Source: Tildeniella nuda ZEHNDER 1965/U140
GTDB taxonomy: Bacteria; Cyanobacteriota; Cyanobacteriia; Leptolyngbyales; Leptolyngbyaceae
NCBI GenBank assembly: GCA_019358895.1
Contig: JAHHIG010000002.1
Span: forward strand, 124,001 to 188,000
Reading direction: 5' to 3'
DNA: 64,000 nt
Positions 1 through 64,000 of this stretch are shown here, in pieces. The translations under genes and the position numbers were made by a program. The notes beneath the pieces were generated by a model that ran no database searches, was not told the origin of the DNA, and saw only the letters and a list, made by a program, of their open reading frames with translations. How positions within the stretch are numbered: the stretch's first letter is position 1; every line of letters begins with the position of its first letter.

Positions 1-2144
1 GACAGACCTTTATCATTGCGCTGACGATTCCCCTCTGTACATTGGCGGCAGCGATTGTCATGAAGTTCTGCGGCTTCTCGCTCAACATTTTTAGTTTGGG
101 TGGTCTGGCAATCAGCGTGGGGCAGGCGATCGACACCTCGGTTGTGATTCTCGAAAACGTCAGCAAACGGGTGGAAGCGATTAAGCTGGACGGCAATCTT
201 AACGGCAACGGACATCACAACGGTAATGGGAATGGCAAGAGCGATCGTGCTCGTACCCTGATTACCGCCGTAGAAGAAAGTAGCCGCGAGGTGGAATCGT
301 CGCTGGTGGCTTCGACGGCTGCCAACCTGGTCTCGGTCTTGCCTTTTATCCTTGTAGGCGGATTCGTCTCGCTGCTGTTTAACGAACTCATTCTCACGAT
401 TTGCTTTGCGGTAATCGCCTCACTGGTGGTCGCCCTTACCGTTGTGCCAATGTTGTCTGCCCGTCTCTTTGCCATTGAATGGTCGAGCGGCTTGAATCGG
501 CTGTGGCTGCTACGTGCCTTTAACCAACGGCTGGATGGTGCCACGCGATCCTATAGCAACACGCTGGCAAAGGTGATTCGTCGTCGAGCGATCGTCCTTG
601 TAACGGCATTCGTCGTGTTGGGTGGCAGCGGTGTGGTGATGGCAGGTCAGATTCCGCAAGAAATTTTGCCGCGTATCAGTACCGGGCAGGCAAATGTCAA
701 CGTTCAGTTTCCGCCTGGAACCTCGCTAGAAACCAATCGGCGCGTGATGGCAGCAGTAGACGATGTGCTGCTGAAACAACCAGAGACAGATTATGTCTTC
801 ACCACCGCAGGCGGGTCGCTGTTTGGCAACACCGTCTCGGCAAACCCATCGCGCAGTACAGGTAACGTGACGCTCAAAGACGGTAGCGACGTGGTGGAGT
901 TTACCGAACGGGTGACGCGAGAAATGAACAAGCTCAACCTGGCAGGCATCCGGGTACGAGTTTCGGCGGGTTCTGTGCGCGGCTTGACGTTGAACAATTC
1001 ACCGTTGCGAGGTGCGGAAGTGGATGTGGTGCTTCAGGGCGAAGATGCCGAGGTGCTGCGGCAGGCGGGTCGGCAAGTGCTGTCGGCATTAGATGAGCAG
1101 GTAAAATTATCTGCGTTTCGCCCCGATGCGGACGATCGCCAGCCCGAAGTGCAAATTCGCCCCGATTGGGAACGCGCGAATGGTCTTGGTTTAACCACCC
1201 AGGAGATTGGCAGCACCATTCAAACGGCGATCGAAGGTTCTATCCCCACGCAATTGCAACGCAGCGAACGCCTGGTGGATGTGCGGGTGCAGTTGAACCA
1301 GGACTTACTGAAGCAGCCTTCCCAGTTGGCGCAACTCCCCTTATTTGTGGATAACAACGCTCTGGTACGGTTAAGCGACGTTGCCAAAATCGAAGAAGGG
1401 CAGGCTCCCGGTGAGATTCAGCGCATTAATCAGCGGGGCGTTTTTCTCATTGCAGGCAACCTGAACAAAGGCGCGAGTCTGGGTGCGGCATTAGAAGAAG
1501 TGCAGCAAATTGTCTCCAAGCTGGACTTGCCCGATGGCGTGACGGTGCTGCCAAGCTACGCCGGACAAACCAACAAAGAACTTCAGGGTGCGCTGGTGGT
1601 TCTAGGCGGACTCGCTGCCTTTCTGGTCTTTGTGGTCATGGCAGTGCAGTACAACTCTCTCATCGATCCGCTGGTCATTATTCTGACGGTGCCGTTGGCA
1701 CTGGCTGGCGGCATTTTGGGCTTGTTTGTGACACAAACCGCGATCGGCATTACCGTTGTCGTCGGTGCAGTCCTACTGATTGGGATTGTGGTTAACAACG
1801 CCATCATCATGGTAGAAACGGCAAACCAAATTCGTGAGGAAGAGAGGCTTGACCGTGCTACCGCTATTATGAAAGCCGCACCTCAACGTCTGCGCCCCAT
1901 CCTCATGACCACGATTACCACAGTCCTGGGACTTTTTCCCCTGGCACTGGGCATTGGCGAAGGATCAGAGTTCTTGCAGCCGTTGGGTGTGGTTGTCTTC
2001 TCCGGTTTAACTCTGGCAACCATGCTCACGCTGTTTATCATCCCCTGCTTCTATGTCCTGCTGCACGACATCTTCAAGCGGGATATGGGCATTGGACAGT
2101 TGGTGACGAAGACACGATCGCTCGTCCTTTCCACCCGCAAATAA
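1..2144 (+). CDS. RND family efflux transporter, inner-membrane pump (3' part, cut by window start)
   Basis: AcrB/MdtB-like hydrophobic resistance-nodulation-division pump that should export compounds from the periplasm or inner membrane using proton flow. The frame is open from base 3, so the true start lies upstream; what remains begins just before TM4 and runs through the second porter domain and TM7-12. TM4 reads GQAIDTSVVILENV; most drug RND pumps have two adjacent Asp here, and this one has Asp-Thr. TM10 carries NNAIIMVE, as in the NN-type HAE1 pumps. A Gly/Asn/His-rich insertion (GNLNGNGHHNGNGNGK) extends the cytoplasmic loop after TM4. No membrane-fusion protein is visible, so it is probably upstream. 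The family is certain; the substrate is unknown. Confidence 0.93.
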   Translation, partial: QTFIIALTIPLCTLAAAIVMKFCGFSLNIFSLGGLAISVGQAIDTSVVILENVSKRVEAIKLDGNLNGNGHHNGNGNGKSDRARTLITAVEESSREVESSLVASTAANLVSVLPFILVGGFVSLLFNELILTICFAVIASLVVALTVVPMLSARLFAIEWSSGLNRLWLLRAFNQRLDGATRSYSNTLAKVIRRRAIVLVTAFVVLGGSGVVMAGQIPQEILPRISTGQANVNVQFPPGTSLETNRRVMAAVDDVLLKQPETDYVFTTAGGSLFGNTVSANPSRSTGNVTLKDGSDVVEFTERVTREMNKLNLAGIRVRVSAGSVRGLTLNNSPLRGAEVDVVLQGEDAEVLRQAGRQVLSALDEQVKLSAFRPDADDRQPEVQIRPDWERANGLGLTTQEIGSTIQTAIEGSIPTQLQRSERLVDVRVQLNQDLLKQPSQLAQLPLFVDNNALVRLSDVAKIEEGQAPGEIQRINQRGVFLIAGNLNKGASLGAALEEVQQIVSKLDLPDGVTVLPSYAGQTNKELQGALVVLGGLAAFLVFVVMAVQYNSLIDPLVIILTVPLALAGGILGLFVTQTAIGITVVVGAVLLIGIVVNNAIIMVETANQIREEERLDRATAIMKAAPQRLRPILMTTITTVLGLFPLALGIGEGSEFLQPLGVVVFSGLTLATMLTLFIIPCFYVLLHDIFKRDMGIGQLVTKTRSLVLSTRK

Positions 2145-2164
2145 CGCCGTTATCTGTGGCTTGT

Positions 2165-2193
2165 CCTCCAGCATTTTGGTCAAGTGCTGGAGG
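2165..2193 (+). terminator. Inverted repeat after the RND gene, possible terminator
   Basis: CCTCCAGCA (2165-2173) is perfectly complementary to TGCTGGAGG (2185-2193) across an 11-base loop, 21 bases after the pump gene stop. There is no clear T-run, so it may be a weak terminator or an mRNA 3' stabiliser. Confidence 0.45.
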
Positions 2194-2216
2194 CTAGAGC
2201 ATTATTCGTAAAAACT

Positions 2217-2405
2217 ATGAGTATTGAGGCATTGAAAAAGCGGTTCGATCGCGATCGTCCCATGACAAGCATCACGATTCGGATGCCCGAAGATGTGATT
2301 AGCGATCTAAAGCGAGTAGCACCGTTGCCTGAGTTTTCTGGTTATCAGCCCTTCATGTTTTCTGCGCTCATAAACGGTGCGCTTCAGTCATTGCAGAGAA
2401 GCTGA
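2217..2405 (+). CDS. Small ribbon-helix-helix-like protein (62 aa)
   Basis: Short protein with the pattern MTSITIRMPEDVISDLKRVA followed by FSGYQPFM. This is the beta-strand/helix arrangement of CopG/BrnA-type ribbon-helix-helix DNA-binding antitoxins. I chose ATG 2217; a GTG 33 bases upstream falls inside the stem-loop that follows the RND gene. It has no toxin partner beside it: the RND pump is upstream, and the gene on the other strand starts its stop codon at the next base (stops at 2403-2405 and 2406-2408). It could be an orphan antitoxin or a small regulator. The fold is inferred from pattern only. Confidence 0.55.
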   Translation: MSIEALKKRFDRDRPMTSITIRMPEDVISDLKRVAPLPEFSGYQPFMFSALINGALQSLQRS

Positions 2406-2726
2406 TTAACGTTTCAACTTCAACCATCCCTTGATTTCTGTTCTAGACCAGCCATCTGAGCAGTTCTGACCCCAAAGCGTTATACCTGGTGCTGTTTTAG
2501 CAATTGATTTGCTTGTGGTATCTCGTCTAAGATAAATGCTCCGTGATTCATCTATTTTGATATTCCCCTCTCTACAATTACTTTGTGCTAAAACAGCAGA
2601 CTGATCAGCTCCTGAGAAGGAAGTTATCTTGCTACTAGACAGCATCCAAATTGCTAAGCCTATGACTAAAAATAAACCGACTAAAGTACTCACAGCTTTC
2701 ACAAGCCGAAGCATTTGACCACTCAT
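2406..2726 (-). CDS. Membrane-anchored SH3-like domain protein (106 aa)
   Basis: One transmembrane helix near residues 12-30 (VGLFLVIGLAIWML) anchors a small exported domain. The C-terminal half (SIYLRRDTTSKSIAKTAPG, then CSDGWSRTEIKGWLKL) follows the bacterial SH3 pattern of a 'LR' strand, a Pro-Gly turn and a W...GW ending; two Cys could form a disulfide. It lies on the same strand as, and 111 bp downstream of, the orthocaspase gene, which also carries a single membrane helix with an exported tail. They may be transcribed together. The function is unknown; such domains often bind peptidoglycan or peptides. Confidence 0.6.
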   Translation of the reverse strand: MSGQMLRLVKAVSTLVGLFLVIGLAIWMLSSSKITSFSGADQSAVLAQSNCREGNIKIDESRSIYLRRDTTSKSIAKTAPGITLWGQNCSDGWSRTEIKGWLKLKR

Positions 2727-2837
2727 ACCGAAGCCTCCAGTATGCGTTAATACTGAGTACTTCTAGTTCAAGTTTAGTGATCAGGACGATAAACAAAATC
2801 TTTAAGTTTATCGTTGCCCCAAAACATGGTTATTTTC

Positions 2838-4211
2838 CTAATTTACGGTGATAGAGACTCCTAATTCTTTACATTTTGTTCTGATTGGACTCTCGGTTAG
2901 CCCAACTTGCTTCTTAACCTCCTGATTACTTTGGTCGTATTGAGTTAAAAGCCAGTTGCATTCTCGTCCTGTGAGACGGTTAGGTGAGATCTTCAACGGT
3001 GTATAAGACTCTATCCCAATGCTCTTCTGCCTTGACATAAAATAGTACAAAAAACCTAATGCCGTAATGGCAATCACTATACTTAGAATAGCTAAACCCT
3101 TCCGAGAGATTGAGAAATAAGAATCTCTCTGTGTATTTCCTTGTCCAACTACTAGCGTCTCAACAATCGCTACATCTTCATCTTTCAGTTGAAGTGACTT
3201 TTGCAGTTGCTTTAAGGCTTTCTGGGTGTCCTCTCTGAAGGGATAGCCGCTCGTTCTCAATTCCCCAAGCAACTCCACCTCGTATTGTCGGAGTTTTCTT
3301 TGGTAATCACGGTGGGGATAGAGAGATCTGGCTTCAATGGCAGCCGCATCTTCAAGGGTTAGATTTAAGCTATTGCGTAGATTCTCTAAGACTGTTCGCC
3401 CAATACCAGCAATCTCGCCATCGCTAATCCATTGCTCTAATTCTCTACGATATTTCAGCTTGGGGCTGTTCGCTGGGGCTTTTGCAAGGTGAATGTTATA
3501 ACCTTCCTTAACGGCATAGATCTCCGGCTTCATTGTAGGGACTGTTTCCCGTACTTTGCTTCCGGCATATTCATGCAGTTCATTTACTGAAATCCAATCA
3601 TCCTTATCTAAATCGGCTGCACCTGTTTCAATGCCTTCGATTAAGTGGTGAGTGTAGATGGAGAGGTCGGAGCCATCCTGCTCGAAGGAATATTGAGTTG
3701 AAGTAGAAGAGGTCAACACTGCCCGACCTTCTCCACCAAACTGTCTTCTCACATCGATAAAGCCATCATCCTTTGCTTTCATTCCTTCAGCAAACGCACC
3801 ACTGAAACAGCAGTCTAGAATGATGACTTGCCGTTTTGACCGAGAGCTATCCATAATGTCGTGGACAAAGCTTGCTGGCACGGCTGTTGATTTGGTCAGT
3901 TGCCCTCGTGCATTTTTTTCGGTGATGCGGGTTGCTAAGTAAAGGTTACCGCTATTATCTTTAACACCATGACCTGAAAAAAACAGCAACGCTAAGTCAT
4001 CCCGCTCTAACTCTGCAAATAGTTTTTCGATGGACTGTTCCATCGTTTGGCGGTCTGGGTTAACTAGGGCTACTGCTTCATCAAAATTGCCCATTTCTGC
4101 ATCCAGCAAAATCCGTCGCACGGCTTCTACGTCCCTGACAGCTCCAGGAAGCGGGCTTAAGCCAGATGCATAATCACTGACACCAATCAGTAGTGCGATT
4201 TTTCTGGTCAT
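2838..4211 (-). CDS. Orthocaspase / metacaspase-like peptidase (C14 family) with membrane helix
   Basis: Caspase-like cysteine peptidase. The catalytic His lies in FFSGHG (His81) and the nucleophile in ILDCCFSG (Cys135), both intact. The p20-like fold spans about residues 1-245 and ends with VPTMKPEIYAVKEGYNIHL. A helical segment follows (about 253-355, with two repeats of a charged EL..W/Y..L..GE.R-like unit), then one transmembrane helix (372-391) and a short exported tail with two Cys. Bacterial orthocaspases prefer Arg/Lys at P1 and are linked to stress or regulated cell death; here the peptidase would sit on the cytoplasmic face of the membrane. An SH3-like membrane protein follows on the same strand. 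The substrate is not evident. Confidence 0.9.
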   Translation of the reverse strand: MTRKIALLIGVSDYASGLSPLPGAVRDVEAVRRILLDAEMGNFDEAVALVNPDRQTMEQSIEKLFAELERDDLALLFFSGHGVKDNSGNLYLATRITEKNARGQLTKSTAVPASFVHDIMDSSRSKRQVIILDCCFSGAFAEGMKAKDDGFIDVRRQFGGEGRAVLTSSTSTQYSFEQDGSDLSIYTHHLIEGIETGAADLDKDDWISVNELHEYAGSKVRETVPTMKPEIYAVKEGYNIHLAKAPANSPKLKYRRELEQWISDGEIAGIGRTVLENLRNSLNLTLEDAAAIEARSLYPHRDYQRKLRQYEVELLGELRTSGYPFREDTQKALKQLQKSLQLKDEDVAIVETLVVGQGNTQRDSYFSISRKGLAILSIVIAITALGFLYYFMSRQKSIGIESYTPLKISPNRLTGRECNWLLTQYDQSNQEVKKQVGLTESPIRTKCKELGVSITVN

Positions 4212-4379
4212 ACGCTAAAGCTTGAGGGCAAATGCTACCAGTTACTGTCTCGCCTTAATGATCGTTCTAGCGCTACAGTGCAAGCCTTTTGGTGATCTTA
4301 GACGCTCTACTTGCCGTAGTTTCCAACTAACGACTTCCTAAAAATGCAGCTTAAAACTCTACAGTAAGAGACTATTCTT

Positions 4380-4411
4380 GAATGAGGGGTGTAGGGTCTA
4401 ACCCCTCATTC
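4380..4411. terminator. Perfect 11-bp inverted repeat in the 4212-4673 spacer
   Basis: GAATGAGGGGT and ACCCCTCATTC pair perfectly around a 10-base loop. The 462-bp spacer lies between the 5' end of the orthocaspase gene and the toxin-antitoxin pair. It also holds HIP1 octamers (near 4517 and 4621), and I see no gene in it. The hairpin may be a repeat-element remnant rather than a terminator, because no gene ends close by. Confidence 0.4.
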
Positions 4412-4673
4412 TCTCTTGGTGGTGTAAGTTTCAGAAAAATTGGTTATCTTTCAGCAGTGTGAGCTAGAGATTAAAACCCATCATCTTGAGTAGTAAGCGA
4501 TGCAGCATTTTTAGCTAGGCGATCGCCTTTAAGCAACCCGTACAAGTGCGCGCACTGTTGTGAAGTGAAGGGGCGATTATGCTTTGCAGACGTTTCACGA
4601 ACGTAGGTATTGTTGACAAGGGCGATCGCTTTGCTGTGTTCAGAAGAAATCGAAGGTATGGCTTAAATACCCT

Positions 4674-4943
4674 ATGAAATTCGAGTTTGATGAGGCAAAA
4701 AGTCAGTCTAATCACGATAAACACGGCATAGACTTTGTCGTTGCACAACAACTCTGGGCGGATCATGGCAGAATTGAGATTCCAGCCAGAACAGAGGACG
4801 AGCCAAGATTTCTGGTAATTGGCACGATCGATCAGAAGTACTGGTCAGCCGTTATCACCTATCGAAACGACAAAATACGCATTATTTCGGTTCGGCGCTC
4901 TCGCGCAGAAGAGGTGGCTATTTATAAGGGCAGACAAATATGA
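4674..4943 (+). CDS. brnT: BrnT family toxin (89 aa)
   Basis: Type II toxin of the BrnT family, a RelE-fold ribonuclease expected to cleave RNA and stop translation. The family pattern is clear: MKFEFDEAKSQSNHDKHGID at the N-terminus, then a central region with DEPRFLVIGTID, YRNDKIRIISVRRSRAEE and a basic end. The length fits the family (about 90 aa). The next gene starts inside its stop codon (ATGA overlap, 4940-4943), the usual toxin-first order for BrnT modules. The start is ATG 4674; the upstream sequence has no strong Shine-Dalgarno. Confidence 0.88.
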   Translation: MKFEFDEAKSQSNHDKHGIDFVVAQQLWADHGRIEIPARTEDEPRFLVIGTIDQKYWSAVITYRNDKIRIISVRRSRAEEVAIYKGRQI

Positions 4944-5167
4944 AAGCAAATGAATTTGATACCAGATTCGACAATGGAGAGGATATTACCAATCTTCTAG
5001 ACCTCTCTCAGGTAACTCATCCGGGCTACAAACAGACGAGCATTGATGTTGATTTTCCCATTTGGATGCTTGAAGCCTTAGACCAGGAAGCCAAACGACT
5101 TGGAGTTACACGTCAAGCCATCATCAAAGTCTGGATCGCTGATCGCCTTGCTAACCTTTCTCATTAG
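4940..5167 (+). CDS. CopG/BrnA-like antitoxin (75 aa)
   Basis: Antitoxin partner of the preceding BrnT-like toxin, overlapping it by four bases. The C-terminal half is a ribbon-helix-helix: strand QTSIDVDFPIWMLEALDQEA, then helix KRLGVTRQAIIKVWIADRL. The N-terminal part (EFDTRFDNGEDITNLLDLS) is the acidic toxin-binding segment seen in cyanobacterial CopG antitoxins paired with BrnT. It should bind and neutralise the toxin and repress the operon promoter. Translational coupling through the overlap is likely. Confidence 0.85.
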   Translation: MKANEFDTRFDNGEDITNLLDLSQVTHPGYKQTSIDVDFPIWMLEALDQEAKRLGVTRQAIIKVWIADRLANLSH

Positions 5168-5348
5168 TAGTGAGCTTCTCAGCTTTATAAGTCTGGGAAT
5201 CACTGGGTATGAATCAGCATTTTTACAAGAACTGATCGCCATCATGCAGAGACGATCGCGCTTGAACCAAACGAGAAATGCTTGCTTCTTCCATCTCACG
5301 AAGAACCAGTATTAGTCGCGTTGAGGCAATGCAATCCACTAAAATTCT

Positions 5349-5557
5349 CAATTTTGGTAAGTGTTCTTTGATTTCAGACACGCATTTGTCGATTTCAGAC
5401 ACGCATTTGTTGATTTTGCATAAGCATTTCTTGACTCTAGGTACAGCTTCATTGAGTTTGCATAAGTTGTACTTAATTTGTATGAGCGTTCTTCGATATT
5501 GCATCAGCAATGCTTGATTTTGCACAAGTTATGCTTAATTTTCAAGCAGGTATGACT
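5349..5557. repeat. 21-bp degenerate tandem repeat array, locus 1 (10 units)
   Basis: Ten consecutive units with starts at 5349, 5370, 5391, 5412, 5433, 5454, 5475, 5495, 5516 and 5537, in register except for one missing base in the seventh. Units 2 and 3 differ only at the last base; the others are diverged, with a core like GATTTTGCATAAGCATTTCT. Read on the minus strand, a 100-codon frame (5223-5525, GTG start) gives heptads such as KINKCVS EIDKCVS EIKEHLP with hydrophobic residues every 4 and 3 positions, which suggests a coiled coil. I am not convinced it is translated. The array fills the spacer between the BrnT/CopG pair and the Uma2 gene. Confidence 0.85.
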
Positions 5558-5665
5558 GGATCTCAACTTAAGCAGTTCGTGCAGGGAAGATCATTGTGGT
5601 AAAGCGAAGGGGCGATCGTCCGGTTAGCAAGCGATATGCCACAATGCAGACAGGAATAACTGGCG

Positions 5666-6253
5666 GTGGATGCAATGCCTTCACTACTTAACCAAACGAC
5701 TGACCAACGCATCGTCCATCATGGCACTTGGGAACAGTTCAAGCTCATTCAAAAGGGCTTTGGTGAGTCTCGTGGTGTGCGGTTGTTTTACTATGACGAG
5801 ACGATCGAGATTCTCATGCCGGGACGTGAACACGAAATCTTTTCGCGGCTCATTGGTTATTTAGTGACAACCTTCCTGGCTGAAAAGGGCATCTTTTTTC
5901 AGTCAACCGGGTCGATGACTCAAGAAAAAGAAGGAGTTGTCTCGGCTCAAGCAGGCGAATCGTACTGCATTGAGAGCGTTAAGGTAATCCCAGATTTAGC
6001 GATCGAGGTTGTCTTTACTAGCGGTGGTATGAGTAAGCTAGAGCGCTATAAAGCGTTAGGGGTGCCTGAAGTCTGGTTTTGGGAAGACGGGGTGCTGAAG
6101 CTCTATCATCTGCAAAACGATCACTATGAGTTGATCGATCGCAGCCAGCTAGCCGGACTCAGTAACCTCAACCTGGATTTATTGCAACGCTGTATCTTAA
6201 TGGCTGAGACTGATACAGGCGAAGCGATCAGAGCATTTCGACGAGAGCTATAG
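5666..6253 (+). CDS. Uma2 family endonuclease (DUF820)
   Basis: PD-(D/E)XK-fold protein of the Uma2 family, found in very many copies in cyanobacterial genomes and predicted to be a restriction-like nuclease of unknown role. Signature residues are present: E(I)LMPGREHEIFSRLI, VIPDLAIEVVFTSGG (the Asp and Glu of the active site), then KLERYKALGVPEVWFWEDG. The length (195 aa) is normal. Two starts are possible: GTG 5666, preceded by an AGGAA at a reasonable distance, or ATG 5675. The gene stands alone between the 21-bp array and hpnP. Confidence 0.9.
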   Translation: MDAMPSLLNQTTDQRIVHHGTWEQFKLIQKGFGESRGVRLFYYDETIEILMPGREHEIFSRLIGYLVTTFLAEKGIFFQSTGSMTQEKEGVVSAQAGESYCIESVKVIPDLAIEVVFTSGGMSKLERYKALGVPEVWFWEDGVLKLYHLQNDHYELIDRSQLAGLSNLNLDLLQRCILMAETDTGEAIRAFRREL

Positions 6254-6339
6254 CGCGATCGCCCTTGAGCCAACGATGCAGGGGCGATCGCCATCACAAT
6301 TGAACGGATGGAAGCAACGAAACCGATCGTCTCCATTGA

Positions 6340-8001
6340 TCAACGGGCAAAGCTGCCAACGCGGAGTCTTTGGGCTGCTTTTACCTTTTGGGCATAGAAC
6401 GAAGCCGCCTGTTCACCCCGGCTACATTCCTGAGCAAACGTGATCAGGTGATGCGCTACTAGCCCAATGTGGATCAGGTTCTCAATATTGCCTGTTTTGA
6501 GTTTCGGTCCTGCCATGCGCCAAAACGTTTTGCGGTAGTTGCTGAGCACACCGACCCTCAGAATGATGTTCGCCATAATCCACAAGCCTTTGCGGATATT
6601 CTTTTTGGACAAGCGGGCAGGACTTAACGGTGGCTTGATGCGGTTCTTAAAAGTATGCTCGACGTTGTACGCAAACCGCTGGTAGAGAAAATCTGGGTCG
6701 TAGGCAGCGGTAATGCAGCGTCGCCACATCTCCACCACCTCGTCATACGGCATGAGAAACTCTACGTTTGATTCGCGGTTTTCATCAAAGTTAAGCCGTC
6801 CTTCGGTTTCAAGTCTGCGCCACAGGGGAGTGCGCGGCAACGCGTGGAGCAGGTTAATGGTCAGCATGGGAATGTTCGACAGGCGGATGAATTCGAGGAT
6901 GCGATCGCCCGTATCTGGTGTATCGGTGTCCAGCCCAATGATGATGCCCGATACGACTTCCATCCCATAGCTGTTGAGGGTTTTGATCGCCTCCAAAATG
7001 GACATCCCACCCATCAAGTTTTGCTGCTTTGAGATGGATTTGAGCGCGTCTGTTTCGGGCGTTTCGATGCCGCAAAACACCGTGCAGAAGTATGCTTCAC
7101 GCATCATTGCCAGCAGTTCTTTATTCTGTGCCAGGTTGAGCGTGGCTTCACAAGCAAACTGAATGGGATAGCCGTTGCGCTTTTGCCAATCGATGAGATG
7201 TGGCAACAGTTGCAGAGCGGCACGACGATCGCCCACAAAGTTGTCGTCCACAAAATAGACGGCTCTTAGCTCACCCGATGCCAGCATGGCATCCAGTTCC
7301 GCCACAATCTGTTCGGGCGACTTCAAGCGCGGGTTACGTCCGTAGAGTTCGGGAATATCGCAAAACTCGCAGCGGTAAGGGCAACCGCTAGAGTACTGCA
7401 CGTTGCTAATGAAATACTTGTCGAGATTAATCAGGTGATAGGCAGGAATGGGAAACTCGTTGAGCGGCAGTCGTTCGGTGGTCTCAAAGCGCATTTGCTG
7501 AGACGGTCGATCGGTGTGCAAGTCCATATACTCAATCATGCGATCGGTGGCATCGCCCAATTCACCCAGATGCAGCAGGTCAAAATCGGGATAATACTCT
7601 GGACAGCCTGAGACGGACGGACCGCCGATCGCCGTCAGCTTGCCGTAACGATGCGCCATCTCGTTGATGTGATTGATCTGCGATCGTTGAATGTGCATCC
7701 CGCTCACGATCACCGCATCTGCCCAACGATAATCAGCAGGTTTAGCAGACTTGATGTTTTCGTCAACAAACCGGACTTCCCACTCTTGAGGCAAGTAAGC
7801 AGCAACGACCAGAATGCCCTGCGGCGGCATAAACGCTTTCACGCTGCCCAGCAATGGATACGCATTGTTAAACGTGCCAAACGACGGACTGTACTTTGGG
7901 AACACGCAAAGAATGCGGCGTTGGTTCTGGGGTTTATAGCGAGGCTTTCCAGGCTCACTTTCAGGAACGAGTTGCTCAAAATCCTTCAATACAGCAGTCA
8001 T
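6340..8001 (-). CDS. hpnP: B12-binding radical SAM protein, probable hopanoid C-2 methylase HpnP
   Basis: An N-terminal cobalamin-binding domain (about 30-150, with GGPSVSGCPEYYPDFDLLHL) is followed by a radical SAM core whose cluster motif is SSGCPYRCEFCD (CxxxCxxC), then a DUF4070-type tail. Segments such as RRILCVFPKYSPSFGTF, FMPPQGILVVAAYLP and HLGELGDATD agree with my recollection of HpnP, the enzyme that methylates hopanoids at C-2. No hopanoid genes (shc, hpnH) are in this window, so the assignment rests on the protein alone. The alternative is another DUF4070 radical SAM methyltransferase. It is transcribed alone, convergent with the Uma2 gene. Confidence 0.7.
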   Translation of the reverse strand: MTAVLKDFEQLVPESEPGKPRYKPQNQRRILCVFPKYSPSFGTFNNAYPLLGSVKAFMPPQGILVVAAYLPQEWEVRFVDENIKSAKPADYRWADAVIVSGMHIQRSQINHINEMAHRYGKLTAIGGPSVSGCPEYYPDFDLLHLGELGDATDRMIEYMDLHTDRPSQQMRFETTERLPLNEFPIPAYHLINLDKYFISNVQYSSGCPYRCEFCDIPELYGRNPRLKSPEQIVAELDAMLASGELRAVYFVDDNFVGDRRAALQLLPHLIDWQKRNGYPIQFACEATLNLAQNKELLAMMREAYFCTVFCGIETPETDALKSISKQQNLMGGMSILEAIKTLNSYGMEVVSGIIIGLDTDTPDTGDRILEFIRLSNIPMLTINLLHALPRTPLWRRLETEGRLNFDENRESNVEFLMPYDEVVEMWRRCITAAYDPDFLYQRFAYNVEHTFKNRIKPPLSPARLSKKNIRKGLWIMANIILRVGVLSNYRKTFWRMAGPKLKTGNIENLIHIGLVAHHLITFAQECSRGEQAASFYAQKVKAAQRLRVGSFAR

Positions 8002-8115
8002 CAGGCTTCCTCAACGTTTTCACCTTGATGACACTGTAGAAGACCATGCTGGGATCTTTCAAGGGCTACGGGAAGAACTGCTTATAGTGGGACGAATGAA
8101 GACGAGAAGTGAGTA

Positions 8116-8213
8116 GGACTTACGCATAAGGTGTTTAGATCCCCGACTTCTGATTAAAGTTCTGTCTTAAAAGCCAACTCAAGCATAGAAGTCGGGGATC
8201 TTTGCGTAAGTCC
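8116..8213. mobile_element. Miniature inverted-repeat element (98 bp) flanked by TA
   Basis: Terminal inverted repeats GGACTTACGCA (left) and TGCGTAAGTCC (right) are perfect over 11 bp, and each end is bordered by TA (8114-8115 and 8214-8215), the target duplication typical of IS630/Tc1-mariner elements. Inside, CCCCGACTTCT and AGAAGTCGGGG extend the pairing. It carries no gene. Its right end abuts the MntA-like remnant, which has lost its N-terminus and start codon exactly there. Confidence 0.8.
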
Positions 8214-8216
8214 TAA

Positions 8217-8435
8217 GAGTTAGGTATTTTCGGCTCTTACATTCGGCAAGAGCAAACTAAAAACAGCGATATCGATGTACTGGTAGAGTTTTCTGAGACA
8301 CCGAGTCTGTTGAAGTTTGTCAATTTAGAGAATTATCTTAGTGACAATCTAGGGGTTCAAGTCGATTTGGTGCATAAGGCTGGCTTGAAGCCCCGTATTG
8401 GAGAACGAATTTTGGCAGAGGTCGTTTACCTATGA
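8217..8435 (+). pseudogene. MntA-like nucleotidyltransferase antitoxin, 5' truncated
   Basis: An open frame without a start codon encodes GSYIRQEQTKNSDIDVLV, the GS...DxD nucleotidyltransferase signature of MNT-domain antitoxins (MntA), which AMPylate HepT toxins. It continues through LGVQVDLVHKAGLKPRI to a TGA at 8433-8435. About 20 residues normally precede GSY, but here the frame meets the miniature element at 8213, so the promoter and start are gone. The stop overlaps the ATG of the HepT-like frame by four bases, the usual operon arrangement. Confidence 0.8.
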
Positions 8436-8793
8436 CCAGGCGACAGATTCAGGACTGTTTGCAGGATATTTTGGATGCTGTTGCGGCGATCGAGCGATTT
8501 ACAGCAGACATTGAGTTTAGAGCGTTCTCACAAAACTTAGAGAAAGTATTTGCAGTTTCAGGGGCGATCGAAATTATTGGCGAAGCCGTGAAGCGCATCC
8601 CAGATTCAGTAAGAAGCCAATATCCCGATATCTCCTGGAGAGATTGCTGGAATGCGAGATAAGCTAATTCATGACTATTTCAATACAAACGTAGAAATTA
8701 TCTGGAAAGCCGTTATGGAAGATGTTCCACAGCTAAAAATAATGATCTCTCCACAGTTAAAAATAATGATCTCTAGCGCGATGTGCAACTAAT
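8432..8793 (+). pseudogene. HepT-like (DUF86) toxin, frameshifted and 3' rearranged
   Basis: Starts at ATG 8432 overlapping the mntA remnant. TRRQIQDCLQDILDAVAAIE and FSGAIEIIGEAVKRIP-like segments match HepT/DUF86 toxins. The frame breaks at about 8647: the original reads RDCWNAR and stops at 8662, while the other frame continues with GMRDKLIHDYF, the conserved HepT RNase motif (RxxxxHxYF). Loss of two bases near 8645 would explain this. After LPQLK-like residues the 3' end runs into a 24-bp duplication and a piece of miniature element, ending at 8793. It is almost certainly non-functional unless there is an assembly error. Confidence 0.8.
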
Positions 8794-8986
8794 TCGCCCT
8801 CATCCCCACCCTTCTCCCTGGGGAGAAGGGCTATTTCAATACAAACGTAGAAATTATCTGGAAAGCCGTTATGGAAGATGTTCCACAGCTAAAAATAATG
8901 ATCTCTCCACAGTTAAAAATAATGATCTCTAGCGCGATGTGCAACTAATTCGCCCTCATCCCCACCCTTCTCCCCAGGGAGAAGGG
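8675..8986. repeat. 156-bp tandem duplication (two copies)
   Basis: Bases 8675-8830 are repeated as 8831-8986 with only a small change (CTGG versus CCAG in the small hairpin near the end of each copy). The unit holds the 3' end of hepT, two near-identical 24-bp blocks ending ATAATGATCTCT, and the left part of the miniature element at 8933-9076. The high identity says the duplication is recent. Confidence 0.92.
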
Positions 8987-9076
8987 CTTCTAGACCGTTC
9001 CGGTTCCCTTTTCCATCGTGAGAGGGCTAGGGTGAGGGCAATTCTGGCAGGCATTGCAGGAAAGTCGCACATCGCG
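8933..9076. mobile_element. Miniature inverted-repeat element (144 bp) with 10-bp target duplication
   Basis: The ends are CGCGATGTGCAAC (8933-8945) and GTCGCACATCGCG (9064-9076), a 13-bp terminal inverted repeat with one mismatch. The flanks are direct repeats TGATCTCTAG at 8923-8932 and 9077-9086, a 10-bp target duplication. The interior is a palindromic CGCCCTCATCCCC ... GGGTGAGGGC block, which also occurs at 16591-16685. It has no coding capacity. A truncated copy of its left end lies in the first 156-bp repeat. Confidence 0.85.
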
Positions 9077-9149
9077 TGATCTCTAGGGTCTTAGGTGCTT
9101 TGAAAGGTCATTTTTAGTTTGTAGGATTATAAGAGTTGTTCTACCCTCA

Positions 9150-11687
9150 TCAGAAAATGCTGCCACGGAAGAGGGTGTAGATGCCCCAGGTGGCGGCGAT
9201 CGCGCCCAAAACCGTAGACCAAACAGGATGCCCACTACGGCTTACACGTCCGCCTAGTGTACGAATCGTATCGACATCAATCCAGGGCGTTGCACCATGT
9301 CGAAACCAGCCTATAACGACCACATCTTGATTCAGCAGCGCCGTTGCGCGAATTGCCTGGGGAAACAGGTTGCCGATCGGTCCCCAATTGGACAAGCAAT
9401 GCAATCGGACAATGCCCGTTGGGGTTTGCAGCAACAGATCTTGACTGAGCAGGTTGCCAACCTCAGCACGTCCGATAAATTTGCCTTCTAACTGTACTGG
9501 TTGCCTATCAATAGGAATGCGATCGGCAGGCTTGAGCAAAGCCACCAGCGAGTCAGACGAACCAGCCGCTTTAGCATTCGAGAAGGGCACATCCGGGAAA
9601 AGTGGATTGATACGAATGAAGGTGCCGATGCTGAAGCCGACCAGTGGTAATCCTTGCCGCAAAGCATGGTCGCCATACATCCACGATAGTTGGTTGATGT
9701 TTGTACGCCAGCCAATCCAGCCTAGTGCCGCAAAGAGATACGCCATCGCAAAGCCCAATGCCAGCCCGAAAAACGGTGCGCCCTGCAGCAATAGCGATCG
9801 CCACTGACGGGATGTGAAACGATCTGACCGCTGACCGCTGACCGCTGACCGCTCTCCCCACTCCAGTTCTGTATCTAGTTTCCAGTGACGGGCATACATC
9901 GACAACAGGTTGAGCCGATCGCCCGTGAGTGGATGCGAGTTGTTAATTGCCAACCAGTTGCGGTAGGGATTCGTCCGCTCCCATTCCAATACAGACTCGA
10001 TCGGCACGTGAGGATAAACACTGCCCACGGTCGTCGCCATGCGTTGCCCCAGCGGTGTCAATAGATCAAAGCCTTCGAGCAGATAGCTCGTCTGCTTCTG
10101 GGTTTGGACATCCTTAGCGGTGCCGATCGCAATTTTCAGCAAAGCGCGAGTCAAGCCGTTGGGGTTGCCCGTTAGTTCAGCGGAGACGCGATCGCTATAG
10201 TAGACCCGCTGACGAGACAGCCAGAGTGCGACCCACCGCAGCAAGGCATACATGCCATAGCTAATCGCTGCAAGTATACTTGCCGAAACCCGTGAGATTG
10301 CTGCTTGCTGGCGACTACCCCAATCGCTCACCGATCGGTAAATGGTGTAGGGAATCTGAATCAACACCGTGACTAACGACATCAACGGCACATCAAAGCG
10401 GGAAATATGCCCTACTTCGCTGGCATACACCGTCGCAATTTCGTCGTCAGCCAGTTGCTCCAGCAAACCTTGGCTTACCACTGTGCGCGTCACATGCGGC
10501 AGGCAACCGTAGCTAAAGGCGATCGGTGCTGTCGTTGGCAACACGCCCAATGCTGGCATCGGAATGCGCTGTTGGCGGCAGAAGCGCTGGAGCGATTGAG
10601 CCGTTTCGGGGCTGTAGGTCGCCAGTTTACTTAATGACAGGGGTTGCAGCCCGTAGCCGATAGTGAGCAGCCCATCCAGCAACCAGCGCGAAGCGACAAA
10701 GAGAATTCCCAGAAAGATGAGAATAGGCACAACGGGTGGATGGAAAAGTTGGCGCGACAAGCCCAGAAAGGGAATTTTAGTGAGGGCAATGCTGTAATAA
10801 AGCGTCGTGTTGTAGGCGATCGCCTGCACCATCCAGAACAATGCCACTGCTGTACCAGCTTGCAACAGCAGTAACCGCAAAAATTTCACCTTGCCCAGCG
10901 ATTTCCCCTGCTTCAGCCGTCCCGCCTGTCGCCATGTTGGATAAAACGGTGGTTGATCCTCCAAAGGCATATTTACTGTTTTACCGCTGGGTGCCGCCTG
11001 CGTGGACGATCGTGCGTGTCTTGGAGCAGCAACAGGCTTGGGCGTTCTGATTCTCCCGGTCATCCCTTCAGCTAAGATGGCGGTTTCGTCCTTGCTATAC
11101 GGTTGCCGATTGGCTGTTGTGCCGTCATTTACATGGTCTGATGCGTCAGGAGGCTGAATGGCTGTAGTCGGTTCACCGTTCTGGTCAGCTTCTGGCAGAG
11201 GTGGTGCGTCGAGAAAACTACCGCGATCGCCGACGGTCTTGAGGTTGGGTGGAGCCGCAGGATCGAATGGCGTAAAGCCAGTGAGGTCATCCCCAGTGAG
11301 TTTATCCAAAGAGGCAAGGTGAGGTGAGGATGCATCAGGGTTGGGCGCGTCGGCTTCTGTACTCAATGCCTCAAACTGGTCGAAAAGCTGTGGGTTGCGT
11401 TCAGTGAGACTTAACAGCGATCGCGTTGCCCAATCGCTGATCTGAGCATTATTGCTTTGACGAAGCGTCTGGCAAAGGGCGGCTGCACGTAAAGGTTGTC
11501 TCGTGCGGGCATAGGCAGTAACCAACCCCATCTGCGCTTTTGACGTAAAGGCATGATCCGGCGGCAGTGAGAGAGACTCTAGCTTCACGATCGCGGTCTT
11601 GTAATCACCCTCTCTCAGAGCCGAGAGTCCGGCTTCCAGTGCTGGAAAATCGTTGGCAAGCGATGACGAATCAGGAACCGGAGGCAT
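9150..11687 (-). CDS. M48-like (HtpX-type) membrane protein with degenerate zinc motif
   Basis: 845 aa in three parts. The N-terminal region (about 1-110) resembles tetratricopeptide-like helices, followed by a low-complexity linker. The central membrane domain has M48 peptidase architecture: helices near 270-345, the region LADDEIATVYASEVGHISRF, then RQRVYYSDRVSAELTGNPNG and NSHPLTGDRL. The C-terminal part has more helices and a small beta domain. The HExxH zinc site reads SEVGH (423-427), and the downstream Glu ligand (usually E-[YF]-x-A-D) reads VYYSD. Peptidase activity is therefore doubtful; it may be a pseudoprotease. About residues 612-622 are encoded by a heptanucleotide repeat. Confidence 0.8.
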   Translation of the reverse strand: MPPVPDSSSLANDFPALEAGLSALREGDYKTAIVKLESLSLPPDHAFTSKAQMGLVTAYARTRQPLRAAALCQTLRQSNNAQISDWATRSLLSLTERNPQLFDQFEALSTEADAPNPDASSPHLASLDKLTGDDLTGFTPFDPAAPPNLKTVGDRGSFLDAPPLPEADQNGEPTTAIQPPDASDHVNDGTTANRQPYSKDETAILAEGMTGRIRTPKPVAAPRHARSSTQAAPSGKTVNMPLEDQPPFYPTWRQAGRLKQGKSLGKVKFLRLLLLQAGTAVALFWMVQAIAYNTTLYYSIALTKIPFLGLSRQLFHPPVVPILIFLGILFVASRWLLDGLLTIGYGLQPLSLSKLATYSPETAQSLQRFCRQQRIPMPALGVLPTTAPIAFSYGCLPHVTRTVVSQGLLEQLADDEIATVYASEVGHISRFDVPLMSLVTVLIQIPYTIYRSVSDWGSRQQAAISRVSASILAAISYGMYALLRWVALWLSRQRVYYSDRVSAELTGNPNGLTRALLKIAIGTAKDVQTQKQTSYLLEGFDLLTPLGQRMATTVGSVYPHVPIESVLEWERTNPYRNWLAINNSHPLTGDRLNLLSMYARHWKLDTELEWGERSAVSGQRSDRFTSRQWRSLLLQGAPFFGLALGFAMAYLFAALGWIGWRTNINQLSWMYGDHALRQGLPLVGFSIGTFIRINPLFPDVPFSNAKAAGSSDSLVALLKPADRIPIDRQPVQLEGKFIGRAEVGNLLSQDLLLQTPTGIVRLHCLSNWGPIGNLFPQAIRATALLNQDVVVIGWFRHGATPWIDVDTIRTLGGRVSRSGHPVWSTVLGAIAATWGIYTLFRGSIF

Positions 11688-11753
11688 AGTGCTTCTCCTA
11701 CTCGAAAGAGGATGGTAGACTGCGTGACGTTTTGTAGCCCTTCCAAGATAGCT

Positions 11754-13382
11754 TCATAAAGCGTCTGGTTCTCTCCCAGAAACTACGGGGGCGATCGCGT
11801 TTAGTTGTAACTCCGGATGGTCTGCTTGTACCTGATTTACATTCCATTCGTTACGAAACAGCAGCACAGGGCGGTTCCAGCCATCTTTGGCGGTCACGGT
11901 GTTAAAGAGGCGACCAACTTTTTCTAACGCCTCCCAGCCGCCATCAACCCAGCGCGCCACGCTATAGGGCAGCAGTTCAAGCTGCGTTTCAACGCCATAC
12001 TCATTCTGCATCCGAAACTGCACGACTTCAAACTGGAGTTGCCCTACCGCTGCAAGGATCGGATCGCGCTTCGCTTCATCGGCAGAATACATGATTTGCA
12101 CTGCGCCTTCTTCCTGTAGTTCTGAAACGCCTTTGCGGAATTGCTTGAACTTGGACGGATTAGGGTTTTTCAGATAGGCAAACAGTTCGGGGGAGAAGCA
12201 GGGAATGCCTTCATACTCCAGCTTGGCTCCGACGTAGATGGTGTCGCCGATCGCAAATACGCCGGGATTGTTTAACCCAATGACATCACCGGGATATGCC
12301 TCTTCAATTACTTCTCGGTCTTGAGCAAACAGCTTTTGGGGGCGAGAGAGTCGTACCGTTTTACCGGAGCGGGCATGGCTCACGGTCATATCTTTCTCAA
12401 ATCTGCCAGAGCACACGCGCACAAAGGCGATGCGATCGCGGTGTTTTGGATCCATGTTTGCCTGTAGCTTGAAGACAAAGCCCGAAAATTCGGGATAGGT
12501 CGGCGGAATTTCGCCCTTGCTGCTGGCATGAGGACCCGGTTTGAGAGCGTAGTCCAGAAAGGCATTGAGAAAAAGCTCTACGCCAAAGTTGGTCATGGCA
12601 CTGCCAAAAAAGACGGGTGTCATTTTGCCGCGATGCACCAGATCCAGATCGAGTTCTGGTCCTAAGCCTTCCAGCAATTCCAGGTCGTCTTTGAACTGAT
12701 AGTAAAGGGACTGTTCCAGCAGATCTTCAATGCGCGGATCACCGAGATCAATCGCCGTATCGATCGCCTCTCGCTGACCGTGGGCACTCCGCTCAAATAA
12801 ATGCACCTGGGTGCTGCGACGGTCATACACACCTTTGAAGCGATCGCCCATGCCAATGGGCCAGTTCACTGCGTAAGTCTGCAAGCCCAACTCCTGCTCA
12901 AGTTCGTCCAGTAGATCGAGCGGCTCACGTCCGGGGCGATCGAGCTTGTTGATGAACGTGAAAATCGGCAAACCCCTCATGCGGCATACTTCAAACAGCT
13001 TGCGAGTCTGTGGCTCTAAACCTTTTGCCGCATCGATCAGCATGACGGCGTTATCAGCAGCGGCTAACGTGCGATAGGTATCTTCACTAAAGTCCTGGTG
13101 TCCGGGTGTATCCAGCAAATTGATCTGACAGTTCTGGTAGGCAAACTGCAATACCGTAGAGGTGATGGAAATCCCCCGCTGTTGCTCCATTTCCATCCAG
13201 TCGGAGGTGGCGTGTCGCTGTGCTCGTCGCGCCTTCACGCTGCCTGCCTGGTGAATGGCACCTCCGTACAGCAGCAGTTTTTCAGTCAGCGTCGTCTTTC
13301 CCGCATCTGGATGGGAAATAATGGCAAAATTGCGTCGCCGATCGACTGCTGTTTGCAGCTCAGCCTGAAGTTCTGTGGACAT
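11754..13382 (-). CDS. prfC: Peptide chain release factor 3
   Basis: Translational GTPase that recycles RF1/RF2 from the ribosome after peptide release. G1 is SHPDAGKT (residues 23-30), the switch region contains [10 protein letters not shown]3 is [10 protein letters not shown] and G4 INKLDR; the RF3-specific domains follow, with GAVQIMYS and [10 protein letters not shown]. At 542 aa it has normal RF3 length (E. coli 529). The start [20 protein letters not shown] is reasonable. It follows the M48-like gene on the same strand in map order, so it is upstream of it by 66 bp and the two may be co-transcribed. Confidence 0.97.
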
Positions 13383-13657
13383 TTGTGGAGAGGGGTAAGG
13401 GGAGAGGAGCGAGGGGTGTCAAAAGAGGCTGACTGTCACTGATGCATGATGTCACTATGTAGGACTAGAAAGACGATCGCGCTTGATAAACAGAGTGCTG
13501 ATCTTAGTTTAGGGTCAAAGTTTGCTGCTCATGCGAGAGTTTCGAGCTTAGCAATACCTTAACGATAGCGGCAATCGCCAGAGTGTAGAGAGTAAAATGA
13601 GCGAGGCGACTTTTCAGCACACCCGCAACTCATTCACTCACGTTTAGAGACAGAGAT

Positions 13658-13993
13658 ATGGACGATTTTAGTCAGCGCAAGCTTTTATCTGCTGCCTGTC
13701 ACGGTGCGATTTTCTTCAGTTCGACCGTGATTTCAGTCGGCATCCCGATCGCCATTCTTCTCGTCTCCAACGATCCGGTGGTGAAGGAAAACGCTAAAGA
13801 ATCCATTAACTTTCACATCAATCTATTTCTTTACGCGATCGTTTTCATCATTCTGATTTTCGTCGCGATCGGCATTCCCTTACTCATTTTGCTGGGCATT
13901 GCCAGCATTCTCCTGCCCATTATTGCGATCGTCCGCGTTGCTACAGAACCGCAAACGCCCTATCGCTATCCGTTCATTTTGCGCCTGCTTTAA
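13658..13993 (+). CDS. DUF4870 membrane protein (111 aa)
   Basis: Small polytopic protein with the DUF4870/Tic20-like layout: an N-terminal helix with AACHGAIFFSSTVISVGIP, the signature ENAKESINFHINLFLYAIV, two closely spaced hydrophobic helices and PYRYPFILRLL at the end. Members are widespread in cyanobacteria, and their role is unknown. A GAGA-containing stretch precedes ATG 13658. It is divergent from prfC, with a 275-bp spacer that shows nothing else of note. Confidence 0.85.
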   Translation: MDDFSQRKLLSAACHGAIFFSSTVISVGIPIAILLVSNDPVVKENAKESINFHINLFLYAIVFIILIFVAIGIPLLILLGIASILLPIIAIVRVATEPQTPYRYPFILRLL

Positions 13994-14047
13994 AGGCAAT
14001 AGAGAAGCGACTTCAGCGATCGCTAACGAAGGGGGTAGCCGCTTCGC

Positions 14048-14614
14048 CTAAAAGAAACCGCGTCGAAAAAAGTCGCGATCGGTGATCTGGATGCGCCCGT
14101 AGCCTAAAAACTGACCATACGGCTGCTCTCCAGTCGGATAGGCTGTAATGCCATAGAGGTAAACACCGCCCACATCTGGGTTCCGCTCTGCGTAAAGCCC
14201 GATTCTAACGACACTGCCGGGTGCTACAGGTGAGTCAAACGTGACGGTAATCGCGTGTGTCTTAGGATCTTGAGTGACTGCTTTGAGTGCGACTTTAGCC
14301 TCGCGATCGCTCGTTTTTGCTACTGCCTCCGTTTGCCTGACATCAAAGCGGGCGCGATCGGGACCATCTTCTGGAGCAATCATCACCGCTTGCAGCGACT
14401 CGCCTGCGTTTGCAGGTATCGTTAGCGTGAAATAGTACGTTGATCCAAAAAAATACGCTGTTTTCTGCGTTGCCGTTGCCCCTTCAAAGCGAGGCGGCTG
14501 TACAAAATACGTTTTGCCGTCTGCCAACTGCACTGCTTGAGCAACCGAGCCAATGCTGAAGCAGCTTGTCGCAACAAGGAGTGCCATCGTTGACCATAAT
14601 TTGCTGATTTTCAT
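14048..14614 (-). CDS. DUF2808 exported protein, copy A
   Basis: Secreted protein with a signal peptide (residues 1-27, ending VAQA). The mature part follows the cyanobacterial DUF2808 pattern: VQLADGKTYFVQPPRFEGA, then STYYFTLTIPANAGESLQAV, NPDVGGVYLYGITAYPTG and a C-terminal GYGRIQI. Members are envelope-associated and uncharacterised. It is closely related to the next gene upstream (14672-15283); the two form a tandem pair with a 57-bp spacer. It ends with a short basic, aromatic tail. Confidence 0.85.
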   Translation of the reverse strand: MKISKLWSTMALLVATSCFSIGSVAQAVQLADGKTYFVQPPRFEGATATQKTAYFFGSTYYFTLTIPANAGESLQAVMIAPEDGPDRARFDVRQTEAVAKTSDREAKVALKAVTQDPKTHAITVTFDSPVAPGSVVRIGLYAERNPDVGGVYLYGITAYPTGEQPYGQFLGYGRIQITDRDFFRRGFF

Positions 14615-14671
14615 ATCGCCTCATGACGTGCTAGCAACTGACTCACCTTGACAAACCGATCTTGCTGCACC

Positions 14672-15283
14672 CTACGAAGCGTTGTTAGGCACTCGCTGAG
14701 GAAGAAGCGACGAGTTCTGACCGCCATCATAGATTTGAATACGTCCGTAGCCCAAAAACTGTCCGGATGCCTGCGCTCCTGTTGGGAACGCCGTCACGCC
14801 ATAAAGGTAGGTGCCACCAACGTCTGGGTTGCGGGTTGCATAAAGCCCTATTGTCACTGTTTTACCTGCTGCTACGGCGGGATTGAACGTAACAGCGATC
14901 GCTTGCGTTTTGGCATCTTGCGTAACCGTCTGCAAGGGTAGCTTTGCGCCCTCTCGATCGCTAGTGCCTTCAAATGCTTCTGTTTGTTTAAGCACAAACT
15001 CTACCCGATCGGGTGCAGGTTCTGGAGTAATGATCACCGTTTGCAACGACTCGCCCGCATTTTCAGGCACCGTCAGCGTAAAGTAATACGTTGAGCCAAA
15101 AAAACGAGCCGTTTTTTGCGTTGCAATTGCTCCTTCAAAGCGGGGTGGCTGGACAAAGTGCGTTTTGCCATCTGCTAACTGCACCGACTGAGCCGAACTG
15201 CCAATAAACCCCACTAAGCTAACAGAAAGCATGAGTGCGGTTGCCAAGCGCGATCGATGATTCATAGCCTGCGTCCTCTTCAT
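14672..15283 (-). CDS. DUF2808 exported protein, copy B
   Basis: Paralogue of the following gene and probably first in a two-gene unit. The signal peptide ends near SSAQS, followed by VQLADGKTHFVQPPRFEGA and the same blocks as copy A (STYYFTLTVPENAGESLQ, NPDVGGTYLYGVTAFPTG, FLGYGRIQI). ATG 15283 gives MKRTQAMNHRS; ATG 15265 gives the shorter MNHRSRLATAL and fits a normal signal peptide just as well. Its function is unknown. Tandem duplication of the family is common. Confidence 0.85.
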   Translation of the reverse strand: MKRTQAMNHRSRLATALMLSVSLVGFIGSSAQSVQLADGKTHFVQPPRFEGAIATQKTARFFGSTYYFTLTVPENAGESLQTVIITPEPAPDRVEFVLKQTEAFEGTSDREGAKLPLQTVTQDAKTQAIAVTFNPAVAAGKTVTIGLYATRNPDVGGTYLYGVTAFPTGAQASGQFLGYGRIQIYDGGQNSSLLPQRVPNNAS

Positions 15284-15486
15284 TTATGCTTCTGTTCTAG
15301 CAGGTTCAAGCGCTAATTCGCTCTGCTAATGGGCTGGATGTCCTGCCGCTACAATTCCTGAAGAGATGAGCGCAAATTGTTATTGTGTCCGTTATCTGGA
15401 TTCTATAACTTGAGTGCAAGCACATCGCGTGGAGGTGCTAAGATTCAGACGATTGTGTCTAGCACGATCGCCTAAAGCAACTATTC

Positions 15487-15604
15487 GCTTCTAGGGTTCC
15501 GGTCTTGCGCGAGTGAGATGTCTGGTCCGAGAGAAGCAGCCGCTTTGAAACCTGCAATCACTCAGGCGAAGCGGTCACACGGCGGGAAAAAAGCCCGGGA
15601 GAGC
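15487..15604 (+). promoter_or_regulatory. Guanidine-I (ykkC) riboswitch
   Basis: The conserved blocks of the ykkC class occur in order: CTAGGGTTCCG (15491-15501), CTGGTCCGAGAGAAGC, then ACACGGCGGGA and AAAAGCCCGGGAGA. These are the guanidinium-binding core and the P1-P3 elements. It lies about 70 bases upstream of the first DUF1989 gene, on the same strand. Guanidine binding should favour read-through by competing with the following terminator hairpin, which shares the GCCCGGGAGA strand. Confidence 0.95.
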
Positions 15605-15640
15605 CAAGCAGCAGTAACTGTTGTCGGCTTCCTGGGCTTT
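15593..15640 (+). terminator. Riboswitch expression-platform terminator
   Basis: GCCCGGGAGAGCC (from 15593) pairs with GGCTTCCTGGGC (ending 15637) and is followed by TTTGTCGTTT. The 5' arm is also the 3' arm of the aptamer helix (GGCGGG...AGCCCGGGAGA), so the two structures exclude each other. Confidence 0.75.
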
Positions 15641-15672
15641 GTCGTTTCAGTCGTTTTCATAAGGAGTACATC

Positions 15673-16392
15673 ATGTCTACCGAACCACACTCGATCAATC
15701 CAGCGTTAGTTGCCTGGGATGAAGTGATTCCAGGAGGTGCCTATTGGTCTCGCGTGATCAAGCACGGCACCACGCTTCGCCTTATTGCGCCCGAAGGTTC
15801 TAGAGGGGTAGCGCTGCTCTGCCATAACGCTGATAACGCGATCGAGCGCTACAATGCTGCCGATACTGCCAAGATTCAGTTCAACGCGTTCCTCAAAAAA
15901 GGGATGTTGCTTTACTCCGATATGGGACGCGTTTTGTTTTCCATCACGGAAGATACGGCTGGCTTGAATGATACGCTGGGCGGCTGTAGCAATCTCACAA
16001 CGAATGCGAAGTACGGCGATGGCGATTACAAAAATTCGCGGGATAACTTCCTGCTGGCGCTGATCAAACGCAATCTTGGTAAGAAAGATATCATGCCGAA
16101 TCTCAATTTGTTTACGCGGATTGCAGTTGATCCAGACGGCAATCTATCCTGGGCAGAAAAAACGGCACAACCGGGAGATTTTATTGACCTGCGGGCAGAA
16201 ATGAACGTGTTAGCGGTGTTGTCGAACTGTCCTCATCCGCTTGATCCCAGTTCAACTTACGATGCCAAGCCGATTCGGGCGATCGTCTGGAACGCTCCCG
16301 CATCCACTGCCGATGATCCCATTCGGACAGGCAATCCAGAAGCGGTACGCGGTTTTCAGAATACCGATGCGTATTTGGGGCAGTTGGTTTGA
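15673..16392 (+). CDS. DUF1989 protein, UAAP1 type (carboxyguanidine deiminase subunit)
   Basis: Urea amidolyase-associated protein 1 family (239 aa). Typical stretches are VIPGGAYWSRVIKHGTTLRL, DTLGGCSNLTTNAKYG and DLRAEMNVLAVLSNCPHPLD. Proteins of this kind pair with UAAP2 to form carboxyguanidine deiminase, which turns carboxyguanidine made by guanidine carboxylase into allophanate and ammonia (established for homologues such as CgdA/CgdB). Start ATG 15673 has a perfect AAGGAG seven bases upstream. Control by the guanidine-I riboswitch upstream supports the guanidine role. No carboxylase or allophanate hydrolase is adjacent, which is unusual. Confidence 0.9.
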   Translation: MSTEPHSINPALVAWDEVIPGGAYWSRVIKHGTTLRLIAPEGSRGVALLCHNADNAIERYNAADTAKIQFNAFLKKGMLLYSDMGRVLFSITEDTAGLNDTLGGCSNLTTNAKYGDGDYKNSRDNFLLALIKRNLGKKDIMPNLNLFTRIAVDPDGNLSWAEKTAQPGDFIDLRAEMNVLAVLSNCPHPLDPSSTYDAKPIRAIVWNAPASTADDPIRTGNPEAVRGFQNTDAYLGQLV

Positions 16393-16466
16393 GGGAGAAG
16401 GCGGAGGGCAGAGGGCAGAAGGCGGAGGGCAGAAGGCAGAGGGCAGAAGGCAGAGGGCAGAAGGCT
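16393..16466. repeat. Heptanucleotide tandem repeat directly after the UAAP1 stop
   Basis: About ten copies of a 7-mer of the form GARGGCR (GAGGGCA, GAAGGCA, GAAGGCG) start at the base after the UAAP1 stop codon. This is the short tandemly repeated (STRR) type known in cyanobacteria. Confidence 0.85.
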
Positions 16467-16590
16467 AAGGGATAAAAGATAAAGGCTAAAAAGCTTATAG
16501 CTGACCGCTTAAAGGCTAAATTTTTATACTTTATCCTTTCCTCCTCACTCCTCACCCTTAGGATTGTGGATTTATTAATGCCGAGATCTT

Positions 16591-16685
16591 CGCCCTCATC
16601 CCCTAACCCCTTCTCCCAATTTGGGAGAAGGGGAACCGGACTCTTGCTCCCTCTCCCAGCTTGGGAGAGGGCTGGGGTGAGGGCG
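16591..16685. repeat. Palindromic CCCTCATCCCC repeat (95 bp)
   Basis: Starts CGCCCTCATCCCC and ends GGGGTGAGGGCG (perfect 12-bp ends), with two internal hairpins, CTTCTCCCAATTTGGGAGAAG and CTCTCCCAGCTTGGGAGAG. The same core forms the interior of the element at 8933-9076. It lies between UAAP1 and UAAP2, so it lengthens what should be a compact operon. Confidence 0.8.
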
Positions 16686-16761
16686 AGACACCCTTTCCAT
16701 TGACGGAGTTATTTAAGCCACGCTCCTTATCTAGTAGTGATTCATTTAGAGGATTGAAACA

Positions 16762-17397
16762 ATGGTAGCGGCAGTTGAACTTGACCCCACAACGGCGATT
16801 TACGATGAAGTATTGCCTGCGCGAAAACCGTGGGCAAAGGTGCTGACGAAAGGACAAGTGCTGCGAATTGTGGATTTGGGTGGCAATCAGGCGGTGGATT
16901 TTCTCGTTTATAACGCGGATGATCCGAGTGAACGCTACAGTGCGCCGGATACGATTCGCGCTCAGGGCAATATTTTTATCACCACAGGCACAAAGCTGTA
17001 TTCCAACGATGGGAATGTGCTGATGACGGTGCTGAAAGACACCTGCGGACGGCATGATACGTCGGGCGGCGCGTGTAGCTGTGAGAGTAATTCGGTGCGC
17101 TTTGGGTTGGATAAAAAATGGCAGCACGCTTGTGTGGAAAATTTTCTCTATGCCATTAAGGATTACGGCTTGGGCAAACGGGATATGACCAGCAACATCA
17201 ACTTTTTTATGAATGTGCCTGTGAGTGAAGACGGCACGCTTGAAATTGTGGATGGTATTTCTGATCCGGGTAGCATTGTGGATTTGCGATCGGAGATGAA
17301 CACACTGGTGGCGATTTCTAACTGTCCGCAGATGAACAACCCCTGTAATGGCTACAACCCAACTCCCATTCAGTTAATCATTTGGGATGCAGTGTAA
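16762..17397 (+). CDS. DUF1989 protein, UAAP2 type (carboxyguanidine deiminase subunit)
   Basis: Urea amidolyase-associated protein 2 family (211 aa), partner of the UAAP1 protein 369 bp upstream. Family blocks are TAIYDEVLPARKPWAKVL, GRHDTSGGACSCESNSVRFG (His and Cys residues likely to bind metal), DLRSEMNTLVAISNCPQMNN and the terminal NPTPIQLIIWDAV. Expected to complete the heteromeric carboxyguanidine deiminase. In most genomes the pair is nearly contiguous and followed by the biotin-dependent carboxylase; here repeats separate the two and the carboxylase is absent. A gene for it elsewhere in the genome would be needed. Confidence 0.9.
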   Translation: MVAAVELDPTTAIYDEVLPARKPWAKVLTKGQVLRIVDLGGNQAVDFLVYNADDPSERYSAPDTIRAQGNIFITTGTKLYSNDGNVLMTVLKDTCGRHDTSGGACSCESNSVRFGLDKKWQHACVENFLYAIKDYGLGKRDMTSNINFFMNVPVSEDGTLEIVDGISDPGSIVDLRSEMNTLVAISNCPQMNNPCNGYNPTPIQLIIWDAV

Positions 17398-17402
17398 GGG
17401 TT

Positions 17403-17472
17403 TGTAAGAAACCGGGTTTCTGGAGATGGTTTGAGTACTCAAACGACATATTTGTAAAGAAACCCGGTTTCT
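17403..17472. repeat. Triple-palindrome element downstream of UAAP2
   Basis: Two copies of TTTGTAA(A)GAAACC end in palindromes AGAAACCGGGTTTCT (17407-17421) and AGAAACCCGGTTTCT (17458-17472). Between them lies a perfect 16-bp palindrome GTTTGAGTACTCAAAC (17429-17444). Starting 6 bases after the UAAP2 stop, it may act as a terminator; the GTAAGAAACCGGGTTTCT type is a repeat I recall from cyanobacterial genomes. Confidence 0.65.
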
Positions 17473-17515
17473 AGTCGCTGCACCGTATGCTGAATCAAGA
17501 GTTCTGCGTTCTCCA

Positions 17516-18274
17516 ATGTCAACTATGGGCACACGTCTCAGTTCGATCGCGCTCGTTACTCTTGCCGCAACTCTGCTTTCATCCATCGCTCAAGCCAGTC
17601 CTTCTGGTGGCGCGATCGAGCCAAAGTTAGGTGCTATGGTTTGCATCAATGGGCACTACAACTCAGATGGTGGCACCTTCATTTGTACAGCGACCACACC
17701 GAAGACAGATTCGATGGTTTGCTTTGATGGCTACCCAAATGCAGAGGGTACAGCAGTCATCTGTAACCAGTTTATCGAGAGCCGTCAGTGGTTGGAAAAC
17801 GAGATTCGTAGAGACTCTAATCGTAGGTCCAGGCGCTCTAGAACCCCTCCTCCCCCCGCTCGGAAAGCACTTTTCACTTTAATTAGCTATGAGAATCTCT
17901 ATGACGGACTCTATAATTACGTTGTCGTAGATGCCGATGGATGGGTTAGTAAGGGACGTGTAGAAACTAGTGCGCGTTGGGGAGCGTGTAGGGGTTGCGG
18001 GTCTGGAAGGATTAATACTGAACAACTGGTGCAGTTTGAGCAGCGGATCAACCAACTGACGCTTACACCCCAAGCTAAACGTCCTAAAAAGATGAATGGA
18101 AAGCGACACACGGTAATTCTCATTCAGCAACATGGAGTCATTGAGCGCCGTGATTATGTTGACGGTTTACCCCCAGACCTTCATCGGTTCGTTGAGGAGA
18201 CAACTTTTCTGGTGCAGGAAGCTAAAGATAAAGCCTTAGATGAACTGTTTCGTCGTGCTACACCGCGCAAGTAA
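17516..18274 (+). CDS. Exported protein of unknown function (252 aa)
   Basis: I do not recognise the family. A signal peptide (residues 1-28, ending IAQAS) is followed by two short Cys-paired repeats, MVCINGHYNSDGGTFIC and MVCFDGYPNAEGTAVIC, which look like small disulfide loops. Then come a basic, Arg/Ser-rich and poly-Pro stretch (RRSRRSRTPPPPAR) and a globular C-terminal domain with WGACRGCGSG and many charged residues. Start ATG 17516; ATG 17525 is an alternative. The guanidine genes lie just upstream on the same strand, but the palindromic element between them argues against co-transcription. Confidence 0.7.
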   Translation: MSTMGTRLSSIALVTLAATLLSSIAQASPSGGAIEPKLGAMVCINGHYNSDGGTFICTATTPKTDSMVCFDGYPNAEGTAVICNQFIESRQWLENEIRRDSNRRSRRSRTPPPPARKALFTLISYENLYDGLYNYVVVDADGWVSKGRVETSARWGACRGCGSGRINTEQLVQFEQRINQLTLTPQAKRPKKMNGKRHTVILIQQHGVIERRDYVDGLPPDLHRFVEETTFLVQEAKDKALDELFRRATPRK

Positions 18275-18299
18275 TTTGGCTTCTGTTACTCAAGAATAA

Positions 18300-18677
18300 G
18301 AGTCTTTCTGTTTGAAGTTTCAACGTTCCCCTTAAAAGTGAGAGGCTCTTTGCTTGCGATCGGAACGTTTTTATTTAAACACAGTATGTTCTCGTCTAAT
18401 GACGGACAATTCCTGTTTTGGGGCAGGATATTCCTGCTTGAAGCCAGAACACTCCTGTTCTGAGTGAGACAACTCTTGCCCGAAATAGGAACATTCCTAT
18501 CTGAAATCAGACCGTTCCTATTTGAAACAGAAACACTCCTGTTTTAAGTTGGATGATTTCTGTTTGAGATGAGAAAAACTTATCTCTCAATAGGAACGTT
18601 CTCGCTCAAAACAGGAATTGTCTCATCGAAAGTCGCAACGATCGCGTTTCAAATCAGAACATTGCGACTTCAAACCA
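18300..18677. repeat. 21-bp degenerate tandem repeat array, locus 2 (18 units)
   Basis: Eighteen consecutive units at 18300 + 21n with no insertion or deletion over 378 bp. The core is GAACATTCCTGTTTGAAA-like: a G-A start, a TTCCT or CTCCT block at positions 6-10, TTTGA in the middle and an A-rich end. Pairs of units often share fewer than two thirds of their bases, yet length is invariant. Every reading frame I checked has stops within the array, so it is not a simple protein-coding repeat. It occupies the spacer between the exported unknown and gatA, whose 3' ends face each other. Confidence 0.9.
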
Positions 18678-18783
18678 AAGCGCTCTAAGTTTTTCTTATA
18701 GACTTTCGCCGTCCAGTGAGAATGGTGTCGTTTCAGATAAGAGAACTTGATGTTTTTGCCTCATGTTTGCTGCTTGCGATCGC

Positions 18784-20235
18784 TCACTCCAGGATCGGCG
18801 CTTGCTTGTGCCATTCGGTTGACTGCTCATACGCATAAGCGACCTGCAAGACCTGATCTTCGCGCAGAACGTTGCCGATAATTTGGAGACCGATCGGCAA
18901 ACCTTGACCGTCAAAGCCACAGGGAACGCTAATGCCGGGAAGTCCCGCCAGGTTCACGGGAATCGTCATCAGGTCAATGAGATACATACTGAGGGGATCG
19001 GTGGTTTTGTCGCCTGCTTTGAACGCGGTGGAGGGTGCAGTCGGACTCACCAGCACATCCACCTGCCCAAAGGCGGCTTCAAAGTCCTGTTTGATCAGCG
19101 TCCGCACTTTTTGCGCTTTGAGGTAGTACGCATCGTAGTAGCCAGCCGAGAGCGCGTAGGTGCCAATCATAATCCGGCGTTTGACCTCGGCACCAAAGCC
19201 TTCAGCACGAGTGCGGGTATACATATCCATCAGGTTTTCGGCATCAGGAATGCGGGCACCGTACTTTACGCCGTCATAGCGGGCGAGATTTGCTGATGCT
19301 TCGGAGGGCGCGATGATGTAATACGCCGCAATGCCGTACCGAAACCGGGGGCAGGAGATTTCCTGAATTTCGGCTCCCAGTACCTTTAGCTGGTCGATCG
19401 CCCCTTGCACCGCTTTCTCCACCGCTGGATCTAGCCCTTCTTCAAAGGTTTCCTTAATGACACCGACTTTTTTGCCTTTGAGGTCAGGTGTGAGGTATTG
19501 CGTGTAGTCGGGCACGTCAACCTTGAGGCTGGTCGAGTCCTGGGGATCGTAGCCTGCGATCGCGCTCAGCAAAATGGCGGCATCTTCCACCGATCGCCCA
19601 AAGGGTCCGATTTGATCCAGCGAAGACGCGAATGCCACTAAGCCATACCGCGACACTAAGCCATAGGTCGGCTTCATGCCCACAATGCCGCAGAACGAAG
19701 CAGGCTGACGAATCGAGCCGCCTGTATCAGAACCCAGCGACACGGTACATTCTCCCGCAGCCACAGCCGCGGCTGAGCCACCCGATGAGCCACCGGGCAC
19801 TCGTGAGGTGTCCCACGGGTTCGCCGTGAGTTGAAACGCCGAGGTTTCCGTTGAACCGCCCATCGCAAATTCATCCAGATTCGTCTTCCCAACGGTGACG
19901 GCTCCAGCATCCGCAAGCTTTAGCGTCACGGTCGATTCATAGGGCGGCACAAAATTTTCGAGAATACGAGACGCACAGGTGGTGGGAATACCTTTGGTAC
20001 ACAGGTTATCTTTAATGCCGATCGGCACTCCCGCCAGCAGCCCAATGTCTTCACCCGCTGCAATCCTGGCATCCACCCGTTGCGCTTGTTCTAGAGCATG
20101 ATTCGCTGTGACGTGCAAAAAGCTATGCAGCGTTGGCTCCAAGGAATGAATCCGATCGAGCGCCTGTTGCGTAATTTCAACCGCCGATCGCTCTTTACTA
20201 ATGAGCTGCTGGTGCAGTTCACGGATGGATGCCAT
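18784..20235 (-). CDS. gatA: Asp-tRNA(Asn)/Glu-tRNA(Gln) amidotransferase subunit A
   Basis: Amidase-signature subunit that releases ammonia from glutamine for tRNA-dependent amidation of misacylated Glu-tRNA(Gln). The Ser-cisSer-Lys triad is visible: Lys in [10 protein letters not shown], Ser in [12 protein letters not shown] and the nucleophile in [12 protein letters not shown]. The frame opens at 20262, but ATG 20235 ([11 protein letters not shown]) has AGGAGA eight bases upstream and matches the family start, giving 483 aa. It stands alone; gatB and gatC are not in the window, which is usual in cyanobacteria. Confidence 0.97.
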
Positions 20236-20316
20236 GCCACAATCTCCTGACTCAACGTGCAAACTACAGTATACGGTTCAGCGCAACGGCGATCGCTGGT
20301 TTAGCGGGCAGAGAAA

Positions 20317-20467
<151 letters not shown>

Positions 20468-20497
20468 GGGATTCTGACGGTCTAAAGCTTTCAGTCA

Positions 20498-20588
20498 GAA
20501 CTTACGCCTTTTAACCAAAACCTTGGAGGTTTAAGCGACTAGATTGGGACGATGCTTGGTTAAACTCTTCGAGGTTTACGTCAGTCCT
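20498..20588. repeat. Degenerate palindromic element, possible MITE remnant
   Basis: GAACTTACGC near the left end is loosely mirrored by TTTACGTCAGTCC at the right. Each half holds a small hairpin of the type AAACCTC..GAGGTTT next to TTAACC/GGTTAA. A similar half-element, GGTTAAACCTCCGAGGTTTG followed by CGTAAG, is at 34321-34346. The ends resemble those of the 8116-8213 element. Confidence 0.45.
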
Positions 20589-20693
20589 CATGAGTACCGA
20601 TTCATTCGGACGATCGCTAGCAGCCTAAAATAGAGAGACGCTGAGGTGCCAGGGCTGCCTGAGTTGTAGTGATTAGTTTGCGGTTGAAAATGT

Positions 20694-21470
20694 ATGGCGA
20701 TCGTCTCAAAATGTCTGTTTCCGATTCGCTGGTCTGGTTGGCTAGCTGGGCTTCTAGTAGTTTGCTTCACTCTGTTTGGCTGCTCCACGCCGATGAAAGC
20801 CGATAGCCAGATTAGTCCGCAGCTCAAAGAGCAAGTCTTGCAGATCATTCGAGAGAACCCAGAAGCCATTCTCGATTCGGTGCAGGCGTACCAGCGCAAG
20901 CAACAAGCCGCCCAACAGCAAGAGCAGCAAGCGTTCTTACAGCAGACGAAGACCAATCCCAAAGCGGTCATTGGGTCATCTCCCACGACAGGCGCAAAAG
21001 CAGGCAAGGTTTTGCTGGTGGAGTTTTCCGACTTCCAATGTCCCTATTGCAGCAAGGCAAGCGCCATTCTAAAGCCGTTTATGGCAAAGCATAGCGATGT
21101 CGTGACGCTGGTTTACAAGCACTTTCCACTGACGAGCATTCATGCCGAAGCGATGCCTGCTGCGAAAGCGTCTTGGGCAGCGGGTCAGCAAGGCAAGTTT
21201 TGGGCGTATCACGATGCTCTTTTTACGCAGCAAGAACAGCTTGGCGAGGCACTCTATCAGGCAACAGCAAAGTCGCTGAAGCTGGATTTGGCGCGCTTCG
21301 ATCGCGATCGTGCGATCGCCGAAACTGAGATTCAGAAAGATATTGAGCTTGGCAAAAAGCTGGGGCTTTCCGGCACTCCCTTCTTCATCATGAATGGGGA
21401 AACATTGACCGGGGTTAGCTCTGTAGAGGAACTGGAGGACGTGTTAGAGCGCGTTAGCAAGGTGCGCTAA
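20694..21470 (+). CDS. DsbA-family thiol oxidoreductase, predicted lipoprotein
   Basis: 258 aa with a lipoprotein signal (lipobox LFGC, Cys30), a Gln-rich helical spacer (about 40-90) and a DsbA/DSBA-like thioredoxin domain. The active site is CPYC (Cys116, Cys119) in VEFSDFQCPYCSKAS, and the cis-proline region is LSGTPFFIMNG. It should be tethered to the outer face of the plasma membrane or the outer membrane and catalyse disulfide formation or isomerisation in exported proteins. Several exported neighbours contain paired Cys. It stands alone, about 35 bp ahead of the PPC-domain gene on the same strand. Confidence 0.92.
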   Translation: MAIVSKCLFPIRWSGWLAGLLVVCFTLFGCSTPMKADSQISPQLKEQVLQIIRENPEAILDSVQAYQRKQQAAQQQEQQAFLQQTKTNPKAVIGSSPTTGAKAGKVLLVEFSDFQCPYCSKASAILKPFMAKHSDVVTLVYKHFPLTSIHAEAMPAAKASWAAGQQGKFWAYHDALFTQQEQLGEALYQATAKSLKLDLARFDRDRAIAETEIQKDIELGKKLGLSGTPFFIMNGETLTGVSSVEELEDVLERVSKVR

Positions 21471-21550
21471 GAAACCACGTCTTGTTCAGGCATCACTGAG
21501 CCATAATGTTCACGGGCTTGAATCCCCCCAACTCTCAACCAACTGCGTTC

Positions 21551-22003
21551 ATGAATCATTGTTTGACTGTCGGATTTCGTCTTGCGCTCATTATTCCGTT
21601 TGCGCTGGTTACAGTTGGCACAAGTGCGTTGAGAGGGAATGCCCAAAGCGCACTCTACAAGCCTATTTCAATCACGTCTGGGAAAACGATAACAGATAAA
21701 CTAACCGATAAGGATATCCCCACTGGGCAGGGTGGGTTTGCACGAGACTATGTGCTGTCGCTGAAAGAGGGCGATCAACTGTCGATCGATCTCACTTCCG
21801 AAAACTTCGACACGATCGTCGCCCTGATCGGGAGCGACGGTTCTACCATTGCTGAGAATGATGACGGACCTGATGGCAGTACCAGTTCGCTCTTATTCAC
21901 CCGCATTACCAAAGCTGGCACCTATTTTATTCGCGTTCGTGCCTTCGGTGAACTGGCTGGCGGGAACTTCAAACTCAAGGTCACACTGCTGAAACCGCTG
22001 TAG
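21551..22003 (+). CDS. Exported PPC-domain protein
   Basis: Bacterial pre-peptidase C-terminal (PPC) beta-sandwich domain: YVLSLKEGDQLSIDLTSENF, DTIVALIGSDGSTIAENDDG and GTYFIRVRAFGELAGGNFKL are the usual blocks. The domain covers nearly the whole mature protein, with no peptidase attached. ATG 21551 (MNHCLTVGFRLALIIPFALV) begins a clear signal peptide. An upstream in-frame ATG at 21506 would add 15 residues that do not look like signal sequence. Probably an exported binding protein; no specific role can be assigned. Confidence 0.85.
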   Translation: MNHCLTVGFRLALIIPFALVTVGTSALRGNAQSALYKPISITSGKTITDKLTDKDIPTGQGGFARDYVLSLKEGDQLSIDLTSENFDTIVALIGSDGSTIAENDDGPDGSTSSLLFTRITKAGTYFIRVRAFGELAGGNFKLKVTLLKPL

Positions 22004-22140
22004 GTGAATCGTTTTTCTGCATGATCGTTGAGCGTAGCCACCAAACTGTTCGATCGGATGCAGGCGCAAGCCATCTCCATGTTTCAACGTCTTGAAGAGT
22101 TGCGTGGTCAAGCCTCATGTCAGCCGATCGCTAAAGCTAT

Positions 22141-24798
22141 TCAGTTCACCCTGGCACGAAAGCGAATGAAGCCGTAAGCATTGTTTGGCGTACCGGGTGC
22201 AGTGGCATTAGGCAAGCTTGCCGGACTCTTGACGACATTCACCACCACGGCTCCATTGCTATTGGTAGCAGAGCAGGAAACCGAGGGAGTCGCACCAGGG
22301 TTGAAAAACTGCCCTCCGTCAGCATCGGGGACGTTGGTCAAGTTGGTCGATGTGGCACCGATCGTCAGATTAATCCCCGACTCTGGTGCGCTACTAAACG
22401 AGGTCGGTACAAAGGTGCTGTTGCTTGGCACTAAATCACAGAGATTAATATTAGTTGCCGCCGCTCCGCCATCTGAGAGAAAGTAAATTGTATACTCCAA
22501 CAAATCTCCTGGCTTAATTGCGCCGCCATTGATTGCGCCCCGCAAATAGGTACTGATACCGCTAGTTCCATCAATAGGAGTGGACCAGTTGGCTGCATTG
22601 TCGTTGGTAGAACCAGGGTCATCTACTGTAGTCGTGATGTTGACTCCGTTCAATGCTGTAATACGTTTGACCAGAAGAATCTGAGGCGTTGCACCTGCTG
22701 TCACGATCGTCGTTGGATCACTGCTGCTGTTGTTACCCGTGTTGCCGTCGCTGCCACCGGAAACCGTAGCGGTGTTGGTGACGCTGGCAGGGGCGTTTGC
22801 TGCCACACTGACGGTCAGCGTGACCACAGGATAGCTGGCAAGGGCAGCCAGAGCATCGGAACGGGTGCAAGTAGCGGTTTGTCCAGCGATCGAACAGGTC
22901 CAACCTGTGCCGCTGGCAGCGGTGGGAGTGAGACCAGCAGGTAGGGTATCAGTGACGGTGACGGTGCCACTGCTGGCAATGCCGCCGCTATTGGTGACGG
23001 TGATGGTGTAAGTCCCGGTGCTGCCCTGGGTAAAGTTGCCCGTGTGAGCTTTGGCGATCGTTTCGTCGGGTGTGTTGGGGATAATATTCACGGTCGTAGA
23101 AGCAGCAGAACTGGGAACATACGTCCAGATGTCCAGTCCTTTCGCATCGCCGAATGCGCCCGTACAGGAGGCGTTGGTATTGGTTCCGCTCGAACCGAAG
23201 CCCCGTTGCGTTGAGGTGGTATTGAAGCCCGTAATCGGGTTGCTGTTGGGAATGGACGGTGGAGCGATGCCACAGAGGACGCTGCCAACTGTACCGACTG
23301 TGACTCCGCCGATCGTCTTGTACCCGCGATCGTCATAAAAACCAGTGGTGTTACCCAAAGGGTTGGACGCATTCAGCAGGGTAAAGCTGGGTCCACCACG
23401 GATACTACTTTCAGCGTCCAGTAAGGGAAAGTGGTATTCACCATTCCGCACTGTAATCCGAACAGGATAGTTAGAACCAACGGGAAAAAAGGTACCACTG
23501 TTGTCTTTGCCATCCCAGGCGATCGTTTGGATGCCAGCCGTGGTGATTAATCCAACCAATCTGCGGTTTTGGATATTGGTCGGGTCAAAGTTAACCCCAT
23601 CGCGGCTGATGATGATTTCATAACTACCTGGCACGTTGCTGTTAAAGCGAAAGGTACCACCCGTATTTTGAGCAGAGGTGTTGCCAGTCACAGTGCCCGT
23701 GAAACTGGCAGCGCTGACCATTGGAGTAGTGGGGATGAGTGGAATGCCAAGGGCGGCGATCGACTCCGTTGCACCAGCACTGCTCATCGGATTATTGAAG
23801 AAAATGACGTGATTTGGCAGCGCCAGGTTGGTTCCGCCCTGAAGCACTGTAAGTTGAGCACTATTTCCTAAAACGTCGTGATAGAGAGGCGTTTGCCCAT
23901 CACTATCATAAAAACCAACGTCGTTGCCATACATCACCCACCCATTTGCATCCAGTCCATTCAGGTCAGTGGTATAGCGATAGCCATCTTTTGTCACCAT
24001 GTAGACATCGGACTCAACAGGTCTACTGTTCCCTCCCGTAAAGAGTGCCAGGTAGTTGGCAAACAGTCGTCCGTTGATATCCGTCGTTGAGGTCAGGCTG
24101 CTGCGAACCGTCACATCCCAGGCAGAGGTACTGGTTGTCTGGCTGGCATTGAAGTTGTTGGCGCTGGTCATGGCGATCTCTGCCGTTGGACCTCCACCTG
24201 CGGTACTGTTGCCGCCAGAAGGACCGTAAAACGCAACGTTATAAATGCCGCTGGTGGGAGCTTGATAAAAGCAGGGAACATAGCCCGATGCGACCTGACC
24301 GCCCGGTGTAGCAGTTAATGGATTCGTGATGGTGTCGGGTCCTGCCAACTCTTGGGCGCGGCTGATGATCTTGCCCTGATTGGTGTTTAAGGTTGTGGCT
24401 CTTTGGGTAGAACATTGATAGTTGGGCGTTGGAATCGTCTCATTACCGATACGTCCTGACACCGTACCAGGGTTGAAAATGACTACATCACCAGACGTAG
24501 CGCCATTCGCAACCCCTACGGCTGTTGAACCCACCAGGATGTACTCACCTGCGTTGACATAGACTTGCAACAAGGTGCGGCGCAGCAGGGAGTTATCCAC
24601 CGGGGCTGTCGGTCCGTACCGAGTGCCTGCTACCCACTCCAGACTGGCTCTAAACCCTGTGGCACTGCTAGGGTAGAGGTTGCGGCTCCCTTCTGCCTGT
24701 ACTGGGCTAGACCAACTGCCGATCGCGCAAAGCAGGACAGCACTGCTGAGCAGTTTGCCTCTAAAGGGTAGATGTGTAAACAAGCGGCTCATAGTCAT
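22141..24798 (-). CDS. Exported DUF11/Ig-like surface protein (885 aa), last gene of cluster
   Basis: A signal peptide (about 1-36, ending VQA) is followed by a long Thr/Ser/Gly/Asn-rich beta-structured protein. About residues 370-470 resemble a FlgD-type Ig fold (SYEIIISRDGVNFD, TIAWDGKDNSGTFFPVGSNY). About residues 580-705 form a DUF11 repeat (GTYTITVTNSGGIASSGTV, TDTLPAGLTP, VTNTATVSGGSDGNTGNNSS). The C-terminal part is a second such repeat with paired Cys. It begins 6 bp after the barrel gene ends, so the two are clearly co-transcribed. Likely cell-surface or secreted; its ligand is unknown. Confidence 0.8.
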   Translation of the reverse strand: MTMSRLFTHLPFRGKLLSSAVLLCAIGSWSSPVQAEGSRNLYPSSATGFRASLEWVAGTRYGPTAPVDNSLLRRTLLQVYVNAGEYILVGSTAVGVANGATSGDVVIFNPGTVSGRIGNETIPTPNYQCSTQRATTLNTNQGKIISRAQELAGPDTITNPLTATPGGQVASGYVPCFYQAPTSGIYNVAFYGPSGGNSTAGGGPTAEIAMTSANNFNASQTTSTSAWDVTVRSSLTSTTDINGRLFANYLALFTGGNSRPVESDVYMVTKDGYRYTTDLNGLDANGWVMYGNDVGFYDSDGQTPLYHDVLGNSAQLTVLQGGTNLALPNHVIFFNNPMSSAGATESIAALGIPLIPTTPMVSAASFTGTVTGNTSAQNTGGTFRFNSNVPGSYEIIISRDGVNFDPTNIQNRRLVGLITTAGIQTIAWDGKDNSGTFFPVGSNYPVRITVRNGEYHFPLLDAESSIRGGPSFTLLNASNPLGNTTGFYDDRGYKTIGGVTVGTVGSVLCGIAPPSIPNSNPITGFNTTSTQRGFGSSGTNTNASCTGAFGDAKGLDIWTYVPSSAASTTVNIIPNTPDETIAKAHTGNFTQGSTGTYTITVTNSGGIASSGTVTVTDTLPAGLTPTAASGTGWTCSIAGQTATCTRSDALAALASYPVVTLTVSVAANAPASVTNTATVSGGSDGNTGNNSSSDPTTIVTAGATPQILLVKRITALNGVNITTTVDDPGSTNDNAANWSTPIDGTSGISTYLRGAINGGAIKPGDLLEYTIYFLSDGGAAATNINLCDLVPSNSTFVPTSFSSAPESGINLTIGATSTNLTNVPDADGGQFFNPGATPSVSCSATNSNGAVVVNVVKSPASLPNATAPGTPNNAYGFIRFRARVN

Positions 24799-24804
24799 TA
24801 CGGC

Positions 24805-27800
24805 TTATGGATTGAGGAAAACGGCTGAAGTGGGGACGGTGCCGGGGAGGGGAATTTGGGGAGCGGGAGGTGGGGAAGCGGGAGTCGGGAGTCGGGAGTC
24901 GGGAGTCGGGGAAGCAGGGGAAGCAGGGGAAGCAGGGGAAGCAGGGGAAGCAGGGGAAGCAGGGGAAGCAGCCGTGGCGATCGGTGTGGAAGGTGGCTCC
25001 TGAGGTGGGGGAAGGCGTTGTTGACCGAAGCCGTTAAAGAGTTCGTTGAGTTTGATGGTGACACCGAGGTAGGGACCGCCCGCAGAGCGAGAGTTGCCGT
25101 CGAAGTCGCGATCGCCCACTCTGCCAAACATATAGCCTGCGGCAAGTCGCAAATTTGGGGTCAGGTAATAGCCCACTTCGGCAACCAAGCCCGTTTCGCT
25201 GTAGCCCACGCCTGGTTGATTGATCCAGCGGGCTTCACCGACGAGATCCCACTTGTAGCCGAGACGATAGGTTGCTCGTGCCTGAGCGATCGTGACCAGC
25301 CCCGAATTCACGAAATCATCTGCTAGATAGGACGTGCTGCTTCGGAGAGCAAATTTGCCGTAAAATTCCCAGCGCCAGTTCGGTGCGTAGATTGCCTCTG
25401 CTGCCAGAACGTGATCGATCGCTCCGGTGCCCGTACCAAACAAAATCGTGTCGGGGATCGTAGACGGATTTTTGCGGTACTCATAGCGCAGCAGGGCATT
25501 GAACTTGTCATCGTTGGGATCGCGGTATGCCAAGCCCACTTTCAACGTCGCAGTGTCGCCCAACCCGGTAAGCTTCTGGTTGGCAGCGCTGGCTTGCTGA
25601 TAGCGCACCAGTGCGGTCAGAGCTGAAGAAATTTTGCCCGTTGCAGCCGCAGAAATAACCGTGTTGCTGCCTTCAGAGGACGTGCGGTGCTCAAACCGGG
25701 CGCTTGCCTGGAAGGCAGGATTATCGGTGTAGGCGATGCCCACGCTGTAAGTGTCGCCAGACTGTAGTCCAACAGATGCACCCGATTGACCAGCGGCAAA
25801 GGGTTGAGCAAACTGGGTTCCGGCAGCCGTTCTACCCAAAAAGTTGCCAAACACGTGTTCATATGCCAGATCCATCTTCAGACCGGGTGCCAGGATGATC
25901 TGGTGACTGATGCCCGCTGTCCCGTACATGGTCATGGCATCAGAGCTTTTGAGCATCGAGAGCCGTCCGCTCACGGTGGTATTGGCACCGAGCTTGTAGT
26001 CTCCAGCAACGCCCAGACTGGTGATGGATTGTCCAGCAAACTGTCCTCGCGTATAGAACTGCTGCGCCAGTTGAACGTTGATACCGGGCATCGCCTGCCA
26101 GTTCAGCGCCAGCAAGGTGCGATCGTTGTAAACCGCGTCAGCCTGCGCCGAAAGGGTGGTTTCGTTTTGCGCCAGGAACGTGAGACGAGGGTTGAGGGGA
26201 ACGGTGAGGCGCGATCGCAACTGGTCAGAAGTAGTGTTGAACACTGGATTCAGGCGATCGCTCCGATCGCGGTGGAACCAGTCGATCGCCAGTTCCGATG
26301 CTCCAAACTTCTGCACCACGCCCGCCGAAATAGTGGTGAGCGAGTTGTCTACTCTGGAACCAGCCACCGCTGCTAACCGGAGTGTCAGCAGGTCTTCCAG
26401 GGTATTCAGCTCACGGGGTGCAATCCCTTTGTTGTCTTCGTGGTCGTACTGAAAGCGGAGTGCTGTGATGGGAGAGAGTTTGGCGGCTACCTGAGCACCA
26501 TAGCGGGTTTGACCGGGCACAAAGCTCACCGTGGCATTGTTGGCAAACCCGGTTTCTGCCGAACGGAAGTAGGCACGTCCACGGATACCGTTGGCAATCT
26601 CGCCTTCCAGTTCTGCCCGGTATGCCGCGCCGCTCACCTGACCCAGCGTGTCAGAGAGATTGCTGGAGTGGGCATATTCGGCAATCAGGCGGGCGCTGGA
26701 ACCTAGAGAAATATAGGCATCGGCACCGTACAGCTCGAAATTACGGTTGCCCTGATCTTCTTTTAAATAGGTGGCACCAATCCAGCTTTCCTGGTTTTGC
26801 TCGCGCGCAAGGTGGTAAACGGCTCGTCCCGCGTAAATGCTGTTGTCGGAGCCGGGTGTATCGTACTGGTAAGTGATGACAATTCGGCGCACCAGAGTTT
26901 CGCCATCGGTGCCGATATCCGTTCGCAGCACAGGCTGACGGAATAGGAGCGTACCACGATCGTAGTCAATTTCGTAATCGGGACCACGACTCAGTGATCG
27001 GCGCTCAATCACTGTACCGGGGCGATTCAGCTCTTCCAGTTCCAGGAACACATTCTCGCTGCCTTCGACCAGCAAACGGCGAGACACAAAGTAGTAGCCG
27101 CTGGTGCCATCAGGGGCGATCGTGTCGCGCTGAAAGCCCTGCACGTTGTTGCCGTAGAAGCCCGTTAGTTGCAGATTGCCGAAGTTGTAGTTGACTTTTA
27201 AGCCGTGCAGTGAGCGGGTAATGGCGGTGAACTCCTGCGATCGCCGCGCAAACTCCTCGGTGTTGTAGTCGCCCCACATGGCATAGTCAATACCTGCACC
27301 GAGTACGGGCGAAGTTCGCTCTAGCCGGAGGTACAGGCTATCGGTAGACGGAGCAAGAATCGTGGATTGGGAACTGTCGCCATAGGTGGGATACACCTGA
27401 TCACAGGACTGAGTATCGCGGAACAGGCGCGTGGTGCCGTCACAGGTCTGGTTTAGATTACGGTTGCTGTTGTATGCCCCGGTGAACAGCCATTCGCCAA
27501 TTTTCCCGGTGGCAAACACGGCTCCCCGCACGTCTAACTCATAGCGGTTGTTGCGATCGGCGGGCAGAAAATCTCGAAAGCTGTCATAAAAATTGGTGCC
27601 CCGTTTGCCAAAGCGAATATCAATGACTCCAGTGGCGATCGACGGGCGCAGATTGGTTTCAAACAGCAGTTGGGTAAACGCCTCCAGGCTGCCTGCGACC
27701 GCTCGAATGTTCACCGTTCTGGCATTCAGGCTGGAGCGCAACGACGCAGTAAACTGTCCCTGCACTGCTTTGACTTGAAATCCGGGCTGATCGCGATCGG

Positions 27801-28656
27801 CATCAGCATCCACAAACTCACCTTCGGAGGCAATCAGCGTGACGATCGCCTCCCGGCTAGAGCGGTTGCCTTTGTCGTCCAGCAGTTGCCCCTGAAGCGT
27901 AGCGGTCGATCGACCATCAGCAGGAATTCTTGCCTCAACGGTGGCGATCGTCATCTGCCTTACGTCGCCGCGCACCTGCACCTGCGTCGAAACCAGCCCA
28001 CCCGCAACTCCATTTGTCGTCGCCTGAGCGGTCAGAGTGTTCTCTCCTTCTTTTAACGCCACCCCGTACCAGCTTTGTGTCACAATGCCAGTCGTTTTGT
28101 CTGTCTCTGTACGTCCTATCAAACTGTCAGATACCCCCACACCATTCACGTTCAAGGTAATCTGGCTGCCCTGGGCATACTGCAAAACTACAGTAACAGC
28201 GGGAACATCCAGAAGCGCCTGGGCAGTTGGGGTGAGGATGCGGACTTCGCCGGGAGTAAGGGGAGAGGGGGCAGGGGGGGCAGGGGGAGTAGGGGGAGTA
28301 GGGGGAGCAGGGGGAGCAGGGGGGGCAGGGGGAGTAGGAGTAGGAGTAGGAGTAGATGGAATGGTTTCGGGGGGGGCGATCGGGGCTAATTGAACAATTG
28401 AAGTTGATGGAATCGTTTCGGGGGGAGCGATTGGCGTTAATTGCGCGATCGAATCGAACACCGCCGCTGGTACAGTGGTCACGGGGTTACTTCCTGACTT
28501 GCCATCTGCAACAACTTCAGCGGTTTTGGCGAGTGGTCTTTCTGGGGCAGGAGTCGTTGCTTTGGCTGGAGGCTGAAGACAGCACAGCAGCAGCAATTCG
28601 GTCGTGAGCGAGAGCCAAAGCAAAGAAGCAGTCAGATGACGTTTCTGCGGTTTCAT
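24805..28656 (-). CDS. Large predicted outer-membrane beta-barrel protein with Ig-like region (1283 aa)
   Basis: Layout: signal peptide (1-33); a spacer with the duplicated unit VQLAPIAPPETIPST; a Pro/Ala/Thr tract (about 110-135); Ig-like repeats (about 140-330, e.g. ATLQGQLLDDKGNRSSREA); then a region of about 850 residues of alternating strands rich in aromatic residues and Gly, with VYPTYGDSSQSTILAPSTDS and YLRLERTSP, typical of large outer-membrane barrels in DUF11 clusters. The barrel appears to close at GGPYLGVTIKLNELF, and a Pro-rich tail with seven ASP units follows, encoded by a GGGGAAGCA 9-mer. It overlaps the upstream gene by four bases. It may secrete or anchor the DUF11 partners. 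No TonB box is evident. Confidence 0.75.
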   Translation of the reverse strand: MKPQKRHLTASLLWLSLTTELLLLCCLQPPAKATTPAPERPLAKTAEVVADGKSGSNPVTTVPAAVFDSIAQLTPIAPPETIPSTSIVQLAPIAPPETIPSTPTPTPTPPAPPAPPAPPTPPTPPAPPAPSPLTPGEVRILTPTAQALLDVPAVTVVLQYAQGSQITLNVNGVGVSDSLIGRTETDKTTGIVTQSWYGVALKEGENTLTAQATTNGVAGGLVSTQVQVRGDVRQMTIATVEARIPADGRSTATLQGQLLDDKGNRSSREAIVTLIASEGEFVDADADRDQPGFQVKAVQGQFTASLRSSLNARTVNIRAVAGSLEAFTQLLFETNLRPSIATGVIDIRFGKRGTNFYDSFRDFLPADRNNRYELDVRGAVFATGKIGEWLFTGAYNSNRNLNQTCDGTTRLFRDTQSCDQVYPTYGDSSQSTILAPSTDSLYLRLERTSPVLGAGIDYAMWGDYNTEEFARRSQEFTAITRSLHGLKVNYNFGNLQLTGFYGNNVQGFQRDTIAPDGTSGYYFVSRRLLVEGSENVFLELEELNRPGTVIERRSLSRGPDYEIDYDRGTLLFRQPVLRTDIGTDGETLVRRIVITYQYDTPGSDNSIYAGRAVYHLAREQNQESWIGATYLKEDQGNRNFELYGADAYISLGSSARLIAEYAHSSNLSDTLGQVSGAAYRAELEGEIANGIRGRAYFRSAETGFANNATVSFVPGQTRYGAQVAAKLSPITALRFQYDHEDNKGIAPRELNTLEDLLTLRLAAVAGSRVDNSLTTISAGVVQKFGASELAIDWFHRDRSDRLNPVFNTTSDQLRSRLTVPLNPRLTFLAQNETTLSAQADAVYNDRTLLALNWQAMPGINVQLAQQFYTRGQFAGQSITSLGVAGDYKLGANTTVSGRLSMLKSSDAMTMYGTAGISHQIILAPGLKMDLAYEHVFGNFLGRTAAGTQFAQPFAAGQSGASVGLQSGDTYSVGIAYTDNPAFQASARFEHRTSSEGSNTVISAAATGKISSALTALVRYQQASAANQKLTGLGDTATLKVGLAYRDPNDDKFNALLRYEYRKNPSTIPDTILFGTGTGAIDHVLAAEAIYAPNWRWEFYGKFALRSSTSYLADDFVNSGLVTIAQARATYRLGYKWDLVGEARWINQPGVGYSETGLVAEVGYYLTPNLRLAAGYMFGRVGDRDFDGNSRSAGGPYLGVTIKLNELFNGFGQQRLPPPQEPPSTPIATAASPASPASPASPASPASPASPTPDSRLPTPASPPPAPQIPLPGTVPTSAVFLNP

Positions 28657-30248
28657 GGTTTAGCCCCTTCCTGGAATGAAGGAGTGACAGCAAAGTTCAT
28701 CCGCACCATGCCATTGGGTTCTAAATGCACCAGACGGGACTGGCTGTTGCGTTCGCTGAAATAGAGATTGGGAGCCAGGGTATAGCCCGGAATGCTGCTC
28801 AGGTCGAGGACACCCGTGCGGTATCCCGGCAGCACATTGGCAACCGAGTACAACCCGTCTGCGTCGGTAGTGATACGGTTGCCGTCTTCCATAAACACAA
28901 CCGCGTTGGGCACTCCCGGTTCTCCGGGCTGCTGCTCGCCATCGAAGTTTTTGTCGATGAAGACACGACCGAGAATGGTGCCGCAGTCGGTGATGATGCC
29001 AGCGCGAATGCGGAGTTGGTGTACCGCTGGACCATCCTTCACCCCAAAGCCGTTATCTGCCCGTTGCCCAAAGACGATCGCGCTATTGCGTCCCTTGCCC
29101 CGCACTGCATCGGGTGTCACCACTGCTGCGTAAGCAATGTTCAACACGGCACTGGGGTCAGTTGCGCCTTGCGGTAGGGATGCGCCCACGCTGAAAGTAA
29201 CTGTGGAGCCGTTCTGAGTCGTCGTAATCGGTACAGCGGTGCCGCGAAAGTCCCCTCGTACCGCTTTTGGCAGGAATTGGAAACCCAGCGGGAGGGTATC
29301 GGTAATCGTCAGATTGTTGATGGCGGCGCTGGATAGATTTCTGACCAACAGGCGGTAGATGACGGTATCGCCCGGTTCTGCCGTGGCACGATCGCCCGTT
29401 TTGATGATTTGAATCTCTTGCGCCTGACAGATGCCTGCACCAAAACTGAGTGCGGCAATCACCAGGCTGGTTTGTTCCGCATCTTGAATCGTGATGGTAT
29501 CAGTGACAGCGGTATCATTGCTGCCGCTGCTAATCGGTTTGCCGTCGATCGCCGTTGCCGTATAAGACACCTGATTGCCGTTACGTGCCCCGATCGTTAA
29601 GCGGAACCGTCGTTGAGCATAGATGGAGTTGCGAGGCGGATTGATCACCAGAATGTAGGAGCGTCCCTGGTCTAGCTGCCCTTTCCGCACGTCCAGCAAG
29701 AAGTTATACACACCGCGATCGCCATTGGTGAGCGAGAAGGGATTGCTATTTTCGGTGTTGGGCGATCGACCTTCGGCAATCCCATTTCCTGGCTGATCGG
29801 GTACTTCTGTTGGCGTAAGCGAAATGAGTCGCCCCAGATTGATTCCCGTTGGATCAGCGGCATCCGATTCATACAGCGCAATGCTGAAGCCGCTGTAGTC
29901 ACTTAACATCTCTCCCGCACAGCCCACAATGCGCCCCAGCGGGTCAACCAGTCCCGGTGTGAACGTCCCCCCAATCTGGTTGGTCATGTTCAAAATTTGA
30001 ACCGTCGGCGCTAGACCACAGTTCTGGCTGCTGCCCGTCTGCGGATCGCACAGCGGCAAGCTAACCGCGTCGTATTGATAGGACGCTGTATTTTGCAACC
30101 GAACACTGGGTGCCGCGATCGCGGCTGGTGCTGGCGGAGTTTGTGCCTGAGCCGTTGCCATGGGAAGCGTGCTGCTAGCTAAAACAGCCACCACCAGGTG
30201 TTTTAAATAGTTGGGAAAAGGCGGGTGTGACATCGGTGCGGCTATCAC
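28653..30248 (-). CDS. Exported DUF11 and SdrD B-like protein (531 aa)
   Basis: Signal peptide (about 1-33), then an N-terminal beta domain, a DUF11 repeat (about 275-385: GDRATAEPGDTVIYRLLVRN, TDTLPLGFQFLP) and a C-terminal SdrD B/Cna-B-like domain (ILGRVFIDKNFDGEQQPGEP, GVPNAVVFMEDGNRITTDAD, GLYSVANVLPG). The last type is an Ig-like fold often used as a stalk and sometimes stabilised by Ca2+ (DKNFDGEQQ resembles a Ca loop). It overlaps the barrel gene through ATGA. Start at 30248 gives MIAAPMSHPPF; the internal Met at residue 6 (MSHPPFPNYL) may be the true start. Confidence 0.8.
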   Translation of the reverse strand: MIAAPMSHPPFPNYLKHLVVAVLASSTLPMATAQAQTPPAPAAIAAPSVRLQNTASYQYDAVSLPLCDPQTGSSQNCGLAPTVQILNMTNQIGGTFTPGLVDPLGRIVGCAGEMLSDYSGFSIALYESDAADPTGINLGRLISLTPTEVPDQPGNGIAEGRSPNTENSNPFSLTNGDRGVYNFLLDVRKGQLDQGRSYILVINPPRNSIYAQRRFRLTIGARNGNQVSYTATAIDGKPISSGSNDTAVTDTITIQDAEQTSLVIAALSFGAGICQAQEIQIIKTGDRATAEPGDTVIYRLLVRNLSSAAINNLTITDTLPLGFQFLPKAVRGDFRGTAVPITTTQNGSTVTFSVGASLPQGATDPSAVLNIAYAAVVTPDAVRGKGRNSAIVFGQRADNGFGVKDGPAVHQLRIRAGIITDCGTILGRVFIDKNFDGEQQPGEPGVPNAVVFMEDGNRITTDADGLYSVANVLPGYRTGVLDLSSIPGYTLAPNLYFSERNSQSRLVHLEPNGMVRMNFAVTPSFQEGAKP

Positions 30249-30347
30249 TAAAGGGAGGAGAGTTGGGGGGCGGAGGGAGTGGGGAAGACGTGTGAAGCTG
30301 CGTCACCTGCCCTTCTAAACGAGCCTAAAAAGGCACAAAAGCTCTAC

Positions 30348-30448
30348 CGGAAGACCCTGGAGGGTTTTCCGTAAGCCAACGTTGAAAGAATTCGTTGAAA
30401 GAATTGGGGCAGGTAACGCAGCCGTTAAAACGCTCGATCGCCTGCCCC
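30348..30448 (-). promoter_or_regulatory. Two hairpins between cluster genes
   Basis: CGGAAGACCCT/AGGGTTTTCCG (30348-30371) pairs at 10 of 11 positions with a 2-base loop, and GGGGCAGG (30406-30413) pairs with CCTGCCCC (30441-30448). A third small hairpin, GCCTAAAAAGGC, lies just left of the first. They sit in the 222-bp gap between the 188-aa and 531-aa genes and could end part of the transcription, or protect mRNA ends, so that gene dosage differs along the cluster. Confidence 0.5.
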
Positions 30449-30470
30449 AGCAAGCATCAAGGCGTTACAA

Positions 30471-31037
30471 CTAACGCACTTTAACCTGGTATTCGGCGTT
30501 TACAGGTGCTTTTGCCGCCAGCGTATTCGGCAAATTCCAGCGGATATTGGTGTATGCCTCAGCCGGGGCGGGACGGGTTTCGACCTTGCCACTGGCTAAT
30601 GCGACCTGCACTGTGGGCGCTTCGACAAAGCTGCGTCCGCCATTAATGCTGTAAGTAATCTGAGTGGGTTGGCTAGAAGCCACTTTCGCCGACTTCAGCA
30701 CAAACACGGTGCCTTTGGGGATCGGCTGATTCAGGGTCAGATTTTTGACGGGACGATCGCCCTCGTTTTTGCCCATCAAGCGATACCGCAGCACATCGCC
30801 CGTTTGCACCGCTAACTGGTTTGCACCGTTCCAGGAAATGACTTCTTTGCCCTGAGCATCCTTGCTGATGACTTGCTTTTCGCCCAGCAGCTTTAACTGC
30901 ACTTTGGGATGCTGCATCGCTTTAGCGATCGCCACATCGGAGTGGAATAAACCCGCTACAACGGGCAATTTACTAGCAAAGGGAATGGTCAGGATCACCG
31001 CAGCAACTCCCAGACCGATCGCGAATTGACGTTTCAT
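30471..31037 (-). CDS. Exported DUF11-like protein (188 aa)
   Basis: Single DUF11-type domain after an N-terminal hydrophobic helix (residues 5-25, signal or anchor). Blocks: GANQLAVQTGDVLRYRLMGK, GDRPVKNLTLNQPIPKGTVF, then an ending NAEYQVKVR. The frame is open to 31118, but ATG 31037 (MKRQFAIGLGVAAVI) has GAGG upstream and begins a normal signal segment. It lies between the 801-aa and 531-aa genes on the same strand. A role in surface assembly is inferred from context only. Confidence 0.8.
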   Translation of the reverse strand: MKRQFAIGLGVAAVILTIPFASKLPVVAGLFHSDVAIAKAMQHPKVQLKLLGEKQVISKDAQGKEVISWNGANQLAVQTGDVLRYRLMGKNEGDRPVKNLTLNQPIPKGTVFVLKSAKVASSQPTQITYSINGGRSFVEAPTVQVALASGKVETRPAPAEAYTNIRWNLPNTLAAKAPVNAEYQVKVR

Positions 31038-31171
31038 GCTTTCAACCTCTTCAAATTGGGTGGTAGGTAATAGGTGACAGGTAAGGGAGACGCGGGGACG
31101 CGAGGCATTTGACTGCATTCAAAAGTCAAAAGTCAAAAGTCAAAAGTCAAAGCGCCCCGACTCTCCACTCC

Positions 31172-33577
31172 TTAGTTGATCCGACGACGGAAGATAAACG
31201 TACCGCTGGCTCCGGGTTGGATGGAAATACCCAGCGTGTTGGTGTAGCGGGTGACATCTGTCGCTGGCGTTGTTCCGGTTTGATCACCACTGGGAGCGTA
31301 GGTAATGGTGCCGAACTGAGCCGTTGTCGCACCGACTACGTTGCTGGTGTCGATCGCGCCGTTGGTGTCGTTATCTCTTGCCCAGGTGTTGGTGCCAACC
31401 GTGCCATCCTCAGTGATGACCACGTTGCCTGCATTCAGGGTGACGTTGCCTGCACCAACCGGAGCAATGGAAACGTTGGTGTAGGTAATCCGATACTCAA
31501 GGAACCGACCCACCCGTAGGTTTGCCGCCGTTGGCGTTTGTGTATAGTTCTCAACCACCGTCGTACCGTCGGTATCGAGAATGCGGGCATCTTTCACCAT
31601 TTTCAGAAACCCGGTGTAAACGCGATCGATCGTCCGGTTCTGCGTGGGTTCGGCGGCTGCCAGATCAGGTCTGCCGTTGCCATTCACATCCTGGAAGGCG
31701 TAAATGGGAATTGAGAAACCATTGCCAGTATCAGTAGAGAGAGCCGTACCAGGAGTCCCTGGCAGGTCCACTGAGACGCTATAGTTCACCGATGTTCCAG
31801 CAGTGAGGGTGGGAATGGTGATGGCACTGCCAGAGGTGAAGATAAAGTTAGTGCCGTTGTAGGTGTAAACTGCCGTTTGAGCGCCATAGGTCAGCGTGAC
31901 AGTCGTACCCGTCGGTGGCAGAACCTCGCCCGTAGCAGGAGTGAAGTTAGCAGAGTCAGGCACCAGCAGAATATTGCTCAAACTGCCCGTGGTGGGGTTG
32001 TTGATCGTATTCAGGAAGGTGACCGAATTTGGATCGATCGTGGAACCAGGTGCAGTGTTTGCTGGAATGGTAGAGGACTTATTGGTGAAGTCATCGTTGT
32101 TATTCGTGGGACCAACTGCCGCAGGCTGACCGTTGGGACCGTTGAGAATGGTGCCCGCAGCGGCAACGGTAAACACGTTGTCTTCTCCACCTGGTCCCGT
32201 ACCTGTGTTGTTGTTGTTGCTGTCTACTCCGTCTGCGGTAGGGTTGGCAACGCCATCGGTAGGTGTGATAGAACCTGTTGTGCCGTCATCATTGAAGTTG
32301 CTGGGAGCCTGGTCACCCGATTCGTCGTAAACCAGTGTGCCGCCGCCGCCTGCGGTTTGACCAAAGACCTGAGCCAGGTTGGCGATCGTCGTTGTCCCTG
32401 TTACGCCTGTCGTCACAACCTGGAAGGTGAACCCTGTGACCGTTGTACCAGCCGGAATGGGACCATTGTTAATGAAGCCAATTCGAGTGGCGTTACCGAT
32501 CGTGCCGATCGCCGCTACGTTTGTGACCCAGTTTGCCGTATTCGCATTCGTACCGACTGGACTATTGGTGTAAACCACAGTCCAACCTGTCGGAGCAACA
32601 GGCGTTCCGGTCAGGGTTGTGTTAGCTGGCACAGCATCCGACACCAAAACCTGCGTTACTGGAGCACCATCCACATTAATCGTGGTGCCTACCAGGTTCG
32701 CAGCGCTGAGACCACTGGTTCCTGCTGGCGCGGTGGCATCCACTCGCAGCGACAAGCCATAAGTCAATACGTCATCGTTAAGCGCCGGGGTGGTGGAATC
32801 AGTGTAGGCAGTGCGGGTTTTGAGGATGGCAGCAAACGCCTGGGATTGAGCACCAACCAATACCTGTTGCGTCACACTGGCTTCTCGTTCGCCATTGGTC
32901 GGTACACCTGCCGCTTCACCCGCAGCGCCATCCGCATTGTCAACGGTGCGAATTTCGCCAGCGGTAGCACCATCAATGGCATCCGGTTGGTTTTGAGTCC
33001 CCGCACTGTTATCATTCGCTCCGGTATCACCCAGGCGCACTGCAATAGCGGCACCCGAAGAAGCCAGCCCCGAAACGGTAACGGGTACGCGCACAATCAC
33101 CGAGCCGCCCGCCAGAATGGAGGCTGTTGTCACACCACCTGCTGGAATATTAATAAAGGTTATGCCGCCGTCAGTGCTGTATTGCAGCGTTCCAGCCGCA
33201 CCGGGACCTGTCACCGTCGCGGTGCCCGGAATAAAGAACTGGGTGGGGTCATTACCAACGTTAGTGATCCGGTAGTCGTAGTTGATGAGATCGTTTGGCA
33301 GCACCGTACCACCAGTTGTATCGGTGATTGCGAGCGGGGTTGCCGTTACGCCTGCCACTTCTGCCACGGTAACTACCACGGTGTTAGACGTGGCGTTGAT
33401 GGTCGTGCCCGGCGCATTGGGATCTTCATAGGTCGCCGTAGCCGTGTTGCTGATCGTGGTTCCGGCGGCTGTCCCATCTGCAAAGGCAGACGTAGACATT
33501 GATAGCGCACCGCCAACTAAAAGAGTGGTTGCCAGTAGTCGGCGATAGGTACAACGGGTTCGTCTTTTCATGAGCAT
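31172..33577 (-). CDS. Exported multi-repeat DUF11-like protein (801 aa), first gene of cluster
   Basis: The signal peptide ends near STSAFA (residues 1-33). The mature protein is extremely rich in Thr, Asn, Gly and Ala and poor in Lys and Cys, with recurrent DUF11-like motifs: ISNTATATYEDPNAPGTT, NDLINYDYRITNVGNDPTQF, TPTAANLRVGRFLEYRITYT and a C-terminal TNTLGISIQPGASGTFIFRR. Acidic loops such as QDVNGNGRPD look like Ca2+ sites. Composition and order suggest a secreted matrix or S-layer-like protein. It is upstream of four related genes on the same strand, and the promoter should lie between 33578 and about 33900. Confidence 0.8.
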   Translation of the reverse strand: MLMKRRTRCTYRRLLATTLLVGGALSMSTSAFADGTAAGTTISNTATATYEDPNAPGTTINATSNTVVVTVAEVAGVTATPLAITDTTGGTVLPNDLINYDYRITNVGNDPTQFFIPGTATVTGPGAAGTLQYSTDGGITFINIPAGGVTTASILAGGSVIVRVPVTVSGLASSGAAIAVRLGDTGANDNSAGTQNQPDAIDGATAGEIRTVDNADGAAGEAAGVPTNGEREASVTQQVLVGAQSQAFAAILKTRTAYTDSTTPALNDDVLTYGLSLRVDATAPAGTSGLSAANLVGTTINVDGAPVTQVLVSDAVPANTTLTGTPVAPTGWTVVYTNSPVGTNANTANWVTNVAAIGTIGNATRIGFINNGPIPAGTTVTGFTFQVVTTGVTGTTTIANLAQVFGQTAGGGGTLVYDESGDQAPSNFNDDGTTGSITPTDGVANPTADGVDSNNNNTGTGPGGEDNVFTVAAAGTILNGPNGQPAAVGPTNNNDDFTNKSSTIPANTAPGSTIDPNSVTFLNTINNPTTGSLSNILLVPDSANFTPATGEVLPPTGTTVTLTYGAQTAVYTYNGTNFIFTSGSAITIPTLTAGTSVNYSVSVDLPGTPGTALSTDTGNGFSIPIYAFQDVNGNGRPDLAAAEPTQNRTIDRVYTGFLKMVKDARILDTDGTTVVENYTQTPTAANLRVGRFLEYRITYTNVSIAPVGAGNVTLNAGNVVITEDGTVGTNTWARDNDTNGAIDTSNVVGATTAQFGTITYAPSGDQTGTTPATDVTRYTNTLGISIQPGASGTFIFRRRIN

Positions 33578-34687
33578 ATGAGCAATAGTGAATTGAGTGA
33601 ATCAGCGCCGATCAAGACCAGACGCACTGAGAAAAGGAGCGTAGGGAGCGCTTAAATTTGCAGCGCAAAAACCATCGATCGCAAGAAGAGGCATTCTTGC
33701 AATGACTGTCGTGAAGAGGCAAAGTAGTCGTAAGAAATCTATTTGGGCTTTCCTGTTGATGCCGCTGAATGATAAGAAAGCAGCGATTCCATCAAGCAAA
33801 ATTTTGCAGTGGCAACTTAGTTCAATTACATCGTTCCCGCTTTTAGGGTTGAACTAACAAAACCTAAGTATTCTGTGAATATTTTCGAAAGAATTGCTAC
33901 GAGCAAACGTTCATACAAGAATCAATGTCATCTAGTAATCAATCGCTAATAGTTTGGGAACTCTTTCTCCGTAGTCATTTCAGACTGAGAAAGAGCTGGT
34001 TAGTTGCTACCAGGTTCAAACTGTACCAGTGAAAATACTGATGCATTACTTGACTGGCTATTTTGCTTACGTAAGACTGCTTAGAGTGCTTTATGACGCT
34101 TTATGCAAAGCACGGTGGAGTAGAGTTTGGGATGCTGAGCTAAATTTATGATCAGTTTTATACAGACTGGAAGACATTCGGGTGTTTGTGCAAAGACGTG
34201 GCGATCGCACCCAAACGGAGATGACAATCAGCTTTTTCGTTGACTGCCGATCGCTCATACCAGCGGCATTCTCACCATGCGAAGAGGAGCGCTATACTTT
34301 GGTGGCAATGTTCGATGCCTGGTTAAACCTCCGAGGTTTGCGTAAGCTCTACTGATGCCAAAAAGCTGTGTGGGTATCAAAAGGCGATACCGATCGACGA
34401 CCTTCCTCGATCGGCTGCCATGCTTAGCGCCACACTCAGATCGGCATATCGATCAAGCTGACGTGAATCAGCGCACCGTCTTTGCCTAGAACTTGCAGGG
34501 CGGGTGAGGGCGCTTGCAGAACGATCGATCAGCTAACCAGGTTGCCGAGACGTGGCAAAGACTAGGGGCTGTCATCAATTACGACTACACATGACTTGCA
34601 ACAAGGGTGCCAGCCCCCAGCCTCGTGTGTTGGGGCGGGCGCGATCATGCTGATACCAAGGTTTTGGAGCTGAATTAATGACGCGCC
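33578..34687. other. 1.1-kb spacer with repeat remnants, no clear gene
   Basis: Upstream of the DUF11 cluster, and downstream of the aminotransferase gene end. The first 300 bases are AT-rich and should hold the cluster promoter, but I cannot place it. At 34318-34346 there is a half-copy of the AAACCTC..GAGGTTT hairpin element. GGGGCTG and CAGCCCC bound a segment near 34564-34617. On the minus strand near 34436-34510 a short open frame ends LQVLGKDGALIHVSLIDMPI and may be a gene remnant. Confidence 0.5.
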
Positions 34688-35842
34688 CTAAGCCGTGGCA
34701 AAAACCTTCGCTGCTGCTGCTACACCTGCTCCGGGGGTAAAGCCTTCGTAGCTGAGTTCTTGCAAGGTTGCTTCCAGGGCACCAATAGCGGTCAAAATGT
34801 CACGATCGCTCACAAACCCTAAGTGACCAATACGGAAAATTTTGCCTTTGAGGTGATCTTGCCCGCCAGCGAGGATGATGTCAAACCGTTTTTTCATCAC
34901 GGTGCGAATTTGCTCAGCATCGACGCGATCGGGTATGACAGACGTAATGGCAGGACTGGCAGCAGTAGCGGGTGCCAGTAGTGGCATCCCCAGGGCGGTT
35001 ACAGCAGCGCGAGTGGCAGCAGCCAAGCGCTGATGACGAGCAAAGATGTTTTCCAACCCTTCTGCCTGCATCATTCGCAATGCTGCTTGCAGAGCAAAGA
35101 ACATATTTACAGGAGGCGTAAAGGGTGTTGTATTTTTCGCGGCATCTTTACGATACTTACCCAAATCGAGGTAGTAGCGAGGGAGTTTAGCGGTCGTATA
35201 CGCCTCCCAGGCTCTAGCATTCACTGCTACAAAGCCCAATCCGGGTGGCACCATGTAGCCCTTCTGCGAACCCGATGCCACGACATCTAGATTCCAGTCA
35301 TCAACAGGCACATGGTACGCGCCTAAACTGGTGACGGTATCTACAATAATGAGCGCTTCGCCGTGTGTCTTGACGTGTCGATTGATGGTTTCGAGGTCGT
35401 TGAGTACTCCGGTTGAGGTCTCGCTATGAGTGATGATGACCGCTTTGATCGTCTTGTTCGTGTCTTGTTCTAAGGACTCGCGGAACTGCTCTGGATCGAG
35501 TACCTGCCCCCATTCAGCAGCGATCGTTTCTACAGTTAGCCCGTATGCCTTTGCCAACTCAACCCAGCGCTCACCAAACTTGCCGTTGCTGCCAACAAGA
35601 ACACGATCGCCTGGACTCAAAAAGTTGATGATGGCGGCTTCCATCGCACCCGTACCGCTGACCGTCAAACTCAGTACATCATTTTTGGTTTGATGCAGCC
35701 ACTTCAGATTCTCAGTCACCTCTGCCATGATTTTGGAGAAGTCGCCACTGCGATGCCCGATCGGGTGCTTCGCCATTGCGAGTAGAACCTGTTCCGGTAC
35801 CGGGGTTGGACCCGGAATCATCAGCATTAACTTGTCGTCCAT
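34688..35842 (-). CDS. Class V PLP-dependent aminotransferase (alanine/serine-glyoxylate type)
   Basis: 384 aa, fold type I aminotransferase. MLMIPGPTPVPEQVLLAMA and HRSGDFSKIMAEV mark the substrate-binding N-terminus, VSGTGAMEAAI the PLP phosphate site, and ASGSQKGYMVPPGLGF the Schiff-base Lys. It belongs to the alanine-glyoxylate/serine-glyoxylate aminotransferase family; cyanobacterial members are often labelled 'soluble hydrogenase 42 kDa subunit'. A photorespiratory role (glyoxylate to glycine) is likely but not proven by sequence. It stands alone in its orientation block. Confidence 0.92.
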   Translation of the reverse strand: MDDKLMLMIPGPTPVPEQVLLAMAKHPIGHRSGDFSKIMAEVTENLKWLHQTKNDVLSLTVSGTGAMEAAIINFLSPGDRVLVGSNGKFGERWVELAKAYGLTVETIAAEWGQVLDPEQFRESLEQDTNKTIKAVIITHSETSTGVLNDLETINRHVKTHGEALIIVDTVTSLGAYHVPVDDWNLDVVASGSQKGYMVPPGLGFVAVNARAWEAYTTAKLPRYYLDLGKYRKDAAKNTTPFTPPVNMFFALQAALRMMQAEGLENIFARHQRLAAATRAAVTALGMPLLAPATAASPAITSVIPDRVDAEQIRTVMKKRFDIILAGGQDHLKGKIFRIGHLGFVSDRDILTAIGALEATLQELSYEGFTPGAGVAAAAKVFATA

Positions 35843-36028
35843 AATCTGCCCTGAGAATCGAGACTAGCGCGCACAATGGCGGCATCTTCCAGGATGACAC
35901 AATTTCTAACGTTTAAACAATTCTCAGAGGGGCTTCTAAAAGCAAGGCAGCGGCAAAAGCGACCCTACAGCAGTCAGCAGAACTCAAAACTTTCACTCCT
36001 CACCCCTTACTTCTTACTCCTCACTCTT

Positions 36029-37513
36029 TTACGATCGCCGCGTTTTGTGGTTACGACGACGAAGCAAGAAATCTGGCAAATCAACTTTAGGTTCGCGGTT
36101 GAAAGCAGTGTTGCTTAGCCGTGCTGGGCTGCTAGGTTCTGTTGTTTCATCAGCGGCAGCTAACAGTGCTGCTAGTAAATCGGACAGTTCCGCTGGAGGA
36201 TTCGGCAAAACGTGTTCTAAGAATGCTTTGAGTTTAAGGACATCGCTTTGGTTGCTGAAGCAGCGGTCTTTCCAATGTTGAATCGCGGTTTCATATTCGC
36301 TGGCTTGCTGTGCCTGACGCAGGATCTGTTCCTGCATATCGGTTGTCTGGCTTTCCACTTCCGCTATGCGTGTTTGCTGGCGATCGCGCTCTTCCTCAAG
36401 TTCCTGGCAGGCATGTCTGAGCATTGCCTGAGTGGTGGTTTGTTTTGCTGCCCGTGCTTCCAGCGCGGCAATTTTGGCATGAGCTGCTGCCAAGTCGGGG
36501 GCGATCGCTGAAGCTGCCGTCCCCGGCGTTCCAGTCGCTGCAAGCACAGCCCCATGAGTTGAAGCGTTAGACAGTCGAGACTGCTGCAAACTGTCCAGTA
36601 ATGCCTGCTGCTCTTGCAGGGTACGGTGAGCTTGCTGTAGTTCGGCTTCAAGTTGCTTTAAGGCAACCTGGCGATCGCTCAGGATTTGTGAGAGTTCGCT
36701 GACTTGAGCCTGAGCTTGCTCCAATCGTGCCGTCAGGTGAGCTGCCAGAGTGCGAGCATCCAGTGATTGAGTCTCTAGCGCTAAAGTCCGCTCCTGCTGT
36801 GCGTTCAGGTCTGCCTGTAGATTCTCTAGCTGTGCTTCCAAGCGCTGTTGATATGCCTGAACATCAACGCGATCGTGAGCGATCTGAGCCTGAAGCTGCG
36901 TGAGTTCTTGCTGCTGCGCCTGTGTGAGCGCCTCCATTGTGTTGAGGAGGGTTTGCAAGGAGCGATCGCGCGCTTGAGTTTCGGTCAATTGGGCATCCAG
37001 TGCCTGCTGCTGCTGCGCTAACTGGAGCTTTAAGCGTGCGATCGCCTGCTGCTGCACGTTAGAAATGTCTTCGGTTGATGCCAGTTGTGCCTCTAAAAGA
37101 TGCTGATCGACCACCTGTAGCTGCATTTCACGCAAGGATGTCAGCGATTGATCCAGCGCTTGCTCCAGGTGACGAATGCGCTCAATCTGCTGGTGCGAGA
37201 GCGATCGTGCTTGCCTTAATTCAGCTCTGAGTGTTTCTTGCTCTTGCTCCCACCGCTGTCGCTGAGATTCTAGCGCTGTCGCTCGTTGGGTGAGGTCAGC
37301 GATAAAACCCGGATCGATCGCATTGATTTCGTGGTGTTCTACCGCCCATCTGTCTAAATACTGTTGAAGCGGCTCTGTAGATTGAGGGGAGGCGGTTTCA
37401 GCGATCGGGATCGTCGTCACAGCGCTCAACGCGACCCTATCCAGCGTAGCGTCACCGTCAGAGTGTTTGACCTCTGCCGTCACAGAACTAGAAGCTGGGT
37501 TCGGTTCAGACAC
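36029..37513 (-). CDS. Long coiled-coil protein with conserved C-terminal tail (494 aa)
   Basis: No enzyme domain is recognised. Residues about 70-410 are almost continuous heptads rich in Gln, Glu, Leu and Ala, predicting a long coiled coil. A distinct C-terminal region follows: IQHWKDRCFSNQSDVLKLKA, LEHVLPNPPAELSDLL and the basic ending VDLPDFLLRRRNHKTRRS, which I recall as conserved among cyanobacterial proteins of this shape. There is no signal peptide or membrane helix, so it is probably cytoplasmic and may be structural or scaffolding. It is preceded by a 308-bp spacer with nothing recognisable. Confidence 0.75.
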   Translation of the reverse strand: MSEPNPASSSVTAEVKHSDGDATLDRVALSAVTTIPIAETASPQSTEPLQQYLDRWAVEHHEINAIDPGFIADLTQRATALESQRQRWEQEQETLRAELRQARSLSHQQIERIRHLEQALDQSLTSLREMQLQVVDQHLLEAQLASTEDISNVQQQAIARLKLQLAQQQQALDAQLTETQARDRSLQTLLNTMEALTQAQQQELTQLQAQIAHDRVDVQAYQQRLEAQLENLQADLNAQQERTLALETQSLDARTLAAHLTARLEQAQAQVSELSQILSDRQVALKQLEAELQQAHRTLQEQQALLDSLQQSRLSNASTHGAVLAATGTPGTAASAIAPDLAAAHAKIAALEARAAKQTTTQAMLRHACQELEEERDRQQTRIAEVESQTTDMQEQILRQAQQASEYETAIQHWKDRCFSNQSDVLKLKAFLEHVLPNPPAELSDLLAALLAAADETTEPSSPARLSNTAFNREPKVDLPDFLLRRRNHKTRRS

Positions 37514-37821
37514 ACAGGATTCCTCGAAAACGATGAGCCAGCCCTTCTGGTCACTTTCTAACCTTCTAGGATGACAATTCAGACTCCGGACTCGCAGCGC
37601 CTTGGGTAATCAATGAAGCTGCTTCAGAAGCTCTAAAGTCTAGCGTTTAACGTCTATCATCTCAACTCCGTCCTTCTCGCCGCAAGATTGAATCTAAATT
37701 AGTTGATCAAAAGAGTAATCGCCACCGTAAGTGATGGATGTTTGCAAATCATTCTTCCGCCAAGTGATGCACGGCTGCTCCTGATACCTGTGGTTCTGTA
37801 GCCCTAGAAAACAAGGGGATT

Positions 37822-38094
37822 CTACTCTTTTTGTAGACTCAGAAGGGTAGCAACCGTTTCTTGCTCAGCGGTAAGGCTGTTGAGTGACCAACGATACTCG
37901 ATCGGCAAATGGTTGCGCTGACAATCGTCTTCTAGCTGTTTCTGTAGTGCGAGTGCCTTGCGAAGAGTGATGATCAGTTGATGCACCTGTGCTTGTGATG
38001 AAGCCCGTTGACCAACTGCGACCATTGTTTGTCGTTCGAGCAGTTGGAGCAGCAGCTCGTAATGAATATGAGACGGAAGGGGAATGGATTCCAT
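37822..38094 (-). CDS. Small conserved cyanobacterial protein (DUF5340-like, 90 aa)
   Basis: Helical, soluble, 90 aa. MESIPLPSHIHYELLLQLLE and the following QVHQLIITLRKALALQKQLE resemble the cyanobacterial DUF5340 family as I remember it; the function is unknown. It lies on the same strand as trpC, downstream by 149 bp. The start is ATG 38094. The assignment to the family needs a profile search. Confidence 0.65.
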   Translation of the reverse strand: MESIPLPSHIHYELLLQLLERQTMVAVGQRASSQAQVHQLIITLRKALALQKQLEDDCQRNHLPIEYRWSLNSLTAEQETVATLLSLQKE

Positions 38095-38243
38095 GAAGCG
38101 GACTACCTTATAGCGTTAATCAACTGGGACAACAGGCTTGGTGAAGTAGCGTGTTCGGCAAAGCCGTATCTCGTCTATATCTAGAGAAAGGATAGGATCT
38201 AGAGAAAGGATAGGTAGAGAAAGGCTCCTTCGGGATAGCCGTA

Positions 38244-39152
38244 TCAGAGAGTGGGATTCTGAGCGGCTACCTGCCCGACGAGGCTTGCCAGCGCTACTCC
38301 TGGGTCGGGTTGCCGCATGAGCGCTTCACCCACCAGCACAGCGCTGGCACCTGCAGTTGCCACTAATTGCAAATCGTCAGGGGTATAAAGACCGGATTCA
38401 CTGACGATGAGTATGTTGCGCGATCGCAGTTGCTCCTGGCGATCGTCCAGTAGTCGGCACGTCGTCTGTAAATCGACTGAGAAATCCTGCAAGTTGCGAT
38501 TATTGATACCAATCAGGTTGACGCTATCCAACGCCAGGACGCGATCGAGTTCCTCTAAGGTATGCACCTCAACCAGCGCCGTCATACCCAGCGTTGCCAC
38601 AATCTTGAGGAAATACTGAAGGTCTTTATCAGACAGAATGGCGGCAATCAGCAGAAGCGCATCAGCGCCATTGACCCGCGCCAGATACATCTGATACGGG
38701 TAGATGATGAACTCTTTGCACAGCAGTGGTAACTCGGTCACAGCGCGAATACGAGCCAGGTTATCGAAGCTGCCCTGAAAGAATTTCTGGTCGGTCAAGA
38801 CTGAAAGACAGGTCGCACCGCCCTGTTCGTAAGCACGGGCGATCGCAACAGGATCAAAGTCTTCCCGAATGATTCCCTTGCTGGGAGATGCTTTTTTCAC
38901 TTCCGCGATCACAGCAGGACGAGTCTTGCCATGCTGGAGTGCCTGCAAGAAATTGCGCGGCGACGGTAAGTTTCGTACCTGCTTTTGCAGTTCCAGCAGA
39001 GGAACGCGATCGCGCAGTTGGGCAACCTCAGTCTCTTTCTGCCAGACGATTTCCTCCAAAATATGGCGAGGAGCGGCATCAGGCACCTTTGCCTGGTAGC
39101 GCAATGACTCTACAGAAACCGCAGGATTGGGTGGACGACGACGGATCTGCAT
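38244..39152 (-). CDS. trpC: Indole-3-glycerol phosphate synthase
   Basis: TIM-barrel enzyme of tryptophan biosynthesis that closes the indole ring of CdRP. Key segments: [20 protein letters not shown] (with the catalytic Lys), [51 protein letters not shown] and [14 protein letters not shown]. An N-terminal extension of about 25 residues ([20 protein letters not shown]) is usual in cyanobacterial TrpC. It lies beside lpdA with a 305-bp spacer, a neighbourhood often seen in cyanobacteria. Confidence 0.96.
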
Positions 39153-39314
39153 CGGTGACTAAAGCGTAAAGGGAAAAAATGTACGATCGAGCCGTGTTTG
39201 ACCACTGCTCAAACTGATGCGTGATGAATGCTTTTGATAGCGTAACCTAACTATGAAAAGGCACGGGGAAGAAATGTGTCGAGCCGAACAAAATTGACTC
39301 GATTTTTTGAGGAA

Positions 39315-39453
39315 GTGAGGGGAGAGGAGTGAGGAGTGAGGGGGTAAGAGGGTGGGGAAGTTTTGAGTTGTGAACCCAGGTGTCGGGTATCCAGTATCGG
39401 CAAGAGGGTTGCGTTTTGCTTACTCCCTACTCCCTACTCCCTACTCCCTCTCC
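39315..39453. repeat. Simple heptamer repeats between trpC and lpdA
   Basis: GGAGAGGAGTGAGGAGTGAG at about 39320-39339, and four consecutive TACTCCC units near 39421-39448, are the two complementary faces of one GAGTGAG/CTACTCC-type 7-mer. The same pair occurs at 51245-51385. The rest of the 305-bp spacer shows no gene. Confidence 0.75.
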
Positions 39454-39457
39454 CCTT

Positions 39458-40885
39458 TCAATGCACTGCCCGCTTATACGCCTCATCCAGCACTTCTGAG
39501 AGAGTGGGATGAGCATGAACAAGGAAGGCAAGATCTTGGACGGTTTGCCGCTGTGCGATCGCGTTTGCCGCTTCTTGAATCAGGTCGGAGGCATGTAGAC
39601 CAAAGATATGAACGCCCAGCACTTCGCCCGTGTCTGGACGGTAGATAACCTTTGCTACGCCTTCAGTTTCACCTTCCGCGATCGCCTTTGCATTCCCCTT
39701 AAAATAGGTCCGAACAGCGGCAGCTTCAAAGCCCTCTGCTTTGCCTTTTTCCTTCGCAGCAGGCTCAGTCAAGCCAACGAAGCCAATTTCGGGATGGGTG
39801 AAGGCGGCAGCAGGAATGCTGTGGTAGTCAACGGTACGGGGGCGATCGCAGATGTTCTCGATCGCCGCTACGCCCTGAGCCGCTGCCGCATGAGCCAGCA
39901 TCAGTTTGCCCGTTGCGTCACCGATCGCCCAGAGATGGGGTACGGGTTCGCCACCTGCAAGCACTGCCATGTGATCGTTGATGGGGATAAAGCCGGGTCG
40001 CACAGTTTCTACGCCGACTGAATCTAGCCCTAAGTCTTTGGTCAGTGGCACCCGTCCCGTTGCAACCAGACAGGCATCGACTTCCAGGACTTCCACAATT
40101 TCCTTTGTTTTGGCATCTGCCAGTTCAATCACGACAGGCGAACCGGGAGTAATGCGTTTTGCTAATACGCCAACTTTAGTTTCGATATCGCGGGGCGTGA
40201 TGAGTACGCGTTGGGCAAGCTTGGCGATATCGGGGTCGAACCCCGGCATAAGTTGGTCGAGCGCTTCGATTAAGGTAATTTCGCAGCCCAGCGCGGAGTA
40301 AACGTCGGCAAACTCCAAGCCGATGTAGCCACTGCCGACGATCGCAATCCAGGGTGGCAACGACTCCAACCGCACCGCATCATCACTGGTAAAAACGGTT
40401 TTGCCATCCAATTCAATTCCCGGCGGCACAAAGGGTACAGAACCGGGCGCAAGCATAATATCTTTCGCCGTGATGGTTTTCTCACCATCCTTTGTTGTCA
40501 CTGAGACTTTTTGCACTCCAGCAATTTTGCCCCAGCCGTGAATGGTGTCTACTCCTAACCGCTTCAGACTACCGATGAGCGCCTCTCGCTGTTTGGTGAC
40601 AATGCTGTTGGCGTGGTCGGCGATCGCCTGACGATCGAACGCCACATCGCCTAATTGAATGCCCAACGCTTTCAGGTGAGGCGCATCCTGGAACTCGCGC
40701 ACACGCCCCGATGCTGCCAGCAGCGCTTTTGAAGGAATGCATCCCCGATTGACGCAAGTGCCACCCATCTCGGCAGCTTCCACAACCGCTGTTTTCAGCC
40801 CGCAACTGACCGCGTGGATTGCCGCCCCGTGCCCACCAACCCCAGCTCCAATGATGACTAAATCGTAATCGAATGACTGACTCAC
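39458..40885 (-). CDS. lpdA: Dihydrolipoamide dehydrogenase (E3)
   Basis: FAD-dependent E3 component of pyruvate dehydrogenase and the glycine cleavage system. The FAD site is [20 protein letters not shown], the redox disulfide [16 protein letters not shown], the NAD site [20 protein letters not shown], and the C-terminal His-Glu pair lies in [16 protein letters not shown]. The frame opens with ATG 40903, but GTG 40885 gives [13 protein letters not shown], the usual family start, with AGGAGAG just upstream; I prefer the GTG, giving 475 aa. Confidence 0.96.
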
Positions 40886-41076
40886 TTCTCTCTCCTGGTG
40901 CATTACCTTCTATTGTCGGTTGGACGGGAGCGATCGACAAGGTGGGAGAGATGAAGGATGAGGGATGAAGGATGAAAGATAAAACACAAGTTCTACTGCT
41001 TAGGTCAGGAGGCAATCGGTTTGAATTTTTGGTTAGGATGCAGAAATAAGGCAGTTCTAAAAAGCGGGAGACTATT

Positions 41077-41709
41077 TTGTACGGAGCCGATCCGAAAGAT
41101 AAGCATCCGATGAAGGGATTTCCGCAAATCTGCTTCATTCAGAACACGGTGTCAAACCCCAATATCATCATTGGCGATTATACGTATTACGACGATCCAG
41201 AAGATTCGGAAGACTTTGAGCGGAATGTTCTGTACCACTTTCCCTTTATTGGCGATCGGCTCATTATTGGGAAGTTTTGCGCGTTGGCGAGAGGCGTAAC
41301 GTTCATCATGAATGGTGCCAATCATAAGTTAGATGGGTTTTCGACCTATCCGTTTCAGATCTTTGGCAACGGTTGGGAAAGAGTCATCCCTCAGCTTGAA
41401 GAGCTACCATACAAAGGCAATACAGTCATTGGAAACGATGTCTGGATTGGCTATGAAGCAGTGATTATGCCAGGAGTGCAAGTGGGCGATGGCGCGATTG
41501 TTGCAGCAAAATCAGTGGTAGTGAGTGATGTGCCGCCTTACACAATTTTTGGAGGCAACCCAGCCAAACGTATTCGTCAACGCTTTGATGACGAGGTGAT
41601 CCGATCGCTACTTGAAATCGCCTGGTGGAATTGGGAGATCAGCAAGATTACACGCAATTTGGAGAAGATTATGGCGGCAGATCTTGAAGCTCTAAAAAAC
41701 TGTGAGTAG
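41077..41709 (+). CDS. Vat-type xenobiotic O-acetyltransferase (left-handed beta helix)
   Basis: Hexapeptide acetyltransferase of the CatB/Vat group (210 aa). Diagnostic segments are IIGDYTYYDDPEDSEDFERN, LYHFPFIGDRLIIGKFCALA, GVTFIMNGANHKLDGFSTYP (catalytic His) and GNTVIGNDVWIGYEAVIMPG. Vat enzymes acetylate streptogramin A; close homologues in environmental bacteria may act on other substrates. The first in-frame start is TTG 41077 with GGGAG seven bases upstream, which keeps the N-terminal YGADPKDKHPMKG matching Vat proteins; ATG 41110 would cut it. It stands alone. Confidence 0.9.
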   Translation: MYGADPKDKHPMKGFPQICFIQNTVSNPNIIIGDYTYYDDPEDSEDFERNVLYHFPFIGDRLIIGKFCALARGVTFIMNGANHKLDGFSTYPFQIFGNGWERVIPQLEELPYKGNTVIGNDVWIGYEAVIMPGVQVGDGAIVAAKSVVVSDVPPYTIFGGNPAKRIRQRFDDEVIRSLLEIAWWNWEISKITRNLEKIMAADLEALKNCE

Positions 41710-41972
41710 AAGCACAGCAAGACTGTTGCGTTGGAGCGGACTGATACAGCTAGTCACGTTTTCAGTAGTTGCTGCTCCGATCGATCACTATGCCACCAAT
41801 GCTTCGCATTCTCCGATCAGTTCACGGGGTCAAGAGTGATGACGATCGGCTCTTGCAAACCCCAACTTAAAATCTCGACGCTGAGTGATGGTTGGCAAAA
41901 GCGCTGAAAAGGCAATCTTAAGACATGAGTTGCTAGAAAATAAGTGCAATTGGTGGAGAGACGCTGTAAAGT

Positions 41973-41986
41973 AGTACAAACGCTCT
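41973..41986 (+). promoter_or_regulatory. LexA-box-like site upstream of lexA
   Basis: AGTACAAACGCTCT resembles the cyanobacterial LexA operator RGTACNNNDGTWCB with two deviations and lies 10 bases before the lexA start codon. An autoregulatory site is plausible. It is a weak match. Confidence 0.4.
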
Positions 41987-41996
41987 TTGTCGCTTT

Positions 41997-42632
41997 ATGC
42001 TATCTCCACTAACACCGTCTCAGCAACGGGTTTTTACCTGGATTGAGGATTTTATTGCTCAACACGGTATGGCACCGACCTACCGCGAGATTCAAAAAGG
42101 GTTGAGTTATCGATCGCTGGCATCGGTACAGCTTCACATTGATACGCTAACGACGAAGCGGTTGCTCAGTCACGCTCCTCGCAAATCTCGTTCCCTCAAA
42201 ATTTTGCGTCCTAGCGATGGCATTCCGCTGATTGGGGCGATCGCCGCGCACAGTTTGGTCGAAACGTTTCCTGACCAGGAGATGCAGCACCTTGAACTTT
42301 CCTGCCTACCAAAGCTAGCGCACCTTTCACAACACGAACGTTCGCAGCATTTCGCGCTACAGGTGCGGGGCGACAGCATGACAGGGGCAATGATCGATCA
42401 CGATGATGTGGTGATTATGCGGAAAGAAACCAATCCCCGCTCCATTCGTAATGGCACGATCGTCGCTGCCCGAAAGAATGGTGCTACCACACTTAAGTAT
42501 CTCTATCGTCGAGGGCAACACCTTACTCTCCAGCCCGCCAACCCAGCTTACGAACCGACTGTCATCGATACCACTACAGAAGAGTTAGACATTCAGGGCG
42601 TTTACGTTGGGCTGCTTCGAGGATTAGTTTAA
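41997..42632 (+). CDS. lexA: LexA-family repressor
   Basis: The N-terminal winged helix (LTPSQQRVFTWIEDFIAQHG, then APTYREIQKGL and SVQLHIDTL) matches LexA. The C-terminal S24 domain keeps the Ser (GDSMTG, Ser127) and Lys (TTLKYLY, Lys167). The autocleavage site, Ala-Gly in classic LexA, reads IPLIGAIAAHSLVE here, so the bond would be Ala84-His85. In several cyanobacteria LexA is not cleaved and regulates redox or carbon genes instead of the SOS response; this sequence fits a poorly cleaved form. ATG 41997 is the only sensible start, 211 aa. It is convergent with the ABC1 kinase gene. Confidence 0.9.
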   Translation: MLSPLTPSQQRVFTWIEDFIAQHGMAPTYREIQKGLSYRSLASVQLHIDTLTTKRLLSHAPRKSRSLKILRPSDGIPLIGAIAAHSLVETFPDQEMQHLELSCLPKLAHLSQHERSQHFALQVRGDSMTGAMIDHDDVVIMRKETNPRSIRNGTIVAARKNGATTLKYLYRRGQHLTLQPANPAYEPTVIDTTTEELDIQGVYVGLLRGLV

Positions 42633-42640
42633 TCTGCGTT

Positions 42641-44698
42641 TCAAGGACGAGCGGCTGGCAGGCGCGGCTGATTGCTGGGTAACGGGCTAGAACGTTCTGA
42701 TTCATTTGTGAGGAGAAATTCACGGATGAAGCGGGCGATCGCTCGCTGAGCCAATCCTCCCGCAATTTGCTGTCCCATCTGCTGCGCCTCTGGCTTGAAC
42801 AGCAGCTTGGGAATCACTGGCAGTAGCTTAGCGGGGTCAAAGCCCTGCGTCTCCTGTAAAATCCCCAAAATCCGCTTCAGGTGCTCCAGAGTTTGCTGAC
42901 CTTCAGCCGGAACGGTCGCACGGTTAACGGTCAGACCCAACCGTTCAGCAAAGCCGTAGCGAATGTTGTTGAGCGTCGTATTGCCAAACAGATCCAGTCC
43001 TTTGACCGCTTCTTCCACGATTTGGTGCCGAATGAGTTCACCCCGCTCAGAAAAAAGGTAATCCAGCGTTTGATCAACCACCTGGCTCAAATCGTAATCG
43101 CTGCTGCCACGCGCGTTTTTTAGCAAATTTTCCAGACGGTTCCAACGAAAGCTGTTGTCTTTAAACAGCAGATCTTTCAACGATGCCCGTAGTTGTGGCG
43201 CTGGATCGGTCAGCAGACGCTTAGCGACGTAGGGGTATGCCTTGCTGAGCACTTTGAAGTCGGGATCGACATTAATGGCAATGCCTTCGAGGGTAACGAG
43301 CGATCGAATGATCAGCGCATAGTAGGCAGGCACTCGGAAGGGAAACTCATACATCAAGGCAGATAGTTGATCGGTAATACTCTTGATGTTGATTTCGGCA
43401 ACGCTCGTGCCCAAAGCGTCATTAAAAACGGTCGCAAAGGCAGGAATGATAGGAGTTAGATCCGTATCGGGGGTGAGAAACTCTAGATTCACATAATCTC
43501 TGGCTAAGCCCTCAAAGTCTCGGTTGACGAGGTGGACGATCGCCTCAATCAAGCCGTAGCGCTGAGCTGGTTTTACTTCGCTCATCATGCCAAAGTCCAG
43601 ATACGCTAGCTTGCCATCGGGCGTTGCTAACAGGTTGCCGGGATGGGGATCGGCATGGAAGAACCCATATTCTAAAAGCTGACGGAGAGAACATTGCACA
43701 CCGACTTCAATTAAGTAGCTGGCATCGGTTCCCTGTGCCCGAATGGCTTCTGGCTGGGTCAGCTTAATACCCGTAATCCACTCCATTGTTAGAACACGCC
43801 GTCCAGTGTATTCCCAGTAGATTTTGGGTACGTAGACATCCTTCATGTGCCCATAGAGTTTGGCAAAGCGCTCGGCGTTGCGCCCTTCATGGTTGTAATC
43901 CATCTCCTCAAAAATGCGGGCGGCAAACTCGTCCATAATGCCTACCAGATCACTACGAATCTGCTTGAAGAGCCGCATTGCCAGCGCTGCCAATCCACGC
44001 AGAATGTAAGTATCCAGCGCAATACTCTGTGCCAGCCCAGGACGCTGCACTTTCACTGCCACTTCTTCGCCCGTTTTGAGCCTGCCCCGGTAAACCTGAC
44101 CGAGAGACGCTGCCGCGATCGGATTTTCGGTGAGTTCCGCGTAGATCAGGCTGGGCGGTTCACCCAATTCTTCTTCGATAAACCGATAAGCGATCGCATT
44201 GTCGAACGGCGGTAACTGATCTTGCAGCCGAGTCAGCTCTTCTAAATACTCAGGCGGCACCAAATCGGGACGGGTAGACAGCGCTTGCCCAACTTTGATG
44301 AAGGCAGGACCGAGTCGTGTCAACAGTTCGCGCAGGCGGACGGCTTGTTGCTTGTGCTTACGTTCGCTAAAGCCAACACGGGTATGCCACCACCAGGTCA
44401 ACCCAAACGTAATAAACGGAAAGAAAATTTTGAACACTCTGCCCCAAACCTGGAGGGGATACTGCTGGTAGTGTGCCGCGATCGCGTCTGCATCGTAGCG
44501 CAACGAGCTGTCTTCCTCATCAGGCAAAATGTCTGCCAGCAGCAAGCGTTCTTCCAACTCGACGGTAATTTCGTCGTCTACTACTAACGTCGGAGTTACA
44601 CGCTCTGGTACTACCTCATGAAGCCCTTCTGCCGAGCCGAGAGGCACACGCTCCGAGTCGAATGAAACTGGTTGAGGCTGAGCAGTCTTGACATTCAT
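42641..44698 (-). CDS. ABC1/UbiB (AarF) family atypical kinase
   Basis: Atypical protein-like kinase of the AarF/UbiB/Coq8 family, linked to quinone and prenyl-lipid metabolism. KVGQALSTRPDLVPPEYLEE holds the KxGQ motif, AAASLGQVYRGRLKTGEEVA the Ala-rich nucleotide loop, VAVKVQRPG the Lys, and HADPHPGNLLATPDGKLAYL followed by DFGMM the catalytic and metal sites. The frame is open up to 44872, but ATG 44698 (MNVKTAQPQPVSF) starts the conserved protein; the upstream 58 residues are Arg/Ser/Cys-rich and unlikely to be translated. That gives 685 aa. Cyanobacteria carry several such paralogues; the substrate is unknown. Confidence 0.93.
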   Translation of the reverse strand: MNVKTAQPQPVSFDSERVPLGSAEGLHEVVPERVTPTLVVDDEITVELEERLLLADILPDEEDSSLRYDADAIAAHYQQYPLQVWGRVFKIFFPFITFGLTWWWHTRVGFSERKHKQQAVRLRELLTRLGPAFIKVGQALSTRPDLVPPEYLEELTRLQDQLPPFDNAIAYRFIEEELGEPPSLIYAELTENPIAAASLGQVYRGRLKTGEEVAVKVQRPGLAQSIALDTYILRGLAALAMRLFKQIRSDLVGIMDEFAARIFEEMDYNHEGRNAERFAKLYGHMKDVYVPKIYWEYTGRRVLTMEWITGIKLTQPEAIRAQGTDASYLIEVGVQCSLRQLLEYGFFHADPHPGNLLATPDGKLAYLDFGMMSEVKPAQRYGLIEAIVHLVNRDFEGLARDYVNLEFLTPDTDLTPIIPAFATVFNDALGTSVAEINIKSITDQLSALMYEFPFRVPAYYALIIRSLVTLEGIAINVDPDFKVLSKAYPYVAKRLLTDPAPQLRASLKDLLFKDNSFRWNRLENLLKNARGSSDYDLSQVVDQTLDYLFSERGELIRHQIVEEAVKGLDLFGNTTLNNIRYGFAERLGLTVNRATVPAEGQQTLEHLKRILGILQETQGFDPAKLLPVIPKLLFKPEAQQMGQQIAGGLAQRAIARFIREFLLTNESERSSPLPSNQPRLPAARP

Positions 44699-45109
44699 GA
44701 ATTTGCAGCCGGGTGAAAACGGTATGTAAAGTATCGTAACAACAATTCTGGGTAGCCTGTACTGAATGCGTGAATGAGAAATGCGTGAATGAGAGGCTTC
44801 CTCATCTGCGATCCCTCTACAAGCTAAGCATCGTACCTTTCTACTTTGCTCTGTCCAGAGGGACAAATGCAAGATGAGCTTTCCGAACTAGCCATCATCC
44901 CACGCGGTTGGGTAAACCACTTGTCTTGATACGCTTGATGCAAGTGCTTCAATGGTCTAACCACAAAAGTCGCTTCTGGCACTGAAAACGGAAACTCGAT
45001 CGTGTGCTGCCGAATGCTCTACACAAATCGCCGTAATTTCTCCACAAAGCCCTGGTTAGTGGTTTAAACTGCGTGGGCACCCTGGTTTCAAGTGCATCAG
45101 TAACCGTCA

Positions 45110-47362
45110 ATGACAGTCAGCATTCCTTACGCTACAACCCAATTTGCCTCGTTAGAACAAGCGCTCAAGCATTACTTTGGCTACGATAGCTTTCGTCCAG
45201 GGCAGCGGCAGATGGTGGAATATGCCCTGCACGATCGCGACCTCCTCGTCATCATGCCGACAGGGGGAGGCAAATCACTTTGCTTCCAACTGCCTGCGTT
45301 GCTGAAGGAAGGCGTGATGATTGTCGTATCACCCCTCATTGCGCTGATGCAAGATCAGGTGCAGGCACTGCAAAACAACGGTATTCCTGCGACATTGCTC
45401 AACAGCAGTATCAGTCCAGTCGAGTCGCAGTCTCGTCAAGCTGCCATTCTCGATCGCAAAATCAAGCTTGTCTACGTCGCTCCCGAACGATTGCTGAGCG
45501 AATCGTTTTTGGGTTTTCTGGATCAGGTCAAGGCGCGAGTGGGCATTTCAGCCTTTGCGATCGACGAAGCACACTGCGTCTCTGAATGGGGGCATGACTT
45601 TCGCCCCGAATATCGTCAGCTACGGCGCTTGCGGCATCGTTATCAAAATGACGATCGCATCATCCCCATTCTTGCGCTGACTGCAACGGCAACTGAGCGA
45701 GTGCGGCACGATATTCTTGGTCAGCTAGAGCTAGACAAGCCGCACGTTCATATAGCCAGCTTCAACCGTCCCAATCTGTATTACGAAGTCCGACCTAAAG
45801 GTAGTACGCGACAGGCATACACAGAACTGTTTCAGCAGGTGCAGCGCACGGAAGGAGCGGGTATCATCTACTGCCTGAGTCGCAAGCGTGTGGATGAGAT
45901 TACCGCTAAACTTCAGCACGACGGCATTTCAGCACTACCGTACCATGCAGGACTGAGCGATGCGGTGCGAAAAGACAACCAGGACAAATTCATTCGAGAT
46001 GACGCGCGGGTTATGGTAGCCACGGTTGCTTTTGGCATGGGCATCAATAAACCAGACGTGCGTTTTGTTATCCACTACGATTTGCCCCGCAACATCGAAG
46101 GTTATTACCAGGAATCGGGTCGAGCCGGACGCGATGGTGAACCGTCACGTTGTACGCTCTTTTACGGCGCGGGTGACATCAGAACCGTTGAGTTTCTCAT
46201 TGCTCAAAAAGTCGATCCGGCGACGGGCGAACCGTTGGAAGATGAACAGCGCATTGCCTCGCAGCAACTTCGACGCGTGATCAACTACGCCGAGGCGATG
46301 GAATGCCGTCGTACTATTCAGCTTGGCTACTTTGGCGAGGACTTTCCTGGCAACTGTGACACTTGCGACAACTGCTGCCACCCCAAGCCGATCGAAGACT
46401 GGACGCTAGAAGCACAGAAGTTTCTGTCGTGTGTTGCTCGCTTTGCCCAGAAAGGTCAGCGGTTTGGCATCAACCACACGATCGATGTCTTACGCGGCTC
46501 CAAAAACGATCGCGTATTGAAAAATGAACACGATAAACTATCCACCTACGGCATTGGCAAAGACCGCAGCGCAGAGCAATGGCGATTGCTCGGTCGATCG
46601 CTCATCCACCAACGTCTGCTAGATGAAACGTCCGACGGCTATTCGATGCTGGAACTAAACGCTCTGAGTTGGGAAGTGCTAAAAAAGCAGCGTTCCGTCA
46701 TGGTTGCCTTTACTCCAGCCAAACCAGAGGCTGTCAATGGTTCCAGCAACGTCGATGCGGCTGAAGTAGAAGCGCTTTACGATCGCCTCCAGAAGCTCCG
46801 GAAGCGACTGGCAGACGAGCAATCGGTGCCGCCATATGTGGTTTTTCCCAACTCCAGCTTGCGATCGATGGCAAACATCCAACCCCAAACGCTTGCCCAA
46901 TTTGCCACCATTCCAGGAGTTGGTAGCCGAAAATTAACGCAGTACAGCAAGATATTCATTGCAGAAATTCGGTGGTTTCGAGAGCAACGCGGTTTGCCCC
47001 TACAAGCCGAAACGGGCATAGAGCCTCAGCTAACGCCACCGATCGCACAGCCTAATCTTGCCTCGTTTACCCAACTCCAAACGCTGGAACTCTATCAGCA
47101 AGGGATGGAGCCTGGCGCTATTGCCGAGCAGCGCCACGTTCGCCGGAGTACAATCATGAGTCATTTGGCTGAACTGTTAGAGATGGGCTATCCCATTGAT
47201 TTGGATGATTTGGTACCCCTCGATCGCCAGAATAAAATCATGTACGCCATTAATACAGTCGGTCCCGATGCGCTCGGTAGCATTCGTGAGCATTTGGGTG
47301 AAATGTATGGCTACGACGAGATTAGGTTGGTGCGATCGCGCTGGCGACGCGAAACCGAGTAA
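45110..47362 (+). CDS. recQ: ATP-dependent DNA helicase RecQ
   Basis: 750 aa. SF2 helicase motifs: Walker A IMPTGGGKSLCFQLP, DEAH in FAIDEAHCVSEWGHDFRP, motif III ALTATAT, motif VI YYQESGRAGRDGEPS. The zinc site is CRRTIQLGYFGEDFPGNCDT with CDNCC, followed by the winged-helix RQC domain, an HRDC domain (about 560-640, LAQFATIPGVGSRKLTQYS) and a helix-turn-helix tail (GAIAEQRHVRRSTIMSHLAE). It unwinds 3' to 5' in recombination and fork repair. ATG 45110. It is divergent from the ABC1 kinase; the 411-bp spacer has a GAATGCGTGAATGAGA direct repeat near 44763. Confidence 0.97.
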   Translation: MTVSIPYATTQFASLEQALKHYFGYDSFRPGQRQMVEYALHDRDLLVIMPTGGGKSLCFQLPALLKEGVMIVVSPLIALMQDQVQALQNNGIPATLLNSSISPVESQSRQAAILDRKIKLVYVAPERLLSESFLGFLDQVKARVGISAFAIDEAHCVSEWGHDFRPEYRQLRRLRHRYQNDDRIIPILALTATATERVRHDILGQLELDKPHVHIASFNRPNLYYEVRPKGSTRQAYTELFQQVQRTEGAGIIYCLSRKRVDEITAKLQHDGISALPYHAGLSDAVRKDNQDKFIRDDARVMVATVAFGMGINKPDVRFVIHYDLPRNIEGYYQESGRAGRDGEPSRCTLFYGAGDIRTVEFLIAQKVDPATGEPLEDEQRIASQQLRRVINYAEAMECRRTIQLGYFGEDFPGNCDTCDNCCHPKPIEDWTLEAQKFLSCVARFAQKGQRFGINHTIDVLRGSKNDRVLKNEHDKLSTYGIGKDRSAEQWRLLGRSLIHQRLLDETSDGYSMLELNALSWEVLKKQRSVMVAFTPAKPEAVNGSSNVDAAEVEALYDRLQKLRKRLADEQSVPPYVVFPNSSLRSMANIQPQTLAQFATIPGVGSRKLTQYSKIFIAEIRWFREQRGLPLQAETGIEPQLTPPIAQPNLASFTQLQTLELYQQGMEPGAIAEQRHVRRSTIMSHLAELLEMGYPIDLDDLVPLDRQNKIMYAINTVGPDALGSIREHLGEMYGYDEIRLVRSRWRRETE

Positions 47363-48032
47363 GCGTTGTCAACTTTGAGTCTTCTATAGCAAGGTTGAAA
47401 GAAGAAGACTATATCCGTATTCTGTATTAGTAAGGCTGTAGCTTCAGACAATCTTGCTGATAGCTGGCTCTCATGTTCGGTACTGAGTATAATCTGATTT
47501 TAGATTGCTGCTGGTCTCTGTGTTTCTAATGAAGGGTGTTGTCGGTCACAGTTTACTTGAGGTTTAGCAAGACTCTAAAGTCACCTTTAGATGGAAGCGA
47601 TTCAAACCTATCTCTCCTTAAAAGGGTTGGCTGGTTTCGTTTGAATGGGTCGATGGTGGTGGACAAAAGCTCAACGCTCATAGCAGAGGTTAGGGAAGAC
47701 TTTTGATAGACGCTTACAGCTTTTTAACGAAATTTCACGACTGAGTTGTGTATCGTTCTGAATGCGGTCTATCAAGGCAAGTTTTCACATTGAGCACGTA
47801 CCGACATCGTGTATGCAGATGCAGCAGCTTGTGACAACGATCATTGGTTTGCTGAGTCATGATCACAACTTTAAATGGTGCCTCGTCACAAAATACTGTG
47901 GACAAGCATTACATTATCGTGAGACCCTTAGCTATCCCATTGGGCAAGCTCCAAGCTTAACCAGTGCAGCAGCTCTTGCATAAAATCAGCCTTCTATCTC
48001 CTTAGTTTGTCGAATCTATTGACTAATCCTGA
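47363..48032. other. 670-bp spacer without a recognised gene
   Basis: I see no tRNA, repeat array or convincing coding region. A 73-codon open frame at 47762-47983 has ordinary composition, no Shine-Dalgarno and no family I recognise, so I leave it uncalled. The left part is AT-rich and may hold the recQ terminator. Confidence 0.4.
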
Positions 48033-48038
48033 GTGCAT

Positions 48039-49451
48039 ATGATAATCAGGGATGCTCTCGACGATGCTCACAAGAATGAGACGCCAATTAAATTAAACAG
48101 GTTGAGTCGGAACATTCAGCAAGCCCAGGACGCGGTCTACAATTTTCTTTTGGAAATTGTCAAGAAATGGCCCCCTGAAGAAGTTTTGCTGGAGTTCAAA
48201 CGCCTATTCATCTATCACGTTGACTCGATCAGCACTGATGCAATGCAGGCAATTTATGACATTGTTTTTTCTAACAATGAGGAAGAGTTTAGAAATACGC
48301 TGAAGCGATGTTGCTACATTTTAGTCAATAACTGGGATGCGACTCGCAACTATAAGCCAATCCAGGAGTTGGTCATTGTCTTTACGGATGCGTCAATCAG
48401 TCGCAATACAGCCTCTCCTACCTTAAAGCGGCTCCGTCACTGGCTTGATGAGTTTGTCAAAAGTAGTGATTATGAAGAGCTAAAGCTCTTTGCATCGCGC
48501 TATGACGAGAAAGAACGGGGTCCTTGGGTCTCGCGGTACACGTCATATTTACTAGTGCCTCAATACATCGATCTAAAAAATCCGATCGAACAGCGAGAGG
48601 CAGCAAGAGCCTTATCAAAGCAGCTAAAAGATCGCTTCAAGTTTGATTTAGCAATGTATATTGCGCGATCGCAGAGTAATGCCCCCAGCAAGCGTATCCC
48701 TAAGAATCCAACTGCGTTGGGTGAAGAAGTGCTGCGGCTAATCAAGGCGATCGTGGCTAGACGAGGACCGTTCAGCTATGCTAATTTGGCGAATATTTTT
48801 GTCAACCAAACGCAGAATCTTCCCTACAGACAGTTCAAGCAAGGCATACAACAATATTTAATCTTCTCTGTTGAAAATCAGGAATTTGTCGAAACCTTAC
48901 GTGCAAAACTGACAGAGAAATTAGATGCTCTTTACGAAAGCCATGATGATGAAGTTGTCACTAATGCTCTGACGTTGCGAACCTGCAATCGAGTGATTGA
49001 TTATTTAACCACCGAGAATCAAGCAGAACCGTCGCAACTTTTTGTGCTGCTTCTTTCGCAGGGAAACCCCATTACGTTAGTGGTCGCACTGCTCAAAATT
49101 ATTCTAATTTGTAAGCACTCACGCACACACTTGGAGGCACGGATCGCTGAGCTGATCAAGTATTACCAAAACTATCCTGAAGACGAATGTGCCTGGGTAG
49201 TGAACTTTTTGGAAGTTTTTACTGTAACGTTTGCGATTCACGCCGAAAACGTTCAATACAATTTGATTAAGATGCAGGTTGATGAAACACAGCCTATACC
49301 CAATATTTTTGATCCAGACAAATATCGCATCTTTTCTCAGCTCAAACGTGAGGCTCAAGCAGAGTTACTTCCAGCATTGCCCACTCCTGAAACAGATACG
49401 ATCGACGTTGAACATGACGATGCAGAGGAAGCCTTGCAAGGTAACGACTGA
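48039..49451 (+). CDS. Conserved hypothetical helical protein (470 aa)
   Basis: I do not recognise a domain. The protein is almost wholly alpha-helical with no signal peptide or membrane helix. Patterns such as QQAQDAVYNFLLEIVKKWPP, YKPIQELVIVFTDASIS and RTCNRVIDYLTTENQAEPSQ look like repeated helical hairpins; the C-terminus is acidic (TIDVEHDDAEEALQ). The layout suggests a scaffold or regulator. An earlier GTG at 48033 adds two residues; ATG 48039 is equally likely. No Shine-Dalgarno is obvious. The neighbours (recQ and a UPF0104 protein) give no functional clue. Confidence 0.75.
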   Translation: MIIRDALDDAHKNETPIKLNRLSRNIQQAQDAVYNFLLEIVKKWPPEEVLLEFKRLFIYHVDSISTDAMQAIYDIVFSNNEEEFRNTLKRCCYILVNNWDATRNYKPIQELVIVFTDASISRNTASPTLKRLRHWLDEFVKSSDYEELKLFASRYDEKERGPWVSRYTSYLLVPQYIDLKNPIEQREAARALSKQLKDRFKFDLAMYIARSQSNAPSKRIPKNPTALGEEVLRLIKAIVARRGPFSYANLANIFVNQTQNLPYRQFKQGIQQYLIFSVENQEFVETLRAKLTEKLDALYESHDDEVVTNALTLRTCNRVIDYLTTENQAEPSQLFVLLLSQGNPITLVVALLKIILICKHSRTHLEARIAELIKYYQNYPEDECAWVVNFLEVFTVTFAIHAENVQYNLIKMQVDETQPIPNIFDPDKYRIFSQLKREAQAELLPALPTPETDTIDVEHDDAEEALQGND

Positions 49452-49490
49452 TTTTAACCCTTCTATCGTGGCTTGTGCCGTGAGCTTCGT

Positions 49491-50420
49491 TCAAAGTAGG
49501 CGCTGCTCATCGAGCCACGCCAATCCAGCACCAGCAGTTTCTGCGAGAATACTGACGAGCCGATAAAGCGCCACAACGCTAAGAAGCACGGCTGGAGAGA
49601 ACGTTTGACCGAGCAGCGCGATCGCCATTGCCTCAAACACTCCAATGCCTCCTGGCGCACCTGGCACGACCAAGCCCAATAGCCACGCCAGACTGAAAGC
49701 ACTCAGCAACAGTGGCAGTTGCCCAAGCGTAATAGGGCTGATGGCTAGAAAAGTCAGCAAAAACCCAATGCTGCGTAGGAGCAGGAAGCCGATTTCTCCA
49801 ACCAGCGGTAAGAGTGGATAGTGCTCCAGCTTAAACGAAGGAGAACCAGTGTCTGTTCTAGTCGCTTTGTGCTTTAGTTTTCCTACATAGTGAACCAGCA
49901 GATTGATCACGCGGGGATGCATAGACGCAAGAACAATGACCAGAGTGAACCATTGCAGCGCGATGATTGGCAGCCCATACCGTGCCACGATCGGCTGACT
50001 ACAGACCAACGTTATGACCAAGGCAGCGGCTGCCATCAAAAGCGGTTCCAGCAACACGCTCACAGTTGCCATTTCTAGCGTTGCACCCGCTTTGGTCGCA
50101 GCCGTAATACGACCGTAATAATGCCAGACATTGCCCGGAAGGTATTTGGCGATCGTCGTTTTCAAGTACGCTTGCACCAGCCAAACGCCGTTTACAGGCT
50201 GTCGTAGATCTTGTAAGAGGCGACTCCAGACTCCCCCCGCGCAGATGTGAGCCAGGAGAGTGACTCCGAGGGCGATCGCCAGACATGCCAGACCTGTGCT
50301 CTCCAGACGGATGGCAACAACCTTCTGCCAGTGCTGATGGAGAACTGTACTTAAAAAGAAAAGCGTTCCACCGAGAATGCCCCAGCGGATCAATGGCTTC
50401 AAGCGTCTGATCACTCTCAT
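49491..50420 (-). CDS. UPF0104 / lysylphosphatidylglycerol-synthase-like membrane protein
   Basis: 309 aa polytopic protein with about 8 hydrophobic helices, of the AglD/UPF0104 flippase-like superfamily that forms the membrane half of MprF. AYLKTTIAKYLPGNVWHYYG and the C-terminal LAWLLGLVVPGAPGGIGVFE are the characteristic blocks. The soluble aminoacyl-transferase half of MprF is absent, so it may be a lipid or glycolipid transporter. It ends 39 bases from the end of the hypothetical gene on the other strand. No partner glycosyltransferase is next to it. Confidence 0.88.
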   Translation of the reverse strand: MRVIRRLKPLIRWGILGGTLFFLSTVLHQHWQKVVAIRLESTGLACLAIALGVTLLAHICAGGVWSRLLQDLRQPVNGVWLVQAYLKTTIAKYLPGNVWHYYGRITAATKAGATLEMATVSVLLEPLLMAAAALVITLVCSQPIVARYGLPIIALQWFTLVIVLASMHPRVINLLVHYVGKLKHKATRTDTGSPSFKLEHYPLLPLVGEIGFLLLRSIGFLLTFLAISPITLGQLPLLLSAFSLAWLLGLVVPGAPGGIGVFEAMAIALLGQTFSPAVLLSVVALYRLVSILAETAGAGLAWLDEQRLL

Positions 50421-50500
50421 TGCTTCCAGTCAGTGGTCAGGGGTTAAGAGGCGGTAATTGGATGCTGCTAGCCAATCTGACACACCCAATTTTATGTAGA

Positions 50501-50529
50501 TAGGACTGACGCAGATTGCATCAGTCCTA
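50501..50529. repeat. Short palindrome TAGGACTGA...TCAGTCCTA
   Basis: A 29-bp sequence with a perfect 9-bp stem, TAGGACTGA and TCAGTCCTA, beginning and ending with TA. The ends resemble those of the 8116-8213 element (TAGGACTTACGCA), so it may be an internally deleted remnant of the same family. Confidence 0.6.
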
Positions 50530-50611
50530 ATAGAGTCACTCACAAGCCGCTCCATTGCGATCGTTCGCTCGATGGCTGACCGCTGACCGCTACACGCTAA
50601 CCGCTTCTGCT

Positions 50612-51208
50612 CTAATCCAACTCGCGCCGACCTTCCAGTGCTCTTGCCAATGTTACTTCATCGGCATACTCTAAATCGCCTCCCATCGGCAACCCAAAGG
50701 CGATGCGCGTGACTTTCGTAAAATGCTTGAGCAAATGCCCCACGTAAAGGGTCGTAGTTTCGCCTTCAACGCTAGGGCTGATCGCCATAATGACTTCGGC
50801 GATACTTTGTTGCTTGACCCGACGCACCAGCGGTTGAATGTGTAGTTGTTCTGGTCCAATGCCATCCATTGGAGAAATCAGCCCACCTAGCACATGATAC
50901 TTACCTCGATACTCACGGGTTTTTTCTAGCGCAATCACATCTCTAGAGTCAGCGACAACACAGATGGTTTGGCTGTCGCGGCTGGGCGTACGACAAATTT
51001 CGCAGACAGGTTCTGCTGATAAGTGAAAGCAGACCGAGCAATAGCCGACCTGTTGCTTTGCTTCCATCAGCGCATTCGCCAGCGCTTTCACCTCATCCTC
51101 CGATCGCTTGAGGATATGTAGTGCCAAACGCTGTGCTGTTTTGGGACCAACACCAGGGAGATGTTGCAGTTGCTCAATTAAACGGGCAAGGGGGCGTGTG
51201 TAAACCGT
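50612..51208 (-). CDS. recR: Recombination mediator RecR (probable ACG start)
   Basis: Toprim-domain protein that with RecO/RecF loads RecA at gaps. Zinc site [20 protein letters not shown], Toprim region [20 protein letters not shown], then [15 protein letters not shown]. The conserved N-terminal segment [20 protein letters not shown] and [14 protein letters not shown] is fully encoded upstream of the first ordinary start, TTG 51127, which would delete the helix-hairpin-helix. In that frame, back to a stop, there is no ATG, GTG or TTG. ACG 51208 is seven bases after GGAGG and gives 198 aa, the normal RecR length. An indel in the assembly is the alternative. Confidence 0.9.
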
Positions 51209-51244
51209 TGGACATCCTCCGAATCTAGATCAATTTTAGCGTGT

Positions 51245-51764
<520 letters not shown>

Positions 51765-52125
51765 CTAGTTGAAATTCTAAGGGGTTAGAGGCTGTTAGTG
51801 ACTGTTTTGCGGCTGCAATAATCGTCGCCAGAGAGTTTGCCCGTACAAAGGCGATCGGCGAATGCGAATCAGACACGGTAAGCTTGAGTGTCTTCGCTAA
51901 GGGACTGTCTCAGAAGTGCTGGGCAAATGCAATGTGCCGCTATAGGAACAAAGTTTGACTACACAGACTCAGAAGAAATGGCGGTTCTGTCACTGGCAAC
52001 GACAGAGTATGCTCTTCGGGCGTAGCTACACTATGTTTCTGCAACCGCGATGTTGAGTTGCTAACACTGACCTTTTCAGACATTCTTTAAGCCAACGTTT
52101 TTTGCTGTAAGGGTTTACCAATTTA

Positions 52126-53721
52126 ATGAAAGTTTTACTTCTTTACCCACTTTTTCCAGAATCATTTTGGTCGTTTGATAAAGCACTTGAACTGATTGAT
52201 CGCAAAGCGTCGCTACCACCATTGGGCATGATCACCGTTGCTGCAATCTTGCCGCAAACCTGGGAGTTTCGCTTAGTTGACCGCAACGTCCGATCGCAGA
52301 CCGAAGCTGATTGGAACTGGGCAGATCTGGTCATTTTATCGGGCATGATTGTTCAAAAGCCGGATTTACTCCACCTCATTCGTGAGGCAAAGCAACGAGG
52401 CAAACTGGTCGCTGTGGGTGGTCCTTACGTCACATCCGTACCCGATGCCGCTCAAGCAGCAGGAGCCGACTTTTTAGTTTTAGATGAAGGGGAAATTACC
52501 CTGCCACTGCTAGTAGACGCGCTCAATAGAGGCGAGCGATCGGGCATTTTGCGTGCCCCTGAGGGTGAAAAGCCAGACGTTTCAGGTACACCCGTTCCGC
52601 GTTTTGATCTGCTGGATCTCAGCGCTTACATCGAAATGTCGGTGCAGTTTTCGCGGGGCTGCCCCTTTCAGTGCGAGTTTTGCGACATTATTGTGCTGTA
52701 TGGACGCAAGCCACGCACCAAAACGCCTGCGCAATTACTGGCAGAACTACAGGCTTTGTATGATTTGGGCTGGCGGCGATCGGTGTTTATGGTCGATGAC
52801 AACTTCATTGGCAACAAGCGCAACGTCAAACTCTTGCTACGTGAATTAGTGCCGTGGATGGCAGCACACAATTATCCCTTCCGGCTGAGTACTGAAGCGT
52901 CTGTCGATCTGGCTCAAGATGAAGAACTGCTGGATCTGATGGTGCGGGCAAATTTCACAGCCGTCTTCTTAGGCATCGAAACGCCGGATACCGAAAGTCT
53001 GGCGATGACCCAGAAGTTTCAGAATACGCGCAATTCTCTCGTTGAGTCGGTGCAAATCATCAACCGCAAGGGGCTGTCCGTGATGGCAGGTTTTATCCTG
53101 GGCTTTGATGGCGAGAAACCAGGAGCGGGCGATCGCATTATTGAGTTTGTCGAAGCCACTGCCATTCCTAAAGCGATGTTTGGAATGCTCCACGCACTGC
53201 CTAATACAGCACTGTGGCATCGGCTAGAGAAGGAAGGTCGGCTCTTTGAGTCGAGCCAAAACTTAAGTGGGCAACAGATGGGGTTAATGAATTTTATTCC
53301 CACTCGCCCGATCGCCGCTTTAGCCAGAGAGTATGTCAACTGCTTTTGGGAACTGTATGAACCCAGTCGCTATCTTGCACGCGTCTACCGCCACTTTATG
53401 ACGATGCAGCCAGCACCACACAAACGCCCCTTTAAGCGACTGGAGTGGGTGGAACTGCGAGCAGTGCTGACGATTTTCTGGCGACAAGGCATCAAACGCA
53501 GTACACGTGGTCAGTTCTGGCAGCAGCTTGTCTCAATCCTACGGCGCAATCCGGAGGTGTTTGTGCCCTATATGAGCAACTGCGGCTTATTGGAGCATTT
53601 TCTGCACTACCGTCAGCTTGTGCGTAGCCAGGTTGAGGCGCAGTTAGCAGACTATTTGGCGCAAGAAACAGCGCATCAGAAAGTAGAGGCAGAAGTAACG
53701 GTTGGCGCGATCGCTCGCTAG
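52126..53721 (+). CDS. B12-binding radical SAM protein (DUF4070 type)
   Basis: 531 aa with the same architecture as the protein at 6340-8001: N-terminal cobalamin-binding domain (PPLGMITVAAILPQTWEFRL, GGPYVTSVPDAAQAAGADFL), radical SAM core with SRGCPFQCEFCD, and a DUF4070-like tail (MLHALPNTALWHRLEKEGRL, LMNFIPTRPIAALAREYVN). It is related to the HpnP/HpnJ-like enzymes but diverged, with a different N-terminus (SFDKALELIDRKASLPPLGM). Probably a C-methyltransferase or C-C bond-forming enzyme of unknown substrate. Start ATG 52126, with no strong Shine-Dalgarno. It stands alone. Confidence 0.88.
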   Translation: MKVLLLYPLFPESFWSFDKALELIDRKASLPPLGMITVAAILPQTWEFRLVDRNVRSQTEADWNWADLVILSGMIVQKPDLLHLIREAKQRGKLVAVGGPYVTSVPDAAQAAGADFLVLDEGEITLPLLVDALNRGERSGILRAPEGEKPDVSGTPVPRFDLLDLSAYIEMSVQFSRGCPFQCEFCDIIVLYGRKPRTKTPAQLLAELQALYDLGWRRSVFMVDDNFIGNKRNVKLLLRELVPWMAAHNYPFRLSTEASVDLAQDEELLDLMVRANFTAVFLGIETPDTESLAMTQKFQNTRNSLVESVQIINRKGLSVMAGFILGFDGEKPGAGDRIIEFVEATAIPKAMFGMLHALPNTALWHRLEKEGRLFESSQNLSGQQMGLMNFIPTRPIAALAREYVNCFWELYEPSRYLARVYRHFMTMQPAPHKRPFKRLEWVELRAVLTIFWRQGIKRSTRGQFWQQLVSILRRNPEVFVPYMSNCGLLEHFLHYRQLVRSQVEAQLADYLAQETAHQKVEAEVTVGAIAR

Positions 53722-53731
53722 TAGGAACGTT

Positions 53732-53838
53732 GTTAGTGGTTGGTTGTCAGTTGCTAGTGAGCATCCGCTCATTTTGCCGATACTCACTAACAAGACTCGC
53801 CAGGTCATTCCATCGGGCGCTAACAACCAACCACTAAC
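53732..53838. repeat. Long inverted repeat between convergent genes
   Basis: GTTAGTGGTTGGTTGT (53732-53747) pairs perfectly with ACAACCAACCACTAAC (53823-53838), and the right arm is directly repeated once more (to about 53851). It separates the radical SAM gene from the PetL-like gene on the other strand and could work as a bidirectional terminator. Confidence 0.6.
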
Positions 53839-53847
53839 AACCAACCA

Positions 53848-53940
53848 CTAAATCAGCTTGACTGCCCGTAGCGTAAAGAACAGACCGATCGCCAACGTAA
53901 AAACTCCACCCAACAGCAAAGGAAAAAGCAGAAATGACAT
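53848..53940 (-). CDS. PetL-like single-helix protein (30 aa)
   Basis: A 30-codon gene starting ATG 53940 with GGAG nine bases upstream and ending TAG at 53848-53850. The protein is MSFLLFPLLLGGVFTLAIGL plus FFTLRAVKLI: one membrane helix and a short basic end. The GLFF.LR.VKLI ending resembles the small PetL-type proteins annotated as 'cytochrome b6' in cyanobacteria; PetL is a stabilising subunit of the cytochrome b6f complex. The match rests on recall of small proteins, so alternative photosynthetic small subunits remain possible. Confidence 0.6.
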   Translation of the reverse strand: MSFLLFPLLLGGVFTLAIGLFFTLRAVKLI

Positions 53941-54034
53941 TTGTTATCGCTCCACAGGTCTAGACAAACTATACAAAACAACGGGTCGCACAAGGTGACC
54001 AGGGGCAAATAAACTTAGGAGGAGGCAGAATAGA

Positions 54035-54262
<228 letters not shown>

Positions 54263-54314
54263 CTGCCAGCAGTTCAACTCATCTTTACAACTTATAACTC
54301 AACCCCCTCCTCCC

Positions 54315-55430
54315 ATGCAGTCTGTTATTCCCGTCAATTTACCGCAACATGCTTACAGCATTGCGATCGCTCCAGGTACTCTCAATCAGCTCGGCAACTG
54401 GATGCAGGGCAAAGAGGACGCACCGCTGAAGTTGGGCAAAAAGGTTCTGCTGGTGTCCAATCCAGCAGTGTTTGAACACTACGGCGATCGGGCAACGGCT
54501 TCTCTGGAACAAGCAGGCTTTACTGTAGCAACCTGTCTTTTACCCGATGGTGAGCAGCACAAAACCCTGGAAACGCTCAGTCAAATTTATGATGCGGCGT
54601 TAAGCAATCGGCTGGAGCGATCGTCCACCTTTGTCGCGCTCGGTGGTGGAGTGATTGGTGATATGACAGGCTTTGCAGCGGCAACCTGGCTGCGAGGTGT
54701 GAATGTGGTGCAAGTGCCAACCTCATTACTGGCAATGGTAGACGCAGCGATCGGCGGCAAAACAGGTGTCAACCATCCCAACGGCAAAAATCTGATTGGA
54801 GCCTTTCATCAGCCGCGTTTGGTATTGATTGATCCGCAAGTCTTGCAAACATTGCCTGTGCGAGAATTTCGAGCCGCGATCGCCGAAGTCATCAAATACG
54901 GCGTGATTTGGGATGCGGCACTGTTCACCCAGTTGGAAGCTGCGCCCCAGCTTGATCAGCTTTCTCATCTGAGTGCAGAACTGTTGCAAGCAATGCTCAC
55001 CCATTCGTGTCAGGCAAAAGCGCTTGTCGTTAGTAAGGACGAAAAAGAAGCTGGACTACGGGCAATTTTGAACTACGGGCACACGATCGGTCACGCAGTT
55101 GAAAGTCTCACAGGCTATCAGGTTGTCAATCATGGTGAAGCAGTGGCGATCGGCATGGTCGCAGCAGCCCAGATCGCAGTTGCACTCCAACTCTGGCAAG
55201 ACGCAGATGCCCAGCGTCAACTCACGCTCCTGCAAAAGGCACACTTGCCCACGCGTCTCCCTGCCGGAATCGACCTTGATGCCATTCTTACATCCCTTCA
55301 AGCCGACAAGAAGGTAGAAGCAGGACAGGTGCGCTTTGTATTGCCGACTCAAATTGGGGCGGCGATCGTCACCGATCAGGTACCCACAGCAGTGATTAAG
55401 CAAGTGTTGCAGCAGATGCAGACGGCTTAG
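54315..55430 (+). CDS. aroB: 3-dehydroquinate synthase
   Basis: Shikimate-pathway enzyme that converts DAHP to 3-dehydroquinate with NAD+ and a divalent metal. Blocks: [76 protein letters not shown] and [20 protein letters not shown] (metal His residues). At 371 aa it is normal. ATG 54315 is preceded by a C/T-rich stretch with no clear Shine-Dalgarno. It is monocistronic, as is usual in cyanobacteria. Confidence 0.97.
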
Positions 55431-55542
55431 AGTTGGAATGCGATCGACTGACCGTCTCCGACACGCGTTTCATCAGCAGTCGGTTAGCTCTAGAAGCATC
55501 GCACCGTCCTAAACGGCTCGTAGCAACACAGCAATAGTTGTC

Positions 55543-55668
55543 ATGAGTGCGCGATTGACCGAAATGAGTAAGCGAAAAGGCAAAACAGATAAGCAAAAAG
55601 GCATTTTGCTTGCAGAAAACACCGAAACGGGTAAGCGGTAGTCCTAAACAAGTAAGGATAGAGTGATG
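55543..55668. repeat. 21-bp degenerate tandem repeat array, locus 3 (6 units)
   Basis: Six in-register units at 55543 + 21n with a core like ATGAGTAAGCGAAAAGGCAA. The first two begin ATGAGT. On the plus strand the first four units and part of the fifth form a 32-codon open frame (MSARLTEMSKRKGK...), and on the minus strand heptads such as LFAYLFC LFAYSFR appear. It lies between aroB and trmFO, which converge. There is no length variation between units. Confidence 0.75.
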
Positions 55669-55813
55669 GTTGATGTTGATGTTTAAGTTTTCCGGTATTG
55701 CAATCACAATGTCTTGTCATTTTCAAAGTCATTGGACAATCACATTGGTGCCATTTGGTACTTCATTCACCACTACAAGGCATCCTTACCTGTCTAGGAC
55801 TACCCTAACAACT

Positions 55814-57172
55814 CTATGCTGCTACCCGAACCTGATTCATCCAGGCTGATAGATCAGCGAAGGCACGATCGCGGTACATGCCATACCGTTCTTGCTTGTT
55901 GCGAATGCGTTTGAGCAGTTCTGGCAAAATGCCGAAGTTGGGTGGCATGGGCTGAAAGTGTTTGGGCGAGGCAGCGCTGATGAAGTCGAACAAGGCACCC
56001 ATCATGGTTGTGACGGGAAGGGCGATCGGTGGTTGTCCTCGTGCGACCCGTACGGCATTGGTGCCAGCTAACCAACCGCCAGCCGTTGCTGCGGTATAGC
56101 CTTCGGTGCCCACCAGTTGCCCTGCGGCGAGAAGCGTCTCACGTTGCTTGAATTGCAGAGTGGCATGGAGTAATTCTGGCGCATTAACAAATGTATTGCG
56201 GTGCATCACGCCCATGCGGACAAATTCGGCATTCTCCAAGCCAGGAATCAGGTGGAACACGCGCTTTTGTTCACCCCAGCGCAAATTGGTTTGAAAGCCG
56301 ACCATGTTCCACAGTTGCCCTGCTCGATCTTCCTGTCGCAGTTGCACGATCGCATAGGGACGCTTGGCTTTATTCTCAGGTTCACGAAAATCGCCCAAAC
56401 GGGCATCAAACAAACCCACTGGTTTTAACGGACCGTAGCGCATCGTATCTTCGCCGCGTCGTGCCATTTCTTCGATCGGTAGACAGCCTTCAAAAAACTT
56501 GGCGGTTTCTTGCTCAAAATCCTTCAGTTCTGCCTGTTCTGCCTGACACAACTCTTGCCGAAAGTGGAGATACTGATCGCGGTTCATGGGGCAGTTAAGG
56601 TATGCCGCTTCACCCCGATCGTAGCGAGACGCAAGAAACGCCACATCAAAATCGATCGACTCACCCACGACGATCGGGCTGGCAGCATCAAAAAAGCTCA
56701 TGTACTCCATGCCCGTAAACCGATGGAGATCCTCGGCTAATGCAGGACTGGTCAACGGTCCCGTAGTCAGTACGCTGATTCCATCGGTTGGAATAGCGGT
56801 AACTTCCTCACGGCGGAGTTCGATCAAAGGATGTTGAGAGAGTGTTTCTGTCAGGTTGCGGCTAAAGATGGCGCGATCGACTGCCAGCGCTCCACCTGCC
56901 GGAACCGCGTGTTCATCGGCTTTGGCAATCACAATGGAATCCAGACGACGCAATTCTTCGTGCAGCAAACCAGAGGCGCGATCGCTCGACTGTGCGCCAA
57001 ACGAATTGCTGCATACCAGCTCTGCCAGATGCTCTGAATGGTGCGCGGGACTCGATCGCAGCGGTCGCATTTCGTACAGGATGACTGGGATGCCTGCCTG
57101 GGCAATCTGCCAAGCCGCCTCGGTGCCTGCTAAACCGCCACCAATCACATGAATGGGTTTCATCTCTGCCAT
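55814..57172 (-). CDS. trmFO: Methylenetetrahydrofolate-tRNA-(uracil-5-)-methyltransferase
   Basis: FAD- and folate-dependent enzyme that makes ribothymidine-54 in tRNA (the TrmFO route used where TrmA is absent). FAD-binding start [20 protein letters not shown], then [35 protein letters not shown]-like residues (with the Cys), and a C-terminal [20 protein letters not shown]. At 452 aa it is normal. ATG 57172 or ATG 57163 (MKPIHVIGG) are both possible starts. A frame with heptad repeats lies directly upstream and overlaps its first codons. Confidence 0.96.
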
Positions 57173-57642
57173 TGCGCTCTCAAGTTGTGCGTCTTTAACC
57201 AGGATACGAGGTTAAGGGAAGATGGTGTTTGGTTGAGTGCTAAAGCTCTGGAAGACTTTTCGTCTGCACGTCCTCTAAGCTTGATGTTCTGCCCTAGCAC
57301 GATCGCATATTGATCCACAAGCTGTCGGCGATCACACTTCACAAACGCTTCAACGTAAGTAACCATAGCTTCAACGTAAGTAACCACAGCTTCATGATTA
57401 CTAACGACAGTTTCGCCGTTGCTAACCACAGCTTCAACGTAAGTAACCACAACTTCAACGTAAGTAATCACAGCTTCAACGTAAGTAATCACAGCTTCAA
57501 CGTTGGTAACCACAGCTTCATGATTACTAACGACCGCTTCGCCGTTGCTAACCACAGCTTCGGCAGACGTAACGATCGCTTGAGCAATGCCTACTGAACG
57601 AGACGAATGGTTAGACCCGGCGATCGTCGTTGCCGCGATCAC
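57160..57642 (-). CDS. Open frame encoding EAVV heptad repeats (160 codons, translation uncertain)
   Basis: A GTG-started open frame on the minus strand whose central third is eleven 7-residue units of the form [14 protein letters not shown] and EAVVSNH, encoded by the 21-bp array at 57348-57578. The last codons overlap the trmFO start by 13 bases. The N- and C-terminal parts have no recognisable features. The regular register would keep any frame open, so the frame itself is weak evidence; the plus strand also reads through the array (repeats of NVSNHSF). If translated, it would be a small elongated repeat protein. Confidence 0.35.
57348..57578. repeat. 21-bp tandem repeat array, locus 4 (11 units)
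   Basis: Eleven units at 57348 + 21n with no length change. Most read CTTCAACGTAAGTAACCACA plus one base; two other unit types (CTTCATGATTACTAACGAC and .TTCGCCGTTGCTAACCAC) occur as the pair 3-4 and again as the pair 9-10, a higher-order duplication. It is the best conserved of the four 21-bp arrays and lies in the divergent spacer between trmFO and the DUF1003 gene. Confidence 0.93.
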
Positions 57643-57752
57643 ACCCAGCCAAGCCCTTTAGGATGGTTGGTTGCAGTCAGCTCACGGAAACCGTCACGAG
57701 ACCTTTGCCTGACCGACTATAGTGATGAGATGTGCCATATGAGAGCATTCAC

Positions 57753-58424
57753 ATGCTGACAAACGCCGATCGCAACAGTGCCAAGCCTTCCACTCCAGAG
57801 AACGCTGACTCTGACCTTGCTGTGCATCAGAAGCGCATCTTGACTGCACCCCTACCAGACCCCATTGCTCAAAGTATTGAAGCCATCACGTCGCTGCATC
57901 GACAGGCAGCGCAAAACACTCCGGCACACGAAAAGGTGTTGGAGACGATTACTACGTTTTTTGGGCGACCAGCCTTCTTGTATAGTCTGCTGGTCGGAGT
58001 GTTGGGCTGGTTTTTTAGCAGCCTACTGAGTCAAGCAGAAATCTTGCCCACATCGGTACCGCACTTTAGCTGGTCGCAGCAGGGTTTAGATGCGGCTGCC
58101 TTGCTAATTTCTACTGGCGTACTGGTGCGTCAAACCCGTCAAGAAAACTTTGCTGAGCAGCGATCGCAACTCACATTACAACTCAATCTGCTTTCAGACC
58201 AAAAGATTGCCAAAGTGATTGCTCTTTTAGAAGAGCTTCGTACCGATTTGCCAGACGTGCTCGATCGCAAGGATCTAGAAGCACAGGCAATGCAAGAAGC
58301 GGCTGATCCCATTGAAGTTTTAGAAGCACTTCAAGAAAATTTAGCGCAAGAATTAGCATCAGATGCGTTGTCTAATTCGTTGAAGCCTGAGAACGGAGTG
58401 CAACGTGACGCTCTTGTCACCTAA
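57753..58424 (+). CDS. DUF1003-family membrane protein
   Basis: About 223 aa with a long hydrophilic N-terminus, two membrane helices (FLYSLLVGVLGWFFSSLL and LDAAALLISTGVLV) and the DUF1003 signature after them: QTRQENFAEQRSQLTLQLNL, LSDQKIAKVIALLEELR. The usual FDPYPF segment is replaced by VPHFSWSQQGLD. The function of the family is unknown. GTG 57732 gives seven more residues; ATG 57753 is the first ATG. The 208-bp spacer after it holds a small ACATCC..GGATGT hairpin. Confidence 0.8.
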   Translation: MLTNADRNSAKPSTPENADSDLAVHQKRILTAPLPDPIAQSIEAITSLHRQAAQNTPAHEKVLETITTFFGRPAFLYSLLVGVLGWFFSSLLSQAEILPTSVPHFSWSQQGLDAAALLISTGVLVRQTRQENFAEQRSQLTLQLNLLSDQKIAKVIALLEELRTDLPDVLDRKDLEAQAMQEAADPIEVLEALQENLAQELASDALSNSLKPENGVQRDALVT

Positions 58425-58632
58425 ATCGGTAGAATAACTGAACCAAGCAAAGCGCTCTGATAGACGATCGTCTGAAGAGGAAGACGGCTAAGAGGACATC
58501 CTTTTGCTTACGGATGTTTCCCTAATGTTGAAAGTAGCGGCAGATACCTCGGTTGACAGATTGTCCAGCAGTTAAATTCCACCTATTTTATTAGGGGAAT
58601 AAAAACAGTTCTTACTTATTGGAGTCGCAGCA

Positions 58633-60114
58633 ATGTCCGAAACAAACGGTGTAATGATGCAGTACTTCCATTGGTACATTCCACCGGATGGGAATCTCTG
58701 GAAGCAACTCGCTGAATCGGCTGAAGCGTTAGCAAAGGTTGGGGTAACGTCACTCTGGTTACCACCCGCCTACAAAGGCACAGGCGGCGGCTATGACGTT
58801 GGCTATGGCGTTTACGACTTGTTTGATTTAGGCGAGTTTGATCAAAAAGGCTCCGTGCGCACGAAGTACGGCACGAAAGAAGAGTACCTACAGGCAATTA
58901 AAGTAGCGCAAAAGGCGGGCATTCGCATTTACGCCGACGCTGTTTTTAATCACAAGCTGGGCGCAGATGAAGAGGAAGAAGTGGAGGCAACTCCCTTCGA
59001 CATGGAAAATCGCAATGAAGTTGTCGGTGAGTATCAAACCGTCAAAGCCTGGACAGGCTTCACCTTTCCCGGTCGTGGTGATAAGTACTCCAGCATGAAA
59101 TGGCATTGGTGGCACTTTGACGCGATCGACTACAACGCCTATAACGAGGCTGAAGACGCGATTTACTTACTCAAAGGCAAAGAGTTCGATCGCAACGTAG
59201 ACCTGGAGAAAGGTAACTTTGACTATCTCATGGGCTGCGACCTCGATATGAACCACCCTGAAGTGCAAGGCGAACTGAAGTATTGGGGCGAATGGTATGT
59301 CGATACCACTGGAGTTGATGGCTTTCGCTTTGATGCCGTCAAGCACGTCTCAGCCGAGTTTTTCCGAGAGTGGTTAGACCATGTGAGCCACGAGACCAAG
59401 CGTGACCTTTTTGGAGTCGGCGAGTACTGGTCTTACGATGTTGAAGCGTTACACAGCTTTGTGGAAACCACGAACGGTCGAGTGACATTGTTTGACGCAC
59501 CGCTTCACTACAATTTCCACGTCGCCAGCAAAGCAGGCAATAGCTACGACATGCGACAAATTTTTGATGACACCCTCGTACAGCAACAGCCTACCCTTGC
59601 CGTGACGCTGGTAGAAAACCATGACTCACAGCCCTTGCAATCTCTAGAATCGGTGGTTGAATCCTGGTTCAAGCCGCTTGCTTATGCGTTGATCTTGCTG
59701 CGTCGAGAAGGCTATCCCTGCATTTTTTATGCGGATTACTATGGCGCGCATTACAAGGACAACGGCAAGGACGGTGAAGAACATGAAATCTGGTTAGACA
59801 GCCATAAAGAGATTCTTGACCAGATGCTTGAGGCTCGTCAAACCTACGCGTATGGTGAGCAATACGATTACTTCGACCACGCCAACACGATCGGCTGGAC
59901 GCGCTTGGGCGATGACGATCATCCCGGCGGTATGGCAGTGTTGCTTAGTAACGGGAGTGAAGGCACGAAGCTGATGGAAGTGGGTCAGCCAAACACGACG
60001 TATGTGGATAGCACTGGACATGTGGATGAACCCATCACGACTAATGATGATGGATGGGGTGACTTCCGCTGTAACGGTGGTTCTGTTTCGGTATGGGTGC
60101 CCAAAGTTAAGTAG
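58633..60114 (+). CDS. Cytoplasmic alpha-amylase (GH13)
   Basis: 493 aa, no signal peptide, GH13 subfamily resembling bacterial AmyA of liquefying type. Catalytic residues are in place: nucleophile Asp234 in DGFRFDAVKHVS, acid/base Glu264 in LFGVGEYW, Asp331 in LVENHDSQP. The start (NGVMMQYFHWYIPPDGNLWK), KAGIRIYADAVFNHKLGAD and the small C-terminal beta domain also match. It should hydrolyse internal alpha-1,4 glucans such as glycogen. A TTGGAG element precedes ATG 58633 by about nine bases. It is convergent with the SNF2 gene. Confidence 0.95.
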   Translation: MSETNGVMMQYFHWYIPPDGNLWKQLAESAEALAKVGVTSLWLPPAYKGTGGGYDVGYGVYDLFDLGEFDQKGSVRTKYGTKEEYLQAIKVAQKAGIRIYADAVFNHKLGADEEEEVEATPFDMENRNEVVGEYQTVKAWTGFTFPGRGDKYSSMKWHWWHFDAIDYNAYNEAEDAIYLLKGKEFDRNVDLEKGNFDYLMGCDLDMNHPEVQGELKYWGEWYVDTTGVDGFRFDAVKHVSAEFFREWLDHVSHETKRDLFGVGEYWSYDVEALHSFVETTNGRVTLFDAPLHYNFHVASKAGNSYDMRQIFDDTLVQQQPTLAVTLVENHDSQPLQSLESVVESWFKPLAYALILLRREGYPCIFYADYYGAHYKDNGKDGEEHEIWLDSHKEILDQMLEARQTYAYGEQYDYFDHANTIGWTRLGDDDHPGGMAVLLSNGSEGTKLMEVGQPNTTYVDSTGHVDEPITTNDDGWGDFRCNGGSVSVWVPKVK

Positions 60115-60125
60115 GCTAAACCATT

Positions 60126-63100
60126 TCAACTCTCAGAGATGAGTCGCAGCAATTCGTCGGTGGATACTTTGCCGCTCATCTCCGTTCCTTCCAACAGGCT
60201 ATCGGCTAAATCACGCTTGTGTTGATGCAAATCAACGATCTTTTCTTCGATCGTGTCTTTTGCCACCAAGCGATAGATGGTGACGGGGCGTTTTTGTCCA
60301 ATGCGATGAGCGCGATCGCTCGCCTGATCTTCCACAGCGGGATTCCACCACGGATCCATGTGAATCACGTAATCTGCCGCAGTGAGATTCAATCCGGTGC
60401 CACCCGCTTTGAGGCTAATGAGAAAGACATCACCTTCGCCTGCCTGAAACGCATTCACACGCTTTTTGCGCGTTGCCATCGGCGTGCTGCCATCCAAATA
60501 TTGATAGGTAATTTTTTGCGTGTCTAAATACTCTTGAATGATGTGCAAATGATCCACAAATTGGCTAAACACAAGTGCTTTGTGCTTGTTTTCCAATAGT
60601 TCTGCCAGCACTTCACCAAACAGTTGCAGTTTAGAACTGGGCAGCGCGAGTTCGGGTTTCACCAGGCTGGGATTGCAGCAGGCACGCCGCAGGCGCATAA
60701 TTTCTGCCAGCACTTGCAGATGCTTGGCACCCGCTTTGGCATCACTGTCTGATAGTTTGGCGATCGCCTCTCGCCGTAGTGCCTCATAAAAGGCAAGTTC
60801 TTCTCGACTCAGCTCGACTTGCAGCAGAATCTCGGTTCTGGAAGGCAATTCCTCTAGCACTTGATTCTTGGTGCGGCGCAGAATAAAGGGTTGAATGAGT
60901 TTCTTCAAGCGATTGCGGGCATCCCGATCGCTATAGCGTTCGATCGGTGTGGCATAGCGTTGGTTAAAGCTTTCCAGCGAACCGAGTAAGCCTGGATTGA
61001 TGAAGCGAAAGAGATTCCAGAGTTCACCCAAATGGTTTTCGATCGGCGTTCCAGTGGTCAATAGTTTGAAACTACCCTGAAGATTCATCGCGGCTTGCGA
61101 TCGCTTGGTCGCAAAGTTTTTGATGGATTGAGCCTCATCCAGCACGATCGTCTGCCATTGCACCTTTGCTAATTTGTCTGCCACCTCTTCTTGTTGCAAC
61201 AATCCGTAGCTGCAAACCAGCAGATCAAACGGTTGCAGATTGTCCAGCACTTTTTGGCGATCGCCACTGCCAAATTGAATCGCGTTGAGCGTGGGTGCAA
61301 ACCGCTGTGCCTCGCCCATCCAGTTCATGCACACGGAGGTGGGTGCAACGATAAGTGTAGGACCGTCAGGCGCACGGGTGAGAATGACTGCCAGCCCTTG
61401 CAGGGTTTTGCCCAAGCCCATATCATCGGCGAGACACGCTCCCACGCCCCAGTGTGCCAACCGTGCCAGCCAGCGAAAGCCATCGATCTGATAATCGCGC
61501 AAATCGGCTTGTAGCGTTGATGGCAATTGAGGTTCAAAGTTCTGAATCTCCTTCAGCCGCTGAATATGCGCCTTCCAGTGTTTATCTGCTTTGAGATCGC
61601 CAACTTCTTCCATCCAGTCTTCTACCGCAACCGCAGCGAGTGGGTGGAGGCGTAGACTGTTGCCCGATCGCTCTGAAAAGGTGCGGAGTTCATCTAGTCG
61701 CTTGCGAAATTCTTGAGTCAGCGCCAGAAATTGCCCGTCACCGAGGGGGATAAAGCGACTGGACGTTTTCTCCAGCAGTTGCATCAGTTGTTGCATATCG
61801 AGCACGAGGTCAGGACTCACTGTCAGCTCACCGTCGGTCGCAAACCAATCGTTCTGCCGTTTAATGTTGAGCTTGAAATCTTTGAGAGTGGACTGATGCG
61901 ACACACGGAATTTTTCGCCTTCAGGATGCTCAATGACCACCGCATCGCCCAACGCTTGCAGTTCTAGCAGTAGTTCCAGGCAGGCTTCCGGATCGTCTAT
62001 GAGCCATTCATTGTCCTGTTTTTCCTGCTCTAGAAAGGTAGGGCAGGCGGCGATCGCCGCATTTGCCAGCGTCTTCTCTTCGCGCAAATTTCGGGTGGTC
62101 TGCAAGCGCTTGCCGTCTACTTCAGCAATCACCGTTTCGCCACCTGTCCCCGGACGATAATAGGGTCCCGCCTGAGCAAAGGGACGTGCCAAGACCGCGA
62201 CTTTTAAGCCCGCACTGGCAGGCAGCAGATGGATGTGTGGTTTCGGGTCGGCAGGTACTTCTTCAGTGGTCACGCCGCCACCAATATCGGAATGTACCGT
62301 CACAATGCTAGAAACGGCATTGATGGCAGATAAAACGCGCTCTTTTGCGGCAGCAGGCACTTCCAGGCGATTTTTTTGCCCTAGAATGTCGGCAATGCGG
62401 CGATGCTCTGGCGTGATGTCAATGACTTTGAGCCGGGTGGGGCTTTCCTTCACGGTCAGCGTTTCTTTGTTGTCTTTAATCTCTGGTGAAAATTGCAGCG
62501 TGAGGTGCTCGTCTTTACTTTTTTTCACCAGCAGTTCTGGCTCACCTTTCACTACGTCTATGCGCGTGGTGGGCGCATCTTCCCAAAAAACGTAAGGATG
62601 ACCGACCAGCAGCGCGATCGCCTTGTCGGTAAAGGTATAGTCCGTTTTGTTGCCCCAGCCATAGGCATAGGTTTTAATTTGAGCGCACACCTTCAGATCT
62701 TGAGGCGTAAGGTAGCCCAGCTCACTGGCATCGTTTTTGAGGCGTTTCAAGGTGATCGGGCGACCTTTGCTCCACTCTCCTCTCGCATTGAGCGATTGCT
62801 CTCGTGGTTGCAGTACACAGCCAGTCGTCGGGTAGAACGTGACGAACCAGGCAAGGCGTTGGGTGGTTTCAGTTTTAGTTGCGACTGGAGGTTCGTCTTT
62901 CCGCAAATGGCTGAGAGCATTCAGGCACAGTTCCCATGCCTCTTGCGGTTGGATCAAGTCTGCCAGCGATCGCAGGTTGACATCAGGCAGTAAGGTGGGC
63001 ACCTGCTTCACATAAGGGCTGCGCGGCTTCAGTTTAGCGATTAGTTCGCCAACGGTTTTTGCCAACCAGAGATAGCCCGACGTGCCAGCATCGTTGTAAA

Positions 63101-64000
63101 ACGGTTCTAAAAGCCTCGGCAGATGTTTTTTCGCTTGCTCAATATCAACCCAGTAAAGACAGAGGGAACAGAACAACGTTTCCAGGCTGTTTCCCGCTTT
63201 GTGGGAGGCGATCGGCATGTTGCTGATCCACGCTTTCTTCGCCAGATCTCCCTGCTGAACTTTGATTACATTCTCCAGTGCTGCATAGGTAACGCTCAAC
63301 CAATGCCTCGACTGACGTGCAATGCTGGCATATTCGGCTGCTTCGGCTAAGCGATCGGCAGACCCATCTTTCAACAATGCCAGGATGAAAAACAAACCAC
63401 TCATGGATTGGAAATAGATTTTCCGCTTGCCAGTGCCTTTCTTGAGTGCCTGTAGCGCCATCGTGTATTGGGCGATCGCTGTGGCATCATCGCCTTGTAA
63501 AACGCTGATCTGTCCCTGCAACGCCGCAATCTGAGGTTGATACTCAGGAGCCTGATCAAGAATGTGCTGAGCCTCTTGCAAGCGTCCCCGCAAAAGCAAA
63601 TGTTCGGCTAAAACGACGCATTGCAGAACAGAACTTTGCTTACCCGCTTTAGCGACATCTTCTTCCAACAGAGATAGGGGCGCACTGGCAGGCGTTAGAT
63701 CCAGCATCGAAAAGTTCAAAATGCTAATGAGCGCACTGTTATAAAGATCGGTGGGCAGTGTGCGAAACCAGGTTGCATCGAAGGGATTATTGCAAATTTG
63801 CTGATAGACATCGTCCAGCGACAGCTTGTCTTTTTGGTAGGTGTACTTGTAGTAATCCTCTAATTGCTTGTTGATGAATTGAATATCTTTGCGATAAAGA
63901 CCAATCCGAATCTCACGGATAAGCTGTCGATCGGTGCCAAACGAAATGGGTCCGTCTTTCCAGCGTCTCGGTACCGGAAACCCTTTTTGCACTGCCTGCA
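60126..64000 (-). CDS. SNF2-family DEAD/DEAH-box helicase (5' end beyond window)
   Basis: Swi2/Snf2-type ATPase. The C-terminal half holds the motor: Walker A CLADDMGLGKTLQGLAVILT (about residue 855 of what is visible), LDEAQSIKNFATKRSQAAMN, LLTTGTPIENHLGELWNLFR, then motifs V-VI with SLKAGGTGLNLTAADYVIH and DRAHRIGQKRPVTIYRLVAK. The N-terminal half (over 700 residues) has helical repeats and no family I can name. The frame continues to base 64000; the GTG at 63992 is unlikely to be the real start. Such proteins remodel or clear protein-DNA complexes. The partners are outside the window. Confidence 0.93.
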   Translation of the reverse strand, partial: QAVQKGFPVPRRWKDGPISFGTDRQLIREIRIGLYRKDIQFINKQLEDYYKYTYQKDKLSLDDVYQQICNNPFDATWFRTLPTDLYNSALISILNFSMLDLTPASAPLSLLEEDVAKAGKQSSVLQCVVLAEHLLLRGRLQEAQHILDQAPEYQPQIAALQGQISVLQGDDATAIAQYTMALQALKKGTGKRKIYFQSMSGLFFILALLKDGSADRLAEAAEYASIARQSRHWLSVTYAALENVIKVQQGDLAKKAWISNMPIASHKAGNSLETLFCSLCLYWVDIEQAKKHLPRLLEPFYNDAGTSGYLWLAKTVGELIAKLKPRSPYVKQVPTLLPDVNLRSLADLIQPQEAWELCLNALSHLRKDEPPVATKTETTQRLAWFVTFYPTTGCVLQPREQSLNARGEWSKGRPITLKRLKNDASELGYLTPQDLKVCAQIKTYAYGWGNKTDYTFTDKAIALLVGHPYVFWEDAPTTRIDVVKGEPELLVKKSKDEHLTLQFSPEIKDNKETLTVKESPTRLKVIDITPEHRRIADILGQKNRLEVPAAAKERVLSAINAVSSIVTVHSDIGGGVTTEEVPADPKPHIHLLPASAGLKVAVLARPFAQAGPYYRPGTGGETVIAEVDGKRLQTTRNLREEKTLANAAIAACPTFLEQEKQDNEWLIDDPEACLELLLELQALGDAVVIEHPEGEKFRVSHQSTLKDFKLNIKRQNDWFATDGELTVSPDLVLDMQQLMQLLEKTSSRFIPLGDGQFLALTQEFRKRLDELRTFSERSGNSLRLHPLAAVAVEDWMEEVGDLKADKHWKAHIQRLKEIQNFEPQLPSTLQADLRDYQIDGFRWLARLAHWGVGACLADDMGLGKTLQGLAVILTRAPDGPTLIVAPTSVCMNWMGEAQRFAPTLNAIQFGSGDRQKVLDNLQPFDLLVCSYGLLQQEEVADKLAKVQWQTIVLDEAQSIKNFATKRSQAAMNLQGSFKLLTTGTPIENHLGELWNLFRFINPGLLGSLESFNQRYATPIERYSDRDARNRLKKLIQPFILRRTKNQVLEELPSRTEILLQVELSREELAFYEALRREAIAKLSDSDAKAGAKHLQVLAEIMRLRRACCNPSLVKPELALPSSKLQLFGEVLAELLENKHKALVFSQFVDHLHIIQEYLDTQKITYQYLDGSTPMATRKKRVNAFQAGEGDVFLISLKAGGTGLNLTAADYVIHMDPWWNPAVEDQASDRAHRIGQKRPVTIYRLVAKDTIEEKIVDLHQHKRDLADSLLEGTEMSGKVSTDELLRLISES

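Follow-up and report, generated by a model that had tools for sequence, protein, structure and literature searches.

A conserved gene cluster of DUF11-like proteins and a large predicted barrel, proposed to build surface fibres from split domains

Gene layout and distribution of the cluster

Five open reading frames (ORFs) lie on the minus strand between positions 22141 and 33577 of the window, the whole 64,000-nt stretch of Tildeniella nuda DNA analysed here (Table 1). An earlier note had described five genes on one strand with an ATGA overlap and short gaps, and the ORF list agrees. Frames of 885 (P0001), 1283 (P0002), 531 (P0003), 215 (P0004) and 801 aa (P0005) succeed one another, the 531-aa and 1283-aa genes overlap in ATGA, and the gaps measure 6, 222 and 53 nt. 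The true start of P0003 is probably M6, later than listed, and that of P0004 probably M28, since the resulting 188 aa are close to the 185–203 aa of most relatives. Promoter and terminator scans of the cluster gave fewer hits than the shuffle expectation and were uninformative on co-transcription. The description of four proteins as DUF11/Ig-like was confirmed: P0001 and P0003 exceeded the curated DUF11 cut-off, P0004 fell below it in Pfam (19.2 bits against 24.6) while passing the NCBIfam DUF11 repeat model (28.3 against 24), and P0005 carries DUF7925 instead. Signal peptides were assessed by eye.

Table 1. Features of the cluster with their positions in the window; tip, rod, base, donor, acceptor, plug-like and periplasmic assignments are proposals.
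Feature	Positions	Strand	Basis
P0001, 885 aa, proposed tip	22141..24798	-	variable N-terminus, intact DUF11, acceptor-type C-terminal domain, no donor hairpin
P0001 residues 705-885, terminal acceptor domain	22144..22686	-	alignment
P0002, 1283 aa, proposed outer-membrane exit barrel and anchor	24805..28656	-	predicted model, relatives
P0002 residues 136-336, two Ig-like domains, proposed periplasmic	27649..28251	-	weak Invasin_D3/Big_1 matches under cut-off
P0002 residues 337-1205, barrel region, ~36-40 predicted membrane strands	25042..27648	-	DSSP on model, pTM 0.56
P0002 residues 507-585, conserved non-barrel insert after ~6-7 strands, plug-like position	26902..27138	-	conservation and model
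P0002 residues 1216-1283, proline-rich C-terminal tail	24808..25011	-	sequence
P0003, 531 aa as listed, proposed base adjoining barrel	28653..30248	-	N-terminal donor hairpin, intact DUF11 (K283, D317, N388), SdrD_B
P0003 residues 49-75, orphan donor hairpin (VRLQNTASYQYD...)	30024..30104	-	N53 78/78, A55 76/78 (alignment)
P0004, 188 aa from M28 (215-aa ORF to 31118)	30471..31037	-	lone acceptor-type DUF11-like domain
P0005, 801 aa, proposed rod	31172..33577	-	N-terminal orphan hairpin (donor), several Ig domains including DUF7925, C-terminal incomplete DUF11-like domain (acceptor)
P0005 residues 41-70, orphan hairpin ISNTATATY...TSNTVVVT, proposed donor	33368..33457	-	two strands in model
P0005 residues 248-428, intact internal DUF7925 domain	32294..32836	-	Pfam E 6e-63
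P0005 residues 654-801, terminal DUF11-like domain, ends at penultimate strand (...FIFRRRIN-stop), proposed acceptor	31175..31618	-	

The order rod (P0005), P0004, base (P0003), barrel (P0002) was kept in 77 of 80 named cyanobacterial loci, the other three being interrupted by contig ends (contig starts), and the exact 4-nt overlap of the base and barrel genes recurred in 64 of the 77. In a sample of 244 genomes from the phylum, DUF7925 occurred in 23, each of which had the barrel, compared with 7 barrel-bearing genomes among the 221 without DUF7925 (Fisher p 2e-26, treating as independent genomes that are not). Because the gene order recurs and DUF7925 and the barrel co-occur, the arrangement is not due to chance. 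P0002 relatives were present in 29/29 genomes of the family, its own counted in, and numbered 401 in the named-genome scan. All four DUF11 matches of the organism's own genome lie beside the barrel; confinement of DUF11 proteins to the barrel neighbourhood fails across the phylum, where 21 of 50 sampled DUF11-bearing genomes gave no barrel match.

The system is not exclusive to cyanobacteria. Barrels with DUF11- or SdrD_B-type neighbours also occur in Deinococcus, Thermus, Acinetobacter and several alphaproteobacteria, and the cluster is a conserved system with relatives in Deinococcota and Pseudomonadota. P0004 relatives in Deinococcus and Acinetobacter scored 95.8–97.5% in the comparison across phyla. 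Off-diagonal matches were also seen (P0004 to the D. ficus rod, 92.5%; P0003 to the Thermus tip, 88.3%), since DUF11 is common to the proteins. In Acinetobacter the P0003 relative is fused to the barrel. In Sinorhizobium, Devosia and Vibrio the gene ahead of the barrel encodes one giant protein, and split subunits were not recognised in the regions read. A pattern scan of viral contigs found no barrel relatives, and the viral-structure search returned Ig and other generic rows.

Incomplete terminal domains and orphan hairpins

The C-terminal DUF11-like domains of P0001, P0004 and P0005 stop at a common strand, [FY][RQK]x[KRQ][VIL][NKR]-stop, and the final hairpin normally present is absent. 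An orphan hairpin bearing the N-x-A signature of the absent strand stands near the N-terminus of both P0005 and P0003. The C-terminal motif was found in 65/77 P0005, 60/77 P0004 and 52/65 P0001 relatives, and in none of 77 P0003 relatives or 82 barrel ORFs. Three of 529 other ORFs of at least 150 aa also had it; all three directly follow a barrel gene and are overlooked tip genes. The donor motif, searched by regular expression, was present in P0005 76/77, P0003 70/77, P0004 2/77 and P0001 3/65.

The isopeptide residues are divided between the two parts in the alignments, the terminal domains of P0001 and P0005 carrying Lys and acid only and the orphan hairpins carrying Asn. K711 and D788 are invariant in P0001 (66/66 each), which ends in RFRARVN. 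In P0005, K662 (78/78), E723 (76/78) and D724 (69/78) are conserved in the terminal domain and N44 (77/78, one gap) and A46 (77/78) in the hairpin, with the acid in another local context (ITED) than the CDxxP or TDxLP of the others. P0004 has Gln131 in place of the catalytic acid in 78/78 rows; the NIES-970 protein retains Asp at the position where others lost the acid. Full Lys/Asp/Asn triads are present in the intact domains, both in the DUF11 domain of P0003 (each residue 78/78) and in the internal DUF7925 domain of P0005 (K253 72/78, D314 73/78, N400 75/78; gaps 5, 5 and 3). Compared with intact DUF11 by hhalign, the P0004 terminal domain gave a clear match (95.7%, to the P0003 domain) and those of P0001 (63%) and P0005 (30%) weak ones, the central part alone being aligned.

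The AF2 model of P0005 (pLDDT 87.7) agrees with this division. Its DUF7925 domain has the CnaA-like fold of the CLIPPER domain and superimposes on 9IFR (Z 10.2, rmsd 2.6, 122/123 residues aligned), identified in part of PMC12617251 as the DUF11/CLIPPER isopeptide domain of an Acinetobacter silvestris fibrillar adhesin; it is equally similar to isopeptide domains of Gram-positive pilins. Beyond the penultimate strand, the internal domain has the Asn strand and one further strand. In the terminal domain the last DSSP strand is the C-terminus and the counterpart of the Asn strand is absent, strands being paired by order rather than superposition. The donor hairpin is modelled in pLDDT blocks of 73–83, below most of the body. 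Model and alignments together give P0005 an incomplete Ig domain at one end and a donor strand at the other, as donor-strand fibres require, from which we infer insertion. Two donor hairpin profiles were compared with three intact domains. Five of the six comparisons scored inside the span of 40 column shuffles; the remaining one, between the P0003 hairpin and the P0001 intact domain, exceeded it (8.6 against a shuffle maximum of 7.9) but aligned a different strand. The hairpins are therefore identified by their N-x-A signature and by strand order.

The common C-terminus could instead be a sorting signal read by the barrel, like a T9SS C-terminal domain or outer-membrane beta-signal, with separate monomeric adhesins exported by P0002 and the N-terminal hairpins ordinary domain parts. 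The motif coincides exactly with the barrel-linked proteins and is absent from the barrel and P0003. In the organism's own genome a DNA pattern for its F/Y-R form gave 8 matches (control pattern, 9); only three fall at the end of an ORF of 50 aa or longer, all three in barrel-cluster proteins, so that this form is restricted to barrel-linked proteins. We nevertheless consider a sorting signal unlikely. The motif is absent from P0003, whose link to the barrel is the tightest of all, and it forms the final strand of an Ig domain that is otherwise incomplete, a feature unnecessary for a pure signal. The donor hairpins and conserved Lys, acid and Asn would also go unexplained.

Since P0005 holds both halves, its N-terminal hairpin might alternatively complete its own C-terminal domain to give a circularised monomer. 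This is very improbable given that P0001 is acceptor only and P0003 donor only, and that in the model several Ig domains lie between the two ends of P0005. A sister cluster, with the order base, barrel, OmpA/beta-helix in 18/18 fetched loci, bears on the same point. In these loci the donor was on the base, and the acceptor on the tip wherever the tip was readable; pairing there would therefore have to be between proteins. By eye, Deinococcus ficus and D. aetherius show the same donor/acceptor division, and Thermus a base donor and tip acceptor. The C-terminal motif is looser beyond cyanobacteria, with three extra residues in the Acinetobacter small protein and about twenty in one D. aetherius rod.

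The barrel protein P0002

A barrel fold of the 1283-aa protein was central to the earlier note. At moderate confidence (mean pLDDT 73, pTM 0.56), the model has a pair of Ig domains at the N-terminus and, after them, a large membrane domain rich in strands. In a set of 13 barrels from three phyla, 21 residues are invariant, and 6 of these fall in the insert at residues 507–585, which is modelled as short strands (pLDDT about 53–68) and is a candidate plug. The proline-rich tail is probably periplasmic. At the tail position the NIES-970 relative has a sub-threshold OmpA match (20.1 bits against a cut-off of 27.2), and in relatives OmpA peptidoglycan-binding domains are fused to the barrel or encoded beside it. 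Residues 1–201 of the model align with C-terminal parts of GH2 enzymes (Z 13.7–15.6). Searching PDB sequences with the barrel alignment gave as sole match the Ig part of a beta-galactosidase (E 0.0096), and no sequence relation to SprA was found among the PDB chains.

Those OmpA domains would also suit a mainly structural role for P0002, as a porin and SlpA-like tether between outer membrane and peptidoglycan with the DUF11 proteins as an attached lattice or sheath. The top three Foldseek rows by E-value are indeed the Deinococcus SlpA/SDBC barrel, but with TM-scores of about 0.2 and rmsd of 24 or more, and P0002 has no SLH match. Tip proteins differ in length and number from locus to locus, unlike a lattice protein, and the donor/acceptor division of labour would be unexplained. 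We regard this role as improbable, and a strand-exchange fibre as the better fit to the anatomy than the sheath that the earlier note offered as a possibility.

The FimD usher headed the VIA list for the P0002 model (Z 16.8, rmsd 6.7, 308 aligned), a lead that is not distinctive beside a lambda tail fibre–LamB complex chain (Z 16.1) and a sucrose porin (15.1). Assignment to the ushers by sequence was rejected: P0002 had no PF00577 match at E 0.1, seven diverse relatives had none at E 1, and hhalign to four E. coli K-12 ushers gave 0.2%. T9SS translocon entries appeared at Foldseek ranks 16 and 38 (TM 0.15–0.17), and T9SS models in Pfam and NCBIfam matched none of the five cluster genes. SprA is absent from the VIA rows shown for the barrel, which excludes nothing. 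Type V/two-partner secretion was likewise discarded, there being no POTRA or haemolysin-activator match and far more predicted strands than in the 16-strand Omp85/TpsB barrel.

Proposed fibre assembly and known systems

On balance, the cluster probably makes and displays a multi-piece surface fibre by head-to-tail joining of split DUF11 (CLIPPER) domains, with P0002 as exit and anchor. Each junction would be one such domain cut in two: one protein would end in the body, with Lys and acid, and the next would begin with the last hairpin, which carries Asn. The chain would run from the tip P0001 (acceptor only) through the rod P0005 to the base P0003 (donor only); having both donor and acceptor, the rod would be able to repeat. 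The C-terminal SdrD_B domain of P0003, matched slightly under cut-off (26.7 bits against 29.7), would sit at the barrel. Hairpin insertion would complete the domain in trans by donor-strand complementation. Since both partners conserve their triad residues, the completed joint could then be sealed by an autocatalytic intermolecular Lys–Asn bond. In engineered SpyTag/SpyCatcher, an autocatalytic bond seals such a split joint. P0004, a lone acceptor without the acid, might hold donor hairpins reversibly and non-covalently in the periplasm, chaperone-like, or terminate chains. P0002 could provide the route out and the anchor through its periplasmic Ig domains and tail, very large pore and plug-like insert, with peptidoglycan contact via OmpA domains in relatives. 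The fibre may serve adhesion.

Chaperone-usher pili (FimD usher, FimC chaperone, FimA/FimH) offer a similar outline in several respects, namely the tip–rod–base order proposed here, an N-terminal donor, a C-terminal incomplete Ig domain and an outer-membrane barrel in the operon. The usher is a 24-stranded barrel with its plug inserted after about six strands, as is the insert of P0002, for which the model (pTM 0.56) predicts more strands. In contrast to chaperone-usher systems, the subunits here are DUF11 proteins with isopeptide residues and the small partner P0004 is an acceptor, not a donor; none of the five proteins matched a PapD-like or pilus chaperone family at E 0.1 in Pfam or NCBIfam. 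SprA, the T9SS translocon, is a very large single-chain outer-membrane barrel, as proposed for P0002.

The intact CLIPPER domain shares its fold and Lys/Asp/Asn triad with the P0005 internal domain, but lies within one chain in the part of PMC12617251 that describes it, whereas a split between chains is proposed here. Sulfolobus archaeal threads are described in PMC9715654 as joined head-to-tail through donor-strand complementation, and an intermolecular isopeptide bond is proposed in addition. These threads differ in having a single subunit and no outer membrane or barrel, and their bond runs from the N-terminal amine to Asn57 of the subunit two places away, not from Lys to Asn in a split domain. 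Passages of PMC13319060 report DUF11 surface filaments, GhlA of Litorilinea with 49 DUF11 domains in a row and GhpA of Aureispira, with one giant chain per filament strand; split subunits are not described in these passages.

The earlier suggestion of a dedicated surface-export system agrees well with the conserved operon-like layout, the Ig domains N-terminal to the barrel and the OmpA domains of relatives. No named pathway was found in Pfam, NCBIfam or open-licence literature, nor any description of this cluster in the last. A more far-reaching reading is less probable: an outer-membrane assembly pathway, so far undescribed, would span three or more phyla and use isopeptide domains split by nature, a counterpart of SpyTag/SpyCatcher, to make fibres with covalent seals. 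Its Ig subunits would leave through a single-chain barrel of at least the size of SprA, with the small acid-less acceptor as a chaperone of a new, inverted type.

If the proposal is right, many cyanobacteria and some Deinococci have an unrecognised fibre-building system that uses donor-strand joining, with a barrel and helper apparently evolved apart from chaperone-usher pili and a fibre perhaps covalently sealed without sortase. Several 'hypothetical' and DUF11 genes conserved as a block would gain a role, photosynthetic organisms would supply natural split-ligation pairs for biotechnology, and P0002 would be among the largest single-chain outer-membrane barrels to study. In the literature on DUF11, a T11SS paper was set aside as a source, all but one mention in the relevant portion of PMC12282271 being of DUF1194, and part of PMC13297417 reports use of the signal peptide of a PCC 11901 DUF11 protein.

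Candidate split domains in the five-gene cluster

The single-strand layout described in the earlier note was borne out: all five ORFs are real, an ATGA overlap joins the genes for the 531-aa P0003 and the 1283-aa P0002, and the remaining gaps are 6, 222 and 53 nt. Family searches placed DUF11 above cut-off in P0001 (885 aa) and P0003 and below it in the small single-domain P0004. P0005 (801 aa) carries DUF7925. P0002 gave only weak sub-cut-off matches and matched no NCBIfam family. The cluster is bordered at one end by a PPC-domain gene, a thioredoxin-like gene and gatA, and at the opposite end by an aminotransferase, none of which seems related to it. The small PPC (pre-peptidase C-terminal) protein, which also has a DVUA0089-family match, is convergent with the cluster and shows no sign of membership in it. 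Farther away, a Guanidine-I riboswitch (78.2 bits) precedes two DUF1989 genes and a third gene with no Pfam match at E 0.001.

We propose that P0001, P0005 and P0003 would form the tip, rod and base of a fibre joined by completion of split DUF11 domains, with the P0002 barrel as its exit and anchor. Each joint would pair a donor (an orphan N-terminal hairpin with an N-x-A signature) with an acceptor (a C-terminal DUF11-like domain lacking its last hairpin). At their extreme C-termini, P0001, P0004 and P0005 carry a common motif, [FY][RQK]x[KRQ][VIL][NKR]-stop, which was recognized by eye and then counted. It was found in 65/77 P0005, 60/77 P0004 and 52/65 P0001 relatives, in 0/77 for P0003, 0/82 barrels and 3/529 of the remaining ORFs (≥150 aa) at these loci; no p-value is attached to these counts because the relatives are not independent. 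Mature P0005 was modelled with AF2 (mean pLDDT 87.7, pTM 0.61), and in that model its internal DUF7925 was compared with its terminal domain. With strand order matched, short strands omitted and no superposition applied, the terminal domain lacks a counterpart of the Asn strand. Model confidence in the N-terminal orphan hairpin falls below that of most of the body, which would be expected of a piece lacking its partner.

Features by coordinates (P0005 positions are model residues, i.e. residue number minus 33)
Feature	Location	Content
P0005 internal DUF7925 (AF2)	K-strand 216-226; 237-246; acid strand 272-282; 287-294; 299-304; 332-337; penultimate 346-356; Asn strand 363-375; 382-386	
P0005 terminal domain (AF2)	K-strand 625-634; 659-668; acid strand 687-691; 711-713; 724-728; 744-748; 758-767	ends at protein end
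P0005 orphan hairpin	8-18 + 26-37	
P0001 Cys787 codon	window 22438-22440	
PPC-domain gene	window 21506-22003 (+)	
Guanidine-I riboswitch	window 15480-15603 (+)	
DUF1989 genes	window 15673-16392; 16762-17397	
Third downstream gene	window 17516-18274	
Sister cluster, same genome	G000:C27:182313-191181 (L008 6314-15182)	DUF11/SdrD_B base, second barrel, beta-helix/OmpA protein, DUF11 tip
Short ORFs, A. haemolyticus plasmid p4	L029 2840-5043	

Candidate isopeptide residues were examined in alignments. The crystal structure of CLIPPER, a DUF11 isopeptide domain, has a Lys715-Asn806 bond, with Asp748 as presumed catalyst (PMC12617251). The intact DUF11 of P0003 keeps K283, D317 and N388 in 78/78 rows. 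Terminal domains retain the Lys and acid, as K711 and D788 in P0001 (66/66) and as K662 (78/78), E723 (76/78) and D724 (69/78) in P0005. The orphan hairpins supply Asn at N44 (77/78, one gap) and N53 (78/78), each within an N-x-A signature resembling that of intact domains. P0004 carries Gln in place of the acid in 78/78 rows. By eye in four relatives, the acid is also missing from the P0004-like proteins of D. ficus, D. aetherius and Acinetobacter, and Asp is present in NIES-970. Cys787 of P0001, immediately before the acceptor acid, is invariant (66/66).

Proposed donor and acceptor roles, and a sister cluster

A donor pattern was matched by 76/77 P0005, 70/77 P0003, 2/77 P0004 and 3/65 P0001 relatives, which suggests that P0001 and P0004 are acceptors only, P0003 a donor only and P0005 both. 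The same genome has a sister cluster with a second barrel, 57% identical over the barrel. Seventeen further sister-type loci of the family, each from a different genome, were collected and searched with motif patterns slightly broader than those of the main-cluster C-terminal count; the set omits G001, G008 and G025 as well as the additional barrels in G007 and G010. Base, barrel and OmpA protein occur in that order in 18/18 loci, with two or three tandem tip genes in some. The pattern found the donor in 17/19 base ORFs; of the two negatives, one is the later half of a base gene broken in L157, whose first half is positive, and the other is L166, positive by eye, which places a donor on the base in 18/18 loci. 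Among the tips, 16/20 carry the C-terminal motif; the four negatives are slightly extended (L150, L164), short and ending RLRVRVN (L161), or cut off where the L164 stretch ends. The L165 contig stops before any tip. Neither rod nor P0004 was detected in the sister-locus stretches, so donor and acceptor can meet there only between proteins.

We lean towards the strand-joining account of the fibre; a covalent seal at the joints is less certain than the joining itself. Donor-strand fibres and isopeptide pili are already known. The combination of a split DUF11 fibre with such a barrel was not found in the family libraries or literature searched. The full case, an undescribed pathway of covalently sealed split-isopeptide-domain fibres with single-chain barrel export and an acid-less acceptor chaperone, is put forward as a tentative and rather doubtful proposal.

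The predicted barrel

The P0002 model contains about seven strands, a conserved short-strand insert and then 32 long strands; its quality is too low to fix the strand number or to prove that the barrel closes. In VIA alignments, porins cover model residues 202 to 1068, a span compatible with the first and last strands being neighbours. FimD heads the VIA list (Z 16.8, rmsd 6.7, 308 aligned), closely followed by a lambda tail fibre-LamB complex chain (Z 16.1) and sucrose porin (15.1); SlpA heads the Foldseek list at a TM of only ~0.2. We read P0002 as a predicted, very large membrane barrel whose affinities are unsettled. Fusions and neighbours in relatives indicate that both its ends are probably periplasmic. 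The Acinetobacter haemolyticus barrel has a P0003-like protein fused to its N-terminal side. An OmpA domain precedes the barrel in Eleftheria (42.1 bits against a cut-off of 27.2), and in NIES-970 the barrel is followed by an OmpA match below threshold (20.1 bits). OmpA is a separate gene in the sister cluster of the same genome, in Acinetobacter (by annotation) and in Vibrio (by eye).

Distribution within and beyond cyanobacteria

Seven cyanobacterial barrels were used to scan named genomes of bacteria and archaea, and the best 80 of 401 relatives were retained; every record among these 80 is named as a cyanobacterium. The order P0005-P0004-P0003-P0002 on one strand was found in 77 of these 80 loci, and in the other three (L046, L053, L105) the barrel ORF starts <200 nt from a contig end. 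In 64/77, the base and barrel genes overlap by exactly 4 nt. BLAST detected a P0001 relative downstream in 60/80, and the C-terminal motif picked up three more. Of 244 genomes sampled across the phylum, 23 have DUF7925; the barrel (E up to 1e-20) is present in all of these and in seven more, 30 altogether. The barrel lay on the same strand, ~3-5 kb downstream, for 24/24 DUF7925 matches (listings compared by eye). The barrel is present in every one of 29 genomes taken from the window's family, a sample that includes the window's own genome.

A tblastn search of plasmid records found relatives in many alphaproteobacteria as well as in Deinococcus, Thermus, Acinetobacter, Vibrio and Eleftheria. 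Deinococcus ficus has all five gene kinds, the small P0004-like gene being in first instead of second position; the Thermus stretch showed no P0004-like gene. Cyanobacterial families were compared with single proteins from other phyla by hhalign. With the small proteins of Deinococcus and Acinetobacter, P0004 scored 95.8-97.5%; P0003 scored 95.1-99.1% with the Acinetobacter fusion and with the base proteins from Thermus and two Deinococci. P0005 reached 96.5% with a 670-aa D. ficus protein and 95.1% and 71.4% with D. aetherius proteins of 502 and 477 aa. P0001 matched D. ficus (95.8%) and Thermus (95.0%, internally rather than C-terminally), with only 29% for D. aetherius and 0.9% for Acinetobacter. 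The controls FimD, FimH and LptD each scored <1%; some off-diagonal family pairs were also high because DUF11 is common to them.

Upstream of the barrel, Sinorhizobium encodes one giant 3362-aa protein (annotated DUF11), Devosia one of 2684 aa (annotated SdrD_B, with a 57-aa ORF in between) and Vibrio an unannotated 2667-aa ORF extending to the stretch edge. No split subunits were seen in the stretches read from these three, and the giant proteins look like a single-chain version of the same tip-to-base order. At the expected rod position on the A. haemolyticus plasmid lie several short ORFs, two annotated DUF11, reflecting either a broken gene or sequencing errors.
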